Source: Paracoccaceae bacterium (GTDB lineage: Bacteria; Pseudomonadota; Alphaproteobacteria; Rhodobacterales; Rhodobacteraceae). Taken from it: DNA of 35,177 bases. Of this stretch, positions 1-35,177 are shown piece after piece. The stretch covers positions 1 to 35,177 of the forward strand of contig REER01000051.1 of NCBI GenBank assembly GCA_007694945.1, read 5' to 3'. The notes beneath the pieces were generated by a model. The model was not told the origin of the DNA and made no database searches. It saw only the letters and a program-made list of their open reading frames with translations. Every line of letters begins with the position of its first letter. Position 1 is the stretch's first letter. A program made the position numbers and the translations under genes.

Positions 1-121
1 CCATGGCGATCTGGTCCTCGTTCATGCGGTCGAAATCCCAGGCGTGATGCTCGGCCAGGGTCTCGACCATATCGATCGGATGAAGGCTGTCGGATGAAAG
101 GTAAAGCTCTGCTGCGGACAT
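1..121 (-). CDS. YbjN domain-containing protein (5' part only)
   Basis: The gene starts at ATG 121 on the minus strand and runs off the left edge, leaving about 40 N-terminal codons. The visible protein begins MSAAELYLSSD and continues with HPIDMVETLAEHHAWDFDR. I recognise this as the start of the YbjN-type proteins (YbjN sensory-transduction-like fold) found widely in Rhodobacteraceae. The role of the family is poorly defined. A purine-rich stretch (GAGGCAGGC) lies just upstream of the start. A 21-bp inverted repeat about 70 bp upstream (191-211) could be an operator. The family call rests on a short piece and is from memory of related proteins. Confidence 0.7.
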   Translation of the reverse strand, partial: MSAAELYLSSDSLHPIDMVETLAEHHAWDFDRMNEDQIAM

Positions 122-190
122 GCCTGCCTCTTTGGGTTGCCTGTGCCATCAAACGCAAGACACAGAGTGTCACCGCTATAATTTCGCGCC

Positions 191-211
191 TCTTGTAGTG
201 CGCTTACAAGA
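191..211. promoter_or_regulatory. Inverted repeat, possible operator of ybjN-like gene
   Basis: TCTTGTA (191-197) and TACAAGA (205-211) are perfect reverse complements separated by 7 bases. This two-arm geometry is typical of dimeric regulator sites. It sits about 70 bp upstream of the minus-strand start at 121. No regulator can be named. Confidence 0.4.
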
Positions 212-465
212 TATGGTGTGGCCAAACAACGGTCCTGTAAAGGGAAATCTTGCAGGGCGGGCAGAAAACTGAGGACAAATGCAGATTGCGCGCGGAGGCG
301 ATGCGGGGCGGGTGGTCGAGAAAACAGCGCTGTGCAAAGGGGTTGGCGTGTGATGTGAAGCCGGATTGTGAGGTCGCGTCTTGTGATGTTGGCGCGCCCT
401 TGGCCTCTGTCTTGGGCATTTGCGCCGCGTTCTAGCCCGAACGCGATGTCGGATGCCTCCGGCGG

Positions 466-487
466 GAGTATTTGGGAAAAGATGAAA
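466..487 (+). repeat. 22-nt intergenic repeat, copy A
   Basis: GAGTATTT-GGGAA-AAGATGAAA, preceded by GCCTCCGGCGG. It matches copies at 7385-7406 (same strand) and 23828-23849 (opposite strand) in length and in both flanking blocks. It lies in non-coding DNA upstream of purB. Confidence 0.55.
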
Positions 488-544
488 CGGGATGAAGAAT
501 TTGCGGGAAAGGGGCGCACGACACGACGTGAGCGGACCACCGGC

Positions 545-559
545 AACCTGCATCAGGTT
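545..559. promoter_or_regulatory. Inverted repeat upstream of purB
   Basis: AACCTG-CAT-CAGGTT is a perfect 6-bp-arm palindrome about 100 bp before the purB start. It lies just upstream of a second palindrome and of the AT-rich promoter-like segment. Its role as an operator is an inference from position and symmetry. Confidence 0.35.
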
Positions 560-563
560 ATCC

Positions 564-579
564 CATAATCAGTATTATG
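564..579. promoter_or_regulatory. AT-rich palindrome in purB promoter region
   Basis: CATAAT-CAGT-ATTATG is a perfect 6-bp-arm inverted repeat. It is immediately followed by TTAATATAAG, a plausible -10 region for purB. It could be an operator or promoter-proximal structure; no regulator is identified. Confidence 0.35.
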
Positions 580-657
580 TTAATATAAGAGCATAGCTTG
601 CGGTGCCAGCATGCAGCAAGTAAGAGGCGCGCGTGCCTGATTGCAAGAGGTTTGCCG

Positions 658-1962
658 ATGATCCCGCGCTATTCCCGCCCCGAGATGGTGGCCATCTGGT
701 CGCCCGAAACCAAGTTCCGCATCTGGTTCGAGATCGAGGCGCATGCCTGCGACGCTCAGGCAGACCTCGGCGTGATTCCGAAAGAGAGCGCAGCGGCGGT
801 CTGGAAAGCGCGCAATGTGGAATTCGATGTGGCGCGGATCGACGAGATCGAGGCCGTCACCAAACATGACGTGATCGCTTTCCTGACGCATCTGGCCGAG
901 ATCATCGGCCAAGAAGAAGCGCGCTTCGTGCATCAGGGCATGACCTCGTCGGATGTGCTGGACACGACACTGAATGTGCAGCTTGTGCGCGCGGCCGATC
1001 TGCTCTTGGCCGATATGGACGCCCTGCTCGCCGCGCTGAAGCGCCGCGCGATGGAGCATAAATTCACCATCCGGATCGGGCGCAGTCATGGGATTCATGC
1101 CGAGCCCTCCACCATGGGCCTGACCTTCGCCCGGTTTTATGCAGAGATGGAGCGCAACCGTGACCGTCTGGCAGCAGCGCGAGAAGAGGTCGCCACCGGC
1201 GCCATTTCGGGTGCGGTCGGCACCTTTGCCAATATAGACCCAAGCGTCGAGGCGCATGTCTGCACGCAGATGGGGCTGGAACCGGAACCGATCAGCACCC
1301 AGGTCATCCCGCGGGACCGGCATGCGATGTTCTTTGCCACGCTGGGCGTGATCGCCTCTTCGATCGAGAATATCGCAGTCGAGATTCGCCATATGCAGCG
1401 CACCGAAGTGCTTGAGGCCGAGGAGTTCTTCTCGAAGGGTCAGAAAGGCTCCAGCGCGATGCCGCACAAGCGCAACCCGGTGCTGACCGAAAACCTGACA
1501 GGGCTCGCGCGGCTGGTGCGCATGGCGGTGATCCCGGCGATGGAGAATGTGGCGCTCTGGCATGAGCGGGACATCTCTCACAGCTCGGTCGAGCGCATGA
1601 TCGGGCCGGATGCGACAGTAACACTCGATTTCGCGCTGAATCGTCTGACCGGCGTGATCGACAAGCTGGTGATCTACCCCGACCAAATGATCGCCAATAT
1701 GAACAAGTTCCGCGGATTGATCCATTCGCAGCGCGTGCTTCTGGCGCTGACCCAGGCCGGGGTTTCGCGCGAGGACAGCTATGCTCTGGTTCAGCGCAAC
1801 GCGATGAAGGTCTGGGAAGAGGGGCGCGATTTTCTGGAGGAACTGCTGGCGGACAAGGAGGTACGTACGGCGCTGTCAGAAAAGGATATTCGCGCAAAAT
1901 TTGATCTCGATTATCACACCAAGCATGTCGAGACGATTTTCGAGCGGGTTTTCGCAACTTAA
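658..1962 (+). CDS. purB: Adenylosuccinate lyase
   Basis: Cytosolic lyase of the fumarase/aspartase superfamily. It cleaves SAICAR to AICAR in IMP synthesis and adenylosuccinate to AMP plus fumarate. The 434-residue protein begins MIPRYSRPEM, the usual start for this alphaproteobacterial form. It carries TKHDV (residues 68-72), the SHGIHAEP segment (143-150) with a catalytic histidine, and the superfamily signature SSAMPHKRNP (265-274) on the mobile loop with the catalytic serine. AAGAGG (645-650) serves the ATG at 658. An upstream in-frame extension to 598 is possible but has no ribosome site or family support. The next gene, a 54-codon exported peptide, follows 68 bp downstream and may be cotranscribed, since no terminator is visible between them. 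Confidence 0.97.
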   Translation: MIPRYSRPEMVAIWSPETKFRIWFEIEAHACDAQADLGVIPKESAAAVWKARNVEFDVARIDEIEAVTKHDVIAFLTHLAEIIGQEEARFVHQGMTSSDVLDTTLNVQLVRAADLLLADMDALLAALKRRAMEHKFTIRIGRSHGIHAEPSTMGLTFARFYAEMERNRDRLAAAREEVATGAISGAVGTFANIDPSVEAHVCTQMGLEPEPISTQVIPRDRHAMFFATLGVIASSIENIAVEIRHMQRTEVLEAEEFFSKGQKGSSAMPHKRNPVLTENLTGLARLVRMAVIPAMENVALWHERDISHSSVERMIGPDATVTLDFALNRLTGVIDKLVIYPDQMIANMNKFRGLIHSQRVLLALTQAGVSREDSYALVQRNAMKVWEEGRDFLEELLADKEVRTALSEKDIRAKFDLDYHTKHVETIFERVFAT

Positions 1963-2030
1963 TTTCCAAAGATGCATTGATTTCGCAGGAATTGTGCTAA
2001 CCTCCTCTTTACTGCAGAAGGAGAAAGTTC

Positions 2031-2195
2031 ATGAAACTCAAAGTAACCCTCGCTGCTCTGGTGCTGGGCTTTACCCCTGCCCTTGCTTCGGCCATGTGCT
2101 CGAGCATGAAACTCGATCAGACGGCTTCGGCCTGCGCCGAAGGTCAGGTCTGGGACGCTGATAGTGCAACCTGCATCGAGCCGGTGAGCAGCTAA
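2031..2195 (+). CDS. Small exported cysteine-containing peptide (54 aa)
   Basis: A short gene with a strong ribosome site (AAGGAG, 9 bases before ATG 2031). The 54-residue product has a clear signal peptide (MKLKVTLAALVLGF, cleavage likely near ASA-MC around residues 19-22). A mature part of about 33 residues follows, with cysteines at 23, 35 and 48 and the motif CAEGQVWDADSATC. That spacing resembles the small Cys-containing peptides that follow purB in other Rhodobacteraceae. From memory these are sometimes mislabelled adenylosuccinate lyase because of the neighbour. I infer a periplasmic location; the function is unknown. An intrinsic terminator follows at 2222-2255. Confidence 0.8.
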   Translation: MKLKVTLAALVLGFTPALASAMCSSMKLDQTASACAEGQVWDADSATCIEPVSS

Positions 2196-2221
2196 ACCCG
2201 CATTCAGAGATGAATTCTGTG

Positions 2222-2255
2222 CGCCCCGTGCCATCCGGCCCCGGGGCGTTTTTTT
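2222..2255 (+). terminator. Intrinsic terminator after the 54-aa peptide gene
   Basis: CGCCCCG (2222-2228) pairs with CGGGGCG (2242-2248), followed directly by seven T residues (2249-2255). It would end the purB / small-peptide transcript. Confidence 0.85.
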
Positions 2256-2337
2256 GCGGTCGTACTGCTGGGATATACGCGATCTTCACGCTTGCCCGCG
2301 AGGATGAGCACAGGAAGAATCGCGCAAGGCGTCAGGA

Positions 2338-3456
2338 ATGTCACAACAGTCTCAGGAACTCGTCATGTCCTCGCGGCGCGAGACTGCGCCAAGAAATGTC
2401 ACAGCGCTGAAAGAGCCCGGGCGCCCTGCCCCCGCCAAGCCCCGCGCGCCGACCCATCATCTCAGCGGTGCGCAGAAAGCGGCAATCATCGTGCGGGTCT
2501 TGCTGTCCGAAGGTCTCGATACGCCGCTCGCCACGCTGCCGCCGGAGATGCAGACCATACTGACCCAAACGCTGGGCAATATGCGGCTGGTGGACCGCGC
2601 GACCATGGCGGCCGTGGTCGAGGAATTCGTCGAAACGCTCGAGCAGGTGGGCCTGTCCTTTCCCGACGGGCTGGATGCGGCGCTCTCGATGCTAGATGGC
2701 AAGCTGGATGAGCGCGCCTCACGCCAGTTGCGTGCGCTCACCCGAAGTAACGGGCAGGATGACCCCTGGACGCGGCTGGAACTCGCAGAGGACGCCGATC
2801 TCATCCCCATTTTGCAGGCAGAGGCGCAGGTTGTGGGAGCTGTCCTGCTGTCGAAACTGAGCACGGACAAGGCGGCGCGGCTCCTGATGCAACTGCCGGC
2901 GGATCTGGCGCAGGGGCTGGCGCTCGCCATTGCCCGGACCGAGAATATTGCTCCCGAGGCAGTCGCGCGGATCGGCGCGACGCTTGCCGACCAGGTCAGC
3001 ACCAAACCAGCCCGCGCCTTTGCGATACCACCCAGCAAGCGCATGGGCGAAATTCTCAATGCCTCACCGGCAGTGCTGCGACAGCAATTGCTGGATGAGA
3101 TCGACCGCGCCGATTCGGACTATGCCTCGAGCGTGCGCGCGTCGATCTTCACCTTCCACCATATTCCCGAACGGGTAGAGCCGCGTGATGTCCCTGCGCT
3201 CATTCGCGAAGCGGAAACAGACGATTTGCTGACGATCATTGCCAGCGGCAACAGCGAGGATACGGAAACAACCGAGTTTCTGCTTTCCAACATGTCCAAA
3301 CGCGCCGCCGAGATGCTGCGCGAGGATGCGAGCGCCCTGCCCGCTCCTGCCGACAACGCCTATGAGGCGGCTCTGACCCGGGTCGCCGCGCTCGTGCGCA
3401 TGATGGCGGATGACGGACGGATCGTGCTGCGCAAGAAAACGGCGGTGGGTGACTGA
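2338..3456 (+). CDS. fliG: FliG-like flagellar motor switch protein
   Basis: A 372-residue protein with the FliG layout: a low-complexity basic N-terminus (1-40), FliG N and middle domains, and a recognisable FliG C-terminal domain. The C-terminal segment MSKRAAEMLREDASALP followed by LVRMMADDGRIVLRKK matches the FliG_C core. FliG forms the rotor ring that contacts the MotA stator and the MS ring. Unusually, the middle-domain EHPQ motif is replaced by AEAQ (161-164), and no other flagellar gene lies nearby. Two starts are plausible: ATG 2338 (AAGG 9 bases upstream) and ATG 2365 (AGGA 9 bases upstream). The 26 extra residues are not needed for the family match. It could be the working FliG of a dispersed flagellar regulon or a divergent paralogue. 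Confidence 0.8.
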   Translation: MSQQSQELVMSSRRETAPRNVTALKEPGRPAPAKPRAPTHHLSGAQKAAIIVRVLLSEGLDTPLATLPPEMQTILTQTLGNMRLVDRATMAAVVEEFVETLEQVGLSFPDGLDAALSMLDGKLDERASRQLRALTRSNGQDDPWTRLELAEDADLIPILQAEAQVVGAVLLSKLSTDKAARLLMQLPADLAQGLALAIARTENIAPEAVARIGATLADQVSTKPARAFAIPPSKRMGEILNASPAVLRQQLLDEIDRADSDYASSVRASIFTFHHIPERVEPRDVPALIREAETDDLLTIIASGNSEDTETTEFLLSNMSKRAAEMLREDASALPAPADNAYEAALTRVAALVRMMADDGRIVLRKKTAVGD

Positions 3457-3762
3457 CTTGCATATGGCTGTTCGCTCTGGCGACCGGACCGGCTGGCGCT
3501 ACGCATTCAGCGCCGCCGTGGGTTGTGCGCGGGCGCGCTTTGGTCGGCGCTTGGCGCTTTCCCGCGAGCGCGTCGCATGGATGGAATGCGCCAGCGATAG
3601 TGTCCTGTTCGGGCGCCTTGGGCTGTCGCCGCGCTCTGGCTCGGTCGCAGACGCCTCAGCGTCGACCGTCATGGCGGATTTACCTACCCAAAAACTGCGT
3701 GGTGGAGGCACACGGTTCTCCGCGCGTCGTGACCGGACCACGATAGCAACGTCCGCAAACTC
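3457..3762. other. Intergenic region between fliG-like gene and ackA-pduL
   Basis: About 306 bases between two convergent genes. One open frame (from ATG 3464) runs rightwards but ends inside the 3' part of the opposite gene. Its arginine/alanine-rich product resembles no family, so I do not call it. I see no strong terminator. Confidence 0.5.
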
Positions 3763-5544
3763 TCAAGTCTGCGCATGCACCACGTCCGGACCCAAGGCAC
3801 CCTCGACATCACCTCTGATTCCGGCGGCATTGGCCTCATCCGTGTCGATATGCATCTCGGTATGGGCATTCCCGGCGACGCGGATCAGCACGCCGGTAAA
3901 GGTCAGCCCCCGCGCATCCTGATCGAGCGTAACATCCACAGTGTCACCATCGCGCAGCCCCCAGCGTTCGGCGTCACTGCGATTCATATGGATATGGCGC
4001 GCAGCAAGGATCAGGCCGTCCGTGTCATACTGCCCCGCCGGGCCGATCAGGCGTATATGGGGCGTACCATCGAGATTACCGCTCTGACGCACTGGCGCGT
4101 CCACGCCAAGCGCGAAGGAATCAGTGCGCGAGATCTCGATCTGAGTCCGGTCGCGCAAGGGGCCGAGAATTGCAACGTTTTCGATCTCGCCTTTGGGGCC
4201 GTGCAGTGTCACGCGCTCGCGCGCCGCCCAATGCCCTTTCTGCCGTAGCGGTTTGTCCGGGGTCAGCTCATAGCCCTTGCCGAACAGCGCCTCGACCGCG
4301 CGCAGGCACAGATGCACATGCCGCGCAGAGACCGCGACCGGCACGCGTAGCGGTGTTTTTGCCGGTGCGCCGATGGCGCTAGCGACCTCATGCGCGATCA
4401 TCAATTGCTCGGCGGTCTCGGTCACAAGCACATTGACCCGCGCACCATAGGCCTGGATTTGCGGTGCTGCGCGGCCCGAGAGGTCCACGGCAAGGTTCCG
4501 GTCATGGTCGAGCTTGAGCCCCATGAATTCCAACCCGTCACAGATGCGCCGCCGCATCGAGGGTGAGTTTTCACCAATCCCACCGGTAAAGACCAGCGCA
4601 TCGAGCCCGCCCATCGCTGCCGCGTAGGCGCCGATATATTTGCGCGCGCGGTAGGCGTAGATATGGATCGCAAGCTGCGCATCTGCATCGCCTTCGGCTG
4701 CACGTGATTCGACATCGCGCATGTCGGAGGAGCCGGTCAGCCCTTTCAACCCGCTCTCGGAATAAAGCGTCGCCTCGATCTCGGCGATACCGAGGCCAAG
4801 GCTGCGCTCCAGATAGCCGAACAGCCCCGGATCGACATCGCCCGAGCGGGTGCCCATCACAAGCCCCTCGAGCGGAGTCATTCCCATCGACGAATCGATG
4901 CTCTGGCCAAAGGCGACCGCGCAAGCGCTGGCCCCATTGCCCAGATGCAACGACAGGACGCGCAGGTTGCGCAACTCCTGTCCCAGCGCCTCGACCGCGC
5001 GTTGAGCGACGTATTTATGCGAGGTGCCGTGGAAGCCATAGCGCCGCAGCCCCTCGGCGCGCCATGCGGCGGGCACCGCATAGGTGGTCGCCCGCGCCGG
5101 GTTGGTGAGGTGAAAACTGGTGTCGAACACCGCCCATTGCGGCAGATCGGGCCAGATCTCGGTTGCCAGATCGAGCGCCTCCAGATTGGCGGGGTTGTGC
5201 AGGGGCGCGAGCGGGGTCAGCGTCTCGATCTGCGAACGGATGTCCGGCGTGATCTGCGCAGGCCCTGTAAAGGCATCGCCACCATGTGCGATGCGATGAC
5301 CGATGGCCGTCAGCCCGTCGATCTCGACAATCGCCTCGGGCACAGCGCGGATCGCCTCGGAGAGGGTCCGATGAGGCGCACGCCGAAGGTGCGCACCCTC
5401 GCGGAAATCACACCCTTCCGGGCTGAAACGGTCGAAACTGCCCTTGTAGATTTGTTGCGCCTGCGCGAGCGATTCACCCGGCAACAGCTCGAAAACGCCG
5501 AATTTCAGTGATGAACTGCCCGCATTGAAGACAAGTATCCGCAT
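3763..5544 (-). CDS. Acetate kinase fused to PduL phosphotransacylase
   Basis: One 593-residue chain joins two enzymes that normally act in sequence. Residues 1-395 are a full acetate kinase: N7 in VFNAGSSSLK, R84, H116 in PLHNP, D141 in FDTSFH, H172 in GFHGTSH, R233 in GTRSGDVDPG and E376 near the end. Residues 401-590 are a complete PduL-type phosphate acyltransferase with both metal-binding histidine motifs, SARHVH (406-411) and AARHIHM (514-520), plus TQIEISRTD and APVRQSG. Together they would interconvert acetyl-CoA (or propionyl-CoA) and acetate with ATP formation, possibly with acetyl-phosphate handed between domains. The start at 5544 (MRILVFNAG) is the family start; the frame opens further to 5598 without support. 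Divergent from pgm. The fusion is seen directly; channelling is inference. Confidence 0.95.
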   Translation of the reverse strand: MRILVFNAGSSSLKFGVFELLPGESLAQAQQIYKGSFDRFSPEGCDFREGAHLRRAPHRTLSEAIRAVPEAIVEIDGLTAIGHRIAHGGDAFTGPAQITPDIRSQIETLTPLAPLHNPANLEALDLATEIWPDLPQWAVFDTSFHLTNPARATTYAVPAAWRAEGLRRYGFHGTSHKYVAQRAVEALGQELRNLRVLSLHLGNGASACAVAFGQSIDSSMGMTPLEGLVMGTRSGDVDPGLFGYLERSLGLGIAEIEATLYSESGLKGLTGSSDMRDVESRAAEGDADAQLAIHIYAYRARKYIGAYAAAMGGLDALVFTGGIGENSPSMRRRICDGLEFMGLKLDHDRNLAVDLSGRAAPQIQAYGARVNVLVTETAEQLMIAHEVASAIGAPAKTPLRVPVAVSARHVHLCLRAVEALFGKGYELTPDKPLRQKGHWAARERVTLHGPKGEIENVAILGPLRDRTQIEISRTDSFALGVDAPVRQSGNLDGTPHIRLIGPAGQYDTDGLILAARHIHMNRSDAERWGLRDGDTVDVTLDQDARGLTFTGVLIRVAGNAHTEMHIDTDEANAAGIRGDVEGALGPDVVHAQT

Positions 5545-5660
5545 GTCATCTGGTCCTCTGGCTGCGTCTGCATCTGCTTTGCGGCATATTTGCACCATCT
5601 GGCGGCCATGAACCAGTGCCAGTTGCCCTCAACTCCCCGTGCGCGGGCAGCGGGGTATAA

Positions 5661-7325
<1,665 letters not shown>

Positions 7326-7335
7326 GCCGGCATGG

Positions 7336-7360
7336 AAGAGGGGGCTGGCTGCCCCCTCTT
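7336..7360. terminator. Bidirectional terminator hairpin, pgm / IscU-like gene
   Basis: AAGAGGGGGC (7336-7345) and GCCCCCTCTT (7351-7360) form a perfect 10-bp stem with a 5-base loop between two convergent genes. The A/T ends give a short U tract in both directions. Confidence 0.75.
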
Positions 7361-7384
7361 GGCCTGCGGCCAATCCATCCACGC

Positions 7385-7406
7385 GAGTATTTGAGCCAAG
7401 ATGAAA
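7385..7406 (+). repeat. 22-nt intergenic repeat, copy B
   Basis: GAGTATTT-GAGCC-AAGATGAAA, matching copies at 466-487 and 23828-23849. It ends exactly at the base before the stop codon of the minus-strand IscU-like gene and follows the terminator hairpin of pgm. Confidence 0.55.
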
Positions 7407-7859
7407 TCAGTTAGCCTTTTCGGGCATGAGCTGCGCAGCGGCCTCGGTTGCGGCCTCGACAGCCAGCAGGATTGAGGCGTGGCGGTTGCGATAGTCGCGG
7501 GCGGGCTGCAACACCTCATATCCCTCGAACGGCGCATCCGGCACAGGGCCATCTTCCGTGAGCATGGCGCGGAGCTGGTCGCGGGCGCGGGCCAGTTCTT
7601 CGAGATTGCGGCCCAACACGGCCTGCCCCAGCACCGCTGCCGCGGCCTGCCCGAGCGCGCAGGCTTTCACATCCTGCCCGAAGCGTGACACGCGCCCCTC
7701 TGCCATGTCGAGATCGACGGTCACGGTCGAGCCGCAGAGCGGCGAACGGCGGCGAACTGTGGCCTGCGGGTTTTCGAGCCGTGTCTGGTGCGGGATATCG
7801 GCGGCCAGCGCAAGGATGCGGCTGGAATAGAGTTTCATCAGATCGGCATTCTCGCCCAT
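7407..7859 (-). CDS. IscU/NifU-like iron-sulfur scaffold protein
   Basis: A 150-residue protein with the IscU/SufU scaffold fold. Two of the three cluster-ligand cysteines are in place: C42 in SPLCGSTVTVDL and C67 in VKACALGQAAAA. The third, normally in a PAR-x-KCA segment, is absent; the corresponding segment PARDYRNRHAS carries H127 and a short insertion. It may bind a cluster with a histidine ligand, act in metal or sulfur transfer, or be a degenerate scaffold. ATG 7859 has AAGGA 6-7 bases upstream; an extension to 7898 lacks family support. It is divergent from hisI with 61 bp between the starts and is not inside an isc/suf operon. Confidence 0.82.
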   Translation of the reverse strand: MGENADLMKLYSSRILALAADIPHQTRLENPQATVRRRSPLCGSTVTVDLDMAEGRVSRFGQDVKACALGQAAAAVLGQAVLGRNLEELARARDQLRAMLTEDGPVPDAPFEGYEVLQPARDYRNRHASILLAVEAATEAAAQLMPEKAN

Positions 7860-7920
7860 GGCTTTTCCTTCGTCACGCGCTGCGCTATCACATGGCACTT
7901 GCTACCTGACGAGATAATGC

Positions 7921-8289
7921 ATGTCATTCGATCCGCAAACCCTTCGTTACGATGAAAACGGTCTGATCCCGGCGATAGCGCAGGACCACGCCTCCGGGCA
8001 GGTGCTGATGATGGCCTGGATGAATGCCGAGGCCGTGGCGCGCACGCTGGGGAGCGGGCGCGTCACTTATTGGTCACGCTCGCGCCAGAGTTTCTGGGTG
8101 AAGGGCGAGAGTTCGGGGCATGTGCAGCGGCTGGTCGATTTCCGGCTCGACTGCGACCGCGACTGCCTTCTGGTGCTGGTCGAGCAGGTTGGGCCTGCCT
8201 GCCATACCATGCGGCAGAGCTGTTTTTACACAGCTGTACGCGATGGGGCCGAGGTCGAATTGATGGCCCCGATTACAGACCAATCATAG
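7921..8289 (+). CDS. hisI: Phosphoribosyl-AMP cyclohydrolase
   Basis: Third step of histidine biosynthesis: opens the adenine ring of PR-AMP. The 122-residue single-domain form has all metal ligands: DCDRD (77-81) for magnesium, and C78, C94 (GPACHT) and C101 (QSCFY) for zinc. There is no HisE fusion, so PR-ATP pyrophosphohydrolase must be encoded elsewhere. The start at 7921 gives the usual family N-terminus, though the ribosome site is weak. Its last 17 bases overlap the 3' end of the convergent gluQ gene (stop codons at 8287-8289 and 8273-8275), leaving no room for a terminator between them. Confidence 0.96.
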
Positions 8290-9118
8290 CGCGGATATCC
8301 TGCGGAGTGGCCCCTTGGGCGCGGTAGAGCGCAATGGCCCGAGCGTCGTCGCGTTTGGCGAGGCGTTTGCCTTGTTCGTCGCGGATAAGGTCGTGATGCC
8401 AGTACGTTGGCTGTGAAAGCTTGAGTAATGCCTGAAGCAGGACATGGATGACAGTTGCCTCGAAGAGGTCAACGCCGCGGGTGACTTCGGTAATGCCCTG
8501 CGCTGCGTCATCGACCACGACCGAGAGGTGATAGGACGTGCCCATGTCGCGCCGGGCAAGCACAACATCGCCGACTTGAGCCGCCATCCAGTTCGGATCG
8601 ATTGCATGCTCGCCGGTGTGAAGTGGGCCGTTCTCGGTGAAGAAGAGCGCGCCGGTGCGACCTAGTGCCGCGCGGAGGTTTAGGCGCAGTGCGTCTTGCG
8701 GGCCAGCATCAGCCATGGATCGGGCGCGGCAGGTGCCGGGGTAGATGAGCCCGTCCGGGCCGTGGGGCGGCGCGCCCTCTTGCGGGGCGCTGAGCGCGGC
8801 GCGGATATCGGCGCGGGTGCAGCGGCAGGGGTAGAGCAGGCCTTCGGCCACCAGATGGTCGAGCGCGGCGCGATAGGCGGGCATGCGGTCGGACTGGCGC
8901 ATCACTGGGGTTTCCCAACGCAGGCCGAGCCAGTGCAGGTCATCGAGAATCTGCGCCTCCCATTCAGGGCGACAGCGGGTGCGGTCGATATCCTCGATCC
9001 TGAGCACGAAGCGCCCTGCCCCGGCACGCTCGGCCGAGATCAGCGCAGAATAGGCATGACCCAGATGCAGCGGACCCGTGGGCGAAGGCGCGAATCGCGT
9101 GACTTTGTCACGCGGCAT
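8273..9118 (-). CDS. gluQ: Glutamyl-queuosine tRNA(Asp) synthetase
   Basis: A truncated paralogue of glutamyl-tRNA synthetase that attaches glutamate to queuosine at position 34 of tRNA(Asp). The 281-residue protein has the class I catalytic core but no anticodon-binding domain. Visible are [14 protein letters not shown] (HIGH-type motif, H18-H21), the zinc site C98, C100, Y126, C130 that marks this family, and KRLAKRD (251-257) for KMSKS. The start ATG 9118 overlaps the last 11 bases of trmFO, with AGG 7 bases upstream, so translation is probably coupled. Further in-frame sequence to 9247 lies inside trmFO and is rejected. The neighbour trmFO also modifies tRNA. Confidence 0.95.
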
Positions 9119-10460
9119 CTCGAGCCTGCGCATCAAGCCACTCGGTGAAGGCGGCTTTGGCGCGGTCGGTATAGGCCTTGTAGCGGTCGCGGCGGCCCCG
9201 GCGCCCGCCCTTGGCGTCGATGGGCGGGAAGAGGCCGAAATTGACATTCATCGGCTGGAAGGTCTTGGCCTCGGCCCCGCCGGTTATGTGATGCACCAGC
9301 GCGCCCATGGCGGTTTCGCGCGGTGGCGGGCTGGCCTGCTGTCCAAGGATCTCAGCAGCGGCCAGCCGTCCGGCCAGAAGCCCCATCGCGGCGGACTCGA
9401 CATAGCCCTCGACCCCGGTGATCTGCCCGGCAAAGCGGATATGGGGGCGGGATTTCAGGCGCAGTTCATCATCGAGCAGCGTCGGCGAGTTGAGGAAGGT
9501 GTTGCGATGAATGCCCCCAAGGCGCGCGAAGCGCGCCGCTTCCAGACCAGGAATCATTTTGAACACATCAGTTTGCGCGCCGTATTTCATCTTGGTCTGA
9601 AAGCCCACGATATTGTAGAGTGTGCCAAGCGCATTGTCGCGGCGCAGTTGCACGACCGCATGGGGTTTCACATCCGGCGCATGCGGGTTGGTCAGGCCCA
9701 CGGGCTTCATCGGGCCGTGTCGGAGCGTCTCGCGTCCGCGCTCGGCCATCACCTCGATCGGCAGGCAACCGTCGAAATACCCCGCTGTCTCGCCTTCATG
9801 AAACTCGGTCTTGTCGGCGGCCAGCAGCGCGTCGATGAAGCTCTCATACTGGTCACGCGTCATCGGGCAGTTGAGATAGGCGGTGCGTTCCTCCTCGGTC
9901 TCGCCCTTGTCATAGCGCGACTGGAACCAGGCCTGTGACATGTCGATGCTGTCGAAATAGACAATCGGCGCGATGGCATCGAAGAAAGCCAGCGCCTCGG
10001 CACTGGTCTCGCGCGCGACGGCCTGCCCCAGCGCGTCTGAAGTGAGCGGGCCGGTGGCGATGATCCAGCGCCCCTCCTCGGGCAGGTCTGCAATCTCGCC
10101 GCGTTCCACCCGGATACTGGGGTGCGCCAGCAGGTGCTCGGTCACGGATTGGGCAAAGGCCTCGCGGTCGACGGCCAGCGCACCACCGGCGGGCAGCGCG
10201 TGGCGGTCGGCCATTTCCATGAGCAACCCGCCTGCAGCGCGCATTTCCCAATGCAGAAGGCCCACGGCGTTCTGTTCATCATCATCCGAGCGGAAGGAAT
10301 TGGAGCAGACCATTTCGGCCAGATGGTCGGTCTGATGGGCGAACGTGCCGCGTGTGGGGCGCATCTCGTGCAGCACCACCTTCACGCCCCTGCGCGCCGC
10401 CTGCCAGGCTGCCTCGCTCCCGGCCATGCCACCACCGACGATATGGAGCGCCTCTGTCAT
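9108..10460 (-). CDS. trmFO: Methylenetetrahydrofolate-dependent tRNA (uracil-54) methyltransferase
   Basis: Makes ribothymidine at position 54 in the T-loop of tRNAs, using methylene-THF as carbon donor and FADH2 as reductant. The 450-residue protein begins with the FAD-binding motif [10 protein letters not shown] (9-18). It continues with the TrmFO/GidA-family block [20 protein letters not shown] containing conserved C52, the [13 protein letters not shown] segment, and the C-terminal NVNFGLFPP segment typical of TrmFO. AGGAG lies 7 bases before ATG 10460. The strong terminator at 10525-10561 separates it from the upstream membrane-peptide gene, so it needs its own promoter in about 65 bp. 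gluQ overlaps its end. Confidence 0.97.
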
Positions 10461-10524
10461 CTGTCATCTCCTGCTCACGCGCCCTCTCAGATAGCCAGTC
10501 TGCATGCGCTTGGCAAATGCTGCA

Positions 10525-10561
10525 GAAAAGGCGCCGCGCATGCCAGACGGCATGGCGGCGC
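10525..10561 (-). terminator. Intrinsic terminator of the 33-aa membrane-peptide gene
   Basis: On the minus strand GCGCCGC (10561-10555) and GCGGCGC (10537-10531) pair, continued by GGCATG/CATGCC with one bulged base and a 4-base loop. CTTTTC follows. It ends the short transcript that begins at the LexA-box promoter and insulates trmFO from it. Confidence 0.8.
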
Positions 10562-10588
10562 GAGTGGGTCTGAGGCAGTGAGCAGTGC

Positions 10589-10690
10589 TCAGGCAAACAG
10601 CGGCAGGTGAAGCGTGGCAAGCACAAGGATGCAAAGAGCGATGGCGCCAGCAAGGTCTTGCCAAAACGTTGCGGGAACATTGCGAAACAT
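10589..10690 (-). CDS. 33-residue single-pass membrane peptide, LexA-box controlled
   Basis: A 34-codon gene including the stop. ATG 10690 is preceded by AGGAGG (10701-10696) at a 5-base gap, the strongest ribosome site in this window. The product starts MFRNVPATFWQDLAG and continues with one hydrophobic helix (AIALCILVLATLHLPLF, about residues 16-32), so an inner-membrane peptide with a short cytoplasmic or periplasmic head is likely. A perfect alphaproteobacterial LexA box lies about 60 bp upstream and a terminator follows 28 bp after the stop, so it forms its own transcription unit. Caulobacter SidA is a 29-residue SOS-induced inner-membrane division inhibitor. Size, topology and regulation agree, but sequence identity to SidA is not claimed. 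Translation and function are inferred. Confidence 0.8.
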   Translation of the reverse strand: MFRNVPATFWQDLAGAIALCILVLATLHLPLFA

Positions 10691-10712
10691 TGCATCCTCC
10701 TGTGGCTGTTTG

Positions 10713-10749
10713 TTGCTGTATTGTTCTCATATCGGCGCGCAGCAGTCAA
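10713..10749 (-). promoter_or_regulatory. Predicted promoter of the membrane-peptide gene
   Basis: On the minus strand TTGACT (10749-10744) is a five-of-six -35 element. AACAAT (10725-10720) is a four-of-six -10 at an 18-base spacing, putting the start near 10713 and giving a leader of about 22 nt. The LexA box directly abuts the -35. Confidence 0.55.
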
Positions 10750-10764
10750 GAACAAAATTGGAAC
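10750..10764 (-). promoter_or_regulatory. LexA (SOS) box
   Basis: On the minus strand GTTC-CAATTTT-GTTC is an exact match to the direct-repeat SOS box GTTC-N7-GTTC known for alphaproteobacterial LexA (Rhodobacter, Caulobacter). It starts one base after the recG stop codon and ends at the base before a TTGACT -35. This is the position expected for repression of the downstream 33-codon gene. Confidence 0.85.
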
Positions 10765-10765
10765 A

Positions 10766-12856
10766 CTAGCCGATCGAGAGATACCGGATCGCGCGGTCCT
10801 GCTGCATCAACCACAGCACCACCCGAGCGGCTTTGCCGCGCGGGCCCTCAAGCGTCGGATCATCGGCCAGCAATTTGCGCGCATCCTGTTGCGCCAAGGC
10901 CATCAGCCCCGCCTGCCGTTCCAGATCGGCCACGCGAAAGCGGGGCAGCCCGGATTGCGCGGTGCCGATCAGATCGCCTGCGCCGCGGATCGCCATGTCT
11001 TCCTCGGCGATTCGGAACCCGTCTTCGGTGTCGCGCAGGAGTTTCAGCCGCCGCGCGGCCGTCTCGCCCAGCGGCGCCTCATAGACCAGCAGGCAGGTCG
11101 ATGCCGCTGCCCCGCGCCCAACCCGCCCGCGCAGCTGGTGGAGTTGTGCCAGCCCGAAATGCTCGGCGCGCTCGATCACCATGATCGAGGCATTGGGCAC
11201 GTTCACGCCCACCTCGATCACCGTGGTCGCGACCAGAAGCTTGGTCTCGCCTGCCACGAAGCGCGCCATCGCGGCGTCTTTCTCTGCGGGCGCAAGCTGG
11301 CCATGGACCAGCCCCACAACGCCCTCGCCCAAGGCCGCGCGCAGATGCTCGAAACGGGCCTGCGCTGCGGTCAGGTCGGTGAGTTCGGATTCCTCGACCA
11401 GCGGGCAGACCCAATAGGCCTGCCGCCCCTCGGCGATGGCCTTTTGCAGATGCTCGACCACCTCACCCAGCCGCGCGGTCGAGACCAGTGCCGTGGTGAC
11501 TGGCTGACGACCCGGGGGTTTTTCGTCGAGGATCGAGACATCCATATCGCCATATTGCGCCAGCGCCAGCGAGCGCGGGATGGGGGTTGCCGTCATCACC
11601 AGCACATCGACGCGCTCAGCTTTTCCGACCAGCGCCGCACGTTGCGCGACGCCGAACCGGTGCTGTTCATCAATGACGGCTAGGCGCAAATCGGCGAAAT
11701 CGACGCCTTTCTGGAATACCGCATGCGTGCCCAGCACGATCTGCGCGCGCCCCTCGGCGACATCGGCGCGTTTGGCCGCGCGTTCGGCCCCCTTGTCGCG
11801 CCCTGTCATCAGCGTGAGCGTCACCTCCGCCGCCTTGGCCAGCGGGGTCAGGCTTTCCAGATGCTGGCGGGCGAGTATCTCAGTCGGGGCCATCATCACA
11901 CCCTGCCCGCCTGCTTCGACCGTAGTCAGCAGCGCCATGAAGGCCACCAGCGTCTTGCCAGCGCCGACATCGCCCTGCAAGAGCCGGTTCATGCGCCGGT
12001 CAGAGCCCATGTCGGCCGTGATCTCGGCAATGGCGCGGTTCTGAGCCCCCGTGGGCGCGTAGTCGAGCGCGGCCAGAACGCGCGCGCTCAGCGCCCCGGT
12101 GCCCAGGCTCGCGCGGCCCGGCTTGCGCCGGGCGCGCGCGCGGGCGAGTGCGAGGGTGAGTTGATGCGCCATCACCTCGTCATAGGCCAGGCGCTGGCGG
12201 GCGGGGCTGGTGGCCGCGAGATCGGCGAGGCTATCGGGCGCATGGGCCTGTGCGAGTGCCGCGCGCCAGTCGGGCCAGCCTTCGCGGGCTTTCAGGGCCG
12301 GGTCAATCCATTCGGGCAACTCGCACGCGCGAGCCAGCGCGCCATGGGCCGCCTTGTGGACCAGCTTTTGCGAGAGCCCCGCTGTCAGCGGATAGATTGG
12401 CTCTACCTCGGGCAGGGTCTCGGCTTCCTCGGGGCGCAGAATGTAATCGGGGTGAACCATCTGCGCGAGCCCGTCGAACAGCTCCACCTTGCCCGAGACA
12501 AGGCGCTTCTGCCCGGTGGGCAGAAGCTTTTGCAGGTAGCCGCCCTGCGCATGGAAGAAGACCAACAGAAACTCCTGCGCGCTGTCCTGCACCTGCACGC
12601 GGTAGGGCCGCCCGCGGGCGCGGGCGGGTTGGTGCGGGCCGACCGTCACTTCGACTGTCGCCATCGCAGGGAAGTCGAGTCCACGAATGGTCTCGCGCCG
12701 ACGCCGGTCGATCAGATTGTGCGGCAGGTGAAACAGCAGGTCGCGCGGGGTTTCGATATCGAGCGCGGCGAAAAGCTTGGCGCTCTTGGGTCCGACCCCC
12801 TCCAGCGCCTCGAGTTCGGCAAAGAGCGGAAAGAGGATTTCGGGCCGCGTGGCCAT
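10766..12856 (-). CDS. recG: ATP-dependent DNA helicase RecG
   Basis: Branch-migration helicase that regresses stalled replication forks and processes Holliday junctions. The 696-residue protein has the N-terminal wedge/OB region (about 1-230, with LEGVGPKSAKLF and the LLFHLPHNLIDRR segment). The superfamily 2 motor follows: Walker A GDVGAGKT (295-302), DEQHRFG (396-402), TATPIPRSL, and the motif VI segment QLRGRVGRG. The start ATG 12856 lies one base after the ligA stop, with GGGGAGGGG as ribosome site, so the two are translationally linked. An upstream TTG at 12871 inside ligA is not needed. A LexA box follows directly after its stop codon but serves the next gene. Confidence 0.97.
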   Translation of the reverse strand: MATRPEILFPLFAELEALEGVGPKSAKLFAALDIETPRDLLFHLPHNLIDRRRRETIRGLDFPAMATVEVTVGPHQPARARGRPYRVQVQDSAQEFLLVFFHAQGGYLQKLLPTGQKRLVSGKVELFDGLAQMVHPDYILRPEEAETLPEVEPIYPLTAGLSQKLVHKAAHGALARACELPEWIDPALKAREGWPDWRAALAQAHAPDSLADLAATSPARQRLAYDEVMAHQLTLALARARARRKPGRASLGTGALSARVLAALDYAPTGAQNRAIAEITADMGSDRRMNRLLQGDVGAGKTLVAFMALLTTVEAGGQGVMMAPTEILARQHLESLTPLAKAAEVTLTLMTGRDKGAERAAKRADVAEGRAQIVLGTHAVFQKGVDFADLRLAVIDEQHRFGVAQRAALVGKAERVDVLVMTATPIPRSLALAQYGDMDVSILDEKPPGRQPVTTALVSTARLGEVVEHLQKAIAEGRQAYWVCPLVEESELTDLTAAQARFEHLRAALGEGVVGLVHGQLAPAEKDAAMARFVAGETKLLVATTVIEVGVNVPNASIMVIERAEHFGLAQLHQLRGRVGRGAAASTCLLVYEAPLGETAARRLKLLRDTEDGFRIAEEDMAIRGAGDLIGTAQSGLPRFRVADLERQAGLMALAQQDARKLLADDPTLEGPRGKAARVVLWLMQQDRAIRYLSIG

Positions 12857-12857
12857 C

Positions 12858-15423
<2,566 letters not shown>

Positions 15424-16146
15424 TCATGCCGATATCGCCTTGCCTTGCGCCCGCGTGGGAAGTTCATCGCTCACGGGGTCTCGGAGCACATAGCCGCGGC
15501 CCCAGACTGTGTCGATATAGTTCTCGCCGCCGGTTGCCTCGGACAGTTTCTTGCGAAGCTTGCAGATGAAGACGTCGATGATCTTCAATTCGGGCTCGTC
15601 CATGCCGCCATAAAGGTGGTTGAGGAACATCTCCTTGGTCAAAGTCGTGCCCTTGCGCAGGCTCAGGAGTTCGAACATCTGGTATTCCTTGCCGGTCAGA
15701 TGGACGGTCTTGCCATCGACTTCGACAGTCTTGGCGTCAAGATTGACGCAGATCTGGCCGGTTCTGATCATGGATTGAGCATGTCCCTGGCTGCGGCGGA
15801 TGATGGCATGGATGCGCGCCACCAGTTCTTCTCGGTGGAAAGGTTTGGTCAGGTAATCATCCGCGCCGCCGCCAAAGCCACGCAGCTTGGTTTCGGTTGC
15901 TGTTTCGCCGGTAAGAATGAGAATCGGCGTGTCCACCCGTGCCAGCCGGATCTGGCGCAATACTTCCAGCCCGGCCATGTCGGGCAAGTTGAGGTCCAGC
16001 AGGATCAGGTCGTAGTCATAGAGCTTGCTGAGTTCGATGGCATCTTCGCCCATATCGGTGCAGTAGACGTTGAAATTGGAATGCGTGAGCATCAACTCAA
16101 TGCTGCGCGAGGTGGTCGAGTCATCTTCAACAAGCAGGACACGCAT
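15424..16146 (-). CDS. ctrA: Cell-cycle response regulator CtrA
   Basis: OmpR-type response regulator, master regulator of alphaproteobacterial cell cycle and, in Rhodobacterales, of motility and gene transfer agents. The 240-residue protein has a receiver domain with phospho-acceptor D51 ([11 protein letters not shown]), acidic pocket E7-D8-D9 and K in [10 protein letters not shown]. Its winged-helix domain carries the family-specific stretches [19 protein letters not shown] and [12 protein letters not shown]. It is phosphorylated by the CckA-ChpT relay, encoded elsewhere. AGAGGAG precedes ATG 16146. The promoter region holds GGTTAACC and a TTAA-N7-TTAC site, suggesting autoregulation. sciP lies directly upstream in the same direction, 88 bp away. 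Confidence 0.97.
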
Positions 16147-16164
16147 CGGTTACTCCTCTTTTTG

Positions 16165-16207
16165 GGTTAACCTCGAGTTTCTCTCAGAAAAGTTAACTCC
16201 TCGTTAC
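16165..16207. promoter_or_regulatory. CtrA-like sites upstream of ctrA
   Basis: GGTTAACC (16165-16172) carries the half-site TTAACC on both strands. TTAA-CTCCTCG-TTAC (16193-16207) matches the CtrA consensus TTAA-N7-TTAA at seven of eight fixed positions. Both lie within about 60 bp of the ctrA start, consistent with autoregulation known for CtrA in other alphaproteobacteria. Confidence 0.5.
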
Positions 16208-16234
16208 CGTGCATGAATTAGCATTATCTTCAAC

Positions 16235-16513
16235 CTAAAGTTGCCGATATTTTTGCAAGGCTGTGACCTTCAGCGCGTCGATCCCATGTTTGTCGATTGC
16301 CTGTCGCCACAGATCGAACTCTTCCTCCGAGAGCGCATAGCGTTCCATCGCGGCATTTTTCGAGAGCAACCCGTGCTCGACCGCCTGAATCACCACCGCC
16401 TTGCGGCTGGCTACCCAGCGCCGCGTTTCGCGTGGCGGCAAGTCCGCCAGTGTCAGAACAGTGCCATCGGCCAGCGTGATGGCGCGCGGGCCATCCACTT
16501 TCTTGATATACAT
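16235..16513 (-). CDS. sciP: SciP-type CtrA inhibitor (DUF1153)
   Basis: A 92-residue cytosolic protein of the DUF1153 family, whose characterised member SciP in Caulobacter binds CtrA and DNA and blocks CtrA-dependent transcription. It begins MYIKKVDGPRAITLADGT, followed by the family core LADLPPRETRRWVASRKA and a helix-turn-helix-like part (LLSKNAAMERYALSEEEFDLW), ending ALQKYRQL. AAGGA lies about 9 bases before ATG 16513. It is encoded immediately upstream of ctrA on the same strand, so the regulator and its inhibitor may share a transcript. A near-match CtrA site lies about 55 bp upstream of its start. The role is inferred from the family. Confidence 0.9.
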   Translation of the reverse strand: MYIKKVDGPRAITLADGTVLTLADLPPRETRRWVASRKAVVIQAVEHGLLSKNAAMERYALSEEEFDLWRQAIDKHGIDALKVTALQKYRQL

Positions 16514-16568
16514 CGCTGTCGTCCTTCTTCACCCTTACCCTTGGTGGGATCAGAATCGCCCGATGTCC

Positions 16569-16583
16569 TTAATCTGCGGTTGA
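16569..16583. promoter_or_regulatory. CtrA-like site between sciP and mnmA
   Basis: TTAA-TCTGCGG-TTGA matches TTAA-N7-TTAA at seven of eight positions. It lies in the divergent promoter region, 56 bp from the sciP start and 77 bp from the mnmA start. In Caulobacter, CtrA activates sciP, so a site here would close the same feedback loop. Confidence 0.4.
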
Positions 16584-16659
16584 CCAGAGCGGCGTCTGGG
16601 CCTTGAGAATAGATAGCATTTTCCTATATCTCGCCGGATCGTCCCGCCGGAGTACCCCG

Positions 16660-17799
16660 ATGCCCTATGACCCGCCCCTGAATTCGCTTGGCCTGCCCAA
16701 GCCTCCCGCCGAGACGCGGGTGGTGGTGGCCATGTCGGGCGGTGTGGACAGCTCGGTCGTCGCTGCAGAGCTGGCATGCGAGGGCTATGACGTTGTCGGT
16801 GTGACGCTGCAGCTCTATGACCATGGCGCGGCGCTGGCAAAGAAGGGCGCCTGCTGTGCCGGGCGCGACATCCATGATGCGCGGCGCGTCGCCGAGGAGA
16901 TGGGTTTTCCGCATTATGTGCTCGATTACGAATCGCATTTCCGCGAATCGGTCATCGACGAATTTGCCGATGCCTATCTGGCCGGTGCCACGCCCGTGCC
17001 CTGCATCCGCTGCAATGAGCGCGTGAAGTTCCGCGACCTGTTGGAGACTGCGCAGGATCTGGGCGCGGATTGCATGGCGACGGGGCATTACATCCAGCGC
17101 AAACCCGGTCTGCATGGGCCCGAGTTGCACCGCGCCGCCGACCCGGTGCGCGATCAGAGCTATTTCCTGTTCTCGACCACGGCGGAGCAACTGGCTTATC
17201 TGCGGTTTCCGCTGGGTCATCTGGAAACCAAGGCCGAGACCCGCGCGCTGGCCGCGCGCCACGGGCTGAGCGTGGCTGACAAACCCGACAGTCAGGACAT
17301 TTGTTTCGTGCCCGATGGCGATTATGCCAAGGTGATCCAGAAGCTGCGCCCCGGTGCGGCTGACCCCGGCGAGATTGTCGATATGGCGGGCACTGTGCTG
17401 GGCCGCCATGAGGGCGTGATCCATTACACCATCGGGCAGCGCAAAGGGCTGGGGATCGGCGGGCTCTCCGAGCCGCTATACGTCGTGCGGCTGGACCCGG
17501 AGACGCGGCGCGTGGTGGTGGGCCCGAAAGCGGCGCTGGCCACGCGGGTCGTGCCTGTGCGCGAAATCAACTGGCTGGGCGATGCGCCCTTCACCTCGCA
17601 AGCAGAATGGCCACTGGAGGTCAAGCTGCGCTCGACCCGCCCGCCTGCGCCTGCGATCATCCGGCCCCTGTCCGAGACTGAGGCCGAGGTCGAATTGCTG
17701 AGCCCCGAGCAGGGCGTCAGCCCGGGTCAGGCCTGTGTTTTCTACGCGCCCGAAAGCAGCCGGGTGCTGGGCGGCGGCTGGATCTGGAAGGGACGCTAG
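16660..17799 (+). CDS. mnmA: tRNA-specific 2-thiouridylase
   Basis: Adds sulfur to uridine 34 of tRNA(Lys), tRNA(Glu) and tRNA(Gln), taking it from a persulfide carrier with ATP activation. The 379-residue protein has the PP-loop SGGVDSS (26-32). Its two catalytic cysteines are C118 in [11 protein letters not shown] and C215 in [10 protein letters not shown]. The C-terminal beta-barrel (from about 290) ends [12 protein letters not shown] 16660 is chosen for the family N-terminus and CCGGAG 8 bases upstream. The frame is open to 16603, but that part lies in the sciP promoter region. Divergent from sciP; a hairpin at 17812-17832 probably ends its transcript. Confidence 0.96.
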
Positions 17800-17811
17800 C
17801 GCGTTCGTGAT

Positions 17812-17832
17812 GCGCTTGCGCAAAGCGCTTTT
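17812..17832 (+). terminator. Probable terminator of mnmA
   Basis: GCGCTT (17812-17817) pairs with AAGCGC (17823-17828) around a 5-base loop, followed by TTTT. A short stem and tract, so moderate strength. Confidence 0.55.
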
Positions 17833-17893
17833 CTGCGCGGGCATCCGCCGCTAGGCTGCCGGTATTCTTTTTTAATGTCCGAAAGGAGCCTTC

Positions 17894-18397
17894 ATGCCCG
17901 TCCGTTTCCCACTGTCCCGCCCCGTCTGCGCGCTTGCTATGGTGGCGCTGTTGTCCCTGCCACTTTCCGCACAGGCCGATCCCGGGCGCGAGGCGCGGCT
18001 GACTGTTGCGCAGGCCTATATCGAGGCAACACTGGCGGATCTCGATGTCGAGGCCATGGTTAGGACCATGTACAAGCCGCTGCTCGAGGAAATCCGCGCT
18101 TCCGGGCAGGAGGTGAGCGAGGAGCAGGAGGCCAAGATCGATGCCCTGTATCAGGACAATATGGCGGAGCCTCTGGTCGATCTGATGCGGGCGCAGGACG
18201 AGATCATGGCCGATCTCTTCACCCTGACGCAGATCGAGGATCTCTATGCCTTCTACATGACCCCGAGTGGTCGCGTGGTGATGCAGAAGCTGCCGCAACT
18301 GACCGAGGCGCAGATGCCGCAGATCAACGAGCTTGTCATGACCCGGATGGACACCATGATGCCTGAGATCATGGAGATACTGGAGCTCGAGGACTGA
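17894..18397 (+). CDS. Exported DUF2059 domain-containing protein
   Basis: A 167-residue protein with a signal peptide (positive start MPVRFPLSR, hydrophobic core to about residue 22, cleavage likely after AQA near residue 27). An all-alpha acidic mature part follows. The section LTQIEDLYAFYMTPSGRVVMQKLPQLTEAQ matches the DUF2059 core, whose role is unknown. The methionine-rich helices (MTRMDTMMPEIMEILE) end the chain. AAGGAGCC precedes ATG 17894. pdxA starts 24 bp after the stop with no terminator between, so it is likely the first gene of a DUF2059-pdxA-rsmA operon. From memory, a SurA-type chaperone gene often occupies this place in relatives. Confidence 0.85.
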   Translation: MPVRFPLSRPVCALAMVALLSLPLSAQADPGREARLTVAQAYIEATLADLDVEAMVRTMYKPLLEEIRASGQEVSEEQEAKIDALYQDNMAEPLVDLMRAQDEIMADLFTLTQIEDLYAFYMTPSGRVVMQKLPQLTEAQMPQINELVMTRMDTMMPEIMEILELED

Positions 18398-18421
18398 GCA
18401 ACTGAGGCCAAGAGGAGCGCC

Positions 18422-19390
18422 ATGGGAGCGCAGAGCACGTTGGTCATGACCTGTGGCGACCCTGCGGGGATCGGCCCCGAGATTGCGCTCAAGGCGCGGC
18501 TTTCGGGGGCGCCATGCTTCGCATGGCTCGGGGACCCGGCGCATCTGCCTGAGGCTGCACGCTGGCAGGCAATCGAAGCACCCGCCGAGGCTGCTTCGGT
18601 GGGGCCCGAAGTGCTGCCGGTGCTGGTCCATCCCTTCCCGGCCCCCGCACGGCCCGGCACGCCGGATCCGGCCAATGCGGGCGCCATCATCGCCGTGATC
18701 GCGCGTGCGGTGGCGCTGGCGCAATCCGGCGAGGCCGCCGGGATTATCACCTGCCCGATCAACAAGGCCGCCTTGAAGACGGGTGCGGGCTTCGGCTTTC
18801 CGGGCCATACCGAATATCTGGCCGATTTGGCGGGGGGTGTGTCGGTGGTGATGATGCTGGCCTGCGAAAGCCTGCGCGTGGTACCCGCGACGATTCATAT
18901 TCCGCTCGCGCAGGTGCCCCGCGCGCTGACGCGCGCGGGGCTGGAGCAATGCCTGCGCATCACCCGCGCCGGGCTGCAGCGCGATTTCGGGATAGAGGCA
19001 CCTTGTATCGCGGTGGCAGGGCTGAACCCTCATGCCGGAGAAAGTGGGGTGATGGGGCGCGAGGAGATCGAGGTGATCACCCCGGTGCTCGACGCCTTAC
19101 GCGCCGAGGGCTGGGTGCTCGACGGCCCCCTGCCCGCCGATACGATGTTCCACCCGGCGGCACGGGAGGTCTATGACGCGGCGGTCTGCATGTATCACGA
19201 CCAGGCCCTGATCCCGATCAAGACCATCGACTTTGCGGGCGGGGTGAATGTGACCCTCGGCCTGCCCTTCATCCGCACCTCACCCGATCATGGCACGGCC
19301 TATGACATTGCGGGACGAGGCGCGGCGGATGCAAGCTCGCTGGTGGCTGCCTTGCGAATGGCGCAGCAGATGGCTAATCGGCGGAGATGA
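18422..19390 (+). CDS. pdxA: 4-hydroxythreonine-4-phosphate dehydrogenase
   Basis: NAD-dependent oxidation and decarboxylation of 4-phosphohydroxy-L-threonine in the DXP-dependent pyridoxal phosphate pathway. The 322-residue protein shows the family pattern [17 protein letters not shown] near the start, [26 protein letters not shown] (zinc-ligand histidine in FPGHTE), [33 protein letters not shown] and the [14 protein letters not shown] end. AGAGGAG precedes ATG 18422. The stop overlaps the rsmA start in an ATGA (19387-19390), showing translational coupling of the two genes. Confidence 0.97.
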
Positions 19391-20226
19391 TCGACAACCT
19401 GCCACCCCTCCGCGAGGTGATCCGCACGCACGAGTTGCGCGCGAAGAAGAGCTTTGGGCAGAATTTCCTGCTGGACCTGAACCTGACCGCGCGGATTGCG
19501 CGAGCGGCGGGTGATCTGCGCGGCGCCGATGTGCTGGAGGTCGGGCCCGGCCCCGGTGGGCTCACGCGCGCGCTTCTGGCCGAGGGCGCGCGGCGGGTGG
19601 TCGCGGTCGAGAAGGATACGCGGTGCCTGCCTGCGCTGGCCGAGATCGCTGCAGCCTATCCGGGGCGCTTGCAGGTCATCGCGGGAGACGCGCTGGATCT
19701 GGACCCGCTTGCGCATCTGAGCCCACCTATCAAGGTGGTGGCCAATCTGCCTTATAATGTCGGCACCGAACTGCTGATCCGCTGGATGACACCCGCGCAC
19801 TGGCCGCCCTTCTGGGACAGCCTGACCCTGATGTTCCAGCGCGAGGTCGCCGAGCGCATCGTCGCGCGGCCCTGCACCAGAGCTTACGGTCGCCTTGCGC
19901 TGATGGTGCAATGGCGCGCCGAGGCGCGGATCGTGCTCAGCCTGCCGCCCGAGGCATTCACCCCGCCGCCCAAGGTCTCATCCAGCGTGGTACATATCAC
20001 GCGACTGGAGCAGCCCCGCTTTCCCGCCGATCCGGCCATTCTCGAGCGGCTTGTGGCTGCCGGGTTCAACCAGCGCCGCAAGATGCTGCGCGCGGCCCTG
20101 CGTGGGCTGCATCCGCAGATCGGGTTCCTGCTCGAAAATTCGGGCATCGCCCCCACGGCGCGGGCGGAGGAGGTCGAGTTGGAGGCCTGGTGCAGGCTGG
20201 CGCGGGCGCTGGCGGCGCCTGGCTAG
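19387..20226 (+). CDS. rsmA: 16S rRNA dimethyladenosine transferase
   Basis: Dimethylates two adjacent adenosines (A1518 and A1519, E. coli numbering) in the 3' hairpin of 16S rRNA using SAM, a late step of 30S assembly; loss gives kasugamycin resistance. The 279-residue protein has [11 protein letters not shown] at the N-terminus, SAM motif [13 protein letters not shown], the acidic motif II VAVEKD, GDALDLD, and the catalytic motif IV NLPYNVG. Its C-terminal helical domain contains [11 protein letters not shown]. The start codon overlaps the pdxA stop by four bases, the common pdxA-rsmA arrangement. Confidence 0.97.
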
Positions 20227-20251
20227 GACAGGCGGGCCCTTTACACCGGGC

Positions 20252-21253
20252 TCAGTCCGGCGAGACCGGCAGGATGCGACGGACGGGTTTGTAGGCATCG
20301 TACTGATCACGCAGCCAATCGGCACTGCAGGCGTCGATCTCGGCCACCTCGTCGAGCATGCTCTCGCGCCTGCGGGTCGCGTGCATCAACATGATACGCC
20401 GCGCCACGGCCTGATGCCCGCGCGGGCTGGCGATGAATTCCGGCTCGGGGATCAGCGCGACTGCCGGGCTGCCCATAAGCGCAAGGCTGTGATAGCTGCC
20501 AAGCGCCTCATAAAGCGCCAGCGTGCACTCGCGCGCAGTCTCGGGGCAGGTTGCGTTGCAGACCTCACGCAAGGGCGCAGCCAGCGGGTCGACTTTCAGC
20601 CAAGCGGCAAGCGCCTCGGGTGTGACTTCAAGCCCGGCAAGCACTCGCATCGGATGACCCTCGGGCAGCGCCTCACCCTCTGCGGGCTTGAGTGCGCGCC
20701 CCAATGTCAAATGCTGCAGGCTCTCCGGAAACCAGCTTGCCGCCCGGACCTCTGTCGCAAAGCCGCGTTCCTGCCGCGAGACATGGGCGAGAAGCGATTC
20801 CCGACAGGCGCGCTCCTCGCCAAGTTCGGCGAAACCTTGCGCCAGTTCTACCCCACCCTGCATCATCCACAACTCAACCCAGAGCTGTGCCAGATCTGAC
20901 TCGCTAGCGGCAGTGGTCATCCAGTTGCGGCCCGAGAGCCCACCGGCCTGGCGCAAAAGCGCAATGCGCTCTTCCCGCGGCAGATAGGTCACATGAGGCC
21001 CCTGCAACGCCGCTGATTTGTCGATCAACCCAAGCAGCACCTGCGCTGCAAGATTGCCCGCTTCTGCCAGTTCGGCGAGTCGCGGCAGCGCTTCGGCCTC
21101 GTCAGCCTCGAGCCAGGCTGCCAGAGCCTCCTGATATTCGGGCATTTCGGCGCCGCTGATCGCATCACGCGCCTCTACCATAGCAGGCAGCGCAACACTG
21201 GCGAAGCAAAAGATGCACAAGCCGCGCAAATGGCGAAACAGATAGGTAATCAT
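20252..21253 (-). CDS. Exported protein of unknown function with Sel1-like segment
   Basis: A 333-residue protein, not recognised as a named family. The N-terminus (ITYLFRHLRGLCIFCFASVALPAM) is a signal peptide with cleavage likely near VEA around residue 27. One Sel1/TPR-like helical pair follows (ALPRLAELAEAGNLAAQVLLGLI, 55-77). The rest is helical with four clustered cysteines in CNATCPETARECTL and nearby, suggesting disulfides in the periplasm. ATG 21253 has AAGGA 6 bases upstream; a longer frame to 21298 lacks support. Convergent with rsmA, 25 bp apart. The predicted small RNA gene lies upstream on the same strand and ends before this gene's promoter. Confidence 0.75.
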   Translation of the reverse strand: MITYLFRHLRGLCIFCFASVALPAMVEARDAISGAEMPEYQEALAAWLEADEAEALPRLAELAEAGNLAAQVLLGLIDKSAALQGPHVTYLPREERIALLRQAGGLSGRNWMTTAASESDLAQLWVELWMMQGGVELAQGFAELGEERACRESLLAHVSRQERGFATEVRAASWFPESLQHLTLGRALKPAEGEALPEGHPMRVLAGLEVTPEALAAWLKVDPLAAPLREVCNATCPETARECTLALYEALGSYHSLALMGSPAVALIPEPEFIASPRGHQAVARRIMLMHATRRRESMLDEVAEIDACSADWLRDQYDAYKPVRRILPVSPD

Positions 21254-21392
21254 GCGGTTCCTTGCGTCTTCGGGCGGACGCTTATTGCTCACTCCCATGG
21301 GGATAGTATGCCGTTGTCGACCGCTTGCAGCAAGCGCTTATCTGCGCGCGCGGTGTCACAACATCTGGAAAATTCGGTCTTGAGTGAGCAGG

Positions 21393-21420
21393 AAAAAAAC
21401 CACCCCTGAAACAGGGGTGG
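21393..21420 (-). terminator. Strong intrinsic terminator of the predicted small RNA
   Basis: CCACCCCTG and CAGGGGTGG (21420-21412 and 21408-21400 on the minus strand) form a perfect 9-bp stem with a 3-base loop, followed by seven T residues. It points leftwards, although no annotated minus-strand protein gene lies immediately upstream. This is the first hint of an extra transcript here. Confidence 0.92.
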
Positions 21421-21489
21421 CAGTCAATCCGCGCGTCGGCGGAACAGGGAGGAAAAGTTTTCAATACTCCGAATAAGGTCATTGAAAAC
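21393..21489 (-). ncRNA. Predicted FnrL-activated small RNA (about 97 nt)
   Basis: Read on the minus strand from 21489. A perfect 9-bp stem-loop opens the transcript: GUUUUCAAU (21489-21481) pairs with AUUGAAAAC (21465-21457) around a 15-base loop. The open segment UUUUCCUCCCUGUUCC (21456-21441) follows and includes a CCUCCC that could pair with Shine-Dalgarno sequences. A weak 4-bp hairpin comes next, then a 9-bp terminator with seven U residues. Upstream are a -10 (TATCAA, 21501-21496) and a perfect FnrL box centred 41.5 bp before the predicted start. No protein of meaningful length fits. The architecture resembles trans-acting riboregulators such as enterobacterial FnrS, but no sequence relation is claimed. 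Transcription is predicted, not shown. Confidence 0.75.
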
Positions 21490-21495
21490 ATGCTT

Positions 21496-21501
21496 TTGAT
21501 A
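21496..21501 (-). promoter_or_regulatory. -10 element of the predicted small RNA
   Basis: TATCAA matches four of six consensus positions and occupies -12 to -7 relative to a start at 21489. This is the same base at which the 5' stem-loop begins. Confidence 0.5.
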
Positions 21502-21523
21502 CATCTCTTTTCACATGACGTCC

Positions 21524-21537
21524 TTGATTTGGATCAA
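21524..21537. promoter_or_regulatory. FnrL (FNR-type) binding site
   Basis: TTGAT-TTGG-ATCAA is a perfect FNR/FnrL consensus palindrome. Its centre (21530.5) is 41.5 bp from the predicted leftward start at 21489, the classic class II activation position. In the other direction the nearest gene start (21788) is about 257 bp away, too far for this geometry. Confidence 0.88.
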
Positions 21538-21787
21538 ATAAAGGAGTCGCGTTGGGGGGCATTTCAGACATGGCGAATGTTGCGCGATCCGCGAGCCAAT
21601 GAGGCAAGGCGCTGAGCGCCACGCAGCTGAGGGCGAACAGTCTTGGCGAACCGTGCCTTTTGTTTACCGGAGAAGAACACCGGCTTGACTCCCGCTCGGT
21701 TTCGATGCTCTGCGCGCCCGCGCCCCATTTGTTTCGGAAAGCAGACCGGATAAGCTTTGCCCCGAATGACGCGGCTGAGGGCAGCAG

Positions 21788-22720
21788 ATGACAACACGAC
21801 CCAATGTTTTCGACGAGATCGACCTGACTCGTGCCAGGACCGAAGCCGAATGGCTCGCCCGGCTCGATGAGATCGGCGACGAACTTGGCGTGTTCGAACC
21901 CCTGGGCACGCAACACGCGGCCTTTTTCGCTGACGGCAATGATACGCTGCTGGTCGGTTTCGAGTCGGTCGCGCAGATTCGCAGCACCCGCGCCGACCAG
22001 CGCCCACTGGGGCAGGTGATTGCGCAGCGCCACGGCTGGTCGAGCCTCTCCCTGCTGGCGCGCGCCCCGCGCTGGTATCGCGATGCTGAAGTTCTGGATT
22101 TCTTTGATGCCCAGATCGACGAGGGGTTCTTCGACAGTTTCGCGCGCGTGTTGTTCTATGGTGAGGGAATGCACGGCTACGCGGCCTGTGCCTTCAGCCT
22201 TGCCGCGCCCGGGGCCACCGTGCTGGCGATCGCCCCGCAGGCCACGCTCGACCCCGATATCGCGCCATGGGAGCGGCGGTTTCGCTCGGCGCGTCGTTTC
22301 GACTTCCGCAGCCGTTTCGGTTATGCACCGAACATGCTCGAAGGCGCGCGCAATGTCTTTGTCGTCTTTGACCCCTCGCACAAGACCGAAGCCATGCATG
22401 CCACACTTTTCCGCCAGCCTTTCGTGACCGTGTTGCGCAGCCCGAGGCTGGGACGCGACACGGCAGCGGGGCTGGAGCGGATCGGGGTGCTGGACACGCT
22501 GATCGAGACCGCAGCGCGCGGACGTCTGACGCCTGCCCGCTTCTTCGACATGATGCGCAAGCGGCGGCAGGACCCGGACTATCTCAAGGCGCTGGTCAAG
22601 CGCGCGGCCAATCGCGGCCATCAGGCGCTGACCGTGATCGCAGCGCGGGCGGCAATGGCGCAGGGCGGAGCAGCACCGCGCAAGGCACCGCACCGAAGCG
22701 ACACTGCCCCAGCCGATTGA
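21788..22720 (+). CDS. Conserved protein, often labelled PAPS reductase-like
   Basis: A 310-residue protein. I recognise the family from Rhodobacteraceae, where the label phosphoadenosine phosphosulfate reductase is common. I see no PAPS-reductase features: no PP-loop SGGxDS and no C-terminal ECGLH. The core instead has ARVLFYGEGMHGYAACAFS, then ATVLAIAPQATLDPDIAPWERRF. This looks like a strand, tight turn and helix, as at the nucleophile elbow of alpha/beta hydrolases but without a serine or cysteine in the G-x-G-x-x-G turn. GAGG lies about 8 bases before ATG 21788. No signal peptide is visible. The C-terminus is basic and low in complexity. The function is unknown and the common label is probably wrong. 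Confidence 0.7.
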   Translation: MTTRPNVFDEIDLTRARTEAEWLARLDEIGDELGVFEPLGTQHAAFFADGNDTLLVGFESVAQIRSTRADQRPLGQVIAQRHGWSSLSLLARAPRWYRDAEVLDFFDAQIDEGFFDSFARVLFYGEGMHGYAACAFSLAAPGATVLAIAPQATLDPDIAPWERRFRSARRFDFRSRFGYAPNMLEGARNVFVVFDPSHKTEAMHATLFRQPFVTVLRSPRLGRDTAAGLERIGVLDTLIETAARGRLTPARFFDMMRKRRQDPDYLKALVKRAANRGHQALTVIAARAAMAQGGAAPRKAPHRSDTAPAD

Positions 22721-22779
22721 GCCGGCAGAAGCGCGAATCCGTCTGGCACAGGGCGGGCGCTTTCGTGTAAAACGGCGCC

Positions 22780-23820
22780 ATGACCCAGCGCCTCACCCTG
22801 CCCCGCCCTGATGACTGGCATCTGCATCTGCGCGATGGCGCGATGCTGCAAGGCATCGCGCCAGAGAGCGCGCGCCATTTTGCCCGCGCCATCATCATGC
22901 CCAATCTCGTGCCTCCGGTTGTCACCGGGGCCGAAGCCGCCGCCTATCGCGACCGGATTCTGGCCGTCACCGGCACAGGCTTCACGCCCCTGATGACGCT
23001 CTATCTGACCGAGGCGACGGATCCGGCCGATGTCGTCGCCGCGCATCGCGACGGCATCATCACGGCGGTCAAGCTCTACCCCGCTGGGGCCACGACCAAT
23101 TCCGCGTCGGGCGTGCGCGATTTCGACCGCGTGCGCGGCGTACTCGAGGCGATGGCCGAGGCGGGCATTCCGCTGCTCTGCCATGGCGAAGTGACCGACC
23201 CCGAGATCGATATCTTCGACCGCGAGGCAGTGTTCATCGACCGCGTGCTCGATCCGATCCGCCTCGCGACACCGGGGCTGCGCGTGGTGATGGAACATAT
23301 CACCACCGCCGACGCCGTGAATTATGTCACCTCCGAGCCCCAAGGGCTTTGCGCCACGATCACCACGCATCACCTGGTCATCAACCGCAACCATATCCTC
23401 GTCGGCGGGATCAAACCGCATTACTACTGCCTGCCCGTGGCCAAGCGCGAAACCCACCGCGAGGCGCTGGTCAAGGCGGCGACCTCGGGCGATGCGCGCT
23501 TTTTCCTCGGTACCGATAGCGCCCCCCATTCCGATGACGCCAAGGAAAGCGCCTGCGGATGCGCGGGCTGTTTCACTGCGACCAACACGCTATCGATCCT
23601 TGCACATGTGTTCGAGAATGCAGACGCGCTCGACCGGCTGGAAGGTTTCACCTCGCGCCACGGTCCGGCCTTCTATGGCCTGCCGGTCAATGCCGGGACC
23701 ATCACCCTCGAACGACGCGACACCCCTGTCACCTACCCCACAAAAATCGAGACCGGCGCCGGACCTGTCTCCGTCTTCGACCCCGGTTTTCCGCTCCACT
23801 GGCAGGTGATGCCGGAGTAA
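22780..23820 (+). CDS. pyrC: Dihydroorotase
   Basis: Zinc hydrolase that cyclises carbamoyl-aspartate to dihydroorotate in pyrimidine synthesis. The 346-residue type II (E. coli-like) enzyme has the binuclear metal site: H14 and H16 in [10 protein letters not shown], carbamylated K98 in [14 protein letters not shown]135 in LLCHGEV, H173 in VMEHITT and D246 in GTDSAPH. ATG 22780 lacks a strong Shine-Dalgarno sequence but gives the standard family start ([14 protein letters not shown]). It probably forms an operon with pyrE, 72 bp downstream. A copy of the 22-nt repeat lies in that gap. Confidence 0.97.
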
Positions 23821-23827
23821 CACACTT

Positions 23828-23849
23828 TTTCATTTTGCCCAGAGTACTC
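23828..23849 (-). repeat. 22-nt intergenic repeat, copy C
   Basis: On the minus strand GAGTACTC-TGGGC-AAAATGAAA. It has the same length as, and end blocks closely matching, the copies at 466-487 and 7385-7406. It lies between pyrC and pyrE, in reverse orientation to both. Confidence 0.5.
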
Positions 23850-23892
23850 ACTCCCCGACCCGCGCCACAGCCCGTCGCCCGAAAGGACAGCC

Positions 23893-24564
23893 ATGATCCC
23901 CGCCACTTTCCCCGACCGCGCCACTGTCGCCCGACTCACTGCGCGGATGCTGCTTGATATCAAGGCCGTGCATTTCAACGCCGCGGAGCCCTTCACCTTC
24001 GCCTCGGGGCTCAAGGCGCCGACCTATATCGACTGTCGCAAGCTGATCAGCTTCCCGCGCATCCGCTCCGGCCTGATGGATTTCCTGACCTGCCGGGTGA
24101 TGGAGGATGCCGGGTTCGAGGCGTTCGACAATATTGCAGGCGGCGAGACAGCGGGGATTCCCTTCGCGGCGCTTGTCGCTGAACGCATGGCACTACCGAT
24201 GTCTTACGTGCGCAAGAAACCCAAGGGCTATGGGCGCAATGCCCGGATCGAGGGCACGATGAGCGAAGGACAGCGCGTGCTGCTGGTCGAGGATCTGACG
24301 ACCGATGGCGGCTCAAAACTCAGCTTCGTCGATGCTATCCGCGAGACCGGCGCAAGCTGCGCGCATACGGCGGTGATCTTCTATTACGGCATCTTCCCAG
24401 AGACCGAATCACGACTGGCTGAGCATGGGGTGCGGCTGCATTACCTCTGCACCTGGTGGGATGTGCTGGCCGAAGCCCGGCGCGGCGGAGATTTCAACGC
24501 CGCGACGCTGGATTCGGTTGAGGCGTTTCTGCGCGCGCCACGCGACTGGGCGGCGACGGCGTAA
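23893..24564 (+). CDS. pyrE: Orotate phosphoribosyltransferase
   Basis: Joins orotate and PRPP to give orotidine 5'-phosphate. The 223-residue protein has the type I phosphoribosyltransferase fold with the PRPP motif [14 protein letters not shown], the flexible catalytic loop with [17 protein letters not shown], and the orotate region [18 protein letters not shown] near the N-terminus. AAGGACAGCC precedes ATG 23893. It follows pyrC on the same strand. The downstream neighbour is convergent (GntR regulator), with 108 bp of AT-richer DNA and no clear terminator. Confidence 0.96.
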
Positions 24565-24672
24565 GACGCCGCGAGACTGCGATGGCTGTCTACGCTCCCG
24601 GCAATACCGCTTGATTGCAGCTTTATGATTTAAAAAAGGTGTTTATCGGCAACTCTTAATGTCAGTTACCAC

Positions 24673-25326
24673 TCAGATCGAATAGCGCGCCTCGGCCATT
24701 GAGTCCTGCCGCAACCGTGTCTCGAAGGCGCGTGAGATATGATCCTTCAGTGCCTGATAGGCCGCATCGTCATCGCGCAGGGCAATCGCTTCGACAATGG
24801 TGTGATGCTCATCGATGGTCTGCGCGCCGCGCCCTTCGAAAGAAATCGAGGTCGTTGCTAGCAGCGCCATCGAGCGATGCACCAGATCGAGTTGCTGAAC
24901 CAGATAGCGATTATGCGAGGCCAGATGAATCTGCTTGTGAAAGCGCTTGTTCGCTCGGCTGAGCGCGGTCGGGTCGTCTGCCAGCAGCCTGTCTTCCTCG
25001 ACCATCGCGCGTAGCAGGCGCACTTCCTCTTCGGTAGCGTGGCGCGCAGCCAGCCGTGCGGCCAACCCTTCGAGTTCCGAGCGTACGCAATAAAGCTCGG
25101 CCAATTGGTTGTGGTCGAGCGAGGACACGATCAGCGACCGCCCGTCGCGCGTCAGCAGCGATTGTGTCTCGAGCCGCTGCAAGGCTTCGCGGATTGGCGT
25201 GCGCGAGACGCCGAAGCGCTCGGCCAATTCCGATTCGACCAGCCGGTCGCCCGGCTTGTAGATCCCTACATCAATGGCCTCGAGAATGAGGCTATAGGCG
25301 TCGGTCAGGTGTCTGGAATCGCTCAT
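24673..25326 (-). CDS. GntR-family regulator, FCD (FadR-type) subfamily
   Basis: A 217-residue transcription factor. Residues 1-70 are a GntR winged helix (KPGDRLVESELAERFGVSRTPIREALQRLE). Residues 75-210 are an all-helical FCD domain with the usual metal-ligand histidine pattern (KRFHKQIH, EHHTIVEAI, ALKDHI). Members bind a small carboxylic acid and usually repress neighbouring catabolic genes. No such genes are beside it: pyrE is convergent and ectR lies 87 bp upstream on the same strand. The ligand and targets cannot be told. The start at 25326 (MSDSRHLTDAY) fits the family. Confidence 0.92.
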   Translation of the reverse strand: MSDSRHLTDAYSLILEAIDVGIYKPGDRLVESELAERFGVSRTPIREALQRLETQSLLTRDGRSLIVSSLDHNQLAELYCVRSELEGLAARLAARHATEEEVRLLRAMVEEDRLLADDPTALSRANKRFHKQIHLASHNRYLVQQLDLVHRSMALLATTSISFEGRGAQTIDEHHTIVEAIALRDDDAAYQALKDHISRAFETRLRQDSMAEARYSI

Positions 25327-25413
25327 GAGTGTGCATCCGCGGCTTTACTGTCACAAAAGCCGGGAACGGACGTGTTGACAAGCCTTGATCTGCACCCTGA
25401 TCAGGGACGTGCG

Positions 25414-26031
25414 TCAATTGGGGGATTTGATCATTTTCTGACGAACATCCTGCGCCTCGACTTCCGGCTGTGGAAGGGGCGGTGCATCTTCAGCATCGAA
25501 TAGTGCCCCGAGGCGCTGGGTCACGCTCAGAAGCAAGGTCTGCTCCCAGGGCTCGAGGCCGTCGAAACGCTTTGAGAAGCGCTGATGCAGAGGGTCCGGG
25601 ATGTCGTCGAGCAGTGCGCGTCCGGCATCGGTGAGGATCACCCAGACCGCGCGGCGGTCCACCTGTCGGCGTTCACGCCGCACCAACCTGCGCGCTTCGA
25701 GCTTGTCGATCTGCAGGGTAACTGTCGCCTGCCCGACACCGAGAGCGCGGGCAATGTCGCGCGGCATTACACGGCCATGATGCGCGACCTCGAGCAACAC
25801 CAGCAATTGTGCCTGCGTGAGATTCGATTCGCGCGCCATCGCGCGGGCATTGGTCTCGAGCGCATGGACAATGCGGCGCAGCGCAATGAGAGTTTCGGAT
25901 GATCGGTCTATCACGGCGCTCTGCCTCTGATCGGTTCGTTGTCTGGACCCGGCGCGGACACTGCCCGCTTCCGGGGCAATGCGCAAGATATGACCAGTAT
26001 GCGAAGCGGGGTCTTCAGTTTTGTTTTGCAT
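25414..26031 (-). CDS. ectR: MarR-family regulator of ectoine synthesis
   Basis: A 205-residue MarR winged-helix protein (TQAQLLVLLEVAHHGRVMPRDIARALGVGQATVTLQIDKLEARRLVRRERRQVDRRAVWVILT) divergent from ectA. This is the position of EctR, the repressor of ectoine genes known from methylotrophs and many marine bacteria. ATG 26031 is taken as the start. The first 40 residues are poorly conserved, and a GTG at 25914 (VIDRSSETLIALRR) would give the compact family length. The frame runs on to 26775 but then overlaps ectA in antisense, which is not credible. Two inverted repeats in the ectA promoter region (26098-26116, 26160-26172) are candidate operators. Confidence 0.88.
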   Translation of the reverse strand: MQNKTEDPASHTGHILRIAPEAGSVRAGSRQRTDQRQSAVIDRSSETLIALRRIVHALETNARAMARESNLTQAQLLVLLEVAHHGRVMPRDIARALGVGQATVTLQIDKLEARRLVRRERRQVDRRAVWVILTDAGRALLDDIPDPLHQRFSKRFDGLEPWEQTLLLSVTQRLGALFDAEDAPPLPQPEVEAQDVRQKMIKSPN

Positions 26032-26097
26032 GTATAATATTTCGTAATCACAAACATAATTTTCAAGACCTGTGAGAAAATTCCAAGAATTGGCAAC

Positions 26098-26116
26098 TAT
26101 GAATCTGATTTTCATA
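26098..26116. promoter_or_regulatory. Inverted repeat in ectR-ectA intergenic region
   Basis: TATGAA-N7-TTCATA, a perfect 6-bp-arm repeat. It lies about 67-85 bp upstream of the ectR start and just upstream of the ectA promoter. Size and symmetry suit a MarR dimer; assignment to EctR is inference. Confidence 0.45.
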
Positions 26117-26153
26117 CGATATTCTGTCAAGTCGAACTGAAAACAGCTTCGGG

Positions 26154-26181
26154 TTGAAAAACGATTTTCGTTCTTTATATA
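26154..26181 (+). promoter_or_regulatory. ectA promoter with operator in the spacer
   Basis: TTGAAA (26154-26159) and TATATA (26176-26181) are separated by 16 bp. The spacer contains the perfect palindrome AACGA-TTT-TCGTT (26160-26172). A repressor bound there would block RNA polymerase. The predicted start is near 26188, giving a leader of about 30 nt to ectA. The surrounding 190 bp are strikingly AT-rich. Confidence 0.65.
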
Positions 26182-26217
26182 GAAGTTTCGATGAACGAAG
26201 CAGCATAAACAGGCCAA

Positions 26218-26760
26218 ATGACATATCATTTTCCAAAGCCCAAATCGCGCACCGAAGCGCAAGTCGACTTTCGCCAGCCCACGAAGGAAGATGGGTCCGA
26301 GGTCTGGAAGCTGGTGGCTGCATGCCCGCCGCTGGATCAGAATTCCATGTACATGAATGTCGTGCAATGCGACCACTTTGCGGACACCTGCGTGATCGCA
26401 GAGCGCGACGGAAAAATGCTGGGTTGGATTTCGGGCCACATACCGCCCGAAAGCTCTGACACCCTGTTTATCTGGCAAGTCGCCGTGCATTCCGATGCGC
26501 GCGGGCTTGGCCTTGGCAAGAAGATGTTGCGCGAATTGGTGGCGCGCGACACCTGTCGCAATGTACGCCAGATGGAAACCACGATCACGCGTTCCAACGA
26601 GGCCTCCTGGGGTCTGTTTCGCAGCTTTGCCCGCGACATGAACGGCAAACTGTCGGACGCACCGCATTACGAGTGCGAGGCGCATCTCGATGGCCGCCAT
26701 GCGACCGAGCATCTGGTCACGATCAGTCTGCCGCGCAAGGCGCTGCGGATGGTCGCCTGA
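26218..26760 (+). CDS. ectA: L-2,4-diaminobutyrate acetyltransferase
   Basis: GNAT acetyltransferase converting diaminobutyrate to N-gamma-acetyl-diaminobutyrate, second step of ectoine synthesis. The 180-residue protein contains FRQPTKEDGSEVWKLVAACPPLD, typical of EctA, and the acetyl-CoA loop WQVAVHSDARGLGLGKKML. These are followed by METTITRSNEASWGLF and the C-terminal segment HYECEAHLDG. ATG 26218 has AGG five bases upstream. A five-codon frame (26191-26208) precedes it in the leader. It is the first gene of ectABC-ask, with ectB 41 bp downstream. Confidence 0.96.
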   Translation: MTYHFPKPKSRTEAQVDFRQPTKEDGSEVWKLVAACPPLDQNSMYMNVVQCDHFADTCVIAERDGKMLGWISGHIPPESSDTLFIWQVAVHSDARGLGLGKKMLRELVARDTCRNVRQMETTITRSNEASWGLFRSFARDMNGKLSDAPHYECEAHLDGRHATEHLVTISLPRKALRMVA

Positions 26761-26801
26761 ACCACGCTCTGACACTCATTCAAACCGAAAGGCTGAACGC
26801 C

Positions 26802-28082
26802 ATGACCGACCGTAATCTGACGGATATCTATGAACGCCGTGAATCAGAGGCGCGCAGCTATTGCCGCGCCTTTCCGGTGAGTTTTGTCAAAGCGCAGAAC
26901 GCAACCCTTACCGACGCTGATGGGCGAGAATACATCGACTTTCTCGCAGGCTGTTCGTCGCTGAACTACGGCCATAACGACGCTGACATGAAAACAGCGC
27001 TGATCGAGCATATCAGCGCCGATGGCGTGACCCATGGTCTCGACATGCATACCAGCGCGAAAGCCGAATTTCTCGAGACATTCGAGCAGCTGATCCTGCG
27101 CCCGCGCGGAATGGAACACAAGGTGATGTTCACCGGCCCGACTGGCACAAATGCCGTCGAGGCGGCCATGAAACTCGCCCGCAAGACAACTGGGCGTGAC
27201 ACCATCATCGCCTTTACCAATGGTTTCCATGGCATGACCATGGGTGCCCTCGCCGCGACCGGTAATGCCGGCAAGCGCGCCGGGGCCGGCACCACCCTGT
27301 CGGGCGTCGTCCGCATGCCCTTCGAGGGCGCAATGCCGGGTGTCGACAGTCTGGCCATGATCCGCGCCATGCTGGAGAATCCCTCTAGCGGGATCGACGC
27401 ACCTGCGGCCTTCCTGATAGAGCCGGTGCAGGGTGAAGGTGGCCTGAATGCGGCCTCCAAGGAATTCCTGCAAGGCATCCAGACGCTGGCCAAAGAGCAT
27501 GGCGCGCTGGTCATCATGGATGACATTCAGGCGGGGATCGGCCGCACTGGGCCGTTCTTCAGCTTCGAGGAAATGGGCATCATGCCCGACCTCATCCCGC
27601 TGGCGAAATCGCTCTCGGGCATGGGCCTGCCCATGGCCGCGCTGCTGATCCGTCCTGATCTCGATATCTGGAAGCCTGCCGAGCATAATGGTACCTTCCG
27701 GGGCAACAATCATGCCTTCGTGACGGCCCGCATCGCGCTTGAGAAATTCTGGTCCGATGACAGTTTCCAGCGCGCGACCGAGGAAAAGGCCCGCTTCCTG
27801 ACCGACCGCCTGCGCGCTATCGCCGCGCATATTCCAGACGCCAGCCTCAAGGGGCGTGGCATGATGCAGGGCATCGATGTCGGCTCGGGCGACATGGCCG
27901 CTGATATCTGTGCGACCTGCTTCGAGCATGGCCTGATCATCGAGACGTCGGGCGCGCACGACGAGGTGGTCAAGGTGCTGGCCCCGCTGACCATCACGCA
28001 AGAGCAATTTGCCGCCGGGCTTGATATTCTGGAACAGGCTGTCAAGACACACACAAGCCCCCAGGCCATCGCAGCGGAGTAA
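26802..28082 (+). CDS. ectB: Diaminobutyrate--2-oxoglutarate transaminase
   Basis: PLP-dependent class III aminotransferase making L-2,4-diaminobutyrate from aspartate semialdehyde with glutamate as donor. The 426-residue protein has [13 protein letters not shown], the phosphate loop [20 protein letters not shown], the PLP-ring aspartate region [14 protein letters not shown] and the Schiff-base lysine K269 in [19 protein letters not shown] precedes ATG 26802. Four bases separate its stop from the ectC start. Confidence 0.97.
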
Positions 28083-28086
28083 CACC

Positions 28087-28473
28087 ATGATTATTCGTGA
28101 CTTTCACAAGGAAAAGACCACAGAGCGCCGCGTCGCCGACCAGCAATGGGAATCGGTGCGGATGCTCCTGGCCGATGATGGGATGGGGTTTTCCTTCCAC
28201 ATCACCACCATCGCCGCCGGAAGTGAGCATACGTTCCACTACAAGAACCATTTCGAGAGCGTCTACTGCGTCTCGGGCGAAGGTTCGATCGAGGATCTGG
28301 CCACAGGCGAGGTCCATGAAATTCGTCCCGGTGTGATGTACGCGCTCGACAAGCATGACAAGCACACGTTGCGCTGCAAGACCGAATGCGTCTTTGCCTG
28401 CTGCTTCAACCCGCCCGTGACGGGCAAGGAAGTGCATCAGGCCGACGGGTCTTACGCGCTCGAAACCTCCTGA
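28087..28473 (+). CDS. ectC: L-ectoine synthase
   Basis: Iron-dependent cupin that cyclises N-gamma-acetyl-diaminobutyrate to ectoine by water elimination. The 128-residue protein carries the metal ligands E57, Y85 and H93 at exactly the positions described for characterised EctC proteins, within [29 protein letters not shown] and flanks. It starts [10 protein letters not shown], the standard family start, four bases after ectB. No ectD (ectoine hydroxylase) follows; the next gene is the aspartate kinase. Confidence 0.97.
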
Positions 28474-28513
28474 AAAGGCTGGCAGGGGTGAAAAGCCACC
28501 TGCCACATGACTC

Positions 28514-29935
28514 ATGACCCATACAGTCGAGAAAATCGGCGGCACTTGTATGAGCCGCGCCCCCGAACTTGTCGGGACGCTGTTCCTAGGCAAGCGCGAA
28601 CCTGCCGAAATCTATAACCGCGTTTTTGTGGTTTCGGCCTTTGGCGGCATCACCAATATGCTGCTCGAGCACAAGAAAACCGGCTCGCCCGGTGTCTATG
28701 CCCGCTTTGCATCGGATGACCGCGGTGCAGGCTGGCAGGATAGCCTGCTTGAGACCGCCGAGAAGATGTGCGCCATCCACGCCGATATCCTGACCCATGA
28801 TGCCGACCGCGAACGCGCCGACGCCTTTGTCCGCGACCGGATGGAGGGCGCTCGCGCCTGCCTGATGGACCTGCAGCGGTTGGGCTCTTACGGCCATTTC
28901 CGCATTGCGCAGCAGATGCAAACCGTGCGCGAACTGCTCTCGGGTCTTGGCGAGGCGCATTCGGCCTTTGTCACCACGCTTTTGCTGCAACGCCACAATG
29001 TGGATGCGCGCTTTGTCGATCTCTCGGGCTGGCGCGATGACAGCAACCCCTCGCTCGCCCAGCGGCTGGAAGCCGCAATGGCCGGGGTCGATCTGGCAAG
29101 CGAATTGCCCATCGTAACCGGCTATGCGCAATGCGCAGAAGGACTGATGCGCGAATATGATCGCGGTTATTCTGAGGTTGTATTTGCCCATCTGGCCGCG
29201 CAGACAGGTGCACGCGAGGCGCGGATTCACAAGGAATTCCACCTCTCCTCGGCCGACCCGAAGATCGTCGGCGTCGAGAATACCGTGAAGATCGGGCGCA
29301 CCAGCTATGACGTGGCCGACCAGCTCTCCAACCTGGGGATGGAAGCGATCCACCCCAATGCCGCGCGTATCCTGCGCCATGCCGATGTGCCCCTGCGCGT
29401 CGCCCATGCGTTTGAGCCCGAAGACCCCGGGACGCTGATCGGCCCTGTCGGCGGCGAGACCGGACGGGTCGAGATGGTGACGGGGCTTGAGGTGCATGCG
29501 TTCGAGCTGCACGAGCCGGACATGGTCGGCATCAAGGGCTATGACGCCTGCGCATTGGCCGCACTGACGCGCCACAAGCTCTGGATCGTGTCGAAACATT
29601 CCAACGCCAACACAATCACGCATTACCTGACTGGCTCGCTGAAGGCGATCAAACGCGCAGAGGCCGAAGTACTGAACACCTATCCCGATGCCTCGGTCAG
29701 CGCACGGTCGCTGGCGCTGGTCTCGGTGATCGGCTCAGACCTGCGCGAAATGTCGGTGCTGCGGCGCGGGCTGGAGGCGCTGGAAGAGGCCGGGATCGAG
29801 GTCGAGGCCGCGCAGCAGGGTCTGCGCCGGGTCGAGGTGCAGTTCCTCGTGCCGCGCGACGCGCTGGCGGATAGCATCAAGGCGCTGCATCGCCACTTCG
29901 TCGCTGCCCCCGTCGAGGCCAAGGTCGCGGCCTGA
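28514..29935 (+). CDS. ask: Ectoine-specific aspartate kinase
   Basis: Phosphorylates aspartate to feed aspartate semialdehyde into ectoine synthesis. The 473-residue protein opens VEKIGGTCMSR, the kinase lysine-glycine motif of the Ask_Ect branch. It has the long insert typical of that group (residues about 40-140), SSADPKIVGVENTVKIGR, ILRHADVPLRV and two ACT-like regulatory repeats in the last 150 residues (VSARSLALVSVIGSDLRE, VQFLVPRD). From the literature, such operon-linked kinases can be less feedback-sensitive to threonine than the housekeeping enzyme. The ribosome site is weak. It is the last gene of the operon; hairpins follow from 29960. Confidence 0.95.
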   Translation: MTHTVEKIGGTCMSRAPELVGTLFLGKREPAEIYNRVFVVSAFGGITNMLLEHKKTGSPGVYARFASDDRGAGWQDSLLETAEKMCAIHADILTHDADRERADAFVRDRMEGARACLMDLQRLGSYGHFRIAQQMQTVRELLSGLGEAHSAFVTTLLLQRHNVDARFVDLSGWRDDSNPSLAQRLEAAMAGVDLASELPIVTGYAQCAEGLMREYDRGYSEVVFAHLAAQTGAREARIHKEFHLSSADPKIVGVENTVKIGRTSYDVADQLSNLGMEAIHPNAARILRHADVPLRVAHAFEPEDPGTLIGPVGGETGRVEMVTGLEVHAFELHEPDMVGIKGYDACALAALTRHKLWIVSKHSNANTITHYLTGSLKAIKRAEAEVLNTYPDASVSARSLALVSVIGSDLREMSVLRRGLEALEEAGIEVEAAQQGLRRVEVQFLVPRDALADSIKALHRHFVAAPVEAKVAA

Positions 29936-29959
29936 CCAGTTCAAAGGTTTTCGAAGAGA

Positions 29960-29990
29960 CCGGGCTTTCCGCAGGAAAGCCCGGCCTTGT
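29960..29990 (+). terminator. Hairpin after ask
   Basis: CCGGGCTTTCC (29960-29970) and GGAAAGCCCGG (29974-29984) form a perfect 11-bp stem with a GCA loop, 25 bp after the ask stop. The following CCTTGT is a poor U tract, so termination may be partial. Confidence 0.7.
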
Positions 29991-30024
29991 CATATCCGCA
30001 ATAACAACGCCACCACTGAATCCC

Positions 30025-30101
30025 GCCCCTGCCAGAGGCAGGGGCAGCGCCCGCAAGTCGGGCAAGGGCGGGCGGGTGGGCTCGGCTTGCGGGCGCTTTT
30101 T
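30025..30101 (+). terminator. Tandem hairpins with U tract between ask and pepA
   Basis: GCCCCTGCC (30025-30033) and GGCAGGGGC (30037-30045) make a perfect 9-bp stem. Immediately after, AGCGCCCGCAAG (30046-30057) pairs with CTTGCGGGCGCT (30086-30097) over a 28-base loop rich in G runs, and five T residues follow (30097-30101). The last stem plus T run is a good rightward terminator. The adjacency of two perfect stems is more than a simple terminator needs. It may be a second-stage terminator of the ectoine operon or a processed 3'-UTR RNA. Confidence 0.7.
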
Positions 30102-30212
30102 CCCGGATCGCGGCTCAAACACCCGGTAGCGGAAGCAACACTCTCACTGCTCGCCCATGGTCTTTAGCGCAGAGGCAGGCTAAATCAGGCAAAACGTAAT
30201 TCCGGAGGCCCC

Positions 30213-31676
30213 ATGTCGCTGCACACCCCGCCCGAACTCCTGCCCTTCGACCTTGACCAGATTGCTACCAGCGAAGGTCGCATTGCGATCTTCGCCGATC
30301 CCGGGGCACCCCTGCCCCAGGCAACAAAACGCGCCGACAGGCTCACCCGCGGGGCCGTTGCCCGCGCAGTCGCGAGCCCTGCTTTCGCCAAGCTCAAACC
30401 CGGCGAGAGCCTGACGCTCGCCTGGCCCGCTGGCCTCAAGGCCGAGGCGTTGCAGATCATCTGCCTGCCCCGCAAGCCCGACACAGCCGCGTTGCGCAAC
30501 GCCGGGACCAGCATCGGGCGCGGGCTCGACAAATCCCCTGCCCTGATCTGCCTCGACCGCCTGCCCCTCGCCCCCATCCTGCAGGCCGCCCTGCTGCGCG
30601 CCTATCAGTACGAGGCGCAGAAATCCGAGCCCAGGCCCGGCTTCGGCCCTGTCCGCGTCCTGCTGCGCGACTCCGAGGCGGCACAAACCGCGCTGGCCGA
30701 GGTCATGGCCAAAGTCGACTCGGTCCACCTCACCCGCGATCTGGTCAACGCCCCTGCCAATCTTCTCACCACCGAGAGTTTCGCCGCGCAAATCAAAGAC
30801 ATGGCAGAACTCGGTCTCAAGATCGAAATCCTTGATGAGGCCGCGCTGGAAGAAGCCGGATTGCGCGCCCTGCTCGCGGTCGGGCAAGGCTCGGAGAGTC
30901 CCTCGAAACTCGCGATCCTGCACTGGCAGGGGGCTGAAGGCGCGCCGCTCGCGGTGGTCGGCAAGGGGGTGATGTTCGACACTGGCGGCGTGTCGCTCAA
31001 ACCCGGCGCGGGCATGGAAGAGATGACCATGGATATGGGCGGGGCGGCGGTCACCGTCGGGCTGATGCAGCTTCTCGCGCGCCGCAAGGCGCGCGCCAAT
31101 GTCGTGGGCCTTGTCGGTCTGGTCGAGAACATGCCCGACGGGCGCGCGCAGCGCCCCGGCGATGTGATCCGCTCGATGAAGGGCACCACGATCGAGGTCA
31201 TCAACACTGATGCCGAAGGCCGCCTCGTGCTGGCCGATGCGCTCTGGTATGCGCAGGAGCGCTACACCCCGCGCGCCGTGATCGACCTTGCAACGCTCAC
31301 AGGTGCGATCATCGTGGCGCTGGGCCATGAAAATGCCGGGGTTTTCGCCAATGACGACGCGCTGGCGGCGGGTTTTCTCAAGGCCGCCGAGAGCGTGGGC
31401 GAAGGTGCATGGCGCATGCCGCTCGGCTCGGGGTATGACGCGCTCATCAAGTCGCGCATCGCTGATATCAAGAACAGCGCGGGCCGTCCGGCGGGTTCGA
31501 TCACGGCGGCGCAATTCCTGCAGCGTTTCGTAAAGGAGGGCATGCCCTGGATGCATCTCGATATCGCCGGGGTGACGCTGACCAAGACCGAGAGCGCCCA
31601 TGCGCCGAAAGGGGCTTCGGGCTGGGGTGTGCTGGCGCTGGACGCGCTGGTGGCCGCAAAATTCGAGGAGGGCTGA
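30213..31676 (+). CDS. Leucyl aminopeptidase family protein (M17)
   Basis: Cytosolic two-metal aminopeptidase. The 487-residue protein has the M17 ligands K251 and D256 in VGKGVMFDTGG, K263, D274 in MDMGGAA, and D333, E335 and R337 in NTDAEGRL (331-338). The N-terminal domain (1-170) is divergent, as in the shorter alphaproteobacterial PepA-like group, so substrate preference and any DNA-binding role of classic PepA cannot be assumed. CGGAGG precedes ATG 30213. holC starts 12 bp after its stop; pepA-holC adjacency is common in proteobacteria. Confidence 0.93.
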   Translation: MSLHTPPELLPFDLDQIATSEGRIAIFADPGAPLPQATKRADRLTRGAVARAVASPAFAKLKPGESLTLAWPAGLKAEALQIICLPRKPDTAALRNAGTSIGRGLDKSPALICLDRLPLAPILQAALLRAYQYEAQKSEPRPGFGPVRVLLRDSEAAQTALAEVMAKVDSVHLTRDLVNAPANLLTTESFAAQIKDMAELGLKIEILDEAALEEAGLRALLAVGQGSESPSKLAILHWQGAEGAPLAVVGKGVMFDTGGVSLKPGAGMEEMTMDMGGAAVTVGLMQLLARRKARANVVGLVGLVENMPDGRAQRPGDVIRSMKGTTIEVINTDAEGRLVLADALWYAQERYTPRAVIDLATLTGAIIVALGHENAGVFANDDALAAGFLKAAESVGEGAWRMPLGSGYDALIKSRIADIKNSAGRPAGSITAAQFLQRFVKEGMPWMHLDIAGVTLTKTESAHAPKGASGWGVLALDALVAAKFEEG

Positions 31677-31688
31677 GGGCCGCGCGCG

Positions 31689-32156
31689 ATGGGCAAGGCG
31701 CTGTTCTACCACCTGACCCGAGACCCGCTCGAGGTCACTGCGCACAACCTGTTGTCGCGCGCGCTGGCACAGGAGATGCGCGTCATGGTGCGCGGGCGTG
31801 ACATGGAGCGCCTCACGGGCCTCGATGCCGCGCTCTGGCAAGGCGACAAGGCCAGCTTCCTGCCCCATGGGCTGGCGGGCGGGCGCCATGATGCTGATCA
31901 GCCTATCCTGCTGAGCACCGCGCGCGAGGCCCCCAACCGCGCCCACATTATCATGGCCATCGACCGCGCCGAGGCCACGCCCGAGGAGGTGCCGGGGCTG
32001 GAGCGGCTCTGGGTGCTGTTCAATGGCCATGACGCCGAGGAACTCGGACAGGCCCGCGCGCAGTGGAAAGCCATGACCGCCGCTGGAGTGGAGGCCGAAT
32101 ACTGGTCGCAGGAGAGCGGGCGTTGGGAGTGCAAGGCGCGCAGCGGCACGGCCTGA
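31689..32156 (+). CDS. holC: DNA polymerase III chi subunit
   Basis: Clamp-loader accessory protein linking the holoenzyme to SSB. The 155-residue protein starts MGKALFYHLTRDPLEVTAHNLLSRALAQ and contains LDAALWQGDKASFLPHGLAGG and RLWVLFNGHDAEEL, the HolC pattern of alphaproteobacteria. It follows the aminopeptidase gene by 12 bp and is probably cotranscribed with it. Confidence 0.94.
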   Translation: MGKALFYHLTRDPLEVTAHNLLSRALAQEMRVMVRGRDMERLTGLDAALWQGDKASFLPHGLAGGRHDADQPILLSTAREAPNRAHIIMAIDRAEATPEEVPGLERLWVLFNGHDAEELGQARAQWKAMTAAGVEAEYWSQESGRWECKARSGTA

Positions 32157-32252
32157 GCAGAGGCGCACAGGCACTGTGAGCGGCTGCGGAATGGACCGGC
32201 GCGGCCAGATGCACCAATTCCCGGATGGCAGACAACATCAAGGATATCTCCC

Positions 32253-32651
32253 ATGCAACACGCCTCTCTTCTTCTCATTGCCCGCATCCTGCTGGGTCTT
32301 CTCTTCGTCGTCGCGGGTGTCGGCAAACTCGGCAATGTCGAGGGTTTCGGCGCCTATATGGCCAGTGGCGGCATTCCCGCCGTCCTCGCCTGGCCCGTAG
32401 TCCTGTTCGAGATCGGCGCAGGGCTTGCGTTGATTGCTGGTTTCCAGACTCGGATCAGCGCTCTGGCGCTGGCGGCGTTTTGTGTCGTCTCCGGCCTGCT
32501 ATACCACTTCGACCCGACAGATCAGATGGAGATGACACAGCTTTTGAAAAACCTCGGACTTGCAGGCGGTTACATTGCGCTCTTCATCACCGGTGCGGGT
32601 GCATGGTCGGTGGATGCGAAGCGTGGGCGCGCGGAACCGATCACGGCCTGA
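32253..32651 (+). CDS. DoxX-family membrane protein
   Basis: A 132-residue inner-membrane protein with four predicted helices (about 6-24, 42-62, 66-84 and 98-116). It has the DoxX pattern LLARILLGLLFVVAGVGKL near the start and FEIGAGLALIAGFQTR. Members occur in respiratory and redox-stress settings, but the biochemical role is unclear. AAGGATATCTCCC precedes ATG 32253. The 96 bp after holC show nothing else. A strong hairpin follows, shared with the convergent znuB. Confidence 0.88.
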   Translation: MQHASLLLIARILLGLLFVVAGVGKLGNVEGFGAYMASGGIPAVLAWPVVLFEIGAGLALIAGFQTRISALALAAFCVVSGLLYHFDPTDQMEMTQLLKNLGLAGGYIALFITGAGAWSVDAKRGRAEPITA

Positions 32652-32660
32652 ATATTGCCT

Positions 32661-32685
32661 GCCGGGCAGGCGCAGCCTGCCCGGC
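32661..32685. terminator. Hairpin between doxX-like gene and znuB
   Basis: GCCGGGCAGGC (32661-32671) and GCCTGCCCGGC (32675-32685) form a perfect 11-bp stem with a GCA loop between two convergent genes. There is no strong U tract on either side. Confidence 0.65.
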
Positions 32686-32701
32686 CCCGTCAGTGGCCTT
32701 T

Positions 32702-33505
32702 TCAGTTCGTGCGCAGGCGCTGCACCAGAGCAGCACCGACCGTGCTCAATCCAAAGATCAGCGCCGCGAAGACCACGATGGACGGACCAGAGGGCGTGTC
32801 CTGAAACAGCGACAATTGCAGCCCGCCCCAGACCGACACACCCCCGATCACGATCGCCACAACCGCCATCTGCTCGGGGCTTCGGGCGAGGTTGCGCGCC
32901 GCCGCCGCAGGGATGATCAGCAGTGCAGCGATCAGCAGCGCGCCGACGATCTTCAGCGCCACCGCCACGACAATCGCGAGCGCCAGGGTCAGCATCATGC
33001 GTTCGCGCGCGGGGTTGATCCCCGAAGCATGGGCGAGGTCCTCGCTGAGGGTCGTTGTCAGCAGCGCCGACCAGCGCCACAGGATCAGCCCGAAGACAAG
33101 TGTCGCCCCCCCGGCGATCACCGCCAGGTCGAACCGCGATACCGCGAGAATGTCACCGAAGAGATAGGCCGTCAGGTCCACTCGCACGGCCGGAAGGAAC
33201 GAGACCGCGACCAGACCGAGCGCGAGCCCGGTATGGGCCAGCACCCCCAGCGTCGTATCCATGGCCCAGCCTCGCCCGGCAAGGGTCGAGACGATCATCG
33301 CCATGACCAGTGCCACCAGCAGCGTGCCGATAAAAATGCTGATCTGAAAGGCCAGTGCCAGTGCTACACCGAGGATCGCTGCATGCGATGTGGCATCGCC
33401 AAAATACGCCATCCGGCGCCAGACCACGAAACAGCCCAGCGGCCCCGTGGCCAGCGCCACCGCCAGCCCGGCCAGAAGCGCGCGCGTCAGAAAGTCATCA
33501 AGCAT
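32702..33505 (-). CDS. znuB: Zinc ABC transporter permease
   Basis: Inner-membrane permease of the ABC-3 family that moves zinc into the cytoplasm with ZnuA and ZnuC. The 267-residue protein has about seven to eight hydrophobic helices and family segments GCFVVWRRMAYFGDATSHAAILG, HTGLALGLV, YLFGDILAVS and KIVGALLIAALLIIPAAAARNLA. ATG 33505 overlaps the znuC stop by eight bases, so translation is coupled. A methionine at 33520 and longer frames lie within znuC. It is the last gene of zur-znuC-znuB. Confidence 0.95.
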   Translation of the reverse strand: MLDDFLTRALLAGLAVALATGPLGCFVVWRRMAYFGDATSHAAILGVALALAFQISIFIGTLLVALVMAMIVSTLAGRGWAMDTTLGVLAHTGLALGLVAVSFLPAVRVDLTAYLFGDILAVSRFDLAVIAGGATLVFGLILWRWSALLTTTLSEDLAHASGINPARERMMLTLALAIVVAVALKIVGALLIAALLIIPAAAARNLARSPEQMAVVAIVIGGVSVWGGLQLSLFQDTPSGPSIVVFAALIFGLSTVGAALVQRLRTN

Positions 33506-34235
33506 GCGGTGCCCCGTCATGATCGTGGTTATGGTCGTGATCGTGGTCATGCTGGTAAAGCGCCAGCGCACCACCAGTGCCCAACCCGAAGAGCGCGCGG
33601 TATTCGGGTGCTGCGCGCACCACATGCGGCGCCCCTTCGCAGCAGATATGCCCGTTGATGCAGATCACCCGGTCCGAGGCCGACATGACCACATGCAGAT
33701 CATGGCTGACCGAGAGCACGGCGCAGCCCGTCTCGCGCCGCACATCCTCGATCAGCCGGTAGAAACTCGCCACACCGGGTTGATCGAGGCCGGAAGTCGG
33801 CTCATCCAGCATCAGGATATCGGGTCGGGTCAGCAGCGCGCGCGCCAGCAGCACACGCTGGAACTGCCCGCCCGAGAGAGTGGCCATGTTCTGCTTCAGG
33901 ACATCGCCGACACCGACTTGCTCCAGCACCTCGGTCATGGCGCTCTTAGAGGCAGGCACAGGCAGCGACAGGAAACGCGAGACCGGAATCGGCAGGCCGG
34001 GGTCGATATGCAGCCGCTGCGGCACATAACCGACCTTCAGCCCCGCCGCGCGCAGCACGCGCCCGCGCGAAGGCTTTATCACACCCAGCAGCGCGCGCAG
34101 AAAAGAGGTCTTGCCCGAGCCATTCGGGCCAACAATGGTCACGATCTCGCCGCGTTCGATATCGAAATCGATATCGTGCAATACACGCCGCGCGCCATAG
34201 CGCAACTCCAGCCTGCGCGCCGCAATCAGGCTCAT
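33498..34235 (-). CDS. znuC: Zinc ABC transporter ATP-binding protein
   Basis: Cytoplasmic ATPase of the zinc importer. The 245-residue protein has Walker A GPNGSGKT, the ABC signature LSGGQFQR, Walker B ILMLDEP and the switch histidine in SVSHD. The C-terminus is an alternating His-Asp tail (HDHDHDHNHDHD) not needed for the ATPase fold; it may bind zinc. The start ATG 34235 overlaps the zur stop in ATGA. znuB overlaps its end by eight bases, so zur-znuC-znuB is one tightly coupled operon. Confidence 0.96.
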   Translation of the reverse strand: MSLIAARRLELRYGARRVLHDIDFDIERGEIVTIVGPNGSGKTSFLRALLGVIKPSRGRVLRAAGLKVGYVPQRLHIDPGLPIPVSRFLSLPVPASKSAMTEVLEQVGVGDVLKQNMATLSGGQFQRVLLARALLTRPDILMLDEPTSGLDQPGVASFYRLIEDVRRETGCAVLSVSHDLHVVMSASDRVICINGHICCEGAPHVVRAAPEYRALFGLGTGGALALYQHDHDHDHNHDHDGAPHA

Positions 34236-34729
34236 GCGGGTTTGCCAGCGCAGGCGCTGCAGAGGCCAACCGCTTCGATCGTGCTGCGCTCCAGCTGGAA
34301 GCCGACGGCGGATGCGGCTTCGATCATCGCCTGCGTGAACGAATCGGCACAGGCCTCCGTCACACTGTTGCAACGTGCGCAGATCAGAAAGGCAGCGCGA
34401 TGGTCGCGGGCCGGATGCACGCAGGCCGTGAAGGCATTCAGCCGCTGGATACGATGCGCAAAGCCGTTCTCGACAAGGAAATTGAGCGCGCGATAGGCGA
34501 CTGGCGGCTGGGTGCCATAACCCTCGGCAGAGAGCCGCTCCAGCACATCATAGGCGCCGAGCGCACCATGGGCCTCGAGCAGGATCTCGAGCGTGCGCCG
34601 CCGCACAGGGGTCAGCCGCACGCCGTTTTCCCGCGCCCGCATCTCGGCCTCGGCGAGAATGGCGCCGGTGTGGGCCGGACCGCTATGGTCGGTGCAACAA
34701 AAACCCGATTGAGGAGAATGATCTGTCAT
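34232..34729 (-). CDS. zur: Zinc uptake regulator (Fur family)
   Basis: A 165-residue Fur-family repressor. The N-terminal winged helix (GVRLTPVRRRTLEILLEAHGALGAYDVLERL, YRALNFLVENGFAHRI) is followed by a metal-binding domain with HPARDHRAAFLICARCNSVTEA and a terminal CSACAG. The two CxxC pairs build the structural zinc site. Zn-loaded Zur would repress this operon and znuA through the palindrome at 34746-34758. Placing zur first in the znuCB operon gives negative autoregulation. Confidence 0.93.
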   Translation of the reverse strand: MTDHSPQSGFCCTDHSGPAHTGAILAEAEMRARENGVRLTPVRRRTLEILLEAHGALGAYDVLERLSAEGYGTQPPVAYRALNFLVENGFAHRIQRLNAFTACVHPARDHRAAFLICARCNSVTEACADSFTQAMIEAASAVGFQLERSTIEAVGLCSACAGKPA

Positions 34730-34739
34730 CTGAAGCCTG

Positions 34740-34779
34740 TTGACTGTTATGATATAACGTTAGATAGGTTCCGTAACAA
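34740..34779. promoter_or_regulatory. Divergent zur/znuA promoters with Zur operator
   Basis: GTTAT-GAT-ATAAC (34746-34758) is a perfect palindrome within TGTTATGATATAACG, resembling alphaproteobacterial Zur boxes. It follows a plus-strand TTGACT (34740-34745), so it would lie in the znuA promoter spacer. On the minus strand TTGTTA (34779-34774) and TATATC (34756-34751), 17 bp apart, form a zur promoter whose -10 lies inside the palindrome. One Zur dimer could therefore repress both directions. Confidence 0.75.
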
Positions 34780-34799
34780 TATTACACAAGGAGGATGCA

Positions 34800-35177
34800 A
34801 TGCGCTACTCGATAGCACTGGCCTGCGCCATGATGGGAACACCCCTGGCGGCCAATGATCTGAAAATCATGACAGATTTTGGGGTGACCCATTCGCTGGT
34901 GTCGATGGTTCTGGGAGAGACGGGCTCGGCCGATCTGCTGCTCGACCGGGGCGGCGACCCGCATTCCTTCCAGTTGCGCCCCACTCAGGCGCGTGCGCTC
35001 TCCGAGGCCGATCTGGTGTTCTGGGTCGGAGAGGAACTGACCCCATGGATGGCCCGCGCGCTGAGCGGTGTGGGCACAAGCGGCGAGGTGGTGACGCTGA
35101 TCAATGCCGAGGGGCTGCACTTGCAGGATTACGCGCACGGGCATTCGCATGACCACGGCCATTCTCACGACGATCAC
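34800..35177 (+). CDS. znuA: Zinc ABC transporter substrate-binding protein (5' part)
   Basis: Periplasmic zinc receptor of the cluster A-I (ZnuA) family, cut by the right edge after 126 codons. A short signal peptide (MRYSIALACAMMGTPLAA) is followed by the family segment TDFGVTHSLVSMVLGETG, the metal-ligand region GGDPHSFQLRPTQARAL and LVFWVGEELTPWM. The fragment ends in the histidine-rich loop (HGHSHDHGHSHDDH), the zinc-capturing feature of ZnuA. AAGGAGG lies just upstream of ATG 34800. It is divergent from zur-znuCB. Confidence 0.95.
   Translation, partial: MRYSIALACAMMGTPLAANDLKIMTDFGVTHSLVSMVLGETGSADLLLDRGGDPHSFQLRPTQARALSEADLVFWVGEELTPWMARALSGVGTSGEVVTLINAEGLHLQDYAHGHSHDHGHSHDDH

Follow-up and report, generated by a model that had tools for sequence, protein, structure and literature searches.

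The window, a stretch of 35,177 nucleotides (contig REER01000051.1, positions 1 to 35,177), comes from a soda-lake relative of Rhodobacter, whose genus appears to be Roseinatronobacter in the wide sense. Inspection of its minus strand reveals, in order, an FNR box, a -10 element, a start at 21489, a first hairpin, an unpaired UUUUCCUCCCUGU, a middle hairpin, and a terminator, all of which lie between two genes for hypothetical proteins.

21788..22720, plus strand: divergent hypothetical protein, upstream; judged to lie outside the unit, with 3 of 25 homologs showing no such gene at the slot
21524..21537, minus strand: FnrL (FNR) box TTGATCCAAATCAA, a perfect palindrome with its centre at -41.5 relative to 21489
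21496..21501, minus strand: -10-like hexamer TATCAA, at -12 to -7 of the start 21489
21393..21489, minus strand: predicted small RNA of 97 nt; fold z -5.4; covariance-model match in 25 of 37 genus genomes
21457..21489, minus strand: hairpin 1, opening at the predicted first transcribed base; sequence variable and pairing kept among homologs
21444..21456, minus strand: unpaired UUUUCCUCCCUGU, anti-Shine-Dalgarno core and predicted seed; accessibility 0.93
21428..21443, minus strand: middle hairpin UCCGC-CGACGC-GCGGA, missing from the SorX and SorY consensus
21393..21421, minus strand: intrinsic terminator, a 10-bp stem (21421-21399) followed by a U run
20252..21298, minus strand: hypothetical protein, downstream on the same strand; judged to lie outside the unit, with 8 of 25 homologs showing no such gene at the slot

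An earlier note, made from the letters of the window, had described a perfect box centred 41.5 bp upstream of 21489, the hexamer TATCAA, a 9-bp hairpin, and a terminator with seven U residues, and every one of these elements is present on the minus strand. Hairpin 1 consists of nine perfect pairs from 21489 onwards (arms GTTTTCAAT and ATTGAAAAC), and the seven U residues occupy 21399-21393, the first of them closing the terminator stem. The open stretch proposed between the two hairpins needs to be shortened: UUUUCCUCCCUGU is indeed unpaired, while the last bases, UCC from 21443, belong to the 5-bp middle hairpin at 21443-21428.

The box near -41.5 together with a -10 element, the latter judged by eye, gives the layout of an FNR-activated class II promoter. 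A -35 consensus is absent here, and no sigma70-type promoter-like site was found within 20200-22800; at class II FNR promoters a -35 consensus is not expected. FNR boxes with at most one mismatch occur three times in the window against 0.60 expected, and the only perfect one is that of the small RNA. The whole genome (G000) contains eight perfect boxes, one of which adjoins fnrL. At gathering scores, Rfam gave no match in the window.

Conservation in the genus

The covariance model search proposed in the earlier note was carried out with a model built from 18 homologs, and it located the unit at E<1e-7 in 25 of 37 Roseinatronobacter genomes, always at the same slot. Among 394 family genomes searched with stricter filters, strong matches were confined to the two Roseinatronobacter genomes. 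When a collection of 84,980 species was searched for exact matches to box and core together, 15 stretches came up, whose records are labelled Roseinatronobacter, Roseibaca, Natronohydrobacter, or unclassified Rhodobacteraceae or Alphaproteobacteria. Box and core occur together in Roseinatronobacter thiooxidans ALG1, Roseibaca ekhonensis CECT 7235, and Roseibaca domitiana V10. In the covariance-model search of the 394 family genomes and the exact search of the 84,980 species, the small RNA is thus known so far from one genus. A blastn search gave matches in 19 of 60 genomes, including one chance match in another family.

The box is perfect (10/10) in 18 of the 25 homologs and scores 9/10 in five and 8/10 in one (G022); it is absent from the remaining one (G020). 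Its centre lies 42.5 bp upstream of the G of the conserved ATGTTT-type start in 18 homologs, 41.5 bp in two (the window and G004), and 43.5 and 44.5 bp in one each, a near-constant range of -41.5 to -44.5 in 22 of 25. The start or box is ill-defined in the other three, G020, G022, and G023, the last of which has a perfect box without the usual start. The distance from box to core, in turn, spans 68.5 to 112.5, a spread caused by the differing lengths of hairpin 1. Since the distance to the start is nearly constant and that to the core is not, the box is held to the RNA start and not to the core. Loss of box, -10, and hairpins in close relatives had been named as evidence that would speak against the small RNA. 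Box and hairpins are kept, which gives no refutation; the -10 is, by eye only, a varying A+T-rich hexamer in the homologs, and the unit as a whole is missing from 12 of the 37 genomes. As a separate observation, the stretch from start to core is greatly enlarged at two loci, L181 (G008) and L173 (G033), where box spacing and core are unchanged.

RNA fold and candidate targets

For a 99-nt stretch covering the RNA, the fold reaches -36.2 kcal/mol (z -5.4), a value equalled by none of 200 shuffled sequences. Together with the box expectation and the conservation of the box, these shuffles reject a chance origin of box or terminator. RNAalifold on a MAFFT alignment missed hairpin 1, which shifts in register between homologs, and the hairpin was therefore tested sequence by sequence, omitting G022, where no start was found, and setting the start of G020 by hand. 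It is paired from the first base in 22 of the 24 homologs with a start, with 2 to 14 unbroken pairs (homologs without shuffle control). When pairs are ranked from the base of the stem, a register that length differences shift, ranks 1-4 hardly vary, and at ranks 5-10 U-A, U-G, C-G, A-U, and G-C replace one another. For the middle hairpin and terminator, in an alignment fitted to the model, 95.1% of cells are paired versus 86.4% in shuffles, and 37 cells are changed on both sides versus 11.6; five pairs show such a double change, a count reached by 88 of 500 shuffles.

Between these structures, UUCCUCCCUGU is invariant across 18 homolog sequences; in G022 the core reads AUCCUCCCUGU. For the window, the core has a predicted accessibility of 0.93; over the 25 homologs the value averages 0.77, with about 0.5 in five of them. 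In this test, as in that of open reading frames below, a regex for the terminator truncated the RNAs of G028 and G020, and those of G020, G022, and G023 have approximate starts. Strong Shine-Dalgarno sequences are complementary to the core, and an exposed complement to target ribosome-binding sites is, as modelled, what a trans-acting anti-Shine-Dalgarno small RNA would present. Hfq is predicted as a partner, the U-rich terminator tail being the one Hfq-related feature.

Ribosome-binding sites are rich in Shine-Dalgarno sequence anyway, and matches to the core have to be read against this background. Across the 37 genus genomes, CAGGGAGGAA is found repeatedly, in 13 genomes ahead of the spacer TCAG-ATG and in 10 ahead of CAC-ATG; the reversed control pattern of CAGGGAGGAA has no match in the 37 genomes. 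In the genomes read, the first of these genes encodes a sugar-type solute-binding protein belonging to the SBP_bac_1 family (4 of 13 read, one checked with Pfam), and the second an XylF-like protein (3 of 10 read, one checked with NCBIfam). Because these strings also occur in genomes without the small RNA (5 of 13 and 3 of 10, respectively), the targets may be shared with sibling RNAs or belong to them. In the genome of the window only two ribosome-binding sites match 10 core bases. An 8-base version gives 29 matches (one for the reversed control), of which 27 are distinct and 21 precede an open reading frame of at least 90 codons. The ten of the 21 that were checked, chosen by eye and with no base rate for transporters, comprise six transporter parts and two subunits of pyruvate dehydrogenase, E1-alpha and E2; the 10-base form also stands before lpdA (E3) in three other genomes (two read, one checked). 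At a further locus (L247, G003:C43), a perfect 10-base core complement precedes a gene that by eye resembles a hydrogenase small subunit.

Relation to SorX, SorY, and other small RNAs

The earlier note knew of no described counterpart in this group, a statement that does not hold: SorX and SorY share the core, and an FnrL ChIP-seq site is reported at SorX (PMC4263372, in the part of the report that covers this site). SorX (RF02784) resembles the Roseinatronobacter RNA in its hairpin, single-stranded CCUCCCUGU, GAC, and terminator. SorY (RF02651) of R. sphaeroides has a similar 5′ hairpin, CCUCCCUGUUGGACU, and terminator. The Rfam entries of both contain CCUCCCUGUUGGAC, and both RNAs of Rhodobacter share CCUCCCUGU and GACU with the Roseinatronobacter RNA, which differs from them by a middle hairpin between these two elements. 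GACU is kept in 19 of the 25 homologs and not in the other six. The RNA thus shows the parts of what we call, as a working name, the SorX/SorY-like core group, namely single-stranded UUCCUCCCUGU after a 5′ hairpin, GACU, and a terminator, with the middle hairpin as an extra.

The Rfam model of SorX (cut-off 46.6 bits) found no match in the window segment 21340-21560 at E<=10 and none at E<=1 in five homologs, and that of SorY (cut-off 111 bits) found none in the same segment or homologs. The RNA is therefore not filed as SorX or SorY, and its kinship with them rests on the core, the order of parts, and weak model matches. RNase E is described as releasing SorX from the 3′ UTR of ompR (PMC6238624, in the section concerned), and PMC3320616, in the part concerned, lists SorX as co-transcribed from an RpoHI/II promoter. 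The Roseinatronobacter RNA differs in having its own FNR-boxed promoter, a different locus, and the middle hairpin. No ompR was recognised beside it in the 25 homologs, whose neighbours are pyrC- and rsmA-side genes. SorY, an oxidative-stress RNA that influences takP mRNA stability, has its own promoter, and the account of it in PMC6238624 mentions, in the part concerned with SorY, no FNR box, whereas the Roseinatronobacter RNA has one.

The exact motif TTCCTCCCTGT occurs at 82 sites and in all 37 genus genomes; in the genome of the window it finds this RNA only. By regex, the sites divide into 24 FnrL-boxed small RNAs, 21 of a HerA-side type, 13 SorX-like copies in as many genomes, 19 with a start codon just past the complement, and five others, among them one that by eye is a further, 22nd HerA-side copy. 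By our estimate, chance alone would place a start codon close enough to the complement at roughly one site in three. The five SorX-like copies inspected (L144 986-1063, L125, L126, L141, and L106) are found downstream of a gene read as an OmpR-type response regulator. The copy at L144, the one checked in this way, is assigned to SorX by Rfam, with 73 bits (the score of the SorX-like RNA of G029) against a cut-off of 46.6, and its regulator is confirmed by Pfam.

The HerA-side RNA (UUCCUCCCUGU N1-4 GACU and a terminator; L022-L026, L028, L031-L035, L037, L038, L040, and L145) lies, in the copies inspected, between a gene for a HerA-type ATPase and ialB, a reading of the neighbours for which Pfam was run on one locus. 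Its exact pattern is present in 220 of 394 family genomes (393 genera) and the reversed control in two; by eye its promoter resembles ATC-TTAACC...GCCAG. Scored against SorX and SorY, two such copies reach 31-33 and 27-29 bits, respectively, under both cut-offs. The covariance model of the Roseinatronobacter RNA picks up these relatives weakly: nine of its 26 weaker genus matches (E up to 0.5) are SorX-like or HerA-side copies, and 14 of 20 weak matches in other genera show the HerA-side core. An assignment of the weak family-wide matches to UpsM was dropped, because those inspected (5 + 3 loci) adjoin HerA-type ATPase-like and IalB-like genes. The HerA-side RNA may be SorY or Intergenic 60 of P. 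denitrificans, and Intergenic 60, 134, and 100 of that species (PMC5107571) are possible members of the same core group. P. denitrificans sRNA-29 was set aside by its description, being highest aerobically in the part of PMC6686037 that describes it and listed as antisense (PMC5107571).

Other known RNAs are more distant. The CcsR1-4 RNAs of alphaproteobacteria and the CCUCCUCCC ('cuckoo') RNAs share an exposed anti-Shine-Dalgarno segment with the Roseinatronobacter RNA and carry the CCUCCUCCC motif in loops. CcsR1-4 are cut from the ccaF1 3′ UTR, as stated in the relevant part of PMC8625941. Anti-hemB (RF02837) of Burkholderia has UCCUCCCUG and a terminator in common with it and gave sub-threshold matches of 22-34 bits in five of six loci tested (cut-off 49.5 bits), but its core sits in a hairpin loop and it belongs to another bacterial class. 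Rfam also holds an FnrS family, which was not among the matches at E<=10 in the segment 21340-21560. The analogy with enterobacterial FnrS had been drawn for logic, and the likeness is indeed confined to logic; FnrS is an FNR-activated small RNA that represses mRNAs dispensable without oxygen (PMC8139620, in its section on FnrS). In searches of open-licence papers, we found no description of an FNR-boxed small RNA of this kind and, among the papers listed, no small RNA study of the genus Roseinatronobacter.

Proposed mechanism and its alternatives

We consider it probable that the locus encodes an FnrL-activated, trans-acting anti-Shine-Dalgarno small RNA that, at falling oxygen, keeps mRNAs for carbon uptake and central metabolism from being translated. 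With falling oxygen, FnrL carrying its iron-sulphur cluster would bind the box at -41.5 and activate transcription as at a class II promoter, giving a 97-nt RNA that would end at its own terminator. The 5′ hairpin and the terminator would frame the unpaired UUUUCCUCCCUGU, which could then, probably together with Hfq, base-pair to the purine-rich Shine-Dalgarno sequences of mRNAs (ACAGGGAGGAA and shorter forms) and thereby block ribosome entry. Sugar, TRAP, and tricarboxylate transporters, through their periplasmic binding proteins, are likely targets, as are genes such as those for pyruvate dehydrogenase; by analogy with FnrS, curbing uptake and pyruvate oxidation at low oxygen would make sense. 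The earlier note had read the locus as an FnrL-activated small RNA, and conservation backs this reading in its class II box, its short RNA independent of neighbouring genes, its exposed anti-Shine-Dalgarno core, and its terminator, the exception being the supposed lack of a counterpart.

Judged by the shared core and the order of parts, the RNA appears to be an FNR-wired sibling of known anti-Shine-Dalgarno small RNAs, in which promoter, slot, and hairpin are new; it would share its seed with SorX and SorY and differ in its input, and descent from a common ancestor would fit this likeness. A broader picture, slightly short of probable, is that Rhodobacteraceae possess a set of sibling small RNAs with one seed (UUCCUCCCUGU) and several inputs, namely photo-oxidative stress for SorX and SorY, a promoter of the HerA/IalB type, and oxygen loss through FnrL in Roseinatronobacter. 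One anti-Shine-Dalgarno code for carbon-uptake genes would then be read under opposite oxygen conditions, the FnrL copy having been gained at one slot and tuned by the added hairpin. In R. sphaeroides, the parts of the ChIP-seq report that concern these sites give 62 FnrL sites, of which 13 are not upstream of annotated genes; two of the 13 were assigned to RSs0019 and RSs2461, with no effect on these small RNAs measured there, and the latter site lies in the putative promoter region of RSs2461 (PMC4263372). RSs2461 is SorX, as identified in the relevant part of PMC5036791. Another low-oxygen small RNA, PcrZ, is controlled by PrrA and perhaps indirectly by FnrL (PMC8139620, in its section on PcrZ). 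For alphaproteobacterial phototrophs and denitrifiers, the locus offers a concrete candidate for an FNR-controlled small RNA driven from a promoter of its own. The candidate is conserved in a genus that includes cultured members, and it is linked to SorX and SorY, two RNAs of partly known function. The idea of one anti-Shine-Dalgarno seed common to several oxygen and stress inputs becomes open to test, as does the reason for the presence of FnrL at the SorX promoter region in R. sphaeroides.

An FnrL-driven RNA could instead act mainly by capturing another RNA or a protein, as a sponge for a SorX or SorY target or for Hfq, and competition for partners is possible because the core is shared with siblings in many of the same genomes. 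We regard this as unlikely, since the core perfectly complements sequences placed as ribosome-binding sites, which fits direct pairing, and no sign of a sponge was seen.

It had also been stated that no protein gene could use the promoter or the terminator. The same-strand reading frame at 20252-21298 contradicts this, and it raises the alternative that the element is a leader or attenuator, with the FNR promoter serving the downstream hypothetical gene and the terminator being conditional. That gene does follow on the same strand in the window and in 16 more of the 25 homologs, but a convergent rsmA takes its place in seven and no gene was recognised in one, and in these eight a box of at least 9/10, the core, and the terminator persist. 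Synteny makes a leader role very unlikely. On the upstream side, the divergent hypothetical gene is replaced by pyrC in three of 25 homologs and present in 22. Pfam and NCBIfam gave no match for either neighbour (20252-21298 and 21788-22720), though homologs stand at most genus slots, and a reading of the divergent one as 'PAPS-like' was dropped for lack of support from both databases.

Equally improbable, in our judgement, is that FnrL represses here or that another Crp/FNR protein, such as a Dnr-type regulator, uses the box. The case is known by sequence, and the model of the Crp-type HTH family finds 11 matches in G000, five of them, FnrL included, above the cut-off; against this stand the near-constant class II activator distance in 22 of 25 homologs and the presence of FnrL in all 37 genomes at 83-100% identity (in the genome of the window, equivalog NF045989 with 448 bits, cut-off 300). 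A small leaderless reading frame from the ATG at 21491, in place of a regulatory RNA, is scarcely credible, because the well-conserved ATGTTT, which opens 69 codons in the window, has no conserved frame, with open lengths of 2-96 codons, the core in mixed frames, and stops within four codons in G009, G017, and G033.

Against the preferred reading, an FnrL-activated small RNA, stand the 12 genomes that lack the unit. The divergent gene is present in eleven of them, and in 10 the slot can be read; there the first 520 bases past that gene contain no UUCCUCCC core and no box of at least 8/10, except for one in G016 that lies inside the homology of the neighbouring gene. Loss of fnrL is ruled out as the reason for these absences, since all 37 genomes encode it. 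In two genomes with no small RNA at the slot (G003:C139 and G031:C30), the fnrL match reads through one TAG, which could reflect a wrong N-terminus or a real change.
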